NCBI GenBank assembly: GCA_018241225.1
Contig: JAFEEG010000019.1
Coordinates: 186,001-250,000, forward strand
DNA: 64,000 nt
Origin: Pseudomonadota bacterium
GTDB taxonomy: Bacteria > Pseudomonadota > Gammaproteobacteria > Burkholderiales > Burkholderiaceae_C
Direction of reading: 5' to 3'
Of the stretch, positions 1-64,000 are shown piece after piece. Position 1 is the stretch's first letter. Each line of letters opens with the position of its first letter. The position numbers and the translations under genes were made by a program. The notes under the pieces were generated by a model. The model was given only the letters and a program-made list of their open reading frames with translations. It was not told where the DNA came from and made no database searches.

Positions 1-2343
1 GTGTCCAGCGACATCGACCTGATCTACGTGTTCGACCAGGCCGGCGAAACGGCCGGCAACGAGCACCGCATGAACCGCGTCTCCAACCAGGAGTACTTTG
101 CCGCGGTGGTCAAGCGCATCTATGCGCTGGTGGGCGACGTGACCGAGCACGGCTTCGTGTTCCGCGTCGACCTGGCACTGCGGCCCAACGGCAACTCGGG
201 CCCGCCGGTGGTGTCGCTCGATGCACTGGAAGAGTATTTGCAGGTGCAGGGGCGCGAGTGGGAGCGCTTTGCCTGGCTCAAGAGCCGCATCGTGGCCCCG
301 CGCGATGCCGTGAAAGACCCTTCCGCCCAGGGCTTGCGGCAGGTGGTGCTGCCCTTCGTGTTCCGCCGCTACCTCGATTACAGCGTGTTCGATTCGCTGC
401 GTACGCTGCACCAGCAGATCCGCGACCAGGCGGCGCGCCGCAGTGCCGGGCGGCCCGAGCGCGCCAACGACGTGAAGCTCTCGCGGGGCGGCATCCGCGA
501 GATCGAGTTCACCGTGCAGCTGCTGCAGGTGGTGCGCGGCGGCCAGTTCCCCGAGCTGCGCACCCGCCCCACGCTCGACGCCCTGCAGCGCCTGGCTGCT
601 GCCGGCCTCATGCCGCAAGCCACGGCCGACGCGCTGGCCGCGGCCTACGTCTTCCTGCGCAGGGTCGAGCACCGCATCCAGTACCTGGACGACCAGCAGA
701 CACATGTGCTGCCGGTGAGCGATGAAGACCAGCACTGGATCTCCGCCGCGCTGGGCTACATGGACTGCTGCGACTTCCTCAGCCAGCTGGACACGCACCG
801 CGAGTTCGTTGCGCAGGAGTTCGACAAGCTGCTGGGCGGCAACGAGAAGACGAACGGCAAGTGCAACGGCAAGCGCTGCAGCACCAACGGCAAGCAGGTC
901 GCGCCTACGCCGCAAGACCTGTCCGAGTTGGTGGACGAGCTGCCACCCGCCTTTGGCGAACGCGTACGCCAATGGTGCGACAGCCCGCGGGTGCTGGCCA
1001 TGCGCGACGAAGCCCAGGCACGCCTGCGCCAGCTGGTGCGCCGCACTGGCCAGTGGCTGGGCTCCGAACCCGATGGCGATGCCGCGGGGCAGACGCCCAA
1101 CCATGTGGATGCCGCGCTGCGCTGGGCCGACTGGATCGAGCCGCTGTTCCGCCGCGAGAGCTACCTGGCGCTGCTGGTCGAGCGGCCTGCGGTGCAAGAG
1201 CGCCTGCTGCGCATACTGGGTGCGGCCAAGTGGCCGGCGCGCTATCTCATGAAGCACCCGGGCGTGATCGACGAGCTGGCGAGCAACCAGATGCTGACCA
1301 GCCGCTTCAGCGCCGCCGAGTTCGAAGTCGAACTGGAGCAGCGCCGCTCGGCCCTGCACAGCACCGGCGAGGCCGACGAGGAAGAGCAGCTCAACATCCT
1401 GCGCCGCGCGCACCATGCCGAGATGTTCCGCACGCTGGCGCGCGACGTCGAGGGCCGCATCACCGTGGAAGAAGTGGCCGACGACCTGAGCGCGCTGGCC
1501 GATGCCACCCTGCGCACCACGGCGCGCTGGTGCTGGGAGCACGTGCGCAACCGCCATCGCGAGTCGCCGCAGTTCGCCATCATTGGCTACGGCAAGCTGG
1601 GCGGCAAGGAGCTGGGCTACGGCAGCGACCTGGACATCGTGTTCGTCTACGACGACGAAGACGATCGCGCCGCCGAGGTCTATGCGGCCTATGTGCGCAA
1701 GTTGATCAATTGGCTCACGGTCAAGCTGCGCGAGGGCGACCTGTTCGAGATCGACACCGCGCTACGTCCCAACGGCAACTCGGGCCTGCTCACCACCAGC
1801 TTCGAGGCCTACGAAAAGTACCAGCTGGGCCGAGGCAGCAACACCGCCTGGACCTGGGAGCACCAGGCCATGACGCGTGCGCGCTTCGTTCTCGGTGCGC
1901 CCGAATTGGGCGAACGCTTCGACAAGGTGCGCGAGGCCGTCATTACCGCGCCGCGCGACGTCGCGTCGCTCAAGGCCGAGATCGTGGCTATGCGCGAGAA
2001 GGTGCGCGCGGCCCATCCGGTCAAGCCCGACCGCTTCGACGTCAAGCACAGCACGGGCGGCATGGTGGATGCCGAGTTCGCGGTGCAGTTCCTGGTGCTG
2101 TCCGAATCGGCCCGGCACCCCGAACTCATTCCCAACGTGGGCAACATCGCCCTGCTCTTGCGCGCCGAGCAGGCCGGCTTGCTGCCGGCGGGCGTGGGCC
2201 AGCGGGCGGGTGCAGCCTACCGCGAACTGCGGCGCCTGCAGCACCGGCTGCGGCTCAATGAAGAGTCGACCCAGCTGCCCCTGAGCACGCTGGTCAGCGA
2301 GCGCGAAGCCATGCTCGCCCTGTGGAAGGCGGTGTTTGGCTGA
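1..2343 (+). CDS. glnE: Bifunctional glutamine synthetase adenylyltransferase/deadenylyltransferase (5' end cut by the window)
   Basis: GlnE adds or removes AMP on glutamine synthetase in response to PII and so sets nitrogen assimilation in the cytoplasm. The visible 780 residues contain both nucleotidyltransferase cores. The first (SDIDLIYVF) sits right at the window edge and belongs to the N-terminal half; the second (GYGSDLDIVFVYDDE) is near residue 540. Each is followed by the family's RPNGNSG motif (near residues 61 and 590). A full protein is about 900-950 residues, so roughly the first 130-150 lie upstream of the window, and the GTG at base 1 is not the true start. The 3' end overlaps the next gene by 8 bases. 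Confidence 0.96.
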   Translation: MSSDIDLIYVFDQAGETAGNEHRMNRVSNQEYFAAVVKRIYALVGDVTEHGFVFRVDLALRPNGNSGPPVVSLDALEEYLQVQGREWERFAWLKSRIVAPRDAVKDPSAQGLRQVVLPFVFRRYLDYSVFDSLRTLHQQIRDQAARRSAGRPERANDVKLSRGGIREIEFTVQLLQVVRGGQFPELRTRPTLDALQRLAAAGLMPQATADALAAAYVFLRRVEHRIQYLDDQQTHVLPVSDEDQHWISAALGYMDCCDFLSQLDTHREFVAQEFDKLLGGNEKTNGKCNGKRCSTNGKQVAPTPQDLSELVDELPPAFGERVRQWCDSPRVLAMRDEAQARLRQLVRRTGQWLGSEPDGDAAGQTPNHVDAALRWADWIEPLFRRESYLALLVERPAVQERLLRILGAAKWPARYLMKHPGVIDELASNQMLTSRFSAAEFEVELEQRRSALHSTGEADEEEQLNILRRAHHAEMFRTLARDVEGRITVEEVADDLSALADATLRTTARWCWEHVRNRHRESPQFAIIGYGKLGGKELGYGSDLDIVFVYDDEDDRAAEVYAAYVRKLINWLTVKLREGDLFEIDTALRPNGNSGLLTTSFEAYEKYQLGRGSNTAWTWEHQAMTRARFVLGAPELGERFDKVREAVITAPRDVASLKAEIVAMREKVRAAHPVKPDRFDVKHSTGGMVDAEFAVQFLVLSESARHPELIPNVGNIALLLRAEQAGLLPAGVGQRAGAAYRELRRLQHRLRLNEESTQLPLSTLVSEREAMLALWKAVFG

Positions 2344-3415
2344 GGCGCTGCACCCCGACAGCGGTTCGTCCAACCTGCGCGCCGCCAGGTTCGACGCTGC
2401 GGCGGGGTTCGCGCTGACGGTTGCATTGGGCTTGCTGCTGGCTGGCTGCGCCAGCGGTCCGCGTGGTGGGCGCGACAGCGGCCCCGCGCAAGCACCGGCC
2501 GACCTTTCGCAGGTGCAGGACGCGCAGCCGCGGGTAGAGAACATCCGCAGCAGCGGGGGCACCGCCAAGCCCTACACCGTGCTGGGCCGCAGCTACGTGC
2601 CCATCACCGACGACCAGCCTTTTCGCGAAAGCGGCCTGGCCTCCTGGTACGGCACCAAGTTCCATGCGGGTGCCACCGCCAGCGGCGAGCCCTACGACAT
2701 GTACGCCATGACGGCGGCGCACAAGACCCTGCCGCTGCCCAGCTACGTGCGCGTGCGCAACCCCGCCAATGGCCGCGAGGCCATCGTCCGCGTGAACGAC
2801 CGCGGGCCTTTTCACGACGGCCGCATCATCGATCTGAGCTACGCGGCAGCCTACAAGCTCGACCTGCTGCGCGGCGTGGCGCCGGTGGAGATCGAGCGCC
2901 TGACCAACGACGAAATCCGCGCCGGCACCTGGCAGCGCAATGGCTCGCAGGACAGCGCTTTCGCCGTCGCGCCTCGACCGTTGCTGCCTGCGCAGCCGCA
3001 ACAGCGGCCGGTCGACGCCGGCAGTGTTGCGGTGCCCGCCGCCATGGTGGCATCTGCCGTAGCCACCGCGCCGGTAGTGGCTGCTGCGCAACCCGAGGGC
3101 ACGCCGCTGCCCGCGCTTGCACCGCTCACGCCTGCTGCGACGCCCGAGGCTTCGACGGCGCCAGTCGGCGACCTCCCCAGCGCCGGCTTCTGGGTGCAGT
3201 TGGGCGCCTTCAGCCAGGCCGGTGGCGCCAGCGGCCTGCGCGATCAGGCCGCGCACGGTCTGCCTGGGCTGGGGCCGCAGCTCAAGGTGTTCAACGAGCG
3301 CGGGCTGTACCGCGTGCAGGCCGGGCCTTTTGCATCGCGCGACGCGGCGCAGGGCACGGCCGAACAGTTGCGCGCCAGCCTGCAGCTCTCGCCGATGGTG
3401 CTGGAGCGGCGCTAG
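2336..3415 (+). CDS. rlpA: RlpA-family septal ring lytic transglycosylase, lipoprotein with SPOR domain
   Basis: RlpA proteins are outer-membrane lipoproteins that cleave denuded glycan strands at the septum. The 359-residue product has a hydrophobic signal ending in a lipobox (LLAGC, Cys38). A double-psi beta-barrel follows (about 102-185) with the motif pieces SWYG, GEPYDMYAMTAAH and VNDRGPF, which carry the Glu, His and Asp known to matter in the family. After an Ala/Pro-rich linker comes a C-terminal SPOR domain (about 284-357, GFWVQLGAF) that binds septal glycan. The start is a TTG overlapping the glnE stop, chosen because it gives a short n-region before the signal segment. Translational coupling to glnE is inferred from the overlap. 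Confidence 0.9.
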   Translation: MAEALHPDSGSSNLRAARFDAAAGFALTVALGLLLAGCASGPRGGRDSGPAQAPADLSQVQDAQPRVENIRSSGGTAKPYTVLGRSYVPITDDQPFRESGLASWYGTKFHAGATASGEPYDMYAMTAAHKTLPLPSYVRVRNPANGREAIVRVNDRGPFHDGRIIDLSYAAAYKLDLLRGVAPVEIERLTNDEIRAGTWQRNGSQDSAFAVAPRPLLPAQPQQRPVDAGSVAVPAAMVASAVATAPVVAAAQPEGTPLPALAPLTPAATPEASTAPVGDLPSAGFWVQLGAFSQAGGASGLRDQAAHGLPGLGPQLKVFNERGLYRVQAGPFASRDAAQGTAEQLRASLQLSPMVLERR

Positions 3416-3419
3416 CGGC

Positions 3420-3905
3420 TCAAGCGGGCTGCAGCGCCTTGGGCAGCACGGGCATTCGAATGCCCACGCCCATGCGGTTCCAGGCATTCATCATCGCCAC
3501 CACCAGGGTCAGCTCGGCGATCTCGCGATCGTCGAAGTGCGCACGCAGTGGCTCGAAGGCGGCATCGGGCGCGTGGGTGTGCGCCACCTGCGTGAGGCTC
3601 TCGGCCCACTGCAAGGCAGCGCGCTCGCGTGCATCGAACAGGCTCACTTCATGCCAGGTCACCAGGCTGTTGATGCGTTGCAGGTCTTCGCCCACCTTGA
3701 GCAGGTCGCGCGCATGCTTGTCCACGCAGTAGGCGCAGCCGTTGATCTGCGAGACGCGCAGCTGCACCAGGTCGATGAGGCGCGTGCCAAGCGTGGAGTC
3801 CGCGAGCGCGGCCGCGACGCCGCCCATGGCCTTGTAGGCCTGCGGGGCCAGCTGGTGCCAGGGAAGGCGCGCCTTCGTATTGTTGCTGATTTCGTTGGTG
3901 GTCAT
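3420..3905 (-). CDS. Carboxymuconolactone decarboxylase (AhpD-like) family protein
   Basis: A 161-residue AhpD-like protein with the peroxidase-type motif CAYCVDKH (Cys57, Cys60, His64). Such proteins act as small disulfide-based alkylhydroperoxidases or lyases; the substrate here is unknown. It lies directly downstream of an ECF41 sigma factor on the same strand. That is the known arrangement for this sigma group, whose target is typically a neighbouring carboxymuconolactone decarboxylase, oxidoreductase or epimerase. It has its own ECF41-like promoter 33 bases upstream of the ATG. A ribosome binding site (AGGA) precedes the start. Confidence 0.9.
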   Translation of the reverse strand: MTTNEISNNTKARLPWHQLAPQAYKAMGGVAAALADSTLGTRLIDLVQLRVSQINGCAYCVDKHARDLLKVGEDLQRINSLVTWHEVSLFDARERAALQWAESLTQVAHTHAPDAAFEPLRAHFDDREIAELTLVVAMMNAWNRMGVGIRMPVLPKALQPA

Positions 3906-3938
3906 GGTGGATGTCCTTTTGTTGAGCTACATCCACAA

Positions 3939-3966
3939 GACGGCCCGGCGGCCCGGGGTTGTGACA
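3939..3966 (-). promoter_or_regulatory. ECF41-type promoter for the AhpD-like gene
   Basis: Read on the minus strand: TGTCACA (3960-3966), 17-base spacer, CGTC (3939-3942), then the ATG at 3905. This matches the published ECF41 consensus (TGTCACA, about 16 bases, CGTC) except for one extra spacer base. It lies in the 71-base gap downstream of the sigma gene's stop. The wider context (GGCTGTCACAA ... CGTCTTG) is shared with the site in front of the sigma gene. Confidence 0.78.
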
Positions 3967-3976
3967 GCCGGTTGGC

Positions 3977-4846
3977 TCAGATCGTCCGCACGCGCAGCAG
4001 CTTGTCGGGGTTGCGTTGCGAATGGATGCGCAGGATGTGCTGGCCGTCCGTCTCGAAGGACTGCACCGATTCAAGCTCGCCATCGACGTAGCGCAGCAGG
4101 CCCGGTACTCCGTTGACCTCGGCCAGAACCATCTGCAGCGACCCGCGGGCCCGCCGCGTCACCGCGTAGTACAAGTGAGCCAGCCGGTCGCGCCCGCACA
4201 GCACCTTGCCGAAACTGGGCACCTTGCCGCCACCGTCGCCCACCAGTTCGACATGCTCGGCCAACAGTGCCTTGATCTGCTGCAGGTCGCCTTTCATTGC
4301 CGCCTGCGCGAAGCCTTGCAGCAAGCGCTCGTGCGTGGCGCGGTCGACCGCAAAGCGCGGGCGCTCGTCGCGCAGCTGCGCCTTTGCGCGATGCACCAGT
4401 TGCCGACACGCGGCTTCGCTCTTGCCCAGAACGCGGGCGACTTCGTCGTACTCCGCATCGAACACCTCGCGCAGCAGGAAGGCGGCGCGTGCCTCGGGCG
4501 TGAGCCGCTCCATGAGGGCGAGAAAAGCGACGGAGAGGTTGTCGGCGCGTTCGAGCAGTTGCTCGGGCGACGCGGGCGCATCGCTCACCAGGGGCTCGGG
4601 CAGCCACGTGCCCACATAGTGCTCTCGCCGCACCTTGGCCGCGCGAAGACGATCGATGGAAAGACGCGTGACCACCGAAACCAGCCAGGCCTCGGCGCTC
4701 TGCACCGCGTCCTTGGCGGCTTCGTGCCAGCGCAGCCAGGCGTCCTGCACCACCTCTTCCGCCTCGGCCACGGAGCCGAGCATGCGGTAGGCAATGCCCA
4801 TCAGGCGCGGGCGAAGACTGTCGAAGGTTTGGGTAGCGGCGTCCAT
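3977..4846 (-). CDS. ECF41-family RNA polymerase sigma factor with SnoaL-like C-terminal domain (SigJ-like)
   Basis: A 289-residue extracytoplasmic-function sigma factor. Sigma region 2 spans about 8-70 (RLMGIAYRMLGSVAEAEEVVQD) and region 4 about 105-160. A C-terminal SnoaL-like extension follows. The three ECF41 signatures are all present: WLPEP in the inter-domain linker (81-85), DGGGK (about 204-208) and NPDKL (about 279-283). In this group the C-terminal extension replaces an anti-sigma factor and tunes activity. The open frame extends further upstream, but homology starts at this ATG and the promoter lies only 8 bases before it, so longer starts are rejected. Its predicted target, the AhpD-like gene, is immediately downstream. 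Confidence 0.93.
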   Translation of the reverse strand: MDAATQTFDSLRPRLMGIAYRMLGSVAEAEEVVQDAWLRWHEAAKDAVQSAEAWLVSVVTRLSIDRLRAAKVRREHYVGTWLPEPLVSDAPASPEQLLERADNLSVAFLALMERLTPEARAAFLLREVFDAEYDEVARVLGKSEAACRQLVHRAKAQLRDERPRFAVDRATHERLLQGFAQAAMKGDLQQIKALLAEHVELVGDGGGKVPSFGKVLCGRDRLAHLYYAVTRRARGSLQMVLAEVNGVPGLLRYVDGELESVQSFETDGQHILRIHSQRNPDKLLRVRTI

Positions 4847-4854
4847 GCGTGCAA

Positions 4855-4881
4855 GACGTTTGCAGGTGCCGCGTTGTGACA
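4855..4881 (-). promoter_or_regulatory. ECF41-type autoregulatory promoter of the sigma gene
   Basis: On the minus strand TGTCACA (4875-4881), a 16-base spacer and CGTC (4855-4858) match the ECF41 consensus exactly. The ATG at 4846 is only 8 bases past CGTC, so the transcript would be leaderless or nearly so. Autoregulation is inferred from the motif. Confidence 0.82.
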
Positions 4882-4903
4882 GCCGGCGAGCGCGCTCGCC
4901 GGC
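4882..4903. repeat. Perfect 22-bp palindrome between the ferritin-like gene and the sigma promoter
   Basis: Two abutting 11-base arms (GCCGGCGAGCG / CGCTCGCCGGC) start one base beyond the -35 element of the sigma promoter and end 8 bases before the stop of the ferritin-like gene. It could be a stem without T-tract ending that gene, or an operator. The sequence alone does not decide. Confidence 0.6.
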
Positions 4904-4911
4904 CCGGGCAA

Positions 4912-5769
4912 TCAGGCGCCTTGGTAGACGGCCTTGGGCGCCAGCGTGGCGGCCAACTCCTTGCGGTAGCGGTTGAGCTCCTGCACCGTCTTGAAGCTGC
5001 GGTTCATCAGCAGGCTCAGGTTGTGCAGGATGCGTTCGCCGACCTTGCCTTCCCAGACGGCATCGAACTTGATCTGCTTGTCCAGCCAGTGCTCGAGCCA
5101 GTTGGGGTCGGGCATGCGGCTCTGGATGGTGTCGTTGGGGAACAGCGCCTTGTTCACGTGCAGGTTGGTCGGGTGCAGTGCCTGGGCCGTGCGGCGCGCG
5201 CTGGCCATGAGCACGCCCACCTTGGTGAAGGCGCCGCGCGCGTCGTCGCCGAACTTTTCCAGCGCGCGCTTCATGTAGCGCAGGTAGGCGCCGCCGTGGC
5301 GGGCTTCGTCCTGGCTGAGCGTGGTGTAGATGTGCTTGATGACCGGCTCGGTGTGCCATTCGGCGGCGCGGCGGTACCAGTGGTTCAGGCGGATCTCGCC
5401 GCAGAAATGCAGCATGAGCGTTTCCAGCGGCGGGGCCGGATCGAAGTCGAAGCGCACTTCATGCAGCTCCTGCTCGGTGGGCGCATGCCGGGGCGCGAAA
5501 CGCTTGAGGTATTCCATCAGCACCAGCGAGTGCTTTTGCTCCTCGAAGAACCAGATGGACATGAAAGCGGAAAAATCGCTGTCGTGCCGGTTGTCGCGCA
5601 GGAACATCTCGGTGGCCGGCAGCGCCGCCCACTCGGTGATGGCGTTCATCTTGATGGTTTGGGCCTGCTCGTCGGTCAGGCGGCTGGCGTCGAAGGACTG
5701 CCAGGGGATATCCCGATCCATGTCCCAACGGACGGATTCGAGTTGCCTGAAGAGTTCCGGATACAGCAT
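4912..5769 (-). CDS. Ferritin-like di-iron protein (acyl-ACP-desaturase-like fold)
   Basis: A 285-residue, probably soluble four-helix-bundle protein with two di-iron motifs: EExxH in FFEEQKH (Glu76/77, His80) and DExxH in LSQDEARHG (Asp154, Glu155, His158). Additional candidate ligands are Glu47 (AITEW) and Glu125 (CGEIRLNHW). This pattern is shared by acyl-ACP desaturases and related ferritin-like oxidases. It lies just upstream of the ECF41 gene on the same strand, separated by a palindrome, so it is probably a separate unit. Substrate unknown; a role in iron or lipid oxidation chemistry is only inference. Confidence 0.75.
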   Translation of the reverse strand: MLYPELFRQLESVRWDMDRDIPWQSFDASRLTDEQAQTIKMNAITEWAALPATEMFLRDNRHDSDFSAFMSIWFFEEQKHSLVLMEYLKRFAPRHAPTEQELHEVRFDFDPAPPLETLMLHFCGEIRLNHWYRRAAEWHTEPVIKHIYTTLSQDEARHGGAYLRYMKRALEKFGDDARGAFTKVGVLMASARRTAQALHPTNLHVNKALFPNDTIQSRMPDPNWLEHWLDKQIKFDAVWEGKVGERILHNLSLLMNRSFKTVQELNRYRKELAATLAPKAVYQGA

Positions 5770-5863
5770 TTTGGGTCTTTCGTAAGCTAACGGATTTTAA
5801 ACTGCCGCAATCTGCCTTTCTGAAGGCTTTCCAATCGAATTTGCTTCCCGTTGGAGATTTGCC

Positions 5864-6478
5864 ATGCCAAGCCCATTCCGACTGCCCGCCGTCGCCGCTG
5901 CCGCGGCCGTGCTGACCCTGGCCGGTACCGCCCAGGGCCAGGCGGCAGCGCCGACCCCAGCCACTGCCAGCGCCACCGAGTACCCGGCAAGCTGCCCTGC
6001 CCTGCTGCGCCAGAGCTTCGACCGGCTGCAGGACGAAAAGCCGCAGTCACTGTGCCAATACAGCGGCAAGGTCCTGCTGGTGGTGAACACCGCGAGCTTT
6101 TGCGGCTTCACCCGCCAGTACGAGGGCCTGGAAGCCCTGGACAAGAAATATCGCGCCGAAGGCCTGGTGGTGCTGGGCTTTCCGTCCAACGACTTCGCCC
6201 AGGAAACAGGCAGCAACAAGGATGTGGCGGACTTTTGCGAGAACACCTTCGGCGTGAAATTTCCGATGTTCGTCAAATCCGCCGTTCGCGGCAGCGACGC
6301 CAATCCGCTGTTCAAGGAACTGGCCCGCCAGACCGGCACCACGCCCAAGTGGAACTTCTATAAATACCTGGTGGGCCGCGACGGCAAGGTGGTGGCAGCC
6401 TATTCGAGCCTGACCGAACCGGACGACCGGAAACTGCTCGGCGCGCTGCAAAAGGAACTGGCTCAGCGTACCAATTGA
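5864..6478 (+). CDS. Periplasmic glutathione peroxidase
   Basis: A 204-residue thiol peroxidase with an N-terminal signal peptide (about 1-26, ending in an Ala-rich segment), so it is probably exported. The peroxidatic cysteine lies in NTASFCGFTRQYEGLEAL (Cys80). The later GPx motifs WNFYKYLV and a modified FPSNDFAQETG are present. In the usual FPCNQFG motif the Gln is part of the catalytic tetrad; here that position is Asp, as in some exported relatives. A GGAGA ribosome binding site precedes the ATG. The gene diverges from the ferritin-like gene across 94 bases. Confidence 0.9.
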   Translation: MPSPFRLPAVAAAAAVLTLAGTAQGQAAAPTPATASATEYPASCPALLRQSFDRLQDEKPQSLCQYSGKVLLVVNTASFCGFTRQYEGLEALDKKYRAEGLVVLGFPSNDFAQETGSNKDVADFCENTFGVKFPMFVKSAVRGSDANPLFKELARQTGTTPKWNFYKYLVGRDGKVVAAYSSLTEPDDRKLLGALQKELAQRTN

Positions 6479-6746
6479 AGCATTCAGGAACGATCCGTTC
6501 CCGTCTGACATTTCGGTAGCATTTCCTTACCACGCAAGCGGGAACCGTCAAAAGATTGCTGCCTCATACTGTGCAAGCAGCCTCGCTGCGACGGTTTTCG
6601 TGCCGCGAAGTCTTCCGGAGCATCTACGCGTCCGGTCGGAATCCTGAAGCGACTCTTCTCCTCCTCCCTCCCTCCCTCCTTCGTTTCGGGGCGCTTCGCG
6701 GCACTCTTGTATTGGTGGCTTGGCCACCCACATGAAACAAGAAAAA
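6479..6746. other. Intergenic region with no recognisable gene
   Basis: Between the peroxidase stop and the terminator hairpin there is no ORF with coding character. A pyrimidine-rich run (CTCCTCCTCC plus repeats of CCCT, about 6656-6683) is the only low-complexity feature. I see no RNA gene or repeat here. Confidence 0.6.
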
Positions 6747-6772
6747 GAAAAGGCGCCCAAGGGCGCCTTTTT
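6747..6772. terminator. Bidirectional intrinsic terminator between gpx and GST genes
   Basis: Stem GGCGCCC (6752-6758), AA loop, GGGCGCC (6761-6767), flanked by A-rich sequence on the left and TTTTT on the right, so it can end transcription from both convergent genes. Confidence 0.85.
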
Positions 6773-6790
6773 CATTGGAGCCGCGGCCGC

Positions 6791-7405
6791 TCAGGCCGGC
6801 TGGGTGTCGGCAAAGCTGGGGCGCTGCAAGAGCTTTTCATGCAGGCGGTCCAGGTTGGCGAACTCGACTCGCCAGTCGATTTCCGGAAAACGGAAGCTCA
6901 CCCAGCCCAGGGCGCAACCCACGGCGATGTCCGACAGGCTCAGGTGGATGCCGCTGCAAAAGGGCTTGTCGCCCAGGCCCTTGGACATGGCGGCAATGCC
7001 GCCCAGGACCTTGGCGCGCTGGCGATCCATCCAGGCACTGCTGCGCTCGCCATCGCCCCGCTTGGGCCAGGTGGCCTCCAGCCGCCAGAGAACGCCTGCG
7101 TCCATCACCCCGTCGGCCAGCGCTTCCCAGGTCTTGACCTCGGCGCGCTCGCGCCCCTGCGAGGGAATGAGCTTGCCTACCGGCGACAGCGTGTCGAGGT
7201 ATTCGACGATGACGCGCGAATCGAACATGGCTTCGCTGCCCTCCATGATCAGGCAAGGCACCTTGCCCAGCGGATTGGAGTGGCTGATGGTGGTGTCGTC
7301 GGCCCAGACGTTTTCCTGGACGAACTGGTAGTCCAGGCGCTTTTCGGCCATGACGACTCGGACCTTGCGTACGTACGGGCTGGCGGCGGATCCGATCAAT
7401 TTCAT
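6791..7405 (-). CDS. Glutathione S-transferase family protein
   Basis: A 204-residue cytosolic GST. The N-terminal thioredoxin-like domain (1-80) opens MKLIGSAASPYVRKVRVVMAEK. It has the cis-Pro motif NPLGKVPCL, and the glutathione-binding stretch reads MFDSRVIVEYLD instead of the usual ES.AI form. The rest is the helical domain, with SLSDIAVGCALGW matching the N-capping box. A strong purine-rich ribosome binding site precedes the ATG. It shares a 98-base divergent promoter region with purB. Substrate unknown. Confidence 0.9.
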   Translation of the reverse strand: MKLIGSAASPYVRKVRVVMAEKRLDYQFVQENVWADDTTISHSNPLGKVPCLIMEGSEAMFDSRVIVEYLDTLSPVGKLIPSQGRERAEVKTWEALADGVMDAGVLWRLEATWPKRGDGERSSAWMDRQRAKVLGGIAAMSKGLGDKPFCSGIHLSLSDIAVGCALGWVSFRFPEIDWRVEFANLDRLHEKLLQRPSFADTQPA

Positions 7406-7494
7406 GCGTTCTCTCTTCTCTCCGGGACGTCTCGTTGACGGTCTTTAGCGCTTTGATTCTAGGTGGAACGCCCGATACATAAGCCGCAACTTAA

Positions 7495-8895
<1,401 letters not shown>

Positions 8896-8911
8896 GGCGC
8901 CCGAACCGCAC

Positions 8912-9472
8912 ATGGCACTCAAGTCCACGGTCTTCAAAGCCAGTCTCGCCGTCGCCGACATCGACCACGGCTACTACGCCGACCACGCACTGACCCTCGC
9001 GCGCCACCCCAGCGAAACCGACGAACGGATGATGCTGAGGCTGGTGGCGCTGGCCCTGAACGCGCACAAGCTGCAGGACGTGTGCGCGGGCGACGGCACG
9101 CTGGGCTTCGGGGCGGGCCTGTCCAACCCCGACGATCCCGACGTGTTCCTGCGCGACTTCACCGGCCGCATGCGCGTGTGGATCGAAGTCGGCCAGCCCG
9201 AGGAAAAGCCGCTGACCAAAGCCTGCGCGAAGGCCGACGAGGTGCTGCTGTATACGTACGGGCACGCCGCCGAGGTCTGGTGGCGCGGCATCGAGAACAA
9301 GGTCAGCCGCCTTGGCAACCTTCATGTGTATCGCGTGCCGGCCGCCACGGCGCAGGAGCTGGCCGCATGCGCCCAGCGCAGCATGCAACTGCAGGCCACG
9401 ATCCAGGAAGGCGTGCTGATGCTGGGCGATGCGTCGCGCAGCATCGACATCGAGCCGCTGCGCTGGAAGTAG
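8912..9472 (+). CDS. yaeQ: YaeQ family protein
   Basis: A 186-residue YaeQ protein of PD-(D/E)XK nuclease-like fold and unknown cellular role. It opens with ALKSTVFKASLAVADIDHGYYADH, the family hallmark, and keeps the conserved ERMM and WIEVGQPEEKPLTKAC core. It is full length and lies 16 bases after purB on the same strand, so it is probably cotranscribed. No membrane segment or signal peptide. Confidence 0.93.
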   Translation: MALKSTVFKASLAVADIDHGYYADHALTLARHPSETDERMMLRLVALALNAHKLQDVCAGDGTLGFGAGLSNPDDPDVFLRDFTGRMRVWIEVGQPEEKPLTKACAKADEVLLYTYGHAAEVWWRGIENKVSRLGNLHVYRVPAATAQELAACAQRSMQLQATIQEGVLMLGDASRSIDIEPLRWK

Positions 9473-9482
9473 CCGAACCTCT

Positions 9483-9791
9483 TCAGCCCGTCGGCATCAT
9501 GGCGCCGCAGCGCCAGCATTGCTCGAAGCCGCCCTCCACCAGCTCGCCGCACACGCAGTGCCAGCGGTGCTGGGCGGGCTGGCGCAGTTCTGCCAGCAGT
9601 TGCTCGGCACGCTGAAACTGCTCGTCCTCCTCTTCCACCCAGATCTCGGGCAGGCACTGGTCGGGCGGCAACTGCCCCGCCGCCGCCGCCAGGAATTCGC
9701 GCTGGACCGAGGCGCTGACGCCCTGCGCCCGCAAAGCATCCGCCCACAGCGTGGCAATGGCCAGGTTGGGTGCTTGGGCGAGACGCCGCAT
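9483..9791 (-). CDS. DUF2007-like small protein with C-terminal zinc ribbon
   Basis: A 102-residue protein. The first ~65 residues resemble the DUF2007 putative signal-transducing domain (LWADALRAQGVSASVQ ... PEIWVEEEDEQFQRAEQLL). The tail carries two Cys pairs, CVC and CWRC (about 80-95), suggesting a small zinc ribbon. It lies 18 bases downstream of the next gene on the same strand, so they are likely an operon; GGAAGAGGG serves as ribosome binding site. Function unknown. It converges with yaeQ. Confidence 0.75.
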   Translation of the reverse strand: MRRLAQAPNLAIATLWADALRAQGVSASVQREFLAAAAGQLPPDQCLPEIWVEEEDEQFQRAEQLLAELRQPAQHRWHCVCGELVEGGFEQCWRCGAMMPTG

Positions 9792-9809
9792 CGTGTGCGC
9801 CCTCTTCCT

Positions 9810-10250
9810 TCAGTCGCCCGATTCGGGCGCCGCGGCCAGCTTGTCGGACTCGCGAGCGCGTTCCGAATAGCGGTTGAAGCGCCATGCCGTGTCCTGCATG
9901 GTGATACGGCGCCAGGTGACGCGTTTTTCCACCGGCGTCATGGCGGGCCAGTGCTGCACTTCGTCGAAGGTGCGCCCGCAGCCCTTGCATTCGTCGTCGC
10001 CTTGGCTGGTGGAGCAGATGGCAATGCAGGGCGTGTCGGGGGTGGTGTGGTACCAGGCCTCCCAGGCTGCCCAGGCCTTGGCCGGAAAGCCGAACTCGTC
10101 GGCCTCGTCTTCGTGATGGAAGACCATGAGCGCGTAGACCTCTGCCAGCGCACGGATCTCAGGGGCCAGGGTGACGCCGTCAGGCGAGGGCTTGCGCTCG
10201 CGCCAGTAGTTGATGGCGGCCTCGATGTCGGTGATGTGAATGGCGGCCAT
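9810..10250 (-). CDS. DUF3717 + DUF1289 fusion protein
   Basis: A 146-residue protein made of two small domains. An N-terminal DUF3717-like segment (about 1-65) opens IHITDIEAAINYWRERKPS. A DUF1289-like cysteine motif follows (about 74-95, CIAICSTSQGDDECKGCGR), probably binding a metal, then EVQHWPAMTPVEKR. Both domains are of unknown function. It is the first gene of a likely two-gene operon with the DUF2007-like protein. No clear Shine-Dalgarno sequence precedes the ATG. Confidence 0.78.
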   Translation of the reverse strand: MAAIHITDIEAAINYWRERKPSPDGVTLAPEIRALAEVYALMVFHHEDEADEFGFPAKAWAAWEAWYHTTPDTPCIAICSTSQGDDECKGCGRTFDEVQHWPAMTPVEKRVTWRRITMQDTAWRFNRYSERARESDKLAAAPESGD

Positions 10251-10302
10251 GATGGGAAAAAAAGCTGGGCGCGAATGATAAGGCGGCGACGCCAGTACTT
10301 TC

Positions 10303-10326
10303 GATAGCTACTGTTTTTATAGCATC
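10303..10326. repeat. Short AT-rich hairpin (GATAGCTA ... TAGCATC)
   Basis: An imperfect inverted repeat with an internal T5 run, clearly AT-richer than its surroundings. It resembles short GATAGCTAC-type hairpins that I recall from intergenic regions of Comamonadaceae genomes. No second copy is visible in this window. Confidence 0.45.
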
Positions 10327-10424
10327 ACATCGAATAATCATCGGCCTTGCAGAGCCATTTCGCTCAAAGCCGCCGAGTTTTTCCGCTTGCAAGGCCATCT
10401 TGCCGATGCTTTAATCCATGATTC

Positions 10425-10625
10425 CGAAGGGGAGTAGCTCCCGTCCGGGTATCGGCTGCACAGAAACTTTTCTTGGCCGGCACCGGGTATCGGCAGGTCG
10501 TCAATACGGAGCCATGTGCTCCCGGCCTGCTGGGTAGGTCGCAAGCAGTTTTGAGCTTGCGGCAGGCTGAGCGAGACCTTCGATTGAAACCTGCGCCAGG
10601 TTTGGTCGAAGTGTTGCCCCCTTTC
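10425..10625 (+). promoter_or_regulatory. yybP-ykoY (Mn2+-sensing) riboswitch upstream of terC
   Basis: The conserved pieces occur in order: GGGGAGTAGC (10429-10438), CGTCAATAC (about 10499-10507), and GCGAGACCTT (10571-10580). The 3' strand of the basal helix, CCCCCTT (about 10617-10623), can pair with AAGGGG at 10427-10432. The family binds Mn2+ and typically activates alx/mntP/TerC-type export genes. The terC-family gene begins about 105 bases downstream. The remaining sequence to the ATG has a GC-rich CCGG-containing hairpin that could be the expression platform. Confidence 0.85.
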
Positions 10626-10732
10626 GAGGTCCCGGACTCCATCCGGCCGCCTCGCAGCAGCGAACACTCCCACTGACCCGGCGCAGAGATCGAAAAGCAT
10701 CTCGTCAAGTCACTACAACGGAGTTTTCTTCA

Positions 10733-11470
10733 ATGGAATTCATGAGCGCCCCCTGGTGGTCTGCCCTGCTGGCCATCATCCTTATCGACCTGGTCCTGGC
10801 GGGCGACAACGCCATCGTCATTGCCCTGGCCGCACGCTCGCTGCCCAAAAACCTTCAGAAGAAGGCCATCGTCTGGGGCACCGTGGGCGCCATCGTGGTG
10901 CGTTCGGTGATGACCATCGGCGTGGTCTGGCTGCTCAAGGTGCCCGGCCTGCTGCTGGTCGGCGGCCTGGGCCTGCTGTGGATTGCCTACAAACTGGTGG
11001 CCAACAGCGACAACCACGACGAACACGGCGTGGCCGCCACCACCTTCTGGGGCGCCATGAAGACCATCATCGTGGCTGACGCGCTGATGGGCGTGGACAA
11101 CGTGCTGGGCGTGGCCGGCGCGGCGCACGGCTCGTTCGACCTGGTGGTCATCGGCCTGCTGATCAGCGTGCCGATCGTGGTGTTCGGCAGCTCGATGGTG
11201 CTCAAGCTGGTGGACCGCTTCCCGGCCATCATGTACATCGGCGCCGGCGTGCTGGCCTACACGGCCGCCAAGATGATCGTGACCGAGCCGATGCTCGCCG
11301 ATGTGTTCGGCACCAAGGAAAACCCTGTCATGGCGCTGCGCTACGCTGTGGAAGCTGGCTGTATCGTATTGGTACTGGGCCTGGCCTGGCTGGCTACCCG
11401 CAAGAAGTCGCGCCATGAAGAGCCGGCGCAGATTGCGGCAGCTGCGCAAGAGCCGTCGCGAGAGCACTGA
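10733..11470 (+). CDS. TerC/Alx-family membrane protein, probable manganese exporter
   Basis: A 245-residue inner-membrane protein with about seven transmembrane helices and the two acidic TerC motifs: LVLAGDNAIVIALAAR (about 20-35) and ADALMGVDNVLGVAGAAHG (about 113-131). Members such as Alx and YkoY export or homeostatically handle Mn2+, and the yybP-ykoY riboswitch upstream supports that role here. The tail is cytosolic and charged. The ribosome binding site ACGGAG precedes the first ATG; a second ATG three codons on is possible. Confidence 0.9.
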   Translation: MEFMSAPWWSALLAIILIDLVLAGDNAIVIALAARSLPKNLQKKAIVWGTVGAIVVRSVMTIGVVWLLKVPGLLLVGGLGLLWIAYKLVANSDNHDEHGVAATTFWGAMKTIIVADALMGVDNVLGVAGAAHGSFDLVVIGLLISVPIVVFGSSMVLKLVDRFPAIMYIGAGVLAYTAAKMIVTEPMLADVFGTKENPVMALRYAVEAGCIVLVLGLAWLATRKKSRHEEPAQIAAAAQEPSREH

Positions 11471-11503
11471 ACTACCGACAAACCATTTCGTCGAAAGCAC
11501 ACC

Positions 11504-11986
11504 TTGGAAACCATCATCCTGTTCGTCGACGATGCGACCTATGCCCGAGATCAGCTCAGGCTGCACGTGCCCACCAATCCGGCCCCGTCCGGCGCGGTGC
11601 ACTGGATCCTGGTGGCGTGCGCGCCGCGCATGACCCACCGCATCAGCAAGTGGGTCAGTCACAGCGCACGCGAGAACTGGCGTGCCAAGTGGTTCGCCAA
11701 GACGCAGGAGCAATTGCTGCCCCTGCTCAGCCAGGGTGACTACCAGGTCACGCCAGTGCTGGCCAAGGGGCCTCTGAGCGAACTGGCGCGCGAGCTCAAG
11801 CTGCGCCACGGCGCCGCTGCCACGGTGGTGGACGCGCGCCGCCCAAAGGTCGGCATCGCCCTCGAGCCGCTGGCCCCCACGCAGGCACCCAGCCCCGCGC
11901 CCGCGCACGGACGCTGGAAGGGCGCGCTGGGCGGCATCGGCGGCCTGAGCGCCCTGTTCATGCTGGCACTGCAGTTCGGCGAATAA
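11504..11986 (+). CDS. Hypothetical protein with C-terminal hydrophobic segment
   Basis: A 160-residue protein with no family that I recognise. The first ~105 residues look like a compact alpha/beta domain (METIILFVDDATYARDQL; WILVACAPRMTHRISKWV). A Pro/Ala-rich linker and a C-terminal hydrophobic stretch (GALGGIGGLSALFMLAL) follow, which may be a membrane anchor. The start is TTG with a weak ribosome binding site, 33 bases after terC, so cotranscription with the riboswitch-controlled gene is possible. Confidence 0.6.
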   Translation: METIILFVDDATYARDQLRLHVPTNPAPSGAVHWILVACAPRMTHRISKWVSHSARENWRAKWFAKTQEQLLPLLSQGDYQVTPVLAKGPLSELARELKLRHGAAATVVDARRPKVGIALEPLAPTQAPSPAPAHGRWKGALGGIGGLSALFMLALQFGE

Positions 11987-12023
11987 ACCGCCTCCCTCGC
12001 ATCGGTGCTGCTATCCTGCGCCG

Positions 12024-12371
12024 ATGCGACTCGTCCTCAAATGGCTTCTCAGCGCCGTGGCGCTGCTTGCGGTGGCCTACGTCTACAACGGCGTGCAGGT
12101 CAACAGCTTCGGCTCGGCGCTGATCGCGGCGGCCGTCATCGGGCTGCTCAATGCCGTGCTCCGGCCGGTGCTGGTGGTTCTGACCTTGCCGGTCACCATC
12201 GTCACGCTGGGGCTGTTTCTGTTCGTCATCAACGCCCTGATGTTCTGGTCGGCGTCGGGGCTGCTGACCGGCTTTCACGTGGCCGGGTTCTGGGCCGCAC
12301 TGCTCGGCTCGCTGATCTACTCCGCGCTCGGCCTCATCATCGACGCGGCATTGTCGAAGTCACCCGCCTGA
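12024..12371 (+). CDS. Phage-holin-superfamily-IV small membrane protein
   Basis: A 115-residue protein that is almost all membrane: four predicted helices, with the family core NAVLRPVLVVLTLPVTIVTLGLFLFVINA split over helices 2-3. The family is named after a phage holin but is widespread on chromosomes (YvlD-like), where its role is unclear. There is no phage gene nearby, so a prophage origin is not supported. It converges with the bepA-like gene 12 bases away. Confidence 0.82.
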   Translation: MRLVLKWLLSAVALLAVAYVYNGVQVNSFGSALIAAAVIGLLNAVLRPVLVVLTLPVTIVTLGLFLFVINALMFWSASGLLTGFHVAGFWAALLGSLIYSALGLIIDAALSKSPA

Positions 12372-12383
12372 ACGGCGCCCCGG

Positions 12384-13970
12384 CTACTTGGGAAGGTCGC
12401 GCTCGTCCAGCATCTGCTGGCGCAGTCGCGCATCGATTTCGCGCGCGCGTGTGTCGATGATCGATGCCTCATAGTGGTCCAGCGGGGGCAGGCCCGGCTT
12501 GCCCTCGGCCATCTGGCGCGCGAGATCCTGCGCGGCCTTGAAGCGGTCGCGTGCGGCCGGGTAGTCGAGCATGGCCACGTTGGATTCAGCCTCGGCACGG
12601 ATGGCGCGCAGCGGCTCGTTCTGGGCGTTGTACAGCATCGAGAGCGTGCGCCAGGCGCTGATGTCGCCGGCATCGCGAGCAACGCGGTCGCGCAGGCCCT
12701 GGACGATGGGCGCCATCTGGGCGGCACTTTGCCGGCTCGCCACTGCCCACTGCGCAGCCTGGATCTGCTCGGGGCGCTCCTTAGACTTGGCGTCGATCCA
12801 GGTCGTGGCACGCGCCGGCGTACCGGCGGCCAATTCGATCTCGGCCGACAGCAGCCGTGCCAGCCGGGAGGCAGACGCATCGCCGTTCGTGCGGGTCACC
12901 AACCGGGCGGCCAATGCGCGCGCCTGGTCAACCTCGCGCAGCTGCGAGGCTGACATGGCGGCCGCGTACAAGATGCCCGCTTGCTGCGCAGGGGGGTTCT
13001 TCTCGAAATCGGAGTCGCCGGCCGCGTTGACCCACAGGCGCAGCTGATCGATGCCCGAGCGGGCCAGAACGCGTGCGCGGGCCGAGATCATGGCGTGGTC
13101 CATCACCAGGGGCAGCGCGGCCGAGGCGCCGGGCGTGAGCTGGAAGCGCGCCTGCATGTCCGCGATACGCTCCGAGGTCAGGGGGTGGCTGCGCAGATAG
13201 GGGTAGGAGCCGTTGTCGTTCAGGCGAGATGCGTACTGCAGCTTCTCGAACATGGCGGCTGCGCCCTGCGGCGCATAGCCGGCCTGGGTCATGACGCCGA
13301 AGCCCACGCGGTCCGCCTCGCGCTCCATGTCGCGCGAAAAGCCCAGCTGCGAGTTCATGGCGTAGGCCTGCGTGCCCATGATCATCGCCTGGCCCAGGTC
13401 GCCGCCGCTGCGCCCGCCAGCGCGGCTGGCCGCAATGGCGCCCAGGATCATGCCCGCCAGCATCCAGGGGGTTTGCTTCGATTGCTTGTCGAGCATGCGC
13501 GCAATGTGGCGCTGCGTGACGTGCGACAACTCGTGGCCCATGACGGTGGCCAGTTCGTCCCGGCTACCGACCGCTGCGATCAACCCCAGGTTGATGCCCA
13601 TGTAGCCGCCCGGCAGTGCGAAGGCGTTGATTTCGCTCTCGCGCATGAGCACCACCCGCCAGGCAAAGCGCTCTTCCATCTCGGACGAGAGCTCGCCGCG
13701 CGTGCGGGCGGCGGCCAGGAGCTTCTTGAAAATTGTCGTGACGTATTCCTGCAGCACCGGATCGTCGATGTAGGAGTTGTCGCGATACAGCTCGCGCCCG
13801 ATGCGGTCCCCCAGCTGGCGTTCGGCCGAGATGCTCATTTCGCCGCCATCGCCCATGCCGGGCAACTGGGCGCGCGCCAGGGATGGCAGCAGCAGCAACT
13901 GCGCCACGATCAGCAGCGCGGCCAGGACGGATCGGCAGCGGGTCGAGGTGGATGATGGAGTCATCAGCAT
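12384..13970 (-). CDS. bepA: BepA-like periplasmic M48 metalloprotease with TPR-like region
   Basis: BepA/YfgC proteases degrade or assist misassembled outer-membrane proteins such as LptD at the BAM complex. The 528-residue protein has a signal peptide (about 1-35, ending ARAQLPGMG), the zinc motif HELSH (146-150) in a peptidase M48 domain, and the downstream EREADRVG with the third ligand Glu. An alpha-helical, TPR-like C-terminal half follows (about 290-528). The frame is open upstream, but the signal peptide fixes the start at the ATG at 13970 or two codons later. It diverges from moaC. Confidence 0.88.
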
Positions 13971-14043
13971 GGGCGAATCATCGCGCAGGGCGGACACACC
14001 GTCTGCGGCACTTATGATCAACTTTCGTGTCCATCCAGCATCC

Positions 14044-14538
14044 ATGAGTTCCCTCACCCATTTTGACGAACGCGGCCAGGCCCACATGGTCGATGTTGCC
14101 GCCAAGCCCGCCACCCATCGCGTAGCAATTGCCACCGGGCGTATCGAAATGCTGCCCGACACGCTGGCCCTGATCGAATCGGGCAGCGCCAAAAAGGGCG
14201 ACGTGCTGGGCATTGCCCGCATTGCGGGCATCCAGGCCGCCAAGAAGACCAGCGACCTCATTCCGCTGTGCCATCCACTCGCATTGACGCGTGTGGCGGT
14301 GGAATTTGCCACCCAGTCGGGCGACGAGGCCGCCGGGACGCTGCCGCAGGTGCTGTGCATGGCCACGGTGGAAACCGTGGGGCCCACGGGCGTCGAAATG
14401 GAGGCGCTGACGGCGGTTCAGGTGGCCCTGCTGACCGTGTACGACATGTGCAAGGCGGTGGACCGGGGGATGACCATTACCGGCGTGCGCGTGCTGGAGA
14501 AGCACGGCGGGAAGTCGGGAAGCTTCGTGGCCGACTAA
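14044..14538 (+). CDS. moaC: Cyclic pyranopterin monophosphate synthase
   Basis: MoaC makes cyclic pyranopterin monophosphate in molybdenum cofactor synthesis. The 164-residue protein matches family length and keeps [17 protein letters not shown] at the N-terminus, LIPLCHPL (about 77-84), [10 protein letters not shown] and the catalytic KAVDRGM motif. The frame extends upstream, but the ATG at 14044 aligns with the family N-terminus. No other moa gene is nearby. Confidence 0.95.
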
Positions 14539-14556
14539 GCAGGTGAACGGTGGCAG

Positions 14557-14570
14557 GGGATCGATCCCCG
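14557..14570. repeat. 14-bp perfect palindrome between moaC and pilY1
   Basis: GGGGATCGATCCCC lies in the 51-base gap between convergent genes, with additional GGC/GCC pairing outside. It could act as a weak bidirectional terminator, but no T-tract follows on either strand. Confidence 0.5.
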
Positions 14571-14589
14571 CCGCATCAGGGAACAAGCG

Positions 14590-17500
14590 TCAGAACGGTG
14601 GCTCAACCACCGGGCGCCAACTGCGGCGCCAACCCTTGGCCGCACAGCCATCACCCACCTTCTGCGTACCGCCCACGCCGGTCAGGTAGCCGGTTTCGTT
14701 CGTGCAGTCTTGATCGGGCCGGAGGTCCGGCCGGCCTTCGTTGGGCTGGCCGATCATGTTGCGCGAGCTCACGGTGCCGCGGGTGAAGCCGCCAACCGGA
14801 ATCGACACGACCGAGAAGGTGTCGAAGGTGCCGTTCGAATCGACGTCGAAGGAGTTCTTGTTCTTGCCGGTCAGGGCGTCCAGAACGTAGATGATGTTGG
14901 GCAGGCTGCCGGTGGCAGTGCACGACTCCAGGCCCAGGTTGCGGTCTTCCGGCAGGAAGGACGTGATCATGACGCTGCTGCCGAGGTTGGACAGGTCGCC
15001 CACCACCCGCTCGCCGTTTGCCATGGCGCCGGTGTATTGGATCACGCCAAGATTCAGGAACCAGCCCTTCTTGGTCTTCCAGTCCACGGCATTCGCGCTG
15101 ACTGCGTAGAACTTCTTGCCGTTTTCGAGGGTGCCCGATCCGTCCTTGGCCGAGTTCAGGTCGATGGTCTGCTCCACCAGGTCGGCGGCGGCCACCTTGG
15201 TGAAGGCGGCCTTGTCGTCGCTCCCGATGGGTGTCTGGTCCCAGATGCCGTAGATGCCCTGCTTCGTGGCCGGCGACGCCAGGTCGTCCTCGTCCAAGAG
15301 GATACCGGTGCCCACCACCACGATTGCGCCGCATTGCGTCGAGGTGCTGTAGGTGCAGACGCTGGCCGCCCCTGGGTGAGCCTGCCAAGTCGGCGCGGCG
15401 TAGATGGGTTGGGTCTTGCCGCCCGGCGTGGTGAACAGCGGCCGGCCGTAGGACACCGCGAATTTCGAGGTGCGCAGGTCAAAGCGCCACAGGTTGCCGT
15501 TCGCGTCGCCGGCATAGGCCGCCACGATCCGGCGGGTGGTGTCGCGCACCGCGACCACGCCGCCCAGGCCGCGATTGCCGCCGTTGGCCGTGTCGTCGTT
15601 GCCAAAACCGGTTGGCAGCGGAATGAATCGCTTGAGCTTGCCGGTAAGCGCCTCCACCAGGTACAGCCCGACCTTCTTGCCCGAACCCGCGTAGTGGCCA
15701 CTGCCAGTGAGCATGACCCACGTTCCGTCGTCCAGCTGGCCCGCGGCGGGGTTGTTGGTCACGTTGGCCAGGTCGGTATAGCCGCTGGTCTTGTTGTCCA
15801 GTTCCCAGAGAAAGTGGTTCTTGGTCGGGGTCCGGTTCGACGTGTTCATGGGCGACTCCATGCCGTACATGAAACTGCCGGCACGACCGCCCGTGCCCAG
15901 CACCAGCTGTCGCCAGGTTGCCGAGCCAGTCGCCGGAGTGTCGCCGTTCTTGTCGTAGATGTCCTGCTCAACCAACGGGCCGTCCAGCGTGTAGCGGAAG
16001 CGGTAGTTGGGGTTGGCCAGGTCGATCTGCGCGGCCATGGACCCCTTGGGCATGAACTCGGCCAGCTCCGTGCCCGATGGAATGCCCGTCAGAGCCGTGT
16101 CGGTCTTGGCCGCGTTCAGGACGTGGACCTTGCCGTTGTTGGTCGCGGCAAAGATGGTAGCCGGCAGCGTGGTCTTGCTCGTCTTGTAGGTGGCATACGT
16201 ACCTTTGCCATCGACCGAGCCATAGGTGTTGTAGCCCATGTCGATGCGCCCGCCCACGAACACCGGGGGAGAGTTGACCGAGGCGCCGATGGGTTGCTTG
16301 CGTGTGCGGTAGACGGCGCCGTTGACATCCGTCTGCGGGTCCTCGCCCAGCAGGTAGCGGATGAAGCTGTTGTCAGTCTTCTGCAGCTTGTTTGCATTGA
16401 GCAGTGCTTGAAGGTCTGACGGCAGGCCGCTCAGTGTCGTGCTGGAGTTCAGCTCTTGGCGCAGATTGGCGGACTTGTCGGGCGAACTGGCGTTGTAGCC
16501 CGACAGCGCAAAAATCTTGCGGCTCGCCAGTGCCGGCATATTGGCGTTGGCGGACCAGGCCGGTGTGGGCTTGCCGGTAGCTTGGTCAACCTTGGAATAG
16601 CCGCCATTCGTATTCAACGCAAAGGCCTTGATATCGCCGCTGTTGTCTGACGTTTGATATTCGGTGGTGTACTTGAACTGGTTTTCCAGGGTCTGGAATT
16701 CGCTGCTGTTGCCCGACACTGCCACGCCGGCATCGTTACCGGAGCCCACCATGCTGCTCAAGGCGTTGTCGATTGCGCGTCGTACGTCATCGCCCGAATA
16801 CACGCTATAGGCACGTCCGCCCCCTGTAAAGCCGGCGCGGATGAAGTCGTTGACCCGGAGCGAATCGCTTGTTTTGGAGTCATCCAGGTTCACGCTTGTC
16901 TTGCCATCCGCCCATGAAGGCTTGGTGAGTGTGGTGCTTCCGGACAACCAATCGTTGTTGTATTTGTTGATCTGCGCCCAGGTAAGCCCGCCTGTGGTGC
17001 CTGCATCCCCTGACGGCGTCAAGCCCCAACCAATGGTGTAGGTGGTAATGTTTTGCCAGAACGTCGGATTGTTCTGCCCATCCAGCGGGAGGATGTTGTT
17101 ATCCAGCGTGACGGACAAGTCCAGATTCCAGAAGAGATTGGCGGACAAATCTGCCAAGCCGTTGGAACTGATCTTTCCATCGCTGTACGGAATGTATAGA
17201 TTTCGCGCCTTCAGCCTTGTCGCCAAGGTCGTGTCGCTCCAGCCAGTCGCACCCGCGGGATCATATTTGAGAGCTGCGGTATTTCCGCCAGGATTCCCAC
17301 TTTGATTGGCTGTCCCCACGACGCTGGCTGTTTGACCGCCTGCGTTCTTGCTGGTGCCGCTATTCCATGCTCCGTCCGATAGGACAATGGCGAATGAGCG
17401 GCGGCAACTCAAATCCTGCGTGTCCTCCGCGCCAGTGCTCGTTGGATCGTTTTTCCACGGATTTCCAAAGGACCGCGGATTGGAACTGCCGGCGTACTTG

Positions 17501-18567
17501 TTGCTGCCCGAATAGTAGTCGGCAGCAAGAGAAAGCGCCTGATGGGACGGCGTGCCCCCCGCTGGCACGATGCCGTAGAGCCATGAGTAGAGATCTGTTT
17601 TCCAGTTGCCGTTGCCGCCGGCATCATTTCTGAAGTACCTGACACCCTGCCTGATCGACGAAGATGGCAGGTACTGGTAACTGCAGTTTCGCCCATCACA
17701 CACGTAGGTCTTGCCGGCATTGAATTGCAGATACCCAATGCGGAATTTATTCTCGTAACTCTGCAAAGCCTGGCCGATGGCCGTTCCGACCGCCATCGAA
17801 CGGTTTCGGTACCAGTAGTACCAGTTGAGAATATTCTTGAGTTCCACAGCCTGGGAGCAGGTTGTTGCATTGGCTCCGCAATCCGTTCGATTATTCGTTG
17901 CAGGCAGGGCAATGGTCGCCGTCCCTGTTGGCGTGATGTCAACTTGTACCCTTTTGGATGCCGAGCAATCGCCACCGGGGCATCGTACATAGGTAAACGT
18001 TCCCGTGGAGCCTTCCGTATATTGGGGAAAGCGATCACTCCCTGAATTGATAGTGTAATCTCCGCTTGAAGCGGAATAAACGAATTGACCAGAAGACTGG
18101 TTGTCAACGAATTTTACCGGATTGACTTGAGGCGTTCCGTCCGGATTCACTCGCGGCAAATACCTAATTGCCGGGTTGTAGTACTGCAAATTGAAATCGC
18201 TCGACCGCATCGAATACCAGCCGAAGTACTGGTCTTTTCCGTTCCTGCCTGAGCAATTCTTCCAGTCGCCGTCGATCAACACCTGGCCGTCATTTCCCTT
18301 GCAGCTATTTGTCAGCGTATAGCTGTCTGGGAATTCATAGCCCATCGAGCCCGAGTTATCCAGGGCAAGCATCAAATTGGGCTTGGCGCCCGGCACGGCG
18401 CTGTACAGCGGGACCTGGCTTGGCGCGGTGGCGGCTCGCACGTCGGCCGTGGGCAACAGGGCAGCAACCCATGCGGTGAACAGGCCAACACTCGTCAGTA
18501 AGAGGTTCTGCGTGGCGCGCGCAGTCTTAGCCGGCGCGGAGGCAGAAGTTCGGGGCGAAATTTTCAT
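14590..18567 (-). CDS. pilY1: PilY1/PilC-family type IV pilus adhesin and assembly protein
   Basis: A 1325-residue exported protein. The signal peptide is about 1-45. A von Willebrand A-type region follows with the MIDAS motif DNSGSMG (about 69-75), and then a C-terminal beta-propeller with the PilY1 signature YAGDANGNLWRFDL (near residue 1018). PilY1 proteins sit at the pilus tip, help extension and adhesion, and in some species act in surface sensing. It is the last gene of the minus-strand fimT-pilV-W-X-pilE cluster. The N-terminal third has somewhat lower GC than the rest. RBS: GGACGAGAAC. Confidence 0.92.
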   Translation of the reverse strand: MKISPRTSASAPAKTARATQNLLLTSVGLFTAWVAALLPTADVRAATAPSQVPLYSAVPGAKPNLMLALDNSGSMGYEFPDSYTLTNSCKGNDGQVLIDGDWKNCSGRNGKDQYFGWYSMRSSDFNLQYYNPAIRYLPRVNPDGTPQVNPVKFVDNQSSGQFVYSASSGDYTINSGSDRFPQYTEGSTGTFTYVRCPGGDCSASKRVQVDITPTGTATIALPATNNRTDCGANATTCSQAVELKNILNWYYWYRNRSMAVGTAIGQALQSYENKFRIGYLQFNAGKTYVCDGRNCSYQYLPSSSIRQGVRYFRNDAGGNGNWKTDLYSWLYGIVPAGGTPSHQALSLAADYYSGSNKYAGSSNPRSFGNPWKNDPTSTGAEDTQDLSCRRSFAIVLSDGAWNSGTSKNAGGQTASVVGTANQSGNPGGNTAALKYDPAGATGWSDTTLATRLKARNLYIPYSDGKISSNGLADLSANLFWNLDLSVTLDNNILPLDGQNNPTFWQNITTYTIGWGLTPSGDAGTTGGLTWAQINKYNNDWLSGSTTLTKPSWADGKTSVNLDDSKTSDSLRVNDFIRAGFTGGGRAYSVYSGDDVRRAIDNALSSMVGSGNDAGVAVSGNSSEFQTLENQFKYTTEYQTSDNSGDIKAFALNTNGGYSKVDQATGKPTPAWSANANMPALASRKIFALSGYNASSPDKSANLRQELNSSTTLSGLPSDLQALLNANKLQKTDNSFIRYLLGEDPQTDVNGAVYRTRKQPIGASVNSPPVFVGGRIDMGYNTYGSVDGKGTYATYKTSKTTLPATIFAATNNGKVHVLNAAKTDTALTGIPSGTELAEFMPKGSMAAQIDLANPNYRFRYTLDGPLVEQDIYDKNGDTPATGSATWRQLVLGTGGRAGSFMYGMESPMNTSNRTPTKNHFLWELDNKTSGYTDLANVTNNPAAGQLDDGTWVMLTGSGHYAGSGKKVGLYLVEALTGKLKRFIPLPTGFGNDDTANGGNRGLGGVVAVRDTTRRIVAAYAGDANGNLWRFDLRTSKFAVSYGRPLFTTPGGKTQPIYAAPTWQAHPGAASVCTYSTSTQCGAIVVVGTGILLDEDDLASPATKQGIYGIWDQTPIGSDDKAAFTKVAAADLVEQTIDLNSAKDGSGTLENGKKFYAVSANAVDWKTKKGWFLNLGVIQYTGAMANGERVVGDLSNLGSSVMITSFLPEDRNLGLESCTATGSLPNIIYVLDALTGKNKNSFDVDSNGTFDTFSVVSIPVGGFTRGTVSSRNMIGQPNEGRPDLRPDQDCTNETGYLTGVGGTQKVGDGCAAKGWRRSWRPVVEPPF

Positions 18568-18637
18568 GTTCTCGTCCTGTCGAGAGGAGGCTTCATGGAT
18601 GTGTTGCTGCTGCGCCGATATGGCGCATGCGTGCTGC

Positions 18638-19165
18638 TTATTTCCAGCAGTCCGCGGCGGAAAGCGAGGTTGTCGAGCTATCCACGCCCTTGGTGCCTTG
18701 GCTGTCCAGCGTGAGCGTTCCGCACTTGTCGCTGCTCATGCTTCCAGTGCGGGTGGCTGTGAGGGTGTAGGAGGGCGGGTTGTCACGCGCGAGGACGGCA
18801 ATGGTGTAGTTGGCGCCAGCGGTCGGCCTGGGCGACTGGCGCAGGCTGTCTGGCAGCATGCTGACGGTCGTGCCGCCGGTGGTGACGGTCTGCTCGGACT
18901 CGGTGTTGGTGGTGCCGCCGGTGCTGGTGTAGCGATCGTTGGCCGAATAGAAGCGCTGCATGTACTGCGCAGCCTCCATCAAGATGCCCTGCGCTTCGGA
19001 CCGCTTGCTCCGGCGGATGTGCTCCTGGTAGCTGGGCAGGGCGATGGCCGACAGGATGGCGATGACGGCTACGACGATCATCAACTCGATCAGGGTGAAG
19101 CCAAGATCGAATCGACGTGAGCCGGTGCTGGTTTGGCGTGGCATGGCGGCGTTGGGCATGTGCAT
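18638..19165 (-). CDS. pilE: PilE-like minor type IV pilin
   Basis: A 175-residue prepilin. A positively charged leader ends in the prepilin peptidase motif [37 protein letters not shown] (residues about 23-58, Glu+5 present). The globular part has a C-terminal Cys pair (KCGTLTL ... DCWK) typical of the beta-proteobacterial PilE minor pilin. It lies between pilX and pilY1; in many clusters it follows pilY1 instead. Two near ATGs (19165 and 19159) are possible. Confidence 0.88.
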
Positions 19166-19184
19166 GGTTGTTCTTCTTTGGCGC

Positions 19185-19790
19185 TCAACTTCCGCGCGTC
19201 AGCACGGACTGCATCCACGATTCGGCGCCCCGGGTTGTCTTGCCGGTAGAGCCCGTGAACGTGGCGTTGTTGGCAAATCCGCGGGCCGTGATGAGGTAGC
19301 CCGTGAGCTTGGGCGTGGAGGTGGTCTCGATCTTCTGGATGAGGCAGACCGGCGCGGTCTTGAGTTGCACTTCGGTGGTGTTGCCGGCGATGTCTTTCTT
19401 GTAGTAGCCCGTAGGAACGCTGATGACGTTGCTGCCGTCGATCCAGTTGGCGACGCTGCGCCATGCAGCCAACGGGTCAGACTCAGACGCGATGGTGGTT
19501 CCGATGATCTTGGCGCGCAGGCCGCTTTGGCCGTACTCGGTGTAGTCCTTGCCGTCGCCGTCGAAGATCGCCACCTGCTCGCAAAAGCGCAGGGCAGTTT
19601 CTGCCGCCTCGCGCGCGACTTCTGCCGAGCGGATGCCGTTGATGCTTCGGTCGGTCTGGGTTGCGTTGCGGATTGCAAAAGTACCCAGCAGCGAAAGGAT
19701 GACGACCAGGATCAGCGTGATGATCAGCACGACGCCGCGCTGTTGCTGCCCGCGCCGGCCACGGTAGGCGTGGTGTTGGATGTTGCTCAT
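19185..19790 (-). CDS. pilX: PilX-type minor pilin
   Basis: A 201-residue pilus assembly protein. The N-terminal PilX_N segment [31 protein letters not shown] (about 18-48) is hydrophobic, and an Ala-Glu-rich helix ([14 protein letters not shown]) follows. In place of the FTLIE motif it has the PilX form GVVLIITL. The start ATG overlaps the pilW stop (ATGA), which fixes it within a much longer open frame. It helps initiate pilus assembly together with PilV, PilW and PilY1. Confidence 0.88.
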
Positions 19791-20791
19791 TGGATGACCA
19801 CGCGGTTTCTCAACAGCACCGTGGTGGTGTAGGTCCTGCGCAGGTAGCCGTCGTTGCCGGTTACGTCGACGTTGCTGCAGTCCTTGTAGGCCATGGCGCC
19901 CGGGGGCGCGTCTCTCACGGGTTGATCGCTGCGCATGAGCAGGCACACGCGCACGCTCAGCACACGGCTCCAGCGGTCGTCGGCGGCGTTGGGTAGCGTG
20001 CCCGTGCTGGTCAGCGCGTCGACACCGCTCGCGCTCAGGTAGCTGACGATCTGATGCTTCATCGGGTCGTAGTTGGCTGCCAGCTCTGCACTCGGGCGGC
20101 TGGCCACGCCGTAGAGCACCTGCATGCTTTCGACATTGGCCAAGAGCGGCTGCGACGTGCCGATGACGTTGGCGGCCCCGCTCTTTTCCGACCCTTGGCA
20201 AGACAGCATGGGCTGTGTGTTGGCACCGGTCACCGAGTAACGGTTGTCGGCCAGGGCGTAATTGCCGGCCGGGGGCGTGGGGGCAGGTGCGGCCTGCGAC
20301 GCAGTGGCGACGTTGATGCCATGGCCTACGCAGTTGGTTGGCAGGGGCGTCGCATCGGTCGTGGCCTCCGTATTGAAGGTGTTTGCCTCGTAGCGGATGG
20401 CAATGGCGTCGCTGCCGCTGCCGCCCGTGCACGCGAGGGCGTCGAACGCAGCGGCGGCATCGGTAAAGCCTCCATCGCATCCGCGTACCGCTGAGCCCGC
20501 GAAGTTTCCCATCACCGTGGAGCCGCTGACCGGGATGACCTGCCGGGAATAACCGGCCTGCTTCAGTTGCTGCTGGATCAGGTTGACGGCCAGGATGCCG
20601 TCCTCGTTCATCTGCGTCTCGACCTGGGACAGCTGGCTGCCGCGGCTGGACGCGACATACAGGGACAAGCCTGCTGCCAGGATCACCAGCCCGATGACCA
20701 GGGCGATCATCATCTCGATGAGGGTGAAGCCATCGAGCGAGCGGCGCGTCGGCAGCGCCGTTGTTGTCGAATGAGGACGCGTCGCTTTCAT
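19787..20791 (-). CDS. pilW: PilW-type minor pilin
   Basis: A 334-residue prepilin-like protein with the cleavage motif DGFTLIEMMIALVIGLVILAAGLSLY (about 20-45). The large globular domain is cysteine-containing. It overlaps pilV at its start and pilX at its stop by four bases each (ATGA), showing tight translational coupling. Length is normal for PilW (about 300-350). Function inferred from family and order. Confidence 0.88.
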   Translation of the reverse strand: MKATRPHSTTTALPTRRSLDGFTLIEMMIALVIGLVILAAGLSLYVASSRGSQLSQVETQMNEDGILAVNLIQQQLKQAGYSRQVIPVSGSTVMGNFAGSAVRGCDGGFTDAAAAFDALACTGGSGSDAIAIRYEANTFNTEATTDATPLPTNCVGHGINVATASQAAPAPTPPAGNYALADNRYSVTGANTQPMLSCQGSEKSGAANVIGTSQPLLANVESMQVLYGVASRPSAELAANYDPMKHQIVSYLSASGVDALTSTGTLPNAADDRWSRVLSVRVCLLMRSDQPVRDAPPGAMAYKDCSNVDVTGNDGYLRRTYTTTVLLRNRVVIQ

Positions 20792-21414
20792 AGCGTGACC
20801 CGGAAGTACATGCACGTCGCCGAGTCGTCGGCCCCGACGTTGGCGCCGTCGGGACAAGACCGCTTCTGCTCGAAGCCGTCGCCTTCCTTGACCACAGTCC
20901 AGATGAGCCAGATGTTGAGCACGCGCGTGGCCGGCAGGCCGCTGACGCCCGCAGGTGCATCGGTCAGTTCGGTGGTGACAAATGCCGTGCCGCCCGGCAA
21001 GCGATTGGCAACGTTGGTGCGCCACTGGCTCTTGTCGTAGTCGGCGATGGCCGTGCCACAAGTATTGGTGGGGCTGGCGGCGTTGGAGGTATCGACAGTG
21101 CAGGCAACCGGGGCGGCGGTGGGGTCTGTGGTGGCCGCGGTACGGGTGCTTGCGGTGTAGGCGCCGGTGTAGGCGTAGTTCGCAAAGCCTGCGAGATTGG
21201 CGCGCGCACGCTCGGCATAGTCGGCCACCAGGCTCAGGCCAGTGGCCCGCATGCGCGACATCTGGTTGTACTTGATGGCCGAGGAGGTCAGCCCGGCCAT
21301 GCCGAACAGCGCAACGGCCAGGATGAAGACCGCCACCATGGCCTCGATGAGGGTTGCGCCTCGTTGTGTGCTGCGTGGCTGCGCAGCGACAGCGGCGGGG
21401 TGGGGCGTATTCAT
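20788..21414 (-). CDS. pilV: PilV-type minor pilin
   Basis: A 208-residue prepilin-like protein with the class III signal RGATLIEAMVAVFILAVALFGMAGL (about 18-42). The start at 21414 overlaps the fimT stop, and the stop overlaps the pilW start. The longer in-frame extension to 21498 would run into fimT and is rejected. PilV belongs to the priming minor-pilin complex. Confidence 0.87.
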   Translation of the reverse strand: MNTPHPAAVAAQPRSTQRGATLIEAMVAVFILAVALFGMAGLTSSAIKYNQMSRMRATGLSLVADYAERARANLAGFANYAYTGAYTASTRTAATTDPTAAPVACTVDTSNAASPTNTCGTAIADYDKSQWRTNVANRLPGGTAFVTTELTDAPAGVSGLPATRVLNIWLIWTVVKEGDGFEQKRSCPDGANVGADDSATCMYFRVTL

Positions 21415-22040
21415 TTTTCGTAGTCGGCGCAGCCGGATGCATCTGCCACCGGGCGAACGCGGCCGGGCTTGGTAACGCAAAGGCCCTTGCGCGCCCACGG
21501 TGTGGCGCTGGCGCTGGTGAAGCCGCTGGCGTCGATGTTGATGCCGTTGGACGTGTCGTTGAGCAGGCCGTTGGGAAGGAAGACGAAACGGCCTGCGTTG
21601 GTCAGGCTGATGTTGATGATGCCGGGCGGCGTGTCCTGGCGCAGCAGAATCTCGTCGGAGGCGGCGGCGTAGTCGCTATTGGCGTCGCGGTCGTAGTTGA
21701 CGAACACGATCCAGCCGCTGCCAAAGCCATTGGTTCCCATGGCGGACAGGCAGGTGGTGGAGGTGCTCGAAGCCACCCTGCACACGACGACCGGGCGGGA
21801 GCGCGCAATGGCCTCGGTACGGGCGATGCGCAAGGAGCCGGTCAGGGCGTTGACCGCATTCGAGACGCGCCACTGACCGATGAAGCGCGTCATCGAAGGT
21901 GCCGCGATGCCGATGAGGATCGCCAGGATCACGAGCGTGACGAGCAGCTCGATGGCGGTCAGGCCGCGCTGGCGGCGCTGCGGTGCCTGCAGCGGCGGCG
22001 GCTTCTGCTCCTGTCGAAGATCGGATCGGGTCGTGCGCAT
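21411..22040 (-). CDS. fimT: GspH/FimT-family pseudopilin
   Basis: A 209-residue prepilin-like protein with the signal motif RGLTAIELLVTLVILAILIGIAAPSM (about 25-50) and the GspH/FimT core ALTGSLRIARTEAIARSRPVVVC, plus GSGWIVFVNYD. It is the first gene of the minor-pilin operon (fimT-pilV-pilW-pilX-pilE-pilY1). The promoter should lie in the 311-base gap upstream, but I cannot point to one with confidence. Confidence 0.87.
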   Translation of the reverse strand: MRTTRSDLRQEQKPPPLQAPQRRQRGLTAIELLVTLVILAILIGIAAPSMTRFIGQWRVSNAVNALTGSLRIARTEAIARSRPVVVCRVASSTSTTCLSAMGTNGFGSGWIVFVNYDRDANSDYAAASDEILLRQDTPPGIINISLTNAGRFVFLPNGLLNDTSNGINIDASGFTSASATPWARKGLCVTKPGRVRPVADASGCADYEK

Positions 22041-22351
22041 GGGTGCGGGTGATGCTTGAGAGCCGCGAGGCTATTCCAAGCTTTGTCACCCAAGTCACGA
22101 TTGCCGACAGTCGGTTAACTGGGGCTGATGGGCGGCAACATTTCGTTGCATTCAGGCAAGGCGCCATTTGACTGGGAGAAGCGCCCGGCGCGAGATCAGG
22201 CTAGGAGTGAGCCTTATCGGATTGACCGGTCGTCAAACCAGGCCGATGCAGCCGCCAAAGACGCGAGCCAAGTGTGCTCGATCCAACGTGTGCACTTTGG
22301 CACCTGCGCTTGAGTTCAGACGACGCGAATCAACTCAATTTCCCACCCCTA
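22041..22351. other. Intergenic region upstream of the minor-pilin operon
   Basis: It holds the fimT promoter and the end of the downstream-oriented GT-C gene. Short ORFs exist on both strands but show no coding bias or recognisable family. GC content starts falling here towards the GT-C/pilA block. No terminator hairpin with T-tract is evident. Confidence 0.5.
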
Positions 22352-24328
22352 TCAAGGGCCACTCGCATCGGCCTGACTCGGCCTGCCCTTCGGATCGAGC
22401 GCTGCCTGGCGCGTACAAGATGGCGTTCGATCCGCGGACTGCCAGTCGGCAATATTGCCCAAATATATATCGTCAAAGACACTCTTCTGCCGAATCGAAA
22501 CAGTCGATCCATCTGTCATTAGACGGTTGTTCGAATTGAAATAGGTTCGCATCCACCCCCCCCCGCCGTGCATTGTTTGGGTCCCTTTGGGATTAAGAAG
22601 GTCACCACATACAGCCTCCACTCGATTAAATACTCTGTCGATCTCAGCGAGTTGTTCTTGAACGATTTTGACTCTTTCCGGGGTCTCTTTATCGACACTG
22701 CACACGGCCAAGATTTGCTTTTGTTTGGCCCCGGGCGTTGAAGACAAACGGGAAAAACCCTCAAGAGACGCCCACTCCATATTGACAAATTCACAAGGAC
22801 CCTGACCGAGTCTTAGGCCGTATATTGATAGGATCGCGTTAACGTCTTTGACAGCCGATTCCGAAATCTGTCCTTCAATTTTTGCGGTGAACATCACCTT
22901 CAAGCCAAGGTCAGAGTCGAGAAATCTTCTCGCACGAAGAGTCATTCGATCCGCAGCTGGTTGCATGTGTTGACCAATCAGGTTCATAAAGCGTGCGTCT
23001 TTGTTGAAGAAAGGTATGAGCACCGAATTGCTCAGCGTCCCCATGGTCAAATAGGCGTACGGTACGTCTCGCAGTGGCTTAGGAATGGCGACAGATATCC
23101 ATTTATCACCCCACTCTGTAGGAGCCCATCGCGGATTGCCGTTTGAATGCAAGAATAGCAGTTGCACCAATACCGTACAAATAGCGCCCCCGAGTGCTGC
23201 GCGCCTCCACGGAATCCTATAAAGTACGCCAATCAGCAATGGGCCAACCAGCAGCCAAAGGACATGGGCATAACGTCCAATGCGACTGGCTTCTGCCCAT
23301 ATAACGTAGAACGCAATAGCAAAAACCAGAAGCGCCCTGAAAGCTGGGCGAGAAGAATCATTGTCAGCGTTCAACGGATCTCGTCGCTTTGACCACACAC
23401 GATATCCAAGCAGCAGGCAGAGTGCAATCCCTAGCACCAAGGGCCGGACATCAGCCACTACGTTCTCTGAATAAATCCAGCTGCGATGATCTAGAAGTGC
23501 AAATGGAAGCGTAAAAACGGACGTGGCGTTGCCGTTCAGGAAACGCCTATCTTGATATGCAACGAATGGAAAATCAGGCGACTGAAATATGTTATTGAAC
23601 AATGGGAAGACCGGATTGCCCATTTCCTTCCAAAGTTCGTAACTCCAATAACCATTAGTCAGTAGAAATCCGGCGACAGCAGCAACCGAAAACAATGCCA
23701 TTCGACGCAAGAATGATCTCAACGAGATCTCGCTAATCGACTCGATCGCCAATACTGCGGCAGGCAACAACAGCAGATTGGTGAGCTTCAGGCCCGCCGC
23801 CGCACCTAAAGCCATACCAACGAAAGCTATATGGCGCCCACGAAAGCTTTGAGCATGCTTTACCAGCAAATACAGCGCGGCAATAGCTGGAAGTGCAACA
23901 ATGGAATCTAGAAAACTACTTCCGAGAATCGCCAATTGCAAAGGAGACAAAAAAGAAAGGAAAACCGCAACGAAGCACGCGAGCCCACGGCGTGGCGTCG
24001 ACTCCGGGAGAATTCGTAGCGTGATTAACCAGAGCAAGGCAAATGCAATGGAATGGAGTAACGCAAGTGCGGCGCCAATAAGCAGGGGATGCCAATCACC
24101 CACGACCATCAAGTAGAGCGGGATGTAGCCCATCGGATTTAAATAGGCCTGAAAGCTCCCGGCAAAATAATCTGACCCCAGGCGATGCTCCAGCAGCGAA
24201 TAGGGACCATAGAGATGGTAATTGAGAAAATCCCAATTTAGATCCTTGCCGGAATACCAAGTCCACGCAACCGAGAGCACTGCAAAAAAAAGCGCGCCCC
24301 AACGATATTCGTTCCGTGCCATTTGCAT
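22352..24328 (-). CDS. GT-C-like multi-spanning membrane protein, candidate pilin glycosyltransferase
   Basis: A 658-residue protein with about ten predicted transmembrane helices in the first ~400 residues and a soluble C-terminal third. The first periplasmic loop has an acidic/aromatic cluster (SGKDLNWDFLNYHLYG, about 27-42), where GT-C enzymes keep their catalytic acid. It lies directly after pilA, separated only by a hairpin terminator. In Pseudomonas the pilin-specific glycosyltransferases (TfpO, TfpW) sit in the same place. GC is visibly lower than in the flanks, suggesting transfer with pilA. Glycosylation of PilA is inference; lipid-linked sugar transfer elsewhere is possible. Start ATG 24328; an alternative ATG is two codons on. 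Confidence 0.6.
   Translation of the reverse strand: MQMARNEYRWGALFFAVLSVAWTWYSGKDLNWDFLNYHLYGPYSLLEHRLGSDYFAGSFQAYLNPMGYIPLYLMVVGDWHPLLIGAALALLHSIAFALLWLITLRILPESTPRRGLACFVAVFLSFLSPLQLAILGSSFLDSIVALPAIAALYLLVKHAQSFRGRHIAFVGMALGAAAGLKLTNLLLLPAAVLAIESISEISLRSFLRRMALFSVAAVAGFLLTNGYWSYELWKEMGNPVFPLFNNIFQSPDFPFVAYQDRRFLNGNATSVFTLPFALLDHRSWIYSENVVADVRPLVLGIALCLLLGYRVWSKRRDPLNADNDSSRPAFRALLVFAIAFYVIWAEASRIGRYAHVLWLLVGPLLIGVLYRIPWRRAALGGAICTVLVQLLFLHSNGNPRWAPTEWGDKWISVAIPKPLRDVPYAYLTMGTLSNSVLIPFFNKDARFMNLIGQHMQPAADRMTLRARRFLDSDLGLKVMFTAKIEGQISESAVKDVNAILSIYGLRLGQGPCEFVNMEWASLEGFSRLSSTPGAKQKQILAVCSVDKETPERVKIVQEQLAEIDRVFNRVEAVCGDLLNPKGTQTMHGGGGWMRTYFNSNNRLMTDGSTVSIRQKSVFDDIYLGNIADWQSADRTPSCTRQAALDPKGRPSQADASGP
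22556..22564 (-). repeat. Homopolymeric G9 tract inside the GT-C gene
   Basis: Nine consecutive G on the coding strand encode Gly-Gly-Gly about 70 residues before the C-terminus. It is the longest homopolymer noticed in a gene of this window, and it could slip during replication, truncating the protein tail. Confidence 0.75.
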
Positions 24329-24340
24329 CAATCGGGAATG

Positions 24341-24365
24341 AAAAAGCGGCGCCGTGCGCCGCTTT
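24341..24365 (-). terminator. Intrinsic terminator after pilA
   Basis: On the minus strand: stem GCGGCGC, loop ACG, GCGCCGC, then TTTTT (24341-24345). It lies between pilA and the GT-C gene and would limit read-through, keeping the glycosyltransferase-like gene lower than pilin. Confidence 0.85.
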
Positions 24366-24442
24366 ATTCTTATTTAATGGTTGATCTTGAAATTCAGCCC
24401 ATCGACAGTTAAATCGAATGGGCTATTTCAATAGAATGCGCG

Positions 24443-24952
24443 TTAAGAACCGCGGCAGGAGCCGGGCAGGTACTTGGCATCCATGGCGCTCGACGCAGCG
24501 GGACCGCAAACCCACTTGAAGACAGTCTTCGCGGTGGAGCCATTGGTGAATTTCGTGGTTTCAGTCTCATAAGGCGTCATGACGATTGCCTTGCTCTTGG
24601 CAGCGCCGAGGCTGTTGTCGGCAGAAGTAGTGATGGTCACTTCGCCGGCATCGGACGTGGTGATGCTCTGGACATACTTCGTCGCAGCGATCGTTGCACT
24701 CGGATCGGTCTCGCAACCCCACTTGCCACTTGCCGGAAGCAGCGACGCGGAGTTGCTTTGGATGACTTCAGTAATGGCCGTCCGGCACTGCGAGCCGGCC
24801 AGAATGGCTTCCGACACCTTAGCGCGGATCGTGTAGTCCTGATAAGCCGGCAGAGCCACAGCAGCCAAGATACCGATGATCGCGACAACGATCATCAATT
24901 CGATAAGGGTGAAACCCTTTTGCACGGAACGTGCGATAGAACGACGGTTCAT
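24443..24952 (-). CDS. pilA: Major type IV pilin PilA
   Basis: A 169-residue prepilin: leader [13 protein letters not shown] cut before [36 protein letters not shown] (Glu5 of the mature form present), a four-stranded globular domain, and Cys pairs including the C-terminal disulfide loop ([18 protein letters not shown]). The start at 24952 is chosen because GGAG lies 8 bases upstream; the longer frame to 24988 lacks a site. A sigma-54 promoter lies about 70 bases upstream, as expected for PilS/PilR-controlled pilA. It polymerises into the pilus fibre used in twitching, adhesion and DNA uptake. Confidence 0.95.
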
Positions 24953-25022
24953 TTGGATTACTCCAGTTTGGTTCAGAGACAAATTCAAGCCCGGGAACCT
25001 CCCCGGAGCCGAACTTGTATCC

Positions 25023-25037
25023 GCACCAACCGTGCCA
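25023..25037 (-). promoter_or_regulatory. Sigma-54 promoter of pilA
   Basis: On the minus strand TGGCAC (25032-25037), five bases, GTGC (25023-25026). This matches the -24/-12 consensus TGGCAC-N5-TTGC with one mismatch and correct GG-to-GC spacing. It lies about 70 bases before the pilA ATG, so activation by PilR is inferred. Confidence 0.78.
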
Positions 25038-25171
25038 CCCTCGGTTTCTGGCCCCTGAGGGCTCTTCCGGCGCGACTTAGTTCACGTTCGCGTTACAGTG
25101 TGTGACATTTCCCGTTGTCGGCTCGGCGGCGACACTGACAATTTTTGTCAATTGCGCCGCGAAATGTCGGG

Positions 25172-25954
25172 CTAGAGGACCAGGATGTCGTCCGCCTCGA
25201 GCCAGCGGATGTCGTGCTTGGCCGCACTGCCGCCGATCTGGCTCATGATCTCGGCCGTTTCGGCCGGCTTCGTATGCGTGATGTAGATGGGGTAGTGCTT
25301 GTCCGCCCCGATGCGGCCCAACTCTTCGATCAATGTCGCAGGCGAGAGGTGACGGCTGCGCTGTGCCAAGGCCTGTTCGCGGTTGCTGAAGGCGGTCTCG
25401 ATCACCAGCGCACCCACATCCAGCTGATTCACGCGGTTCCAGAAATGCTGGTTGCGCTCGGTATCCCCGCTGAATACCCATTGGCGGCTGCCCTGGGCAC
25501 AGCTTACGGCGTAGCCGCAGGCCGGCACGGTGTGAAAGGCCGGCAGCACTTCTACGTTCTTCAGCTTTTGCGTGCCCAGGCGCAATGTCTGGCCAATGGC
25601 TATTTCTTCAAACACGACAAACGGCGCATCGCGGCTCGGAATGGCGGCGAAGTCGGGCCAGATGATGTTGTTGAAGACATGGGTGCGCAGCGCCGCAATG
25701 GTTTCGGGCAAGGCGTGCACACGCAATGGGCGGCTGCGCCGGCTGGCCACCGCGTCGAGCATCAGGGGCAGGGCGGCGATGTGGTCCAGGTGCGAATGGG
25801 TCAGCACCACATCGTCGATTTCGATCATCTCGCGCAGCGACAAATCGCCCACGCCGGTGCCGGCGTCGACCAGCAGGTCGTCGTCGATGAGGAAGGAGGT
25901 CGTCCGGCAATCCTTGGCAATGGCGCCAGAGCACCCCAATACCCGCACCTGCAT
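25172..25954 (-). CDS. Metallo-beta-lactamase-fold protein, class II cyclic-nucleotide phosphodiesterase-like
   Basis: A 260-residue MBL-fold hydrolase with the zinc motif THSHLDHI (about 52-59), a second metal site in FSGDTERN (about 162-169) and a late His in YITHTKP. The layout (RVLGCSGAIAKDCRTTSFLIDDDLLVDAGTG at the N-terminus) resembles class II cAMP phosphodiesterases and RNase Z relatives. It follows the cyclase gene by 43 bases on the same strand, which favours cyclic-nucleotide hydrolysis. That would place synthesis and breakdown in one operon. Enzymatic specificity is not provable from the sequence. Confidence 0.75.
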   Translation of the reverse strand: MQVRVLGCSGAIAKDCRTTSFLIDDDLLVDAGTGVGDLSLREMIEIDDVVLTHSHLDHIAALPLMLDAVASRRSRPLRVHALPETIAALRTHVFNNIIWPDFAAIPSRDAPFVVFEEIAIGQTLRLGTQKLKNVEVLPAFHTVPACGYAVSCAQGSRQWVFSGDTERNQHFWNRVNQLDVGALVIETAFSNREQALAQRSRHLSPATLIEELGRIGADKHYPIYITHTKPAETAEIMSQIGGSAAKHDIRWLEADDILVL

Positions 25955-25997
25955 TTGGCTGCGCCCTATTTCTGATGGCTTTTGATTGAAGTAGTGA

Positions 25998-28260
25998 CTA
26001 CTTGGACTCGAACCGGGTCGCGCCGCCCCACTCGGGATCGAAGGGGCGCGATGCCATTGAGGCTAATCGCTCTGCATACAGCCGGTAAAGGACTTTTTTG
26101 GCATCTGTGGCCAACAGCGTATCCAACAAAGGTTGTACTTGGGCGGGTTGCTGGGTCCGGTAGCCGGCCAGCACGTCCGCCCACGAGTCGAGCGCCCCAG
26201 CCTGCTCTTGAGTTAGCTCCGTTCGCAAGGCGACGGGCGTGAAGATGGTCACCGCCTTGCTGCGCCCCTTGACGCGGACGCGATCCAGTTCCTGCCAGGC
26301 AAACTCCGGCACGGCGCGGGCAGTGGCCTCGGACGCAACCACCGAAACGCCGTATGCACCGCTGAGGCTTTCCAGGCGGGCCGCAAGGTTCACGGCGTCG
26401 CCGATCACGGTGTAGCTTCTGCGCTCGGCCGAACCCATGTCGCCAACGCTCATCAGGCCTGTGTTGAGACGGATGCCAACGCTTACTTCCGGCAGCCCGG
26501 TGGGCTTGTTGTCCACGCTCAGCTCCTCGACGGCCTTGGCCATTTCGATGGCGGCGCGCACCGCCAGGGTCGCATGCAGGGGGTTGTCCACCGGCGCCCC
26601 CCCAGAAGGCCATGACGCTGTCGCCCATGTATTTGTCCACGGTGGCGCCGTGCCGGCTGATGATCTCGGAGAGCCGGCTGAAGATGCGGTTGAGAAAGGC
26701 CTGCAGTTCCACCGGCGCAAGGTTCTCCGACAGCCGGGTAAAGCCGCGCATGTCGCAGAACAGTGCCGTCAGCTCCTTGCTTTCGGCGCGCGTGCTGTAG
26801 CGCTTGGTTGCTCCAGCATCTTCTCGACGGGTTGGGGCGGCACGTTGGTGCCGAACAACTCGGCCAGGCTGCGACGCTTGCGCGCCTCCACAAAGTAGCC
26901 CCAGCCCATGTTGGTGACAAGCGCCAGCACCATGGCGACCAGCGTCGACGCCATCGGCAACACGAGGCCGTGGACCTTGAACAGCCAGGTGTTGAACCCC
27001 ACGACCGCGCCCAGCACCGCCAGGAAAAGCAGGCCGCCCTGAGCCACCGGAATCAGCGACAAGCCCACCGCCAGCACCAGGCCCGTCAGCACCAACATTT
27101 AAAATTCGTAGCCTGGGGCGTAATCGGGCAGCGAGATGAAGCGCTTGTCCAACAGCGCCGAGACCACGTTGGCATGCACCTCCACACCAGGAAAGGTTGC
27201 GCCGACGGGCGTGGCGCGCAGGTCCTGCAGGCCAGGGGCGGCGGTACCCACGAGCACGATCTTTCCCTCCAGCTCGCCAGGCGGCAGTTCGTGGTTGAGG
27301 ATCTCCTGCGCGGAAATATAGAGAAAGCTACCGCCCAGCGGCCCGCGGGAACAAGGAAGGGGACCAGCCTGCTGGTCCGGCTGGACATCGGCACGCGCAG
27401 TGCATTGGCACCCTGGCCCAGTTGCAGCGCCTGCACGACTGCCGGGGCGCCGTTGCCACTGGAGGGAACCAGCACCGGCACGATGCTGTCGACGCCCGCG
27501 GCGAGGCGATACACCGCCAGGCCGAGCGACTCGTAATACCCGTTCTCGCCGTGCGCGCCACCGCAGTAGCCAAGCAACGGAGCGGCACGCAGCAGGCCGT
27601 CGCTGCGCGAACTGATGACGGCATTGATGAAGCCGGCCGACTTCGCCGCCTTGGCCAACGGCGCGATGTTGCTGCCGTAGCGTCCCAATGAGTCGCATAG
27701 ATGCCCAGGCCAGCCGGCAGCGCCGTCGCGGGCAGGACGGGCGGCGGGAGAACACCTCGCGTCAGGGGCAGGTCACCTTGCGTCAGGTAGAAGCCCAGGG
27801 CAATGCGGTGGTTCTGCATCGCGCGGGCGAAGGCGCCGTCGTGATCGAGCGAGGGCGCAAGCCGGTCGAGCTCCGACTGCAGTGCGGCGTTTTCGCGCAA
27901 TGGGCCGTCGGCCAGTTCGCGCAGAGTGACCAGGCCCGAACTGCGATCCGCCTCCGGAAAGACCATGTCGAAGCCCAGCACGGCGGCCTTTTGCGCACCA
28001 TCAGTTCGGTGGTCAGCGTGGCCAGTCGCAGCCCCACGGCCACTGGCCCACTGCCTGCAGGCTGGCGTCGTCGATGTCGACGATCACGATGCGCGGGTCC
28101 AGCCGCCCAGGCAAGGTCAGGCGCAGGCGCCAGTCCGCAATGTAGAGATCCAGGCCGTCGAGCACGGGCCGCCGCGCGTGCTGCCCACATGCGCCAGCAT
28201 CAGCACCACCGGAACCAGGGTGATGAGGATGCACGGCCAATGCCTCTGCACGGCCGCCAT
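25998..28260 (-). pseudogene. CHASE2 sensor - class III adenylate/guanylate cyclase, broken by seven frameshifts and one stop
   Basis: Joined across frames, the product is an inner-membrane cyclase of about 750 residues: N-terminal signal-anchor, periplasmic CHASE2 domain (RIVIVDIDDASLQAVGQWPWG; FDMVFPEADRSSG; GIYATHW), two or three membrane helices (27098-26920) and a C-terminal cyclase domain (FCDMRGFTRLSE; DKYMGDSVMAFWGAPVDN; YTVIGDAVNLAARLES) with both metal aspartates and the Asn/Arg pair. Frame changes occur near 28175, 28033, 27990, 27685, 27343, 26804 and 26600, most in runs of G, C or A. An in-frame TAA is at 27099-27101. Six are net single-base losses, one a gain. Either a recent pseudogene or sequence errors. 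It sits between the FHA gene and the MBL gene. Confidence 0.8.
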
Positions 28261-28272
28261 TGGGCCTTTCGG

Positions 28273-28929
28273 TCAGGCGAAGACGAACTGCATCCGCGTG
28301 CCACCCAGCTCGAGCGTGTCGCCGTCTTGCAGGGCCACGGCCTCGCGGCCGAGGGGCTCGCCGTTGAGCAGGGTGTCGCCATCGACCGGCGCCACCACGT
28401 AGCCCTGGAGCCGCCGGGTGACGGCGGCCACCGCCACGCCCGGCTTGCCGATGGTGGTGACCACCTTCTGCAAGGAGACTTCGCGGCCGGCACCGGCGCC
28501 GGAGAGCACGCGCAGCACCGCCGCGCCGCTTGCGCCCGCCAGCGGCATTTGCGCAGTGGGTGCAACGGACAAGGGCACATTGCCCGAAGGCGTGGTCTGG
28601 GGTTCGCCGGCATACGACGAATCTACAGGCTCGCTGGAGGTGCCGCGAGCCAGATAGCGAATCTTGTACTTGCCGACCTCGATGAGGTCGTGATGCTCCA
28701 ACGCCTGCTTCTTGATGGCGGTGGCGTTGACGTAGGTGCCGTTGGTGCTGTGCAGGTCTTCGATATAGACATCGCCGCCGATCATGTGCAGCACGGCGTG
28801 CTCGCCGCTGACGGCGAGATTGTCGATGACGATGTCGTTGTAAGGCCGCCGACCAAGCGTGGTGCGGTCCTTCGCGAGCGTCACTTCCTTGATGACGACT
28901 CCATCAATCGAGACGATCAATTTAGGCAT
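28273..28929 (-). CDS. FHA-domain protein with two FHA-like modules
   Basis: A 218-residue cytoplasmic protein. The N-terminal FHA domain (about 15-90) has the phosphothreonine-binding signatures TLGRRPYNDIVIDN and VSGEHAVLH ... DLHSTNGTYVN. A second, more divergent FHA-like module covers about 130-218 (VTTIGKPGVAVAAVTRRLQGY; LLNGEPL; LQDGDTLELGG). The start at 28929 is preceded by GAGGAGCGG; the seven-codon upstream extension is rejected. It lies 77 bases after the PP2C gene and 12 before the cyclase, so it likely reads phosphorylated partners in the same pathway. No Ser/Thr kinase is encoded here. Confidence 0.88.
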   Translation of the reverse strand: MPKLIVSIDGVVIKEVTLAKDRTTLGRRPYNDIVIDNLAVSGEHAVLHMIGGDVYIEDLHSTNGTYVNATAIKKQALEHHDLIEVGKYKIRYLARGTSSEPVDSSYAGEPQTTPSGNVPLSVAPTAQMPLAGASGAAVLRVLSGAGAGREVSLQKVVTTIGKPGVAVAAVTRRLQGYVVAPVDGDTLLNGEPLGREAVALQDGDTLELGGTRMQFVFA

Positions 28930-29006
28930 GGCACCCGCTCCTCGCTCCAACGAGACAGTTGTTGTTGTTGTTTCCCGGCGACAAGAAAAAGGCGGCAGGA
29001 AACCGA

Positions 29007-29789
29007 TTAAACCCGTTCTTCCACAACGCCGGAGCCCGAAACCCCAGCGGCTTGCGCAAGAACAACAGAAATGTTGTCCTTGCCGCCATTGTCATTTGCA
29101 ATTGCAACCAAAAGTGTTGCTTTTTGAGAAAGTTCGATATCTTGTAACAAAACTGTGAAAAGGTCCTCGTCAGACACCATTTCACTGAGTCCGTCCGAGC
29201 ACAGCAGATAGAGGTCGCCCGGCTCGGTATCGAATTCGTGCATCTCGAGCAAGACCTGCCGCTCGATGCCCACGGCCCGCGTGACCAGGTTGCGAATGGG
29301 CGAGCGAAGAGCCTGTTCCGGCGTGAGCACCCCGGCGTCGATCTGCTCCTGCAGGAGCGAGTGGTCGTGGGTGAGCAGCTCCAGCGTCTGCCCGCGCAGC
29401 CGGTAGCAACGCGAATCGCCAATGTGGCCGACCACGACCTTTTGCGGCCCGAAGACGGCCAGCACCAGCGTCGTACCCATGCCCTGGAGTTGCACGTTGG
29501 CCTCGCCAGCTTCGAGGATGGCCAGGTTGGCCTCGTCCACGCCAGCCTGTAACGCGCGGCGCACACCTCGGCTGTTGGCCTGCGGGCCGGCATGCGCCAA
29601 CCAGCGGCCGATACTGGCCTGCAACAGCGCAATGGCCATGCCGCTGGCCACTTCGCCGCCGTTGTAGCCGCCCATTCCGTCGGCCAGAAGCGCAAGCCCC
29701 AGGGGCGCATCGAATGCGACCGCATCTTCGTTGTTGGCGCGAACGCGCCCGGCATCTGAAAGCGCGACGAAGTCCCAGGGCTGCTGCAC
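29007..29789 (-). CDS. PP2C-family Ser/Thr protein phosphatase
   Basis: A 260-residue soluble PPM/PP2C phosphatase with the metal-binding motifs RANNEDAVAF (about 17-26), LLADGMGGYNGGEVAS (about 34-49), GHIGDSRCYRLR (about 119-130), LCSDGLSEMV and the final GKDNISVVL. It is stand-alone with no regulatory extension. First gene of a minus-strand cluster PP2C-FHA-cyclase-MBL, suggesting reversal of Ser/Thr phosphorylation signalling; the partner kinase is outside the window. Its last part (29007-29150) is somewhat AT-rich. Confidence 0.93.
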   Translation of the reverse strand: MQQPWDFVALSDAGRVRANNEDAVAFDAPLGLALLADGMGGYNGGEVASGMAIALLQASIGRWLAHAGPQANSRGVRRALQAGVDEANLAILEAGEANVQLQGMGTTLVLAVFGPQKVVVGHIGDSRCYRLRGQTLELLTHDHSLLQEQIDAGVLTPEQALRSPIRNLVTRAVGIERQVLLEMHEFDTEPGDLYLLCSDGLSEMVSDEDLFTVLLQDIELSQKATLLVAIANDNGGKDNISVVLAQAAGVSGSGVVEERV

Positions 29790-29825
29790 GGTGGTCCGTT
29801 GAATTGTTGTGTTGTGCTTACATTG

Positions 29826-29860
29826 AAAAAGCGCCCGGACCTTTCAGTGCGAGCGCTTTT
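29826..29860 (-). terminator. Probable terminator after sucD
   Basis: Minus-strand arms AAAAGCGC and GCGCTTTTT enclose an 18-base loop, with the T run at the 3' side. It sits 25 bases past the sucD stop; the long loop makes it weaker than a classical terminator. Confidence 0.5.
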
Positions 29861-29884
29861 CGAGGCGGGAGGCCGGGCCTGATA

Positions 29885-30778
29885 TTACAGGCGCGACTTC
29901 AACAGTTTGCCCAATTCCGAGAAGTTGCGGGTGATGGTGAACCCGCATTCTTCCATGATGGCCAGCTTGGCTTCGGCCGTGTCGGCACCGCCGGAGATCA
30001 GCGCGCCGGCGTGGCCCATGCGCTTGCCGGGAGGCGCGGTGACACCTGCGATGAAGCCGACGATCGGCTTCTTCATGTTGTCCTTGCACCAGCGGGCAGC
30101 GTCTGCCTCGTCGGGGCCGCCGATTTCGCCGATCATGATCACGGCGTCGGTGTCCGGATCATCGTTGAAGGCCTTCATCACGTCGATGTGCTTCAGGCCG
30201 TTGATCGGGTCGCCGCCGATGCCCACGGCGCTGGACTGGCCCAGGCCGATTTCGGTGAGTTGCGCCACGGCTTCGTACGTGAGCGTGCCCGAGCGGGACA
30301 CCACGCCGATGCGGCCCTTGCGGTGGATGTGGCCGGGCATGATGCCGATCTTGATCTCATCGGGCGTGATCAGGCCGGGGCAGTTGGGGCCCAGCAACAG
30401 CGTCTTCTTGCCGCCCTTGGCTTCCTTGGCCTTCATCTTGTTGCGCACTTCGAGCATGTCGCGAACCGGAATGCCTTCGGTGATGCAGATCGCCAGGTCC
30501 AGGTCGGCTTCGACGGCTTCCCAGATTGCGGCGGCAGCGCCTGCCGGCGGCACGTAGATCACCGACACGGTGGCGCCGGTTTGCTGGGCGGCTTCCTTGA
30601 CCGAGCCGTAGATTGGAATGTTGAAGATCGACTCGCCGGCCTTCTTCGGGTTCACGCCCGCGACGAAGCAGTTCTTGCCGTTCGCGTATTCCTGGCACTT
30701 CTCGGTGTGGAACTGGCCGGTCTTGCCAGTGATGCCTTGCGTGATGACCTTGGTGTCTTTGTTGATGTAGATCGACAT
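29885..30778 (-). CDS. sucD: Succinyl-CoA synthetase alpha subunit
   Basis: Catalyses succinyl-CoA to succinate with nucleotide triphosphate formation in the TCA cycle, as a complex with SucC. The 297-residue protein has the CoA-binding Rossmann segment ([18 protein letters not shown], about 13-30) and the phospho-histidine motif [19 protein letters not shown] (His near 254). It starts 9 bases after the sucC stop with AAGGAA as ribosome binding site. Full length. Confidence 0.97.
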
Positions 30779-30787
30779 GACTGTTCC

Positions 30788-31948
<1,161 letters not shown>

Positions 31949-32128
31949 GAGGAAATCTCTTAGGGCGGGAGGTTGGACAGGGACCTGGGATGGCGCTGTT
32001 GTCCACTGGCCACTAAGCCAGATGAGGCGTGGGCGGGGGACAATCGTTGACTGTATCATGTTGCGCTGCACCAACCTGGGGCGCCCGCTTGCGGGAACCA
32101 CGTAGCCCACCCCACACGAAAGTACGCC

Positions 32129-33055
32129 ATGGCCAAGGTCTTCATTGATGGCGAAGCCGGCACCACCGGCCTTCAGATCCGCGAGCGCCTCGAAAAGATG
32201 CGCGGCGAAGTCGAGCTCGTGAGCATCGCCCCCGAGCTGCGCAAGGAGGTGAACGCCAAGCGAGAACTGATGGCTGGCGTCGACCTGGTGGTGCTGTGCC
32301 TGCACGACGATGCCGCGCGCGAATCCGTGGCGCTCATCGACCAGCTGCCTGGCAAGAAGCCCAAGATCATCGACGCCTCCACCGCGCACCGCGTGGCGGC
32401 GGGCTGGGTGTTCGGCTTTCCCGAGTTGGTGGAAGGCCATGCCAAGGCGGTGGCAACAGCCGCACGCGTGGCCAACCCCGGCTGCTATGCCTCCGGCGCC
32501 ATTGCCCTGGTGCGTCCGCTGGTGGACGCCGGCATCGTGCCGGCCGACTACCCCCTGAGCCTGCCCTCGGTGAGCGGCTATTCGGGCGGTGGCCGCACCA
32601 TGATCGAAGCGTACGAAGGCGGCAATGCACCCGCCTACGAAACCTACGCGCTGGGCCTGAAGCACAAGCACATTCCCGAGATCATGAAGTACACCGGCCT
32701 GACCACGCGGCCCGTGTTCATTCCCTCGGTAGGCAACTTCAAGCAGGGCATGCTGGTGAACCTGCCGCTGCACCTGGACCTGCTGCCCGGCAAGCCCAAG
32801 GCAGCCGACCTGCAGGCGGCCTACGCGGCGCACTACGCCAAGAGCAACACGCCCGAGCAGTTCGTGAAGGTGCTGCCGCCCACCGAAGACGGCAAGCTCG
32901 ATGCGCTGGGCCTGAACGACACCAACGTGCTCGAGATCCGCGTGTTCCCCAACGAGGACCATCGCCATGCGGTGGCCATCGCGCGTCTGGACAACCTGGG
33001 CAAGGGCGCCAGCGGCGCGGCGGTCCAGAACCTCAAGCTGATGCTGGGCCTGTAA
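32129..33055 (+). CDS. argC: N-acetyl-gamma-glutamyl-phosphate reductase, type 2
   Basis: ArgC reduces N-acetyl-glutamyl phosphate with NADPH in arginine synthesis. The 308-residue length and the motifs [18 protein letters not shown] (Rossmann, 4-21), [13 protein letters not shown] with the active-site Cys (near 117), and [15 protein letters not shown] mark the shorter type 2 form. No other arg gene is adjacent. Downstream it converges with the iclR gene. Confidence 0.95.
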
Positions 33056-33076
33056 GGCCGCAGCGCCGCACGGCCG

Positions 33077-33925
33077 CTACTCGCCGTAGTTGTAGCCGCC
33101 GGCGCCCATCAGGGCTGACAGCCGGCCCGAGATGTTGGCCACGATCTCGCGCACCTGCTCCACGCCGGGCCCGACCTTCTGGTCGATGCGCTCCAGGTGC
33201 GGCACGTTGATCGCGGCAATCACCTGGCCTGCCACGCCCACGATCGGGTAGGCGATGTTGGTGATGCCGCGGATCTGCTGGCTGGGCGTCGTCGCGTAGC
33301 CGCGCTCGCGCACCTCCTGCAGCATGGCGAACAGCTCGCCCGGATCGATGGTGCGCTCGCCCTCCACCAGAACATGTGCCGCCAGCATGCGGGCACGGTC
33401 CACTTCGTCGCGAAAAGCCAGCAGCACATGGCCTGACGAGGTGTCGGTCAGGCCGATCGTCACGCCCACCTTCAGGCCGAAGGACCAGCGCTCGGGGCTC
33501 TCGATTTGTGCGATGACCACCACGCGCCCCGCCTGGTACATGGCCAGGTGGCACGACTGGCGCGAGCGATTGGCCAGCTCGCGCAGCAGCGGCAGCGCCA
33601 CGGCCACCAGGCTCTTGAGCGGCTGCTGGCGATGCGCCAGCTCGAACATGCGCAAGGTGAGGGTGTAGCGGTCGTTCTCGTCGACACGCACGTAGCCGCG
33701 CCGCTGCAGGGTGACCGCCATGCGGAAGATCTCGCTGACCTTTCGCCCGACCTTCTGCGCCAGTTCGTTGAGCGTGTAGCCCGACGCGCTGTCGGCCAGC
33801 ACCTCCAGGATGTCCAGGCCTTTCTCGAGGGCCGGGGCAGGGTAGCGCTGCCCGCCCTGGGCCTCCGGCTCGGCGTCACCGTCCGATTGCTTGTCTGGCG
33901 CCTGGGGCGCTGGCGGCTGATTCAT
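33077..33925 (-). CDS. IclR-family transcriptional regulator
   Basis: A 282-residue regulator. After a hydrophilic N-terminus it has a winged helix-turn-helix (about 29-90, ALEKGLDILEVLADSASGYTLNELAQ) and an IclR effector-binding domain (about 105-275). The start at 33925 is taken because the preceding SDR gene ends 14 bases upstream; an 11-codon extension would overlap it. It follows the SDR gene on the same strand and faces the catabolic operon at 34.9-41.3 kb, so it is the probable regulator of both through the shared promoter region. Confidence 0.92.
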   Translation of the reverse strand: MNQPPAPQAPDKQSDGDAEPEAQGGQRYPAPALEKGLDILEVLADSASGYTLNELAQKVGRKVSEIFRMAVTLQRRGYVRVDENDRYTLTLRMFELAHRQQPLKSLVAVALPLLRELANRSRQSCHLAMYQAGRVVVIAQIESPERWSFGLKVGVTIGLTDTSSGHVLLAFRDEVDRARMLAAHVLVEGERTIDPGELFAMLQEVRERGYATTPSQQIRGITNIAYPIVGVAGQVIAAINVPHLERIDQKVGPGVEQVREIVANISGRLSALMGAGGYNYGE

Positions 33926-33938
33926 TGTTGCTCTTCGT

Positions 33939-34718
<780 letters not shown>

Positions 34719-34761
34719 TTACCTCGTGTTGGATGTTCAGCTTCAATCACTGATGACAGTG

Positions 34762-34782
34762 ATTTTTATGTATGAAATTGAC
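34762..34782. promoter_or_regulatory. Putative operator half-site copy 1 (ATGAAATTGAC)
   Basis: An imperfect palindrome (ATTTTTATGTATGAAAT) followed by TGAC shares the 11-base core ATGAAATTGAC with the site at 34928, in the same orientation. It lies 50 bases from the SDR start, in the divergent promoter region. Confidence 0.5.
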
Positions 34783-34918
34783 TTTAAGCGAAGAGTCGGG
34801 GATTTCAATCCCTTGAAACTAGGATCTGCTGGCGATTTTTCCTAGGTGAATACCCGGAAGCAGGGGCAATCCACCAACCGAATGAGGACCATGTGCTGCT
34901 AATCTCCGCTGCAATTTG

Positions 34919-34934
34919 ATTTCATAGATGAAAT
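34919..34934. promoter_or_regulatory. Putative IclR operator (perfect 16-bp palindrome)
   Basis: ATTTCATAGATGAAAT is a perfect inverted repeat that includes the first possible start codon of the RraA-like gene (34928). Size and symmetry fit an IclR-type operator; assignment to the neighbouring IclR protein is inference. Confidence 0.6.
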
Positions 34935-35599
34935 TGACCATGCCGAACTCAACCACTCCGCTGCTCACCCGACTGCAGGCCTGCTACACCGGCATCCTTC
35001 ACGACGTCATGCGTGCCGGCGGCATGCGCGACTTCACGCTGCCGCCGACGCTGCGCCCGCTGATTCCCGGCAAGAAGATCTGCGGCCCGGCATTCACCGT
35101 GAACGGCAAGGTCGACACCAGTGCCGACCCGCACGAGACCCTGCTGGCCTGGACCGGCTTTCTCTCGCGCGCCAAGCCCGGCCACATTGCCGTGATCCAG
35201 CCCAACGACTCGGTGGTCTCGCACATGGGCGAGCTGTCGGCCGAGACGCTGGGCCTCAAGGGCGTGCTGGGCGTGATCGCCGACGGCGGCGTGCGCGACG
35301 CCGAGTTCATTCAGGCGCAGGGCTTCCAGGTGTGGCACCGCTACTTCACGCCGCGCGACGTGGTGGGCTACTGGCTGCCCGAGGCGATGGACGTGCCCGT
35401 GCGCATCGGCGAGGTCACCATCAACCCCGGCGACCTGCTGATGGCCGACACCGATGGCGTGATCTGCATTCCCCTGGCCCAGGCCGAGGCCATCGTCAGC
35501 GAGGCCGAATCCATGATGGCCCGCGAGAACCAGGTTCGCACCGCCATCCTCGCCGGCACGGACCCGCAGCAGGCCTACCTGCAGTACGGCAAGTTCTGA
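34928..35599 (+). CDS. RraA-like protein (HMG/CHA-aldolase-type family)
   Basis: A 223-residue RraA-family protein. The core GLKGVLGVIADGGVRDAEFI (about 105-124) carries the conserved Arg and Asp that bind substrate and divalent metal in 4-hydroxy-4-methyl-2-oxoglutarate/oxaloacetate-type aldolases. The name RraA (RNase E inhibitor) applies to a different branch. As first gene of a catabolic operon it is probably a lyase or decarboxylase acting on a keto-acid intermediate. The ATG at 34928 lies inside the palindromic operator; the ATG at 34940 (MPNSTTP) is an equally good start. Neither has a clear ribosome binding site. Confidence 0.85.
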   Translation: MKLTMPNSTTPLLTRLQACYTGILHDVMRAGGMRDFTLPPTLRPLIPGKKICGPAFTVNGKVDTSADPHETLLAWTGFLSRAKPGHIAVIQPNDSVVSHMGELSAETLGLKGVLGVIADGGVRDAEFIQAQGFQVWHRYFTPRDVVGYWLPEAMDVPVRIGEVTINPGDLLMADTDGVICIPLAQAEAIVSEAESMMARENQVRTAILAGTDPQQAYLQYGKF

Positions 35600-35601
35600 C
35601 G

Positions 35602-35937
35602 ATGGCGACGCACGTGGACACTCAAGCCTCCCTCGATGCTCGCCTGGTCCTGCTGTCGCCCGAAGACAACTGCCTGGTGGCCTGCAGCGCATTGCCCGCC
35701 GGCACCACGGTGCAGCTGGAAGACACCCGCGCCACGCTGACCCACGCCATCGGCATGGGCCACAAGCTGGCCCGCCGCAGCCTCGGCGCCGGCGAGAAGG
35801 TCATCAAGTACGGCGCCGTCATCGGCAGCCTGCGCTGCGCCGCACAGGCGGGCGAACACATCCACACGCACAACCTCGACAGCGACTACACGCCCACCTA
35901 CACGCTGGACGAAGGCCACACCTTCGTCGGCCATTGA
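35602..35937 (+). CDS. UxaA-family dehydratase, small SAF-domain subunit
   Basis: A 111-residue protein equal to the N-terminal SAF domain of altronate/galactarate dehydratases, with the pattern GHKLARRSLGAGEKVIKYGAVIG (about 53-75) and the terminal HTHNLDS motif (about 90-96) typical of UxaA. It follows the RraA-like gene by 2 bases and precedes the large subunit by 22, so together they rebuild a split dehydratase. The same split occurs in the (R)-sulfolactate lyase SuyAB. Substrate unknown. Confidence 0.88.
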   Translation: MATHVDTQASLDARLVLLSPEDNCLVACSALPAGTTVQLEDTRATLTHAIGMGHKLARRSLGAGEKVIKYGAVIGSLRCAAQAGEHIHTHNLDSDYTPTYTLDEGHTFVGH

Positions 35938-35959
35938 CCATCACAGGCAGCCCCACGAG

Positions 35960-37201
35960 ATGAGTTCCGCCAATACGCTCCCCCTGCAAGGCTACCTGCG
36001 TGCCGATGGCCGCAAGGGCATCCGCAATGCGATCGTCGTTGCCTACCTGGTCGAATGTGCGCACCACGTGGCGCGCGAGATAACGCTGAACTTCCGCGGC
36101 CGCGAGGATGCCGAGGTGCAGCTAGTGGGCTTTCCCGGCTGCTACCCCAACGAATACGCCGAACGCGTGATGGGCGCCATTGCCACCCACCCGAACGTGG
36201 GCGCGGTGCTGCTGGTGTCGCTGGGCTGCGAGAGCATGAACAAGCGCAAGCTGGAGCAGCTGGTTGCGGCATCGGGCCGGCCTGTGCACACGCTGACCAT
36301 CCAGGAAAAGGGCGGCACGCGCAGCACGATCCGCGAAGGCACGGAGTGGGTCGAGTGGGCCCGCGACGAGTTGGCGCAGCAGACGCGCGTGCCGATGGCA
36401 ATGGACGAGCTGATCGTGGGCACCGTGTGCGGCGGCTCCGACGGCACCAGCGGCATCACCGCCAACCCGGCCGTGGGCCGTGCCTTCGACCAGCTGATCG
36501 GCGAGGGCGCACGCTGCATCTTCGAAGAAACGGGCGAGCTGATCGGCTGCGAATTCCACATGAAGCGCCGCGCCGCCACGCCGGAGCTGGGAGAGGCCAT
36601 CGTGCAGTGCGTGAACAAGGCTGCGCGCTACTACAGCATCATGGGCCACGGCAGCTTCGCGCCCGGCAACGCCGACGGCGGCCTGTCGACCATCGAGGAG
36701 AAATCGCTGGGCGCGTACGCCAAGAGCGGTGCCTCGCCGATCAGCGGCATCGTCAAGCCTGGCGATGTGCCCACGCAAGGTGGCCTGTACCTGCTGGACG
36801 TGGTGCCCGATGGCGAGCCACGCTTCGGCTTTCCCAACATCAGCGACAACGCCGAGATCGTGGAGCTGATTGCCTGCGGCTCGCACGTCATTCTCTTCAC
36901 CACCGGGCGCGGCTCGGTGGTGGGCTCCGCCATCTCGCCAGTCATCAAGGTGTGCGCCAACCCGGACACCTACCGGCGCCTGGCCGAGGACATGGACGTC
37001 GATGCCGGCCGCATCCTGGAAGGCCGCGGCACGCTGGCCGAGGTGGGGCAGGAGATCTACGACACGGTCTGCGCAGTCGCCAACGGCGCAGCCAGCAAGT
37101 CCGAAGAACTGGGCCACAGGGAATTCATCCTGACCTACAAGGCCTTCGAGCCGATCGGCCCGGCCTGCCTGCCGGTGCAGCCGCTGGTGCGCGCAGCCTG
37201 A
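35960..37201 (+). CDS. UxaA-family dehydratase, large catalytic subunit
   Basis: A 413-residue protein matching the main domain of altronate/galactarate dehydratases and SuyB. It opens LQGYLRADGRKGIRNAIVVAYLVECAHHVA and keeps the cysteines expected for metal binding: LVSLGCESMN (about 90-99), GTVCGGSDGTSGITANPAVG (about 155-174) and LIACGSHVILFTTGRGSVVGSAISPVIKVCAN (about 305-336). It forms an enzyme with the preceding SAF-domain protein and probably removes water (or another group) from a hydroxy acid. The ABC importer genes follow 16 bases later. Confidence 0.88.
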   Translation: MSSANTLPLQGYLRADGRKGIRNAIVVAYLVECAHHVAREITLNFRGREDAEVQLVGFPGCYPNEYAERVMGAIATHPNVGAVLLVSLGCESMNKRKLEQLVAASGRPVHTLTIQEKGGTRSTIREGTEWVEWARDELAQQTRVPMAMDELIVGTVCGGSDGTSGITANPAVGRAFDQLIGEGARCIFEETGELIGCEFHMKRRAATPELGEAIVQCVNKAARYYSIMGHGSFAPGNADGGLSTIEEKSLGAYAKSGASPISGIVKPGDVPTQGGLYLLDVVPDGEPRFGFPNISDNAEIVELIACGSHVILFTTGRGSVVGSAISPVIKVCANPDTYRRLAEDMDVDAGRILEGRGTLAEVGQEIYDTVCAVANGAASKSEELGHREFILTYKAFEPIGPACLPVQPLVRAA

Positions 37202-37217
37202 GCGAAAGAGCATTGAC

Positions 37218-37901
37218 TTGAAATACCAGTTCGACTTCGCGCCCGTGCTCGAGCAGTGGCCGCTGCTGCTCGAGGGCGCATGGACCACCGTGCAGCTGTC
37301 CTTCCTGGCCACCGTGCTGGGCTTCGTGCTCGGCACGGCCTGCGCGCTGGCGCGCAACAGCCGGCATGGCTGGCTGCGGCGCCTGGCTGGCGGCTATGTG
37401 GAAGCGATCCGCAACACGCCGCTGCTGATCCAGAGCTACTTCCTCATCTTCGGCCTGTCCAGCGCCGGCGTGACCATGCCGATCCTGGTGGGTGCGGTGC
37501 TGGCACTGGTGATCAACATCGGCGCGTATTCCTGCGAAATCATCCGGGCCGGCATCGAGTCCATCCACAAGGGGCAGCTGGAAGCAGCGCAGTGCCTGGG
37601 CCTGTCGAAGGCGCAGGTGTTCTGGCACGTGATCCTGCGCCCGGCGGTGGAGCGCGTGTACCCGGCGCTGGCCAGCCAGTTCGTGCTGTTGATGCTGGCC
37701 TCCAGCATCATGTCCTCGGTGGGGGCGGAGGAACTCTTTGGCGTGGCCAACCGCATCCAGGCCGACACCTTCCGCAACTTCGAGATCTTCGTGGTGCTGT
37801 GGGTGGTGTACCTGGCGCTGTCCTATGCCATGCGCCTGGGCTTCTGGCTGCTGGGCCTGATCGTATTCCCACGCCGGCGCAAGCTGGGCACGTCGCTGTG
37901 A
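37218..37901 (+). CDS. ABC transporter permease, polar amino acid (HisM/GlnP) type
   Basis: A 227-residue inner-membrane permease with five or so helices and the cytoplasmic EAA loop EAAQCLGLSKAQVFWHVILRPA (about 124-145). It starts with TTG, with AAAGAG about 8 bases upstream. It pairs with the next permease to form the channel of a family-3 amino-acid-type importer. The substrate is presumably what the operon's enzymes degrade. Confidence 0.9.
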   Translation: MKYQFDFAPVLEQWPLLLEGAWTTVQLSFLATVLGFVLGTACALARNSRHGWLRRLAGGYVEAIRNTPLLIQSYFLIFGLSSAGVTMPILVGAVLALVINIGAYSCEIIRAGIESIHKGQLEAAQCLGLSKAQVFWHVILRPAVERVYPALASQFVLLMLASSIMSSVGAEELFGVANRIQADTFRNFEIFVVLWVVYLALSYAMRLGFWLLGLIVFPRRRKLGTSL

Positions 37902-37920
37902 AGAAGAAGGAAGCCACGAC

Positions 37921-38586
37921 ATGACTTCTTCCTTTTTCATGCCGGCCGAGCACTTCGGCTTTCTGTTGCAGGGCGCCTGGGGAACGCTGCAGCTGTCGGC
38001 GCTGTCCTTCGTGGGCGGCGGACTGATCGGGCTGGCGATTGCACTTGCGCGCGTGTCGCCGAGCAAGGCCGTGCGCATGGCCGCGGCGGGCTACATCCAG
38101 GTGATCCAGGGCACGCCGCTGCTGGTGCTGATGGGCGTGTGCTTCTTCGGGCCCAACATCTTCGGCTTCGGCTCGGTGCCTGCGCTGGCGGCCGCGGCGC
38201 TGGCCATCACCGTCTATGCCAGCGCATTTCTCGGTGAAATCTGGCGCGGCTGCATCCAGGCGGTGCCGCGTGCGCAGTGGGAAGCCGCCGAGTGCCTGGC
38301 CCTCACGCGCTGGGAACGCATGCGCCGCGTCATCCTGCCGCAGGCACTGCGCATCGCGACGCCACCTACCGTCGGCTTCCTGGTGCAGATCATCAAGAAC
38401 ACCTCGATCGCATCGCTGGTGGTGGGCTACGCCGAGCTTTCCTACAACGCCAAGATCCTGAACAACTCGACCTTCCAGCCCTTCATGTACTTCGGCTGCG
38501 CGGTGGTTCTCTATTTCATTCTTTGCTACCCGCTCTCGCGCTGGAGCCGAACGCTCGAAAGGAAGCTCAATGCAGCCCGTGGTTGA
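37921..38586 (+). CDS. ABC transporter permease, polar amino acid type (second subunit)
   Basis: A 221-residue permease with the EAA loop WEAAECLALTRWERMRRVILPQA (about 120-142), about five membrane helices and the signature YIQVIQGTPLLVLM. AAGGAAG precedes the ATG. Its 3' end overlaps the ATPase gene by 17 bases. Confidence 0.9.
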   Translation: MTSSFFMPAEHFGFLLQGAWGTLQLSALSFVGGGLIGLAIALARVSPSKAVRMAAAGYIQVIQGTPLLVLMGVCFFGPNIFGFGSVPALAAAALAITVYASAFLGEIWRGCIQAVPRAQWEAAECLALTRWERMRRVILPQALRIATPPTVGFLVQIIKNTSIASLVVGYAELSYNAKILNNSTFQPFMYFGCAVVLYFILCYPLSRWSRTLERKLNAARG

Positions 38587-39298
38587 ACTCAAGGACGTCC
38601 AGAAGCACTTCGGGCAATTGCATGTGCTCAAGGGGGTGTCCTTCTCGGTCGAGCGTGGCCAGGTGGTGGCCATCATCGGCCAGAGCGGCTCGGGCAAGAG
38701 CACGGCGCTGCGCTGCATCGACCGGCTCGAGACCATCGACAGCGGCACCATCCAGTGCTGCGGCCATGCGGTGCACGACGCCTCGCTGGACCTGCGCAGC
38801 CTGCGCAAGGACGTGGGCATCGTGTTCCAGAGCTACAACCTGTTCCCGCACCTGACGGTCAAGCAGAACATCACGCTGGCGCCACGCTCGGTCAAGGGCC
38901 TGGGCGCTGCCGAGGCGGACGCGCTGGCCATGGACGTGCTGGCCCGCGTGGGCCTGGCCGAAAAGGCCGGCTCCTACCCCGAGCAGCTGTCGGGTGGCCA
39001 GCAGCAGCGCGTGGCCATCGCACGCTCGCTGGCCATGCAGCCGCAGCTCATGCTGTTCGACGAAGTCACCTCGGCGCTGGACCCGCAGCTCACCGGCGAA
39101 GTCCTCAAGGTGATGGAAAAGCTGGCCGCCGAAGGCATGACCATGATCCTGGTCACCCACGAGATGGCCTTCGCCCGCGGCGTGGCCGACAAGGTGATCT
39201 ACATGCACCAGGGCAAGGTGTGGGAGGAGGGCGACGCCAGCATCCTCAGCAACCCGCAAACGCCCGAGCTGCGCCAGTTCGTGGGCACCGGCCTGTAG
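38570..39298 (+). CDS. ABC transporter ATP-binding protein, GlnQ/HisP type
   Basis: A 242-residue ATPase: Walker A GQSGSGKST (about 38-46), Q-loop FQSYNLF, ABC signature LSGGQQQRVAIARSLA (about 142-157), Walker B LMLFDEVTSALDP and switch His in VTHEMAFAR. AAGGAAG ribosome binding site lies within the end of the permease gene. It powers the two permeases before it. Confidence 0.95.
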   Translation: MQPVVELKDVQKHFGQLHVLKGVSFSVERGQVVAIIGQSGSGKSTALRCIDRLETIDSGTIQCCGHAVHDASLDLRSLRKDVGIVFQSYNLFPHLTVKQNITLAPRSVKGLGAAEADALAMDVLARVGLAEKAGSYPEQLSGGQQQRVAIARSLAMQPQLMLFDEVTSALDPQLTGEVLKVMEKLAAEGMTMILVTHEMAFARGVADKVIYMHQGKVWEEGDASILSNPQTPELRQFVGTGL

Positions 39299-39351
39299 CC
39301 GCCGGCCGACCCTGCTTCGTTCCCGTCCAAGTCAACACAAGGAGACCTCCG

Positions 39352-40176
39352 ATGACCCGTTCCCTCATCTCGTTCAAGCGCCGCGGCGCGCTGCTGTCGG
39401 CGCTTGCGCTGGCCCTGCCGCTGGCTGCCTTCCCGGGCGCCGCCCAGGCCGACCAGCTCGACACCATCACCGCGGCCAAGAAGATCCGCGTGGCCATCGA
39501 CCTGGCGGTGCCGCCCTACGGCATGAAGGACGAGAAACTCAACGCCACCGGCTCCGACGTGGAAACGGCGCGCCTGCTGGCCAAGACGCTGGGCCTGGAA
39601 CTGGAGATCGTGCCCACCACCGGCGCCAACCGCATTCCCTTCCTGCAGACCGACAAGGCGGACATCGTGATCTCGAGCATGTCGGTGACGCCCGAGCGCG
39701 AGAAGGTGGTCGACTTCTCGGTACCTTATGCCGCCATCCTGGCGGTGGTGGGTGCGCCCAAGAGCATGACCATCACCGGCCCGGCCGACCTGGCCGGCAA
39801 GAAGGTGATCGCCACGCGCGGCACCACCAACGACCAGGAGCTGACCAAGATCCTGCCGGCCGGCGCCACCGTCGTTCGCTTCGATGACGACGCCACCTCG
39901 ATCACCGCGGTGGTCAGCGGCCAGGCCGACATCTTTGCGACGGCGCCGCCGCTGCTCAAGACCATCAACGAGAAGAACCCCGCCAAACAGATGGAGCCCA
40001 AGTTCACCATGAAGGTGAACATGCTGGCCATCGGCATGCGCAAGAACGAACCGCGCCTGAAGGCCAAGCTCGACGAGTTCGTCAAGAGCCAGCTCAAGAG
40101 CGGCGAGCTCAACACCATCTACAAGAAGTTCCACGGCGCGGACCTGCCGGCCGACGTGATGCACAACGCCAGCTGA
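39352..40176 (+). CDS. Periplasmic solute-binding protein, family 3 (amino-acid type)
   Basis: A 274-residue exported protein with signal peptide about 1-32 (ALPLAAFPGAAQA|DQ). The family-3 signature IAPGTDVETARLLAK-like region here reads GSDVETARLLAKTLGLELEIV (about 63-83), and ADIVISSMSVTPEREKVVDFS follows. It captures the substrate for the upstream ABC proteins. The start ATG at 39352 has AAGGAG 9 bases upstream; the frame is open further back through the ATPase gene. It ends with TGATG, overlapping the enolase-family gene by one base. Confidence 0.93.
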   Translation: MTRSLISFKRRGALLSALALALPLAAFPGAAQADQLDTITAAKKIRVAIDLAVPPYGMKDEKLNATGSDVETARLLAKTLGLELEIVPTTGANRIPFLQTDKADIVISSMSVTPEREKVVDFSVPYAAILAVVGAPKSMTITGPADLAGKKVIATRGTTNDQELTKILPAGATVVRFDDDATSITAVVSGQADIFATAPPLLKTINEKNPAKQMEPKFTMKVNMLAIGMRKNEPRLKAKLDEFVKSQLKSGELNTIYKKFHGADLPADVMHNAS

Positions 40177-41291
40177 TGTCCATGGCAAAGATCGACCAGG
40201 TCGAGATCTCGCAGATCGACATCGCGCCCAAGGTACTGCGCACCGACGCGATCCAGTCCTTCGTGACGCAGGAGACCGTGATGGTCACCCTGCGCTGCGA
40301 TGACGGCTCGGCCGGCACGGGCTACACCTACACCATCGGCACCGGCGGCTCGTCGATCGTCGCGCTGCTACAGGACCATCTCGCACCCCGGCTGATCGGG
40401 CGCGACCCGCAGCACTACGAGGCGATCTGGCGCGACTTGTTCTTCCACACGCACGCCACCGCGGTGGGCGCCATTACCAGCCTGGCGCTGGCGGCCGTCG
40501 ACACCGCCGTGTGGGACCGCAATGCGCGCGCTTCGGGCCTTCCGCTGTGGCGCCTAGCCGGCGGGGCGCAGCCTCGCGTGCCGGTCTACACGACCGAGGG
40601 CGGCTGGCTGCACATCGAGCCGGCCCAGTTGGTCGAGCAGACGCTGGCAGCCAAGGCCGAAGGTTTTCTGGGCGCCAAGATCAAGGTCGGCAAGCCGCAC
40701 GTGTCGCAGGACATTGCACGCCTGTCAGCCGTGCGCGAAGCAGTGGGGGCCGGTTTCGAGCTGATGGTGGACGCCAACCAGAGCTTCACCACCGCCGAGG
40801 CGATCCGGCGCGCACGCCAGTACGCGCCGCTGGACCTGGCCTGGTTCGAGGAGCCCATGCCCGCCGAGCACGTGCGCGGCCATGCGCAGCTGCTGGCCAG
40901 CACCAGCGTGCCTGTGGCGGTGGGCGAGTCGATGTACCACCTCTCGCAGTTCGCCGAGTACATCCAGCAGGGCGCCTGCTCGATCGTTCAGGCCGACGTG
41001 GCGCGCGTGGGCGGCATCACGCCCTGGCTCAAGATTGCACACCTGGCCGAAGCGCACAACATCGCGATGTGCCCGCACTTCCTGATGGAGCTGCACGTCA
41101 GCCTGTGCGCTGCGGTGCCGAATGCGCGCTGGGTGGAATACATCCCGCAGCTGGACGACCTGACCACGAGCCGGCTGCGCATTCAAGATGGCCACGCGAT
41201 TGCACCCGAATCGCCCGGATTGGGCATCGACTGGGATGCCGAGCAGTTGAAGGCCCGGCGCAAGTTCGAGCCGATCGTGGTGCGCGGCTGA
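40176..41291 (+). CDS. Mandelate racemase/enolase-superfamily sugar-acid dehydratase-like protein
   Basis: A 371-residue enolase-superfamily protein. The N-terminal capping domain is about 1-135, then a TIM barrel with KIKVG (KxK, Lys168/170), metal ligands in VDANQS (Asp about 199), FEEPM (Glu about 225) and VGESM, then ADVARVGGIT and a late active-site-type His in CPHFLMELH. The pattern resembles L-talarate/galactarate dehydratases more than muconate cycloisomerases. As last gene of the operon it probably dehydrates an acid substrate to a 2-keto-3-deoxy acid, feeding the SDR and RraA-like enzymes. Substrate unknown. Confidence 0.87.
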   Translation: MSMAKIDQVEISQIDIAPKVLRTDAIQSFVTQETVMVTLRCDDGSAGTGYTYTIGTGGSSIVALLQDHLAPRLIGRDPQHYEAIWRDLFFHTHATAVGAITSLALAAVDTAVWDRNARASGLPLWRLAGGAQPRVPVYTTEGGWLHIEPAQLVEQTLAAKAEGFLGAKIKVGKPHVSQDIARLSAVREAVGAGFELMVDANQSFTTAEAIRRARQYAPLDLAWFEEPMPAEHVRGHAQLLASTSVPVAVGESMYHLSQFAEYIQQGACSIVQADVARVGGITPWLKIAHLAEAHNIAMCPHFLMELHVSLCAAVPNARWVEYIPQLDDLTTSRLRIQDGHAIAPESPGLGIDWDAEQLKARRKFEPIVVRG

Positions 41292-41312
41292 CGGGGCGAA
41301 CAGCGGCGCCTG

Positions 41313-41810
41313 TCAGGCGTTGCCGTCAGCCCCCGCTTCGTCTTCATCCTCGAAGCCGCCACGCAGCACCTTGGCGGCAACGGCGCCGGAAAATCCACGC
41401 GCCAGCAGAAAGCGCATCTGCCTGGCGCGTTCCTTCGCATCGCCGGGGGGCGCGTCGAAGCGTTTGCGCCACAAGGCCGCCGCACGCTCCAGCTCGCTGT
41501 CCTGCAACATTGCGACCGCTTGCGCTATGGCCTCTGGCGCGATGCCCTTGGCCTGCAATTCCTGCTTGACCTTGAGCGCACCGGAGCGCGACGCGCGCTG
41601 GTGCAGCACCGAGGCCACCACGCGGGTCTCGCTGATGAAGTCCTTGGCCGCCAGCTCGTCGAGCGCGCGAGCCAGCGTGCCGGGCTCTTCCTCATGCCTG
41701 GCCAGCTTGCGCTCCAGCTCGGCGCGCGAATGTTCGCGCTGGCTCAGCATGCGCAGCGCGCGGCCTTTGAGGGATGGGGCAGGAGATGCCATGGTTCGGT
41801 GAAACGACAT
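41313..41810 (-). CDS. recX: Regulatory protein RecX
   Basis: RecX binds RecA filaments and limits their extension. The ~165-residue protein consists of three-helix repeats with the family opening [27 protein letters not shown] and an acidic tail. It lies directly after recA, the usual place, 53 bases downstream. Start uncertain: 41810 (MSFHRT), 41792 (MASPAP) or 41849; none has a strong ribosome binding site. Transcription from the recA SOS promoter is likely. Confidence 0.92.
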
Positions 41811-41862
41811 GCCCGCCGCCGGCAAGTGCACGGTGGCGGGCAGCTTCATTCATCCAGGCTAC

Positions 41863-42993
<1,131 letters not shown>

Positions 42994-43037
42994 GAAAATC
43001 TCCTTGAAAATCAATAGGTTGGTGTTTGGCCACCGGC

Positions 43038-43053
43038 CTGTTTTGAATCACAG
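43038..43053. promoter_or_regulatory. LexA binding site (SOS box) of recA
   Basis: CTGTTTTGAATCACAG matches the CTGT-N8-ACAG LexA consensus exactly and lies 45-60 bases before the recA ATG. The divergent marR gene starts 84 bases away on the other side. Confidence 0.88.
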
Positions 43054-43136
43054 GCTGGATGCTTGAACAGTAGTGTACGTGGCTGTCTTGGCGAGTAAAA
43101 GCCGTTATTTAGTCAGTTTGCTTTACCATTTAGGCC

Positions 43137-43625
43137 ATGCCTCATCCTCCCGACGACGCCTGGCGCCAGACCCACCTGGGCCGACTGCTGGGCCATGCCA
43201 TGCGGCGCTTCGACGAGCGTGTGCTGTCGCTCATGGCGCATGACGTGGAGGTGCCGCTGGCGCTGTCGAACCTCGCCGCGCGCGCGCAAGTCAGCGCGGC
43301 GCACATCCACATCACCCGCCACCTGGCACGCGGCGGCTCGCGCCTGACCGAGCTGGCCGAGCGCGCCGGCATGAGCAAGCAGGCCATGGGCATGCTGGTG
43401 GACCAGTGCGAAGCCTGGGGGTTGGTCACGCGCGGGCCCGACCCGATCGACGCACGGGCGCGGCAGGTGCAGTTCACCGCCGACGGCCTGGCCTGGCTGG
43501 AAGCATTTCGGCTCGCCGTCGCACAGGCCGAAGAGGAGTTTCGAGCCGCCGTTGGCAACGAGATCGCCACCGTGGTGGCGCTGGGGCTGGAGGCCTACGC
43601 CGGCGAAGCCGGCGAGCCTGCCTGA
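43137..43625 (+). CDS. MarR-family transcriptional regulator
   Basis: A 162-residue regulator with a winged helix (about 35-110). The region ARGGSRLTELAERAGMSKQAMGMLVDQCEAWGLVTRGPDPIDARARQVQFT is the MarR recognition helix and wing, including the conserved D.R.(R)..(V)..T wing. It diverges from recA and precedes the response regulator by 79 bases. Target and ligand are unknown; no drug efflux gene is adjacent. Confidence 0.88.
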   Translation: MPHPPDDAWRQTHLGRLLGHAMRRFDERVLSLMAHDVEVPLALSNLAARAQVSAAHIHITRHLARGGSRLTELAERAGMSKQAMGMLVDQCEAWGLVTRGPDPIDARARQVQFTADGLAWLEAFRLAVAQAEEEFRAAVGNEIATVVALGLEAYAGEAGEPA

Positions 43626-43704
43626 AAGGGCGGGCAAGCCCTGATTCGCCCTGCCACCAACACGGCGTCGCGACTTCTTAAAATCGTGAAAGGAGACGAA
43701 CGCG

Positions 43705-44379
43705 ATGCGCATTTTGATTGCCGAGGACGACCAGGTGCTGGCAGACGCACTGCTGCGCAGCCTGCGCACCTCGGGCGCGGCGGTAGACCATGTGGCCAGC
43801 GGCAACCAGGCCGACGCGGCACTCATGACCAACAGCGAGTTCGATCTGCTGATCCTCGACCTTGGCCTGCCCGGACTGCATGGGCTGGAAATACTCAAGC
43901 GCCTGCGCGCGCGCGGCCAACAGATGCCGGTGCTGGTGCTCACTGCGGCCGACAGCGTGGAAGAGCGCGTCAAGGGCCTGGACTTCGGTGCCGACGACTA
44001 CATGGCCAAGCCCTTTTCGCTGCAAGAGCTGGAGGCGCGAGTGCGTGCCCTGACGCGACGCGGCATGGGCGCCACCAGCAACGCCATCCGGCACGGCCCG
44101 CTGGTCTATGACCAGGCGGGCCGCGTGGCCACCATCGACGGCAAGATGGTGGAGCTGTCGGCGCGCGAACTGGGTTTGCTCGAAGTGCTGCTCCAGCGCG
44201 CCGGGCGGCTGGTCAGCAAGGACCAACTGGTGGAGCGCCTGTGCGAATGGGGCGAGGAAGTCAGCCTCAATGCCATCGAGGTGTACATCCACCGGCTCCG
44301 CAAGAAGATCGAGAAGGGCCCCATCCGCATTGCGACGGTGCGCGGGCTGGGGTATTGCCTGGAGAAGATCCAGGGCTGA
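43705..44379 (+). CDS. OmpR/PhoB-family response regulator (TctD/QseB-like)
   Basis: A 224-residue two-component regulator. The receiver domain (1-115) has the acidic pair ED.. at 7-9, phospho-acceptor Asp52 (LILDLGLPG), Thr/Ser at LVLTAAD and Lys near 102 (YMAKPFS). The C-terminal winged helix (about 128-220) ends with EVYIHRLRKKI ... TVRGLGYCL. Ribosome binding site AAAGGAG. Its likely partner kinase is the TctE-like gene at 45.5 kb, from which it is separated by an antisense lipoprotein gene. Confidence 0.93.
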   Translation: MRILIAEDDQVLADALLRSLRTSGAAVDHVASGNQADAALMTNSEFDLLILDLGLPGLHGLEILKRLRARGQQMPVLVLTAADSVEERVKGLDFGADDYMAKPFSLQELEARVRALTRRGMGATSNAIRHGPLVYDQAGRVATIDGKMVELSARELGLLEVLLQRAGRLVSKDQLVERLCEWGEEVSLNAIEVYIHRLRKKIEKGPIRIATVRGLGYCLEKIQG

Positions 44380-44394
44380 GCCCGCACGCCGTCG

Positions 44395-45348
44395 CTACTG
44401 CTTGCGCAGAGCGTTGGTGAGTACCGCCAGGGTGTCCGTGGCCGAGTGGAAGTAGAAGGTCCGGTAAGCGCCTTCTTCCGGGAACTGGCTAGCCGGGACC
44501 ATGACGACGCCGCCCAAGCCGGTCAAAGCCTTGCCGTCCGGCAGGAAGCATTGCCGCTCGCTGCATTGATGACCGTGAAATCGATGTTGAAGAGATTTCG
44601 AGAGGTCCCGGGTTCCGTCTGCACGACCGTTCCGCTCAAGCTGCACTTGCCAATCGAGAAACCGGTGGTGCGGCCAGTAAGGGTGCCTTTGCCATCCAGC
44701 TCAATCGACATCTCCAGCCCATCGACCGCCGTGGTGCTCCACGTTCCGGCCATGGACTCCTGCGTGACCGCCAGCGCATTCGCCGCGTCGTACTTGAGAA
44801 GGCTCAACGGCGTCGAGCGAAGTTGTCCGTCCTTGGTATAGGTGCCGCTTACGGTCTTCCTGGCCTCGATCGTTCCCGAACCCGTGATCAGGTCGAAGCT
44901 GTCGAGAACGCTATCGCGCGAAGCGCTCGGAAGCGAAACTTCCAGCCTGTGTCACTGGTTTTTTCGATCGAGTCAAAGATCCACTGGCGAGTGTCCTTGT
45001 ACATGAAGCGCCCCTCGGACGAGATGAAGGAATATCCACTCGGGGTCTGGTAGATCCCTTGCTTGTCGTCGCCAGTCAGCATGGTCGAACCGGCCTGGGC
45101 CGCTTCGAGCGTGGGGGGCAGTTCGGCGCCCGGCGCCAAGGTCCTGACTGGAGGCGCCTCGGGCGTGCTCGGGGCAGGCGTGGTCGACTCCGGGTTGGTT
45201 GAAGCGCTTGGGGCTGTGAAGTCGTTGCCGCCGACCCCACCACTGCTGCCCCCGCCACCACACGCCACCAATACGACGCTGGCTGCCATGGTCAGCATGG
45301 CCGAGCAAGGAATGGCGCGCGCGAACGCGCACCCGATGTGCGAATCAT
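44395..45348 (-). pseudogene. Hypothetical lipoprotein, disrupted by three single-base frameshifts
   Basis: Joining frames gives a ~310-residue exported lipoprotein: start at 45348 with a strong AGGGAGAG ribosome binding site (MIRTSGARSRA), then MLTMAASVVLVACGGGGSSGG with a lipobox Cys. A Pro/Thr-rich linker and a beta-rich domain follow, containing TGDDKQGIYQTPSGYSFI, LLKYDAANALAVTQ, and FLPDGKALTGLGGVVMV. Frame changes lie near 45320, 44945 and 44565; each is a net loss of one base. I recognise no family. It lies antisense between a response regulator and its probable kinase. Pseudogene or sequence error are both possible. Confidence 0.65.
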
Positions 45349-45498
45349 TTTTTCTCTCTCCCTGAGTATTTACGGATCACAAGCGACCCGCCACGAGGAT
45401 AAAACGTCGATGCGAGATGTCGCTGGCAATATTGCCAACCCAGTTCACCGAGATGGTCGAAGCGTCCAGCAACCTTCACATTCCAGGAAAAAGATCAC

Positions 45499-46953
45499 TT
45501 GAGACTCTTCCAACGCGGCCAACGCTCACTGTTCGGCGAAATCCTCGACTGGATGCTCACGCCCCTCCTGCTGCTGGTGCCGGTGAGCATCGGCGTGACC
45601 TGGCTGGTGGCACAGGGCATTGCCAACCGGCCGTTCGACCGGGCGCTCGAATTCAATGCGCGCACCCTGGCCCGCATGGTCGTCATCCACAACGGCCAGG
45701 CACAGTTCCAGCTGCCTGAATCGGCCGGGCAGATTCTTCGCGCCGACGGCACCGACCGCGTCTACTACCAGGTGCTCGGCGCCGACAAGAAGCTGCTGGG
45801 TGGCGATGCCCAGGTGCCCATGCCCGAGGAAGAAGAAGCGCCAGGCGAAGTGGCGCTGCGCGACGACAAGCTGCGCGGCGAGGCAGTGCGCGTGGCCAGC
45901 ATCTGGATCGAGCTGCCGCGCGACGACGGGCCCGCGATCAAGGTGCTGGTGCAGCTGGCCGAAACGCGCGAGAAGCAACAGCTCCTGGCCGCCGAGATCA
46001 TTAAGGGCGTGCTGCTGCCGCAGTTCGCCATCCTGCCGTTGGCGGTGCTGCTGATCTGGCTGGCGCTGGCACGCGGCATCAATCCCTTGGCGGAGCTGGA
46101 AGACCGCATCCGCAAGCGGCGTCCCGACGACCTCAGCCCACTGGACGACAGCGCGGTGCCGGTCGAGGTAGCGCCACTGGTGGCCTCGGTCAACGGCCTG
46201 CTGATGCGGCTGAAGGATTCGCTGGCCACGCAAAAGCGATTCCTGGCCGACGCGGCCCACCAACTCAAGACGCCGCTGGCGGGCCTGCGCATGCAGGCCG
46301 ACCTGGCGCAGCGCGAAAACGCCAACGCGGACGAGCTCAAGCAGTCGCTCAAGCAGATCGGCCGATCGAGCATGCGCGCCACCCACACGGTGAACCAGTT
46401 GCTGGCCCTGGCCCGCGCCGAAGGCGGCGGCGGCGCGCTGGCGCCGCAGGGCTGCGACCTGGCGCGCCTGACCATCGAGGTGGTGCGCGAGGCCGTGCCG
46501 CGCGCCATGGACAAGCGCATCGACCTGGGCTACGACGGCCACCAGCCCGGCGCGCCCGGCGTTCAGCTGGAGGGTTTCCCCACACTGCTCAAGGAGCTGA
46601 TCCGCAACCTGGTGGACAACGCAATTGCCTACACGCCGTCATCGGCCGACAAGCCAGGCGTGATCACCGCCCGGGTGCTGGGCGACCCCTTCGGGCACGT
46701 CGTGGTGCTGCAGGTGGAAGACTCGGGCCCGGGCATATCCGAGGCCGACAAGGAGCTGGTATTCGAGCCCTTCTACCGCGTGCTGGGCAACGATGCCGAT
46801 GGTTCGGGGCTGGGCCTGCCCATCGTGTGCGAGATTGCCCGGCAGCACAACGCGACGGTGTCGCTGGAAGACGCCCACCCGGGAAAGAAGCCGCCCGGCT
46901 CGCGCTTCAGCGTGCGCTTTGAGGCGCGGGAGACGAAGAAGCGGCCGGCTTGA
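45499..46953 (+). CDS. TctE-like sensor histidine kinase
   Basis: A 484-residue inner-membrane kinase: TM1 (about 20-40), a periplasmic TctE_N-type sensor domain (about 41-170), TM2 (about 175-195), HAMP-like linker, dimerisation box with His254 (LADAAHQLKTPLAGLR), and the ATPase domain with N box (RNLVDNAIAY), G1 (EDSGPGI), F box and G2 (GSGLGLPIV). The start is TTG, with AGGAAAAA upstream. TctD/TctE systems commonly sense carboxylates and control their uptake. The partner regulator is at 43.7 kb. Confidence 0.92.
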   Translation: MRLFQRGQRSLFGEILDWMLTPLLLLVPVSIGVTWLVAQGIANRPFDRALEFNARTLARMVVIHNGQAQFQLPESAGQILRADGTDRVYYQVLGADKKLLGGDAQVPMPEEEEAPGEVALRDDKLRGEAVRVASIWIELPRDDGPAIKVLVQLAETREKQQLLAAEIIKGVLLPQFAILPLAVLLIWLALARGINPLAELEDRIRKRRPDDLSPLDDSAVPVEVAPLVASVNGLLMRLKDSLATQKRFLADAAHQLKTPLAGLRMQADLAQRENANADELKQSLKQIGRSSMRATHTVNQLLALARAEGGGGALAPQGCDLARLTIEVVREAVPRAMDKRIDLGYDGHQPGAPGVQLEGFPTLLKELIRNLVDNAIAYTPSSADKPGVITARVLGDPFGHVVVLQVEDSGPGISEADKELVFEPFYRVLGNDADGSGLGLPIVCEIARQHNATVSLEDAHPGKKPPGSRFSVRFEARETKKRPA

Positions 46954-47107
46954 CCTGGAGTGCCCCGGGACGCACCTGGTTCTCCAGGCGTTGCGGTTCG
47001 CGCTCGCTGTACGAAGCCGGCAGCCAGCCAAAGGCAGCCAGCGCGCCGTGGCTCCAGGCGAAGTACAGGCCGTTGGCCAGTACGAGGGCGGTCAGCAGGA
47101 TTCGCAC
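46907..47107 (-). CDS. Small membrane-anchored protein downstream of birA
   Basis: A 66-residue protein starting with GTG: one N-terminal transmembrane helix (VRILLTALVLANGLYFAWSHG), then a short polar, Gln/Pro/Ala-rich tail. It resembles the N-terminal anchor of SPOR-domain proteins that often follow birA in Burkholderiales, but no SPOR domain remains. The last 47 bases overlap the kinase gene antisense. It lies 29 bases after birA on the same strand. Start codon uncertain; function unknown. Confidence 0.5.
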   Translation of the reverse strand: MRILLTALVLANGLYFAWSHGALAAFGWLPASYSEREPQRLENQVRPGALQVKPAASSSPAPQSAR

Positions 47108-47136
47108 GTTGGAGTCTTTGTTGGCGCTGGCCCTGT

Positions 47137-47955
47137 TCAGCTCTTGCGTGGGCGCACGCTGACTTCGGAACTGGTGATGGATTGAATGCCCGCCGCAGTA
47201 TGCACGAGCAACTCTCCGGTCCAGCCCACGCCCTCGCACAGGCCCGCGGTGCCGTCGCTGAGCTGCACCTCGCGCCCGCGCAGGGCGTCACGCGCGGCGA
47301 AACGGGCGGCCAGCGGGCCAAAGCCGGTCTCGGAAAACTCGAGTACGGTGCGCAGCAGGGGCGCTGCGATGTCAGCCAGCGCGCCAGCGGCGGTGGCCTG
47401 CGGCTGCCATTCGCGAACGCTGGCCGGCGGGGTGTTCATGCCTTGCGGATCGCGCGGGCCGATATTGATGCCGATCCCGATCACCGCATAGCGCGTGGCT
47501 GCCGATGTTTCGCCAGGCAAGGTGGCGGTCTCGATCAGGATGCCGGCCAGCTTGCGGTCTTGCAGCCACAAGTCGTTGGGCCACTTCAGCGCCAGGCCTG
47601 CGCCGGCTTGCGGATCCAGCGCTTCGGCCACCGCCACGCCCACCGCGAGCGACAGGCCCGACCAGTCGCGCGGCGCCAGTGGCAAGCCCAGCGAGAAGGT
47701 GAGCGTGGGCGCGGAATCGGCCGCGCCCACCTGGCTTTGCCAGGGCCGGCCCATGCGCCCGCGGCCGGCGTTTTGGCGCAGGGCCACCAGCAGCACCGAT
47801 TCGTTGCCGCGGCCGGCGCGCGCGCGCCGCATCAGCTCGGTGTTGGTGGAATCGATTTCCTCCACCAGCTCCACACGGCAACCCGGCAACAGCGCATCGA
47901 GCTGTGCACTGAGTTCAGCCAACGGCCAGGCGGGGGCGGCGCTCGGGGCAGTCAT
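47137..47955 (-). CDS. birA: Biotin-[acetyl-CoA-carboxylase] ligase
   Basis: Attaches biotin to the carrier protein of acetyl-CoA carboxylase. The 272-residue protein has the ligase core: EEIDSTNTELM (about 32-42), the biotinyl-AMP loop RQNAGRGRMGRPW (about 60-72), LKWPNDLWL and KLAGILIET, plus a C-terminal SH3-like domain. It lacks the N-terminal helix-turn-helix of E. coli BirA, so it is a non-repressor class ligase. It lies 10 bases after the SET-domain gene. Confidence 0.94.
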   Translation of the reverse strand: MTAPSAAPAWPLAELSAQLDALLPGCRVELVEEIDSTNTELMRRARAGRGNESVLLVALRQNAGRGRMGRPWQSQVGAADSAPTLTFSLGLPLAPRDWSGLSLAVGVAVAEALDPQAGAGLALKWPNDLWLQDRKLAGILIETATLPGETSAATRYAVIGIGINIGPRDPQGMNTPPASVREWQPQATAAGALADIAAPLLRTVLEFSETGFGPLAARFAARDALRGREVQLSDGTAGLCEGVGWTGELLVHTAAGIQSITSSEVSVRPRKS

Positions 47956-47965
47956 GGCAGGGCGC

Positions 47966-48529
47966 TCAATCCTTCTTCTTGGCCTTCTTCTTGGCCTTCT
48001 TCTTGTTCTTGGCCTTTTTCTTCTTCTTTTTCTTCTTGGACTTCTTGTCTTCGTCCTCGTCGTCCTTGGGCGAGAGCAGCGTGCCGCGGCAGGCCTCGGA
48101 ACCGCACCAGCAGGGGAACTCGGCCAGCAGCTTGGGCGTGTATTCCTCGTCGATGATCAGGCCGTAGTCGTAGTTGAGCTCTTCGCCGGCCTTGATGTTG
48201 CGCAGGGCCTTGATGAAGATTCGGCCGTCCTGCTCGTCGGCCTCGCAGTTGGGATCGCACGAGTGGTTGATCCACTTGGCCGAGTTGCCGTTGACCTTGC
48301 CGTCGATCACACGTTCGTCATCGACGTGGAAGTAGAAGGTGTGGTTGGGCTGCGACGGATCGTGGGGATGGCGGCGCAGCGCCTCTTCCCAGTTGATGAC
48401 CTCGCCCTTGTACTCGACCACGGTTTCGCCCTCGGCAATATCCTGTACGGCAAACACGCCGTTGCCATGGACGCCGGAGCGCCGCGTCTGGATGCGGCGA
48501 CCGCTGATCGGGGTGGATTTGGAAGGCAT
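47966..48529 (-). CDS. SET-domain protein lysine methyltransferase with lysine-rich tail
   Basis: A 187-residue protein with a compact SET domain (about 10-135): RSGVHGNGVFAVQDIAEGE, the SAM/catalytic pseudoknot motifs NHSCDPNCE (88-96) and GEELNYDYG (115-123). A post-SET cysteine cluster CWCGSEAC (140-147) would bind zinc with Cys91. The last ~25 residues are almost all Lys and Ala. SET enzymes methylate protein lysines; the eukaryote-like post-SET is notable in bacteria. It is divergent from a SWIB-topoisomerase gene with a 114-base gap. The target is unknown; the Lys-rich linker of that topoisomerase, or its own tail, are candidates. Confidence 0.9.
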   Translation of the reverse strand: MPSKSTPISGRRIQTRRSGVHGNGVFAVQDIAEGETVVEYKGEVINWEEALRRHPHDPSQPNHTFYFHVDDERVIDGKVNGNSAKWINHSCDPNCEADEQDGRIFIKALRNIKAGEELNYDYGLIIDEEYTPKLLAEFPCWCGSEACRGTLLSPKDDEDEDKKSKKKKKKKKAKNKKKAKKKAKKKD

Positions 48530-48575
48530 CGCCGAAGTCTGTTAGTTTGAATATGTACGCCTGCGCGTGCGCGCC

Positions 48576-48607
48576 TACGTGTACGTACGTACGTGCGTGC
48601 GCACGCG
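48576..48607. repeat. 32-bp alternating pyrimidine-purine tract
   Basis: The tract of TACG/TGCG steps alternates strictly for 32 bases, between the divergent SET and topoisomerase genes. Such sequence can adopt Z-DNA under negative supercoiling. It also contains nested GTAC palindromes. A regulatory role is inference. Confidence 0.75.
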
Positions 48608-48643
48608 AGAGAAGCGCCAGATTATGTATGTAGAGAGACCGTG

Positions 48644-51598
48644 ATGACGAAGACATTGGTGATTGCAGAAAAACCCTCGGTGGCCCAGGACATCGTGCGG
48701 GCGCTCACGCCGGTGGCTGGCAAGTTCGACAAACACGACGAGCACTTCGAGAACGAGAAGTACGTCGTGACCAGCGCCGTGGGCCACCTGGTGGAGATCC
48801 AGGCCCCCGAGGAATACGACGTGAAGCGCGGCAAGTGGAGCTTTGCCAACCTGCCGGTGATCCCCCCGCGTTTCGACCTGAAACCGGTGGACAAGACCAA
48901 GACCCGCCTGAACGCGGTGGTGAAGCAGGCCAAGCGCAAGGACGTGTCCGCGCTGGTGAACGCCTGCGACGCGGGACGCGAGGGCGAGTTGATCTTCCGC
49001 CTGATCGAGCAGTACGCCGGCGGCGCAAAGCCCCTGGGCAAGCCGGTTCAGCGGTTGTGGCTGCAGTCGATGACGCCGCAGGCGATTCGCGACGGCTTCG
49101 ATAGCCTGCGCAGCGAAAAGCAGATGCAGGGCCTGGCCGACGCAGCGCGCTCGCGCTCGGAGGCCGACTGGCTGGTGGGCATCAACGGCACGCGTGCCAT
49201 GACCGCCTTCAACTCGCGCGACGGGGGCTTCTTCCTGACCACCGTGGGCCGTGTGCAGACGCCCACGCTGTCGGTGGTGGTGGAGCGCGAGGAGCAGATC
49301 CGCAAGTTCGTCAGCCGCGACTACTGGGAAATCCACGCGACCTTCCAGGCCGAGGCCGGACAGTACCCGGGTAAATGGTTCGACCCGAACTGGAAGAAGG
49401 CCAATGCGCCCCTGCTGCCCAGCGGCGAACCCGACCCCGAACAACGCGCCGACCGTGTCTGGAACGAGCGTGACGCCCTGGCCATTGCCGACGCATCGCG
49501 CGGCAAGCCCGCCACCGTCACCGAAGAGAGCAAGCCCACCACGCAAGCCTCGCCGCTGCTGTTCGACCTGACTTCGCTGCAGCGCGAGGCCAACAGCCGC
49601 TTCGGCTTCTCGGCAAAGACCACGCTGGCGCTGGCGCAGAGCCTGTACGAGCGGCACAAGGCGCTGACCTACCCGCGTACCGATTCGCGCGCGCTGCCCG
49701 AGGACTACCTGCCAGTCGTCAAGCAGACCATGGGCATGCTTGCCAACAGCGGCATGCGCCACCTGGCGCCCTTCGCGCAGCAGGCCATCGACGGCAACTA
49801 CGTCAAGCCCAGCAAGCGCATCTTCGACAACGCCAAGGTGTCGGACCACTTCGCCATCATCCCCACGCTGCAGGCGCCCACCGGCCTGTCCGAAGCGGAG
49901 CAGCGGCTGTACGACTTCGTGGTGCGGCGCTTCCTGTCGGTGTTCTTCCCCAGCGCCGAATTCCAGGTGACCACGCGCATCAGCACGGTGGCGCACGAGG
50001 GCAGGAACTACGCCTTCCAATCCAACGGCAAGGTGCTGGTCAAGCCGGGCTGGATGGCCATCTACGGCAAGGAAGCCGTGAGCGAGGACGACGAGAAGGA
50101 CGGCAAGAACCTGGTGCCGGTGAAGCCCGGCGAGAAGGTGCTGACCGAATCGAGCGACGCGAAAGGCCTCAAGACCCGCCCGCCGGCACGCTATTCCGAA
50201 GCCACGCTGCTGGGCGCCATGGAAGGTGCGGGCAAGCTCATCGACGACGAGGAGCTGCGCGAGGCCATGCAGGAAAAGGGCCTGGGCACGCCGGCCACGC
50301 GTGCGGCCATCATCGAAGGCCTGCTGGCCGAGAAGTACATGTTGCGCGAAGGCCGCGAACTCATTCCCACCGCCAAGGCCTTCCAGTTGATGACGCTGCT
50401 GCGCGGCCTGGGCGTGGAGGAACTGTCCAAGGCCGAGCTCACCGGCGAATGGGAATACAAGCTCTCGCAGATGGAGCACGGCAAGCTCAGCCGCGACGCC
50501 TTCATGCGCGAGATCGCCGAAATGACGGAGCACATCGTCAAGAAGGCCAAGGAGTACGACCGCGACACCGTGCCGGGCGACTACGCGACGCTTTCCACGC
50601 CGTGCCCCAATTGCGGCGGCATCGTGCGCGAGAACTACCGGCGCTATGCCTGCACCGGCAAGAGCGGCAGCGGGCAGGACGCCTGCGGCTTCTCCTTCAC
50701 CAAGTCACCCGCCGGCCGCACCTTCGAGGTGGCCGAGGCCGAGGCGCTGCTGCGCAACAAGCACATCGGCCCGCTGGAGGGCTTCCGCTCCAAGGCGGGC
50801 TGGCCTTTCGTGTCGGAGATCATCCTCAAGTTCGACGAAGAGTCGAAGAATTTCAAGCTCGAGTTCGACTTCGGCGACGAGAAGGACCCGGCCGAGACGG
50901 GCGAGATCGTCGACTTCAGCGGCCAGCAGTCGCTGGGGCCCTGCCCCAAGTGCGGCAGCCGCGTGTTCGAGTACGGCAGCAATTACGTGTGCGAGAAGTC
51001 GGTGCCCACCGCTGATCAGCCCACGCCCAGCTGCAACTTCAAGTCCGGCAAGATCATCCTGCAGCAGCCGGTGTCGCCCGAGCAGGTGCAAAAGCTGCTG
51101 GCCGAAGGCAAGACCGACCTGCTGGACAAGTTCGTCAGCATGCGCACGCGGCGCGCCTTCAAGGCCTTCCTGGTGTGGAACAAGGACGAGGGCAAGGTGA
51201 CTTTCGAGTTCGAGCCGCGCACTTCCAAGTTCCCGCCGCGCAAGACGCTCGCAACCACCAAGACGCCGACGGTGACCGCGGCCAAGAAGGCGGCTGCGAA
51301 AAAGGCGCCGGCCGCCAAGAAGGCCGCGGCGGCCAAGGAGCCCAAGGCGCCCAAGGCACCGCGCAAGCCGGCTGCCGGCCTCACGCCCAGCACCGAGCTG
51401 GCCGCGGTGGTGGGCAACGAGCCCGTGGCCCGCACCGAGGTGATCAAGAAGCTGTGGGACTACATCAAGGCCAACGGCCTGCAGGACGCCAAGGACAAGC
51501 GATCCATTAATGCCGACGCGAAGCTGCGGCCCGTGTTCGGCAAGGACCAGGTCACGATGTTCGAGTTGGCCGGCATCGTCGGCAAGCACCTGAGCTGA
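48644..51598 (+). CDS. topB: DNA topoisomerase III with H1-like linker and C-terminal SWIB domain
   Basis: A 984-residue type IA topoisomerase: TOPRIM domain (about 1-140, with DAGREGELIF), the central gate with catalytic Tyr343 (LTYPRTDSR), and two C-terminal zinc-ribbon-like segments (CPNCGG ... C near 647; CPKCGS ... C near 767). Then comes a Lys/Ala/Pro linker (about 880-912) like a histone H1 tail, and a SWIB/MDM2-type domain (about 915-984, ARTEVIKKLWDYIKANGLQD). It relaxes and decatenates DNA; the SWIB part, known from chlamydial and some proteobacterial topoisomerases, is probably for protein contacts. Start ATG 48644 (GTG one codon earlier also possible). Confidence 0.93.
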   Translation: MTKTLVIAEKPSVAQDIVRALTPVAGKFDKHDEHFENEKYVVTSAVGHLVEIQAPEEYDVKRGKWSFANLPVIPPRFDLKPVDKTKTRLNAVVKQAKRKDVSALVNACDAGREGELIFRLIEQYAGGAKPLGKPVQRLWLQSMTPQAIRDGFDSLRSEKQMQGLADAARSRSEADWLVGINGTRAMTAFNSRDGGFFLTTVGRVQTPTLSVVVEREEQIRKFVSRDYWEIHATFQAEAGQYPGKWFDPNWKKANAPLLPSGEPDPEQRADRVWNERDALAIADASRGKPATVTEESKPTTQASPLLFDLTSLQREANSRFGFSAKTTLALAQSLYERHKALTYPRTDSRALPEDYLPVVKQTMGMLANSGMRHLAPFAQQAIDGNYVKPSKRIFDNAKVSDHFAIIPTLQAPTGLSEAEQRLYDFVVRRFLSVFFPSAEFQVTTRISTVAHEGRNYAFQSNGKVLVKPGWMAIYGKEAVSEDDEKDGKNLVPVKPGEKVLTESSDAKGLKTRPPARYSEATLLGAMEGAGKLIDDEELREAMQEKGLGTPATRAAIIEGLLAEKYMLREGRELIPTAKAFQLMTLLRGLGVEELSKAELTGEWEYKLSQMEHGKLSRDAFMREIAEMTEHIVKKAKEYDRDTVPGDYATLSTPCPNCGGIVRENYRRYACTGKSGSGQDACGFSFTKSPAGRTFEVAEAEALLRNKHIGPLEGFRSKAGWPFVSEIILKFDEESKNFKLEFDFGDEKDPAETGEIVDFSGQQSLGPCPKCGSRVFEYGSNYVCEKSVPTADQPTPSCNFKSGKIILQQPVSPEQVQKLLAEGKTDLLDKFVSMRTRRAFKAFLVWNKDEGKVTFEFEPRTSKFPPRKTLATTKTPTVTAAKKAAAKKAPAAKKAAAAKEPKAPKAPRKPAAGLTPSTELAAVVGNEPVARTEVIKKLWDYIKANGLQDAKDKRSINADAKLRPVFGKDQVTMFELAGIVGKHLS

Positions 51599-51623
51599 CC
51601 CACGCAACGAAGGGGAAGAACCC

Positions 51624-52592
51624 ATGAGCACACTGGCGACACCGGGCTTCGAGGACGTGAAGGCCGCCGCCACGCGCCTGGCGGGCCAGGCGCACCGCAC
51701 GCCGGTAATGCGCTCGCGCACGGTGGACCGCACCACCGGCGCGCAGTTCTTCTTCAAGTGCGAGAACTTCCAGCGCATGGGGGCCTTCAAGTTTCGGGGG
51801 GGCTTCAATGCGCTGTCGTGTTTCGATGCAGATCAGCGCCGCGCTGGCGTGGCGGCCTTCTCGTCGGGCAACCACGCGCAGGCCATTGCGCTGGCGGCGC
51901 AGATCCTGGGCATTCCGGCCACCATCCTGATGCCCACCGACGCGCCAGCCATGAAGGTCGCGGCCACGCGCGGCTACGGCGGCGAGGTGGTTCTGTACGA
52001 CCGCTACAAGCAAGACCGCGAAGTGCTGGCGCGCAACCTGGCAGAGCAACGCGGCATGACGCTGATCCCGCCCTACGACCATCCGCACGTCATCGCAGGG
52101 CAGGGCACGGCGGTGCTCGAGCTGCTGGAGGAAACCGGGCCGCTCGATGCGCTGTTCGTGCCACTGGGCGGTGGCGGCTTGCTGTCGGGATCGGCGCTTT
52201 CTGCCCGCGCGCTGGCGCCGCAGTGCAAGGTCTACGGCGTGGAGCCGGAGGCCGGCAACGACGGGCAGCAGTCTTTTCGCGCCGGCCGCATCGTGCACAT
52301 CGACACACCGCGCACCATTGCCGACGGGGCGCAGACGCAGCACCTGGGCGAGCACACCTTCGCCATCATCCGGCGCGAGGTGGACGACATCCACACCGCC
52401 ACCGACGCCCAGCTGGTGGATGCCATGCGCTTCCTGGCCGAGCGCATGAAGATGCTGGTGGAACCCACCGGCTGCCTGGCCTTTGCCGCCGCGCGCCGCC
52501 TGGCCCAGCCGGGGCAGCGCATCGGCGTGGTACTCAGCGGCGGCAATGTCGACCTCCAGCGCTTCACCCAGTTGCTGAGCGAAGCGGGCTGA
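51624..52592 (+). CDS. Threonine/serine (or 3-hydroxyaspartate) dehydratase, PLP-dependent
   Basis: A 322-residue fold-type II PLP enzyme without the ACT-like regulatory domain of biosynthetic IlvA. The PLP lysine is in GAFKFRGGFNAL (near 55), the phosphate-binding loop is PLGGGGLLSG (about 178-187), SSGNHAQAIALAA is at 82-94, and the C-terminal SGGNVD is present. This short form covers catabolic threonine dehydratase, serine racemase-like enzymes and threo-3-hydroxyaspartate ammonia-lyase; the sequence does not decide. It follows topB by 25 bases. Confidence 0.9.
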   Translation: MSTLATPGFEDVKAAATRLAGQAHRTPVMRSRTVDRTTGAQFFFKCENFQRMGAFKFRGGFNALSCFDADQRRAGVAAFSSGNHAQAIALAAQILGIPATILMPTDAPAMKVAATRGYGGEVVLYDRYKQDREVLARNLAEQRGMTLIPPYDHPHVIAGQGTAVLELLEETGPLDALFVPLGGGGLLSGSALSARALAPQCKVYGVEPEAGNDGQQSFRAGRIVHIDTPRTIADGAQTQHLGEHTFAIIRREVDDIHTATDAQLVDAMRFLAERMKMLVEPTGCLAFAAARRLAQPGQRIGVVLSGGNVDLQRFTQLLSEAG

Positions 52593-52598
52593 GCCGCC

Positions 52599-53483
52599 TC
52601 AGTTGCGCAGCAGGGCCTGGCGCAGCAGGCGCGCAGCGCGGTCGCGGATCTTGCCCGGTGCCACGTGCTGCGGCGCAAACGAGCGCGCGCGGGTGGCCAT
52701 GCAGGCACCCAGGAAGTCGTCCAGGATGGCCCGGTCGTCCACGGTGCTGATCGGCGTGCCGGGCTGATGGAACTCGGGGTGCCATTGCGTGGCCGCGATG
52801 TAGCCGCGCCCCGGCACCGGCGTGCGCCGGATGGCTTCGGGCACGTGGTCCGGATAGCTCCACGCCTCCACCTCGAAACCCGGCGCCAGGTGCTTGATGC
52901 CCTGGTGATGGATGCTGTTGACCCGGGCATGGACCATGCCCGGGTACATCTGCGACAGCCGCGTGCCTTCCACCATCACGATGTCGTGGAAGTTCTGGTC
53001 GTAGCTGACCGGGTCGCGGTGCTGCAGGGCGTGCGGGTGCTGGGTGGCGATGTCTTGGTAGAGCGTGCCGCCAAAGGCTACGTTGATGAGCTGCAGGCCG
53101 CGGCACACGCCGAAGATGGGCTTGCCCGCCTGCTCGAAGGCCTCGACCAGTGCCAGGTCGTACAGGTCGCGGATGCGGTCGCCCATCCAGGCCTCGCGCA
53201 GCGGCATCTCGCCGTAGCTGCCGGGCCAGACGTCCGCGCCGCCGTGCATCACCACGCCATCGAGCCACTGCGCGTAGTGCGACAGGTTGGTGTCGCCGCG
53301 CGCGGTCTCGCCAGTCGGGCAGGGCACCATCACCACCATGGCTCCGGCCGACATGAGCCAGTGCGCAATGGATTGCTCCACATACTGCAGCGTCTTGTTG
53401 GTGAACAGCGAGCGGCCCGGGTCGGCGTGCTGGAAGCAGGCCGACAGGCCGATCTTGAGGCGGCTGGCTACGGTTTGTGACAT
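52599..53483 (-). CDS. Class I glutamine-amidotransferase-like hydrolase (PuuD/gamma-glutamyl-GABA hydrolase type)
   Basis: A 294-residue PuuD-like peptidase C26 protein. It has the nucleophile elbow FGVCRGLQLINVAFGG (Cys near 124), the conserved oxyanion region HGGADVWP, the NSIHHQ segment and the catalytic His/Glu in ATQWHPEFH. The family hydrolyses gamma-glutamyl bonds in polyamine and related catabolism. No other put genes are nearby, so the role is open. Convergent with the dehydratase gene. Confidence 0.88.
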   Translation of the reverse strand: MSQTVASRLKIGLSACFQHADPGRSLFTNKTLQYVEQSIAHWLMSAGAMVVMVPCPTGETARGDTNLSHYAQWLDGVVMHGGADVWPGSYGEMPLREAWMGDRIRDLYDLALVEAFEQAGKPIFGVCRGLQLINVAFGGTLYQDIATQHPHALQHRDPVSYDQNFHDIVMVEGTRLSQMYPGMVHARVNSIHHQGIKHLAPGFEVEAWSYPDHVPEAIRRTPVPGRGYIAATQWHPEFHQPGTPISTVDDRAILDDFLGACMATRARSFAPQHVAPGKIRDRAARLLRQALLRN

Positions 53484-53653
53484 CCCTGGCTGGGCGCGCC
53501 CCGCAGGCGGCGCCTGAAGTCATACATGCAAACCATTGTGGCGCTTCCCACTGGTGCTTGCTTCGGATTCACGAGGAAATCAGACTTCGGACTGGACGCG
53601 GTGTTGCTGCCGCACACAATGGTTGTCGCAAGACGAAAAAGGAGACTCCGTTC

Positions 53654-54709
53654 ATGAAGACCATCCAGGGCCCGGCCATCTTCCTGGCCCAGTTCGCTGG
53701 CGACGAGGCCCCATTCAATTCGCTGGACGCCATCGGCGCCTGGGCCGCGGGCCTGGGCTACAAGGGCGTGCAGATTCCAAGCTGGGACGCGCGCCTGTTC
53801 GACCTGAAGAAGGCCGCCGAGAGCAGGACCTATTGCGACGAGGTGAAGAGCACGCTGGCCCGGCACGGGCTGTCGATCACCGAGCTGTCGACGCACTTGC
53901 AGGGCCAGCTGGTGGCGGTGCACCCGGCCTACGACGCAGGCTTTGACGGCTTTGCCGCACCGGAGGTGCGCGGCAATCCGGCGGCGCGGCAGGCGTGGGC
54001 GGTGCAGCAGCTGCACTACGCGGCGCAGGCCTCTGCCAACTTGGGGCTCACTGCGCATGCCACCTTCTCGGGTGCGCTGGCCTGGCCGTACCTCTACTCG
54101 TGGCCACCGCGCCCGGCCGGCCTGATCGAAGAGGCATTCGACGAACTGGCGCGCCGCTGGAAGCCCATCCTCGATGCCTTCGACAAGGTGGGTGTGGACG
54201 TGGGCTACGAGATCCATCCCGGCGAAGACCTGCACGACGGCGTGAGCTACGAGATGTTCCTGGAGCGCGTGGGCAACCATCCGCGCGCCTGCCTTCTGTA
54301 CGACCCGAGCCACTTCGTGCTGCAGCAGCTGGACTACCTGGCCTACATCGACCACTACCACGAGCGCATCAAGATCTTTCACGTGAAGGACGCGGAGTTC
54401 AATCCGAGCGGCAAGCAGGGCGTGTACGGCGGCTTCCAGAGCTGGATCAACCGGGCAGGGCGCTTTCGCTCGCTGGGCGACGGGCAGGTGGATTTCGGTG
54501 CCATCTTCTCCAAGATGGCGGCCTACGACTTTCCCGGCTGGGCCGTGCTGGAGTGGGAGTGCTGCCTGAAGCACCCGGAAGACGGCGCACGCGAAGGCGC
54601 GGCCTTCATTGCCGATCACATCATCCGCGTGGCCGACCGGGCCTTCGACGATTTCGCCGGCGGCGGGGTCAACACCGCGGCCAACCGCAAGATCCTGGGC
54701 ATCGACTGA
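53654..54709 (+). CDS. Sugar phosphate isomerase/epimerase (AP endonuclease 2-type TIM barrel)
   Basis: A 351-residue xylose-isomerase-like TIM-barrel protein. It opens TIQGPAIFLAQFAGDEAPFNSLDAIGAW, with metal-ligand-type residues in VGYEIHPGEDLHDG, LLYDPSHFVLQQLDY and IKIFHVKDAEF. AAGGAG precedes the ATG at 53654; the frame is open further up but lacks homology. It lies 57 bases before xylulokinase, so the pair probably converts a polyol-derived or hexulose sugar. Transporter and regulator are absent here. Confidence 0.85.
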   Translation: MKTIQGPAIFLAQFAGDEAPFNSLDAIGAWAAGLGYKGVQIPSWDARLFDLKKAAESRTYCDEVKSTLARHGLSITELSTHLQGQLVAVHPAYDAGFDGFAAPEVRGNPAARQAWAVQQLHYAAQASANLGLTAHATFSGALAWPYLYSWPPRPAGLIEEAFDELARRWKPILDAFDKVGVDVGYEIHPGEDLHDGVSYEMFLERVGNHPRACLLYDPSHFVLQQLDYLAYIDHYHERIKIFHVKDAEFNPSGKQGVYGGFQSWINRAGRFRSLGDGQVDFGAIFSKMAAYDFPGWAVLEWECCLKHPEDGAREGAAFIADHIIRVADRAFDDFAGGGVNTAANRKILGID

Positions 54710-54766
54710 TCGCGACACAATCGCAGGGGCCATCAGGCTCGAACGACATCAGGGAAGGCAGACAAG

Positions 54767-56233
54767 ATGGATCTGGGCATTGACCTGGGCACCTCCGAAG
54801 TCAAGGTGGTGCTCGTGGACGACGCGGGCAGCGTGGTCGGCCAAAGCAGTTGCGCGTTGAAGATCTCGCGCCCGCACCCGCTGTGGTCCGAGCAGGACCC
54901 CGCCGCCTGGTGGCAGGCCACGCAATCCGCGCTGGGCGAACTACGCGCCGCGCACCCCAAGGCCTGGGGCGCGGTGCGCGGCATCGGCCTGTCGGGGCAG
55001 ATGCACGGCGCCACGCTGCTCGACGCACAGCACCGCGTGCTGCGGCCTTGCATCCTCTGGAACGACGGCCGCAGCCATGCGCAATGCGAAGAACTGGACC
55101 GCGAGCGGGCACCGGGCAGCCGGCGCATCACCGGCAACATCGCCATGCCAGGCTTTACCGCACCCAAGCTCATGTGGGTCGAGAAGCACGAACCCGATGT
55201 CTTTGCCCGCACCGCCCTGGTGCTGCTGCCCAAGGACCACCTGCGCCTGACGCTCACCGGCGAGGCTGTGTCCGACATGTCCGATGCCTCGGGCACGCTG
55301 TGGCTGGACGTGGGCGCACGCCGCTGGTCGCACGAGATGCTGGCCGCGACCCACCTGACGCCCTCGCACATGCCGCGGCTGATCGAAGGCTGCGCCGCCA
55401 GCGGCGTACTGCGCAAGGACCTGGCCGACGAGCTGGGCCTGCCGAATGGGGTGGTGGTGGCGGGGGGCGGTGGCGACAACGCCGCCAGCGCGGCCGGCAT
55501 CGGGGTGGCGGCGCCGGGCACTGCGTTTCTTTCGCTGGGCACCTCCGGCGTCTACTTCGTGGCCAACGACGCCTTCTCACCCAACCCGGCCGACGCGGTG
55601 CACGCCTTCTGCCACGCCTTCCCCGACACCTGGCACCAGATGACGGTGATGCTCGCCGCGGCCAGCTGCCTGCGCTGGCTGCGCGGCGTGACCCATGCCG
55701 ACAGCGAAGCCCAGCTGGTGGGCGAGGCGCAGGCGCTGCCAGAAAGCGAAGCGCTGCCTACCTTCCTGCCCTACCTTTCGGGCGAGCGCACGCCGCACAA
55801 CGACCCGCATGCCAGCGGCGTGTTCTTCGGCCTGACGCATGCGCACGGGCGCGGCCACCTGGCGCGCGCCGTGCTCGAAGGTGTTGCCTTTGCGTTTCTC
55901 GACGGGCAGCGCGCGCTGCTGGGCGGCGGAGCGCGCATCGACACCGTGACGCTGGTGGGCGGCGGCTCGCGCAGCGCCTACTGGGCCCAGTTGCTGGCCG
56001 ACGTACTGGGCCGGCGACTGGACCGCCGCACGGGCTCGGAAGTGGGCGCCGCCCTGGGCGCCGCTCGGCTCGCACGGCTGGCACGCACCGGCGAACCGGT
56101 GGCCGAAGTCTGCGTGGCGCCGCCGCTGGCCGACAGCTTTGAGCCGGACATGGGCCGGCATGCGGCATTTGCCGAAAAACATGCGCGCTTTGCCCGCCTG
56201 TACGGTGCGCTGCGCGACGAGATGAGGCGGTAG
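54767..56233 (+). CDS. xylB: Xylulokinase (FGGY family)
   Basis: Phosphorylates D-xylulose with ATP into the pentose phosphate pathway. The 488-residue protein has the actin-like ATPase fold: phosphate-1 loop GIDLGTSEVKVVLVD (4-18), GIGLSGQMHGATLLD (about 76-90, XylB signature), LWNDGRS, and the C-terminal VGGGSRSAYWAQLLADVLG. The length matches family norms. It follows the isomerase-like gene and converges with the protease-like gene 7 bases away. Confidence 0.93.
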   Translation: MDLGIDLGTSEVKVVLVDDAGSVVGQSSCALKISRPHPLWSEQDPAAWWQATQSALGELRAAHPKAWGAVRGIGLSGQMHGATLLDAQHRVLRPCILWNDGRSHAQCEELDRERAPGSRRITGNIAMPGFTAPKLMWVEKHEPDVFARTALVLLPKDHLRLTLTGEAVSDMSDASGTLWLDVGARRWSHEMLAATHLTPSHMPRLIEGCAASGVLRKDLADELGLPNGVVVAGGGGDNAASAAGIGVAAPGTAFLSLGTSGVYFVANDAFSPNPADAVHAFCHAFPDTWHQMTVMLAAASCLRWLRGVTHADSEAQLVGEAQALPESEALPTFLPYLSGERTPHNDPHASGVFFGLTHAHGRGHLARAVLEGVAFAFLDGQRALLGGGARIDTVTLVGGGSRSAYWAQLLADVLGRRLDRRTGSEVGAALGAARLARLARTGEPVAEVCVAPPLADSFEPDMGRHAAFAEKHARFARLYGALRDEMRR

Positions 56234-56240
56234 GGCTGCT

Positions 56241-57344
56241 CTAGATTCCCTGCGGCTTGCGCAAGGTTTCCAGGCGATCGACCGCCTGGATGCGAATCTT
56301 GCGCACCGCCTCGCCCGAGCGCACGGTGAGTTCCACTTCGGCCGTCGGTGCGGGGTGGGTCCAGACTTTCTTGTAGAAGCTCTCGAGCGAATCGACCGGC
56401 GCGCCGTCCACTTCCAGCACTTCGTCACCCGCGCTCACGCCGGCCAGCTGCGCCGGGCCGCCACGCTCGACCCGCATGATGCGCACCCGCCCGTCCATGA
56501 ATTGCGACGAAACGCCCAGCCACGGCCTGTGGCTGGCCTGCGTGCTGCCCGTGGCGCGCATTTCCGCCAGCACCGGCACCAGCAGGTCGACCGGCACGAA
56601 CATGTTGCCGGGCACCACGCGACCGACGGCCGGCGCGTCCGACACGAACAGGCTGCCTATACCCACCAGCTCGCCCTTGCGATTGAACATGGCTGCGCCG
56701 CTGTGGTTGGGCACCGGTGGCGCGGTGAACAGCGCCTGGTCGATGTGGTATTCCCAGTAGCCCGAGAAAGCGCGGTGGCCGACCAGGCGCACCACGCCGA
56801 CCTCGGCACCGCCTTTGCCGGAAGTCGAGACCATCAGGGCTTCGCCGATTTCGAGCTGCGCCGCACTGCTCATGGGCGCCGGCTCGATGCGCGGGCGCAG
56901 CGGCACCAGCGGCTGTACCAGCCCGAAGCCGGTGGCCTGGTCGTAGGCCACCTGGCGCGCGGGCATGCGGCGCTCGTCCTGGGTGATGACCTCGATTGTC
57001 TGCGCCTCCAGCAGCAGGTAGCCGATGGTGAGGATGAGCCCGTCCGCGTCGATGACCACGCCGCTGCCGCTGCGCTCGTCGCCCAGGCTGCGGGCGGTCG
57101 ATGCACCCTCGGTGGCGCTCACGTGCAGCGCCACCACCGCGTTGAGCGCGCGTCGCAGGGCGGCAAGCTGGGCTTCGCTGGCGGGGGCATCCGAGGCTTT
57201 GGGGGACGGTGACTGACGGTGGGGCGCCGCCGCGCGCACATCGCTGCCAGCCGCAGCCAGCACCAGCAGCAACGCCACCGAAGCCAGCATGGGGAGCACC
57301 CGCCGCACACGCGCTGCGGAATGCGCGAAATCCAGGGCTCGCAT
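56241..57344 (-). CDS. HtrA-like trypsin/PDZ protein lacking the catalytic histidine
   Basis: A 367-residue exported protein: signal peptide about 1-37, S1C trypsin-like domain (about 60-255) and a PDZ domain (about 275-350, RPWLGVSSQF; VERGGPAQLAGVSAGDEVLEVDG). The Ser motif survives (NHSGAAMFNRKGELVGIG) and an Asp is present (YDQATGFGLV), but the strand that should read .TN.HV with the His reads LILTIGYLLLEA. It is therefore probably proteolytically inactive and acts as a chaperone or scaffold. Start ATG 57344 with GAGGAGCG upstream; the 37-codon extension is rejected. Confidence 0.85.
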   Translation of the reverse strand: MRALDFAHSAARVRRVLPMLASVALLLVLAAAGSDVRAAAPHRQSPSPKASDAPASEAQLAALRRALNAVVALHVSATEGASTARSLGDERSGSGVVIDADGLILTIGYLLLEAQTIEVITQDERRMPARQVAYDQATGFGLVQPLVPLRPRIEPAPMSSAAQLEIGEALMVSTSGKGGAEVGVVRLVGHRAFSGYWEYHIDQALFTAPPVPNHSGAAMFNRKGELVGIGSLFVSDAPAVGRVVPGNMFVPVDLLVPVLAEMRATGSTQASHRPWLGVSSQFMDGRVRIMRVERGGPAQLAGVSAGDEVLEVDGAPVDSLESFYKKVWTHPAPTAEVELTVRSGEAVRKIRIQAVDRLETLRKPQGI

Positions 57345-57757
57345 GGGGCGCTCCTCGCCGTCGGCAGCAACGGATGCTTCATCGTGCGCCTTCGCGCCCG
57401 GCTTCGCAACGGGCGTACCGTGGCGCGGGCCGCGAGCCTCCCCTTGAAAGTCCATTCAGGGCCACCAGAGCAAGGCGCATGCCTGACAAGTTACAATCGA
57501 GGGTTCGCTTTTCGACGGGTGCCTTGCGGACAGGGCGGCCTCCTTGCATTCGAAGAAGGAAAAAGAAGAAGCGAATGGCCGGGGGCACATCTGTCATTGC
57601 CATGTCCGCTGCGGGGTGCTCAATCTGGACATTGGGGCCCCAACAGGCGCGAAAGCTGGCCCGGCCATGGGCAAGAACGCCCGGTTTTTGATTGAATCCA
57701 ATATGCGTGGCTGGCCTAGCCGAGGCAGCCGCGCAACCATTCGCAAGAAGGTACTGA
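57345..57757. other. Intergenic leader region of infA, with a 12-bp palindrome
   Basis: 413 bases between divergent genes. A TACAAT hexamer at 57492-57497 is a candidate -10 element for the infA direction, giving a leader of about 255 bases. The leader contains the palindrome TTGGGGCCCCAA (57632-57643) and several G/C-rich pairs. It has no convincing ORF. Long structured leaders are typical of cold-regulated genes; that reading is inference. Confidence 0.45.
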
Positions 57758-58033
57758 ATGCCAAAGGAAGAACTGATTGAAATGAGCGGCTCGGTGACCG
57801 AAGTCCTGCCCGACTCGCGCTACCGCGTGACGCTGGACAACGGCCATCAGCTGATCGCCTACAGCGGGGGCAAGATGCGCAAGCACCACATCCGCATCCT
57901 GGCGGGTGACAAGGTGTCGCTCGAGCTCTCGCCCTATGACCTGACGAAGGGCCGCATCACCTTCCGTCACCTCGAGCGTCGTCCGCCCGGCCCCGGCGGC
58001 TCGCCGACGCCCGGCAACAACAACCGCCGCTAA
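57758..58033 (+). CDS. infA: Translation initiation factor IF-1
   Basis: A 91-residue S1-fold (OB) protein that binds the ribosomal A site during initiation. The core [50 protein letters not shown] covers the standard IF-1; the ~20-residue C-terminal extension rich in Pro, Gly, Asn and Arg marks the second IF-1 copy of beta-proteobacteria. It is 21 bases before the dbpA helicase gene, suggesting joint expression. Confidence 0.95.
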
Positions 58034-58054
58034 GGCCTGCGCCAAGCCGGCCCG

Positions 58055-59467
58055 ATGAGCGAACGCGCAGCCCAGGCGGCAGCGGCTGGCGGCTTCGACA
58101 CGCTGCCGCTGGCGCCCCACTTCCTGGCCAACCTGGCCAGCCTGGGGTACGCGCGCATGACGCCCATCCAGGCGGCGAGCCTGCCCGCGGCCTTGCTTGG
58201 CAAGGACCTGATCGCGCAGGCCAAGACCGGCAGCGGCAAGACCGCCGCCTTTGCCCTGGCCCTGCTGGCCAACCTCAATCCCCGGCGTTTCGCGGTGCAA
58301 AGCCTGGTGCTGTGCCCCACGCGCGAGCTGGCCGACCAAGTCAGCACCGAGATCCGGCGCCTGGCACGCGCCGAAGAGAACATCAAGCTCGTCACCTTGT
58401 GCGGTGGCGTTGCGCTGCGCGGCCAGACCGCCAGCCTGGGCCACGGCGCGCACATCGTGGTGGGCACGCCCGGGCGCATCCTCGACCACCTGGAGCGGGG
58501 CAATCTCGAGCTGTCCGCCCTGAACACCCTGGTGCTGGACGAGGCCGATCGCATGCTGGACATGGGCTTTGCCGAGGACATCGCGCAGGTGGCCCGCCAA
58601 TGCCCGGCGCAGCGCCAGACGCTGCTGTTCTCCGCCACGTACCCCGACGGCATCGCGCAGATCGCCAGGCAGTTCATGCGCGATCCGCAGCAAGTCAGCG
58701 TGCAGGCCCAGCATGAGGAAGGCAAGATCGAGCAGCGCTGGTACGAGGTGAAGGACAGCGAACGGCTGCACGCCGTATCGCGCCTGCTGGAACATTTCCG
58801 CCCCGAAAGCACCCTGGCTTTCTGCAACACCAAGCAGCAGTGCCGCGACCTGGTGCAGGTGCTGGTGGCCCAGGGCTACAGCGCAATGGCGCTGTTCGGC
58901 GAGCTTGAGCAGCGCGAGCGCGACCAGGTGCTGGTGCAGTTTGCCAACCGCAGCTGCTCGGTGCTGGTGGCCACCGACGTGGCGGCGCGCGGGCTGGACA
59001 TTGCGCAGCTGGCGGCGGTGATCAACGTCGACGTGAGCCCCGACCCCGAGGTGCACATCCACCGCATCGGCCGCACCGGCCGGGGCGACGCCCAGGGCCT
59101 GGCGCTGAGCCTGGCCGCCATGGACGAGATGGGCAGCGTGGGCAAGATCGAGCAATTGCAGGGCCGTGAATCCGACTGGCATCCGCTGGCTGAGCTGGTG
59201 CCTGCCAGCAAGGAGCCGCTGCGCCCGCCCATGGTCACGCTGCAGATCGCCGGTGGCCGCAAGGAAAAGATCCGCGCCGGCGACGTGCTGGGCGCGCTCA
59301 CCGGCGAAGCCGGCTTTGCCAAGGAGCAGGTGGGCAAGATCAACATCAACGACTTCTCGACTTATGTCGCGGTCGACCGCGCGATTGCCCAGGAAGCGTT
59401 ACGCCGCCTGTCCAATGGCCGGGTCAAGGGCAAGAGCGTGAAGGTGCGCCTGCTCGACGCGATGTGA
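58055..59467 (+). CDS. dbpA: DEAD-box ATP-dependent RNA helicase DbpA
   Basis: A 470-residue helicase with all core motifs: Q motif, AQAKTGSGKTAA (I, about 50-61), PTRELADQ (Ia), VLDEADRMLD (II), SATYP (III) and HRIGRTGRG (VI). A C-terminal DbpA domain (about 395-470, GRKEKIRAGDVLGALTGEAG) binds hairpin 92 of 23S rRNA, so it acts in 50S assembly. It follows infA closely, and its stop overlaps the GTG of the MFS gene. Confidence 0.94.
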   Translation: MSERAAQAAAAGGFDTLPLAPHFLANLASLGYARMTPIQAASLPAALLGKDLIAQAKTGSGKTAAFALALLANLNPRRFAVQSLVLCPTRELADQVSTEIRRLARAEENIKLVTLCGGVALRGQTASLGHGAHIVVGTPGRILDHLERGNLELSALNTLVLDEADRMLDMGFAEDIAQVARQCPAQRQTLLFSATYPDGIAQIARQFMRDPQQVSVQAQHEEGKIEQRWYEVKDSERLHAVSRLLEHFRPESTLAFCNTKQQCRDLVQVLVAQGYSAMALFGELEQRERDQVLVQFANRSCSVLVATDVAARGLDIAQLAAVINVDVSPDPEVHIHRIGRTGRGDAQGLALSLAAMDEMGSVGKIEQLQGRESDWHPLAELVPASKEPLRPPMVTLQIAGGRKEKIRAGDVLGALTGEAGFAKEQVGKININDFSTYVAVDRAIAQEALRRLSNGRVKGKSVKVRLLDAM

Positions 59468-60696
59468 GCAGCGCCGGGGCCGCGCCAAGCAAGACCACAC
59501 CCGCCTGGGTGATGCTGGCGGCCCTTTGCAGCGCCTTTGCGCTGAGCCAGTCCTTTCGCACCATGGCAGCCATCCTGGCGCCGCCGCTTCAGCGTGAATT
59601 CAGCCTCTCGGCCCAGCAGCTGGGCCTGTTCGCCGGGGCCTTCCACTTTGCCTTTGGCGCCCTGCAGTTCTTCATGGGCATGGGTATCGATGTGTATGGC
59701 CTGCGGCGCACGGTGCTGTTCGCCTTTCCCTGCGCCATCGCCGGCTCGCTGCTGTCGGCCATGTCGCATCACTTCGGCGTGCTGCTGATCGGGCAGGTAC
59801 TGATCGGCATCGGCTGCGCGCCGGCCTTCCTGGTTTGCACCGTGTTCATTGCGCGCCACTTTCCGCCCGAGCATTTCGCGGCGGTGTCGGGGCTGGTCCT
59901 GGGCCTGGGCTCGGTGGGCATGCTGCTCACCGGCACGCCACTGGCCTGGCTGGTGGATGCGGCTTCCTGGCGCGCGGGCTTCTTTGCGCTGATGCTGTGC
60001 TCGGTGGCGGCGTGGCTGCTGATGGCCTGGAAGGTTCACGAGCCGCCACAGCCCGGCGCGGGCGCACATGCGCCGCTGTCGATGTGGCAGGCACTGCTGA
60101 GCTACGGCGCGTTGTTTCGGCTGCCGCACACGCTGGGCATCCTGCTGCTGGCCTCGGTGACCTATGCTTCCTTCATCTCGCTGCGCGGGCTGTGGCTGGG
60201 GCCGCTGCTGGTGGAGCGGCACGGTTTCTCGCTGGTGCAAAGCGGCAACATCGCGCTCCTGGTGTCGGTGGTGGGTATGTTCGGCCCGCCGCTGTTCGGG
60301 CGGCTCGATCCGGGTCCGGGCAAACGCCGCCAACGCATCGTCGCCTGCACGGTGGCCGTGGCGGCGGGCTTCTTCCTGATGGCCTTTGCGCCCTCGGCCA
60401 CCGTGGACGTGGCGGTAATGGTCGTCTCGGGTCTGCTGTCGGGCTACATCGTGCTGCAGTACGCCGACACGCGCGGCGCCTATCCGGCCGAGATGACCGG
60501 CCGCGCCATGGCCCTGTTCACCATGGCCATGTTCCTGGGCGTGGCATTCATGCAGTGGTTTACCGGCGCCGTGGCGTCCATGGCCACCGCGCATGGGCTG
60601 GACCCGTTTGCGCTGGTGCTGGCCACCATCGGCATCCTGCTGGCAGTGGGCGCCGCCGGCTTTGCCTGGCTGCCCAAGCCGCCTCGCGCGGCCTGA
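59464..60696 (+). CDS. Major facilitator superfamily transporter
   Basis: A 410-residue protein with twelve predicted helices and MFS features: a short charged loop between TM2 and TM3 (GIDVYGLRRTVLF) and matching halves. The start is GTG overlapping the dbpA stop (ATGTGA). No substrate can be assigned; general similarity is to nitrate/oxalate- or sugar-type MFS carriers. Translational coupling to dbpA is inferred from the overlap. Confidence 0.88.
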   Translation: MSSAGAAPSKTTPAWVMLAALCSAFALSQSFRTMAAILAPPLQREFSLSAQQLGLFAGAFHFAFGALQFFMGMGIDVYGLRRTVLFAFPCAIAGSLLSAMSHHFGVLLIGQVLIGIGCAPAFLVCTVFIARHFPPEHFAAVSGLVLGLGSVGMLLTGTPLAWLVDAASWRAGFFALMLCSVAAWLLMAWKVHEPPQPGAGAHAPLSMWQALLSYGALFRLPHTLGILLLASVTYASFISLRGLWLGPLLVERHGFSLVQSGNIALLVSVVGMFGPPLFGRLDPGPGKRRQRIVACTVAVAAGFFLMAFAPSATVDVAVMVVSGLLSGYIVLQYADTRGAYPAEMTGRAMALFTMAMFLGVAFMQWFTGAVASMATAHGLDPFALVLATIGILLAVGAAGFAWLPKPPRAA

Positions 60697-60700
60697 ACGG

Positions 60701-61144
60701 TTACGCCGCCGCGGCCACCATCATCGGATGGCCCATGGCCTGGGCAATGCGCAGGAAGTCTTCCTGCGACACACGCAGCTGGCCGAAGCGGAAGGCCGAA
60801 CCCCAGTGGGTCTTGTCCTTGATGAACGAGAGTTGCCCGATCAGCGGCTTGATGGGCGCGTCCTGGCACGAGTGAAAAGTCACGTCCATGCGAAATGGCT
60901 TGAAGTCCGGCGACATCTCCACCTGGTAGACCTCGCCGCTCACGACGGTGCCGATGGCAGTGAACGCCTGGAGTGCTTCTCCATCGGGGTAGTCGGTGCG
61001 GGGCGAATACATGGCCAGCATGTCGCCCGCCTTGAGCCGCTGCACGGCCGCCTTCTTGCCGTGATTGAGCTGGATGAAGCCGCCGCGAACGCCTCTTTGC
61101 ACATGCGACTTCGAGACCACACCAATCCAGTAGTTGTTGCTCAT
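60701..61144 (-). CDS. EVE-domain protein
   Basis: A 147-residue EVE (PUA-like) protein: NYWIGVVSKSHVQRGVRGGFIQLNHGKKAAVQRLKAGDMLAMYSPR. The family binds modified bases in RNA or DNA. It stands alone, convergent with the MFS gene, with a GAGGCGC ribosome binding site. No restriction system is adjacent, so a defence role is not supported by context. Confidence 0.87.
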   Translation of the reverse strand: MSNNYWIGVVSKSHVQRGVRGGFIQLNHGKKAAVQRLKAGDMLAMYSPRTDYPDGEALQAFTAIGTVVSGEVYQVEMSPDFKPFRMDVTFHSCQDAPIKPLIGQLSFIKDKTHWGSAFRFGQLRVSQEDFLRIAQAMGHPMMVAAAA

Positions 61145-61184
61145 GGCTGCGCCTCATTTCTTGGAGATATTTGGCGTGCCAATG

Positions 61185-61784
61185 CTAGGGCCGGGCTCCT
61201 GACAACGCACTGTCAGCAGCCGGAAACGGCTTGCTCAGAAAGCGCGAACCCTTGAGGCCGAAGCGCCAGGGCACGTCCATCGCCTTGGAGATGCCGATGC
61301 GCGGCCCCACCACCAATTCAATGCCGTCGCGCTGCGCGGCCAGCAGCCGAAAAGGCGGGCGATCCAGCCGATGGCCGCCAAGGCTGCCGTCGATGCCAAG
61401 CGCCTGGCCGACTCGGCCCGGCCCCGAGCACAGCAGGCGCTCGTCCTCAACGCCCCGACGCTCGCGCATGCGCGGCAAGCCCCGTGTGGGCTCGATGGCG
61501 CGGATCAGCACCCCGGCGCCGTGCCCTTGCTCGCGGCAGACGAAATTCAGGCACCAGTGAATGCCGTAGGAGCGGTAGACATAGCTGCAGCCGGGCGGGC
61601 CGAACATCACAGCATTGCGCGGCGTGGGCCCCGCAAAGGTATGCGAAGCCGGATCGGTGCGGTCGTAGGCCTCGGTCTCCACGATGATGCCGCCCACGCC
61701 GTCGACCAGCACCGTCACGCCGATGAGTTGCTGCGCCACCTCCTGGACATCGGCACCGAAGTCGATACGGGCCAGGACTTTCAC
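61185..61784 (-). CDS. DNA-3-methyladenine glycosylase, AAG/MPG type
   Basis: A 199-residue alkyladenine glycosylase that removes alkylated purines in base excision repair. The catalytic region [48 protein letters not shown] (about 36-83) includes the active-site Glu and intercalating Tyr. Later come [12 protein letters not shown] and the family end [13 protein letters not shown]. The start is GTG at 61784. It lies 40 bases upstream of the EVE gene on the same strand. Confidence 0.93.
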
Positions 61785-61983
61785 GACGAGGCTCGCAGGG
61801 CCGGCTTGGACATGCCGGCCGAACGCGCTATAGGCAAAGGTTGCATAGACGCCATTAATACTTTGTACCTAGCATTGCCGCTTTTGAATGCTGTCCCCAA
61901 TTCTGGGCCCTCCAATTCGAAGCGAGATTTGCCGTGACCATCTGCACACGCCCTGAACGCCTTGACCCCACCGGAGTTGCTCA

Positions 61984-62889
61984 ATGAGCCGCGGCAAGAC
62001 CTGGCTCAAGCGCATCGGCCTGGCGCTGCTGTTCCTGGTCGCCCTCGCGGCGGCCGCGCTCTTTGCCGGCAACCACCTGGCCACGCAGAAAATGCACCGC
62101 AGCGTCGATGTACAGGTGCAGCCGGTGGCCTACAAGGACGATGCCGCCGCCATCGAACGCGGGCGCTACCTCTTTTCCTCCCGCGGCTGCGTCGACTGCC
62201 ACGGCGCGCAGGGCAACGGCCACATGTTCCTGGACGACGGCAAGGGCATGCGCATCGCCGGCCCCAACATCAGCCCCGGCCCCGGCAGCGTGGTGAAGGA
62301 CTACCAGCCGGCGGACTGGGTGCGCAGCATCCGCCACGGCGTCAACCCCAAGGGGCGACCGCTGATGATCATGCCCAGCGAGGACTACAACCGCTTCACC
62401 GACGAGGACCTGGCCGCTCTGGTGGCCTATGTCCGCCACCTGCCGCCGGCCGAGGGTGGCGGGCCGGTCGTCGACCTGCCCTTGCCGGTACGCGCCATGT
62501 ACGGCTTCGGCCTGATCCACGACGCCGCCGCGCGCATCGACCATGCCAGGCCGCCCGAGAAGCCGGTACCCGACGCGGTGACGGCGCAGCACGGCGCCTA
62601 CGTGGCCAACATGTGCATCGGCTGCCACGGCGCCAAGCTGGCCGGCGGCAAGGTGCCCGGCGGTCCGCCCGACTGGCCGCCCGCCGCCAACCTCACGCCC
62701 GGCGAAGGCACGGTGATGACGCGCTATCCCGATGCGGAGTCCTTTGCGCGGATGTTCAAGAGCGGCAAGCGCCCGGACGGCAACGACATCAAGGTCATGC
62801 CCTTTGGCTCGCTGCGCGAGATGAACGATACCGACGTGCGGGCGCTGCACCTGTACCTCAAGGGCCTGGGGCCGCAACCGCACGGCTGA
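61984..62889 (+). CDS. Membrane-anchored di-haem cytochrome c
   Basis: A 301-residue periplasmic electron carrier: N-terminal signal-anchor (about 9-30), then two class I cytochrome c domains with haem motifs CVDCH (near 64-68) and CIGCH (near 214-218) and matching distal Met candidates. The layout resembles cytochrome subunits of gluconate/alcohol dehydrogenase-type enzymes, but no dehydrogenase is adjacent. GGAG precedes the ATG. Confidence 0.9.
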   Translation: MSRGKTWLKRIGLALLFLVALAAAALFAGNHLATQKMHRSVDVQVQPVAYKDDAAAIERGRYLFSSRGCVDCHGAQGNGHMFLDDGKGMRIAGPNISPGPGSVVKDYQPADWVRSIRHGVNPKGRPLMIMPSEDYNRFTDEDLAALVAYVRHLPPAEGGGPVVDLPLPVRAMYGFGLIHDAAARIDHARPPEKPVPDAVTAQHGAYVANMCIGCHGAKLAGGKVPGGPPDWPPAANLTPGEGTVMTRYPDAESFARMFKSGKRPDGNDIKVMPFGSLREMNDTDVRALHLYLKGLGPQPHG

Positions 62890-62939
62890 CAACCCCGTCC
62901 CCGGCGCGTCCGGGCGCGCTCTGGGACAATTGCGCCCCT

Positions 62940-63416
62940 ATGCAAATCACCAAAGACACCGTCGTTACCCTGCAATACAAGGTGAGCGATGCCAACGGCA
63001 AGCTGATGGAGCAGAGCAAGGACCCGATGGTCTACCTGCACGGCGGCTACGACAACACGCTGCCCAAGATCGAGGCTGCGCTGGAAGGCCAGGAAGCGGG
63101 CTTCCAGACCACCGTGGCGCTGGCCCCCGAAGATGCCTTCGGCGTGCGCGACGAATCGCTGGAGCGCACCATCCCCAAGGCGGAGTTTCCCCCGGGCGTG
63201 AAGGTGGGCAGCCAGCTGCAGGGCACGCTGGACGACGGCCAGCCGCACATCTTCTGGGTGATGAAGATCAAGGGCGACAAGGTGCTGCTCGACGGCAACC
63301 ACCCCTGGGCCGGCATCCCGCTGCGCTTTACCGTGAAGGTGACTGGCGTGCGCCCCGCCTCGGCCGAGGAAATCGAGCATCGCCACGTGCACGGCGAGCA
63401 CGGCCACCACCACTGA
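62940..63416 (+). CDS. slyD: FKBP-type peptidyl-prolyl cis-trans isomerase SlyD
   Basis: A 158-residue SlyD: FKBP halves at about 1-65 and 130-150, with the IF (chaperone) domain inserted (DAFGVRDESLERTIPKAEFPPG), and a short His-rich tail (EHRHVHGEHGHHH) that binds nickel. SlyD combines prolyl isomerase, chaperone and metallochaperone functions in the cytoplasm. The ATG at 62940 gives the family N-terminus MQITKDTVVTL. Confidence 0.95.
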   Translation: MQITKDTVVTLQYKVSDANGKLMEQSKDPMVYLHGGYDNTLPKIEAALEGQEAGFQTTVALAPEDAFGVRDESLERTIPKAEFPPGVKVGSQLQGTLDDGQPHIFWVMKIKGDKVLLDGNHPWAGIPLRFTVKVTGVRPASAEEIEHRHVHGEHGHHH

Positions 63417-63557
63417 CACTGCGCGCCGCCGCGGCCCCGTCGTTCCATCGCTGGGCCACTGTGTCGCGCCGGCCGGCGCTTTTCATGGGGCGCGGCGCCC
63501 CCACATGCTCCGGATCGCAGCCCTTTGCCTGCGCCCCACGCCACAAGGAGACTTGCC

Positions 63558-64000
63558 GTGTCCGCCGATCCCGTCCTGAAGCTTCATCCGCTGGGCTTTC
63601 CCTGGCCCACCATCGACCCCTTCCTGTTCTGCGTCCATCATGACGACGCCTATCCGCAGGGCAACGCGCAGATGGGCCCCGACGCCAGGCTGCTGGCCGG
63701 GCGCCCCATCGGCCAGGACTTCAGCCGCAAGGACGGCTGGAGCATGTACCACGGCGAGGTGGTGCCGGGCTTTCCGGGCCATCCGCACCGCGGCTTCGAG
63801 ACCGTGACCATCGTGCGCCAGGGGCTCATCGACCATTCCGATTCGCTGGGTGCGGCCGCGCGCTTCGGCGGCGGTGACGTGCAGTGGCTCACGGCCGGCG
63901 CCGGCATCGTGCATTCGGAGATGTTCCCGCTGCTCAAGGCCGATTCGCCCAATCCGCTGGAGCTGTTCCAGATCTGGCTGAACCTGCCTGCGCGCAGCAA
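63558..64000 (+). CDS. Pirin family protein (3' end cut by the window)
   Basis: The first 147 residues of a pirin-like cupin. GTG start with AAGGAG 7 bases upstream. The pirin motif [19 protein letters not shown] (about 73-91) carries the metal-binding His pair, and [19 protein letters not shown] (about 105-123) carries the remaining ligands. Pirins are cytoplasmic mononuclear-metal proteins, some with quercetinase activity. The reading frame is open to the window edge. Confidence 0.9.

Follow-up and report, generated by a model that had tools for sequence, protein, structure and literature searches.

The locus and its proteins

In the 64,000-nucleotide stretch of Burkholderiaceae_C DNA analysed here (the window), a gene for a SET-domain lysine methyltransferase lies back to back with topB, the gene of a DNA topoisomerase III.

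The SET gene (47966..48529, minus strand) encodes 187 amino acid residues. Residues 22–123 (48161..48466, minus strand) match the Pfam SET domain with 88.7 bits (4e-25; cut-off 22.4). The motifs NHSC.PN and GEEL.YDY, which we take to serve as SAM site and catalytic centre, and the post-SET cysteines are invariant or nearly so in 29 aligned sequences; the protein was also aligned to MLL1. Residues N88, H89, C91, G115, E117, D121 and Y122 do not vary, nor do C140, C142 and C147 of the post-SET stretch CWCGSEAC (residues 140–147; 48089..48112, minus strand). The C-terminal tail, acidic and then poly-Lys (about residues 156–187; 47969..48064, minus strand), ranges in relatives from about none to more than 80 residues. 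The closest solved sequences and folds are the SET domains of the MLL/KMT2 proteins, with which the post-SET cysteines are shared; in contrast to these, the protein of the window is a small single-domain protein with a poly-Lys tail and without recognised partner proteins. A gene for a birA-like biotin-protein ligase (47137..47955, minus strand; Pfam BPL, 5.4e-14) lies 10 bp downstream of SET and likely belongs to the same operon.

The open reading frame of topB starts at the ATG at 48644 and encodes 984 residues (48644..51598, plus strand), with matches in both Pfam and NCBIfam. Over residues 1–984 of 984 it matches the NCBIfam model PRK14724 (DNA topoisomerase III, NF011313) with 1976.7 bits (cut-off 1088); length and C-terminal extension agree and no difference was found; the long SWIB-bearing TopB is already a database family. 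A Lys/Ala/Pro linker, seen in the sequence and in the tails of relatives (about residues 859–910; 51218..51373, plus strand), leads to a SWIB domain (PF02201; residues 914–983; 51383..51592, plus strand; 89.4 bits, cut-off 25, 1.3e-25). The initial annotation had described a SET/post-SET methyltransferase divergent from a SWIB topoisomerase III with such a linker, and both proteins are as claimed. Its term "H1-like" fits the make-up of the linker, which resembles H1 tails, but the topoisomerase matched no H1-like family (Hc1/HC2) in Pfam at E ≤ 0.01.

The chlamydial SWIB-TopA (CtTopA; PRK06319) is likewise a type IA topoisomerase that ends in a SWIB domain and has an unstructured stretch, as described in an excerpt of a 2025 paper (PMC12445093). 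It is, however, a topoisomerase I, whereas the enzyme of the window is a topoisomerase III, and PRK06319 matches the latter with 180.8 bits, below its cut-off of 868; from these comparisons the two SWIB fusions look parallel in origin. The same excerpt describes SWIB as rare among prokaryotes other than Chlamydia; in the order studied here, 112 of 300 genomes had it. It was present on TopB in 42 and absent in 37 of 79 complete adjacent SET/topB pairs of the window's family, which had been sampled in equal halves according to the length of the topB match. A literature search on topoisomerase III and SWIB in proteobacteria gave no match.

Conservation of the gene block

SET was found in 141 of 150 genomes of the window's family, and where both genes could be placed SET and topB were divergent and adjacent in 132 of 137; the betaproteobacterial linkage that the initial annotation had put forward for checking thus held within this family. 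The birA-like gene was the same-strand neighbour of SET in 74 of the 79 loci with room for it. Since birA is as constant beside SET as topB is, the linkage is that of a whole block kept in synteny and gives topB no special standing as a substrate; for the same reason, gene-order conservation was dropped as a proof of function. Across the order, topB was present in 57 of 61 genomes that matched SET strongly versus 87 of 239 others (kinship ignored), and the tree distances of SET and topB correlated at 0.64 (no null distribution alongside). In families f3, f13 and f47, separate contigs carried SET and topB in each of 20 genomes.

Seven genomes had initially been counted as carrying topB without SET; in one of these (G429, locus L239) a contig edge merely cuts into SET, and four were read (L235–L238). 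The ends of search matches had suggested a joint loss of SWIB and SET, which was refuted by a SWIB domain in the open reading frame of the SET-lacking genome L236.

Candidate substrates of the SET protein

The initial annotation had further proposed a control of DNA topology in which SET may methylate lysines in the linker of the topoisomerase. The Lys-rich linker, the intact SET motifs, the conserved neighbourhood and the co-occurrence in the order are all in keeping with this proposal, as are the TopB tails of two families: 10–20 Lys with SET (7 genomes) versus 3 without (2) in f4, and 11–18 (4 genomes) versus 5–13 (5) in f8. In the whole comparison, which covered 93 of 135 TopB tails outside the window's family, the median was 10 Lys with SET (48) versus 6 without (45; p = 0.04, uncorrected for kinship, with one genome scored as lacking SET, G132, having a weak 27-bit SET match). 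Against the proposal, eight SET-lacking genomes of f10 carry 5–20 Lys in the tail, whereas four genomes of f6, the sole family found with SET abutting topB convergently (tail to tail), have 0 Lys in the tail as cut. The adjacent pairs of the window's family, moreover, include TopB proteins both with and without SWIB (42 and 37 of 79). With Lys tails not tracking SET overall and birA linked just as tightly, the proposal is unsupported and we consider it improbable.

A better prospect, if one a little short of even, is that SET methylates its own tail or other basic nucleoid proteins (of the H1-like HctB type, or (A/P)KK-tailed SWIB proteins), and that it stands beside topB through inherited synteny alone. 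The genome itself encodes both a SWIB protein whose tail is H1-like and an H1-like protein of 174 residues (33% Lys), and the separate contigs in f3, f13 and f47 agree with such a role. To our knowledge, the gene of the chlamydial SET protein cpnSET has no linkage to a topoisomerase gene. This protein of Chlamydophila pneumoniae, likened here by description, is a bacterial SET protein said to methylate the H1-like Hc1 in an excerpt of a review (PMC3980110). The same excerpt states, however, that NUE of C. trachomatis left Hc1 unmethylated; moreover, a search of the present genome for Hc1 (PF07432) gave no match, and matches to the HC2 family were modestly tied to SET (43 of 61 versus 99 of 239 genomes). 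That SET is instead an exported effector acting on eukaryotic histones is hardly to be expected: such bacterial SET effectors are known (PMC3980110, in excerpt) and the MLL SET domains are the closest folds, but SET is present in nearly the whole family and sits in a block with topB and birA. Most probably SET works within the cell as a lysine methyltransferase, with basic (A/P)KK-repeat proteins, e.g. the H1-like protein of this genome, as candidate substrates. A literature search on SET-domain lysine methyltransferases in Comamonadaceae gave no match. Methylation of substrates other than the linker concerns SET alone and is compatible with the promoter model developed below.

The alternating tract between the genes

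The region between SET and topB contains an alternating purine-pyrimidine tract of 57 nt with two breaks (48551..48607). Its uninterrupted core of 32 nt (48576..48607) is the longest such run in the window (the next has 16 nt) and the only one of at least 26 nt in this 6.4 Mb draft genome. In 146 of 160 intergenic regions the tract was longer than expected from mononucleotide shuffles (p ≤ 0.01). Among the 81 loci of the window's family this held in 70 and failed in 11, while against dinucleotide-preserving shuffles 61 passed and 20 failed. A run of at least 26 nt occupied this spot in 32 of the 81 loci, 27 of these 32 genomes having no other (counted purine-first); in 8 of the 81 genomes a 26-nt run lay elsewhere and none at topB/SET. 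Runs of at least 26 nt occurred in 67 of 150 genomes of the family versus 25 of 291 genomes of other families in the order. Two of four SET-lacking genomes keep the tract beside topB and the other two have no significant run there. In 13 loci of other families, no significant run was found ahead of either gene; two of these loci offered less than 60 nt of topB-upstream sequence.

Substitutions were compared over 39 disjoint pairs whose partners were not selected for the presence of the tract. Inside the tract 99 transitions and 25 transversions were counted versus 146 and 202 outside (odds ratio 5.5, p = 1.6e-13). Per aligned site, transversions were depleted about threefold (25/1435 versus 202/3818) and transitions raised (99/1435 versus 146/3818). 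This version is used in place of an earlier test over 153 pairs (288 transitions and 11 transversions inside, gaps inside mostly of even length), which was biased because both partners had been picked for having the tract. Alternation is thus retained in relatives while the letters change. AT/TA steps were not avoided in the tract beyond composition (0.062 seen, 0.066 expected), and in 56 of 68 loci the topB strand of the tract carried more T than A.

Promoter-like boxes and a possible torsion switch

On the SET side of the tract, an extended -10-like element of a putative promoter (TGnTAnnnT; 48540..48548, plus strand), backed by a sequence profile, points towards topB, and a similar one was found in 74 of the 81 family loci with a loose pattern devised after viewing the sequences and without a shuffle control. 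On the topB side, a putative sigma-70-like promoter (TCGTCA-18-CATAAT; 48621..48650, minus strand) points towards SET and is the sole promoter-like site in 47900–49000 (0.2 expected). The box ATTGTA/ATTCTA (TACAAT/TAGAAT on the SET strand) occurred in 77 of 81 family loci versus 3.5% in shuffles; the window carries a variant and is among the four misses. Both inward-pointing boxes, 45–97 bp apart, were present in 71 of the 81 loci, and we infer that promoters and transcript starts flank the tract.

Values of sigma near -0.04 lie within the natural range of negative supercoiling. The calculated critical sigma of the B-to-Z transition had a median of -0.039 over 80 loci and was -0.040 (-0.0402) in the window; in 75 of the 80 the intergenic region was calculated to flip more easily than all 12 of its own control stretches. 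Dinucleotide and nucleation energies came from an excerpt of PMC3024258, and stiffness and junction-twist constants were assumed values. Within the window, the tile from 47761 contains a 12-bp stretch that is calculated to flip slightly more easily than the tract (-0.0401 versus -0.0402), and other short runs come close; the B-Z threshold of the tract is thus unremarkable in itself and length alone sets it apart. The tract is long beyond chance and calculated to flip at natural negative supercoiling, at a sigma that short runs elsewhere match. It shares alternation and a calculated transition under moderate negative supercoiling with Z-DNA-forming promoter sequences, from which it differs in a pattern conserved over many genera and in its place between two inward promoter-like boxes beside a topoisomerase gene. 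A literature search on Z-DNA and topB gave no title about a bacterial topB promoter among the matches listed.

From this arrangement a feedback may be proposed. Each transcript would begin at that edge of the tract which is more distant from its gene and would cross the tract, so that polymerases leaving both ways would push negative supercoiling into it. Past a torsion threshold the tract would flip to left-handed Z-DNA and take up several supercoils. The Z-form would block or delay further transcript starts in either direction until the region is relaxed by topoisomerases, and expression of topB and SET would thereby be tied to local DNA torsion. We hold it possible, though just short of probable, that the tract is the torsion-sensing element of a bidirectional topB/SET promoter; as a part of this whole model, and no more firmly, the locus would be an old gene block in which topB diverges from a SET-birA operon across one compact bidirectional promoter region. 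The wider claim is made more tentatively still, namely a family-wide torsion switch, in which a tract selected for alternation between face-to-face promoters of topB and SET-birA would feed supercoiling back on both genes by a B/Z flip (or a Z-type RNA). Counting against the switch are the family loci that do not beat their shuffles, the 8 genomes with a long run elsewhere, the two SET-lacking genomes and the loci of other families without a significant run, the AT/TA steps at about their expected frequency, and a B-Z threshold that short runs also reach.

The main rival, which we judge rather unlikely, is that the tract acts as RNA, a stable hairpin of G-C, G-U and A-U pairs in the 5' leader of the topB mRNA that sets stability or translation. 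The strand bias of T over A is unpredicted by Z-DNA and favours an RNA, and pairing would deplete transversions just as well. The topB-sense RNA was more stable than the SET-sense RNA in 55 of 68 loci (mean z versus mononucleotide shuffles -3.3 and -2.6), and transitions at paired positions kept the pair in 46 of 63 cases in the topB sense (0.56 expected, p = 0.004), with no such excess in the SET sense (31 of 61). Shuffles that keep alternation, however, folded almost equally well (mean z -0.32 for topB-sense and -0.41 for SET-sense RNA, with 2 and 8 of 68 loci, respectively, below -2), which argues that no particular stem has been optimised. Alternation inside an arm is unneeded for a hairpin and yet is the feature kept, and the same asymmetry would arise if C mutated to T preferentially on the topB strand. 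That alternation breaks solely at unpaired positions (56 of 56) was dismissed as hairpin evidence, since any break spoils the pairing parity. Rfam gave no match and a tRNA search found none. The raised transitions would also suit a mutational by-product without function, but the depleted transversions, the conserved flanking boxes and the uniqueness of most of the long runs in their genomes make this very unlikely.

Under the torsion-switch model the locus would bear on the natural, selected role of Z-DNA in bacteria, which is an old open question. With letters that drift, an alternation that stays and a single place in the genome, beside a topoisomerase gene, the tract may offer a concrete natural site at which to ask it. 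The locus also points to candidate substrates of a bacterial SET enzyme and shows that SET, SWIB and the SWIB-topoisomerase are commonplace in a family of environmental bacteria.

Gene order around SET and topB

The SET methyltransferase gene (47966-48529, minus strand) and topB (48644-51598, plus strand), which encodes a topoisomerase III with a Lys/Ala/Pro linker and a SWIB domain, were described as a divergent pair in the initial annotation, and comparison across genomes bears this out. The window's family was covered by 150 genomes: 141 have SET, 145 have topB, and the two are divergent and adjacent in 132 of the 137 genomes with both places listed. The remaining five carry them on different contigs (four genomes) or 8.0 kb apart (G376). 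In a scan of named genomes, covering the best 80 of 138 relatives (Variovorax, Xenophilus, Acidovorax, Rhodoferax, Polaromonas and others), both genes lay within the fetched stretch in 79, and all 79 pairs were divergent.

The comparison outside the family comprised 300 genomes of the order. All four genomes of family f6 have SET and topB as tail-to-tail neighbours; this adjacency is differently arranged (L222-L225), with a spacing of 2 to 226 bp and no significant alternating run. The distance is 1.6 kb in one of two f20 genomes, 4-10 kb in five of seven f4 genomes, 17 kb in a single f10 genome and 8 kb in a single f8 genome, three further f8 genomes having the genes on other contigs or megabases apart. 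For family f32, it amounts to 12.4 kb in one genome, about 12.4 kb in two more if the contig is circular, and 32 kb to 3 Mb in four. All 20 genomes of f3, f13 and f47, mostly drafts, hold SET and topB on different contigs.

A third gene, birA, comes after SET in the same orientation in 74 of 79 family loci and in all 78 of 78 named loci, with a 4-bp overlap of the SET stop and the birA start in 18 of the 74 and 12 of the 78. SET and birA (47137-48529) thus look like one operon. In four genomes lacking SET (L235-L238), topB is directly divergent from birA. The conserved order argues for a block larger than the pair, with topB set against SET-birA, and since birA belongs equally to this block, gene order alone cannot establish the topoisomerase as the substrate of SET.

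An alternating tract between SET and topB

The 114-bp intergenic region of the window contains an alternating purine-pyrimidine tract with two breaks (48551-48607) and an unbroken core of 32 nt (48576-48607). The next longest alternating run in the window is 16, and when the entire draft genome was searched for 26-nt alternation, this locus was the sole hit. The longest run exceeded mononucleotide shuffles (p<=0.01) in 146 of 160 intergenic regions (79 named loci, 80 family loci and the window). Among 81 family loci, i.e. the window and 80 loci drawn from the 132, a long topB match being present in half of them and absent in the other half, the median run was 23, and it beat mononucleotide shuffles in 70 and dinucleotide-preserving shuffles in 61. 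Counted purine-first, 32 of these loci had a 26-nt run in the intergenic region, in 27 cases the only one of the genome; eight of the 81 genomes had such a run elsewhere and none between SET and topB. Runs of 26 nt were present in 67 of 150 genomes in the family versus 25 of 291 in other families (odds ratio 8.6), and the five family genomes with such a run in the order sample each had, by coordinates, at least one between SET and topB. Tract length was similar with and without SWIB (family medians of 25 without, n=37, and 23 with, n=42).

Substitutions were compared between related intergenic regions grouped into 39 disjoint pairs, which were picked by identity outside the tract, the partner being allowed to have no tract. 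Inside the tract 99 transitions and 25 transversions were counted, outside 146 and 202. The letters of the tract drift while the purine/pyrimidine classes are kept.

Promoter-like boxes flank the tract. On its SET side, an extended -10-like element in topB direction occurred in 74 of 81 family loci (loose pattern, without shuffle control); on its topB side, a TACAAT/TAGAAT box in SET direction occurred in 77 of 81, compared with 3.5% of shuffles. The 71 family loci with both boxes space them by 45-97 bp. The 79 named loci were concordant, with 70 topB-direction and, under a looser pattern, 79 SET-direction boxes. The window has the SET-direction variant TCGTCA-18-CATAAT (promoter scan: one site, 0.2 expected). 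Should the boxes be promoters, they would be oriented towards each other, with the topB and the SET leader each traversing the tract. G376, with SET relocated, retains both boxes beside topB together with an interrupted tract (longest run 11, p 0.11), and a run of 17-21 nt is kept in two of the four SET-lacking genomes and not in the other two. Because of these retained runs or remnants, the tract appears more closely associated with topB than with SET.

Z-DNA and alternative readings of the tract

The B-Z calculation includes constants for stiffness and junction twist. With a 5-kb domain and B-Z energies as given in PMC3024258, conversion of the window's tract was calculated near sigma -0.040, and the median critical sigma of 80 family loci was -0.039; in 75 of the 80, the intergenic region outdid every one of 12 control stretches taken from that locus. 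Elsewhere in the window there are short runs with an equal threshold, one of them calculated to convert slightly earlier, so that what distinguishes the tract is its length and hence the number of supercoils absorbed. Other features do not fit Z-DNA: the topB strand of the tract is richer in T than in A in 56 of 68 loci, a strand bias, the topB-sense RNA is the better folder in 55 of 68, and topB-sense pairs are preserved by transitions in 46 of 63, above expectation (p 0.004). These signs point either to an RNA leader hairpin or to a strand-biased mutation process. Against the hairpin, shuffles that preserve alternation fold nearly as well as the tract RNA. We keep Z-DNA as the first-placed reading of the tract and the leader hairpin as the second. 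Among the Z-DNA papers surveyed, largely by title, none dealt with this tract.

Topoisomerase tails and the role of SET

Databases already contain the fusion of SWIB to topB (PRK14724). According to a paper of 2025 (PMC12445093), the SWIB domain carried by TopA is exclusive to Chlamydia, and SWIB is rare among prokaryotes otherwise; the paper deals with topoisomerase I, whereas the enzyme of the window is a topoisomerase III. SWIB was found in 112 of the 300 genomes of the order, and outside the family none of these SWIB matches fell in an open frame as long as topB. Within the family, 42 of 79 complete topB sequences, from a sample split half and half by match length, carry SWIB, with four changes on a quick tree, and SET adjoins topB whether SWIB is present or absent.

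Tails of topB were compared in 93 of 135 topB-bearing genomes of other families, 48 with SET and 45 without, the latter including G132 with a weak 27-bit SET match. Both groups frequently have Lys-rich tails. Genomes of f10 without SET have 5-20 Lys, and the four f6 genomes with SET adjoining have no Lys in the tail as delimited; the counts are 10-20 with SET versus 3 without in f4, and 11-18 versus 5-13 in f8. Overall medians are 10 with and 6 without SET (p 0.04, ignoring kinship). The proposal that SET methylates lysines of the topoisomerase linker thus gains little support from the comparison of tails and SWIB.

The same genome encodes a 174-aa H1-like protein (33% Lys, 39% Ala; HC2-family match 1.8e-15; L335:4925-5449, contig 14), a candidate substrate of SET. 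A stand-alone SWIB protein (L337:2970-3389, contig 11) has an N-terminal H1-like tail of (A/P)KK repeats, and a second SWIB protein (L336:2968-3225) is bare. The C-terminal tail of SET itself (47969-48064) is of variable length among relatives, ranging from nearly absent to more than 80 Lys-rich residues, and many family genomes contain one to three additional SET matches, most of them more remote, away from topB. According to a review (PMC3980110), cpnSET of Chlamydophila pneumoniae methylates Hc1, and NUE of C. trachomatis did not methylate Hc1. By analogy, SET would most likely act as a cellular methyltransferase of basic proteins.
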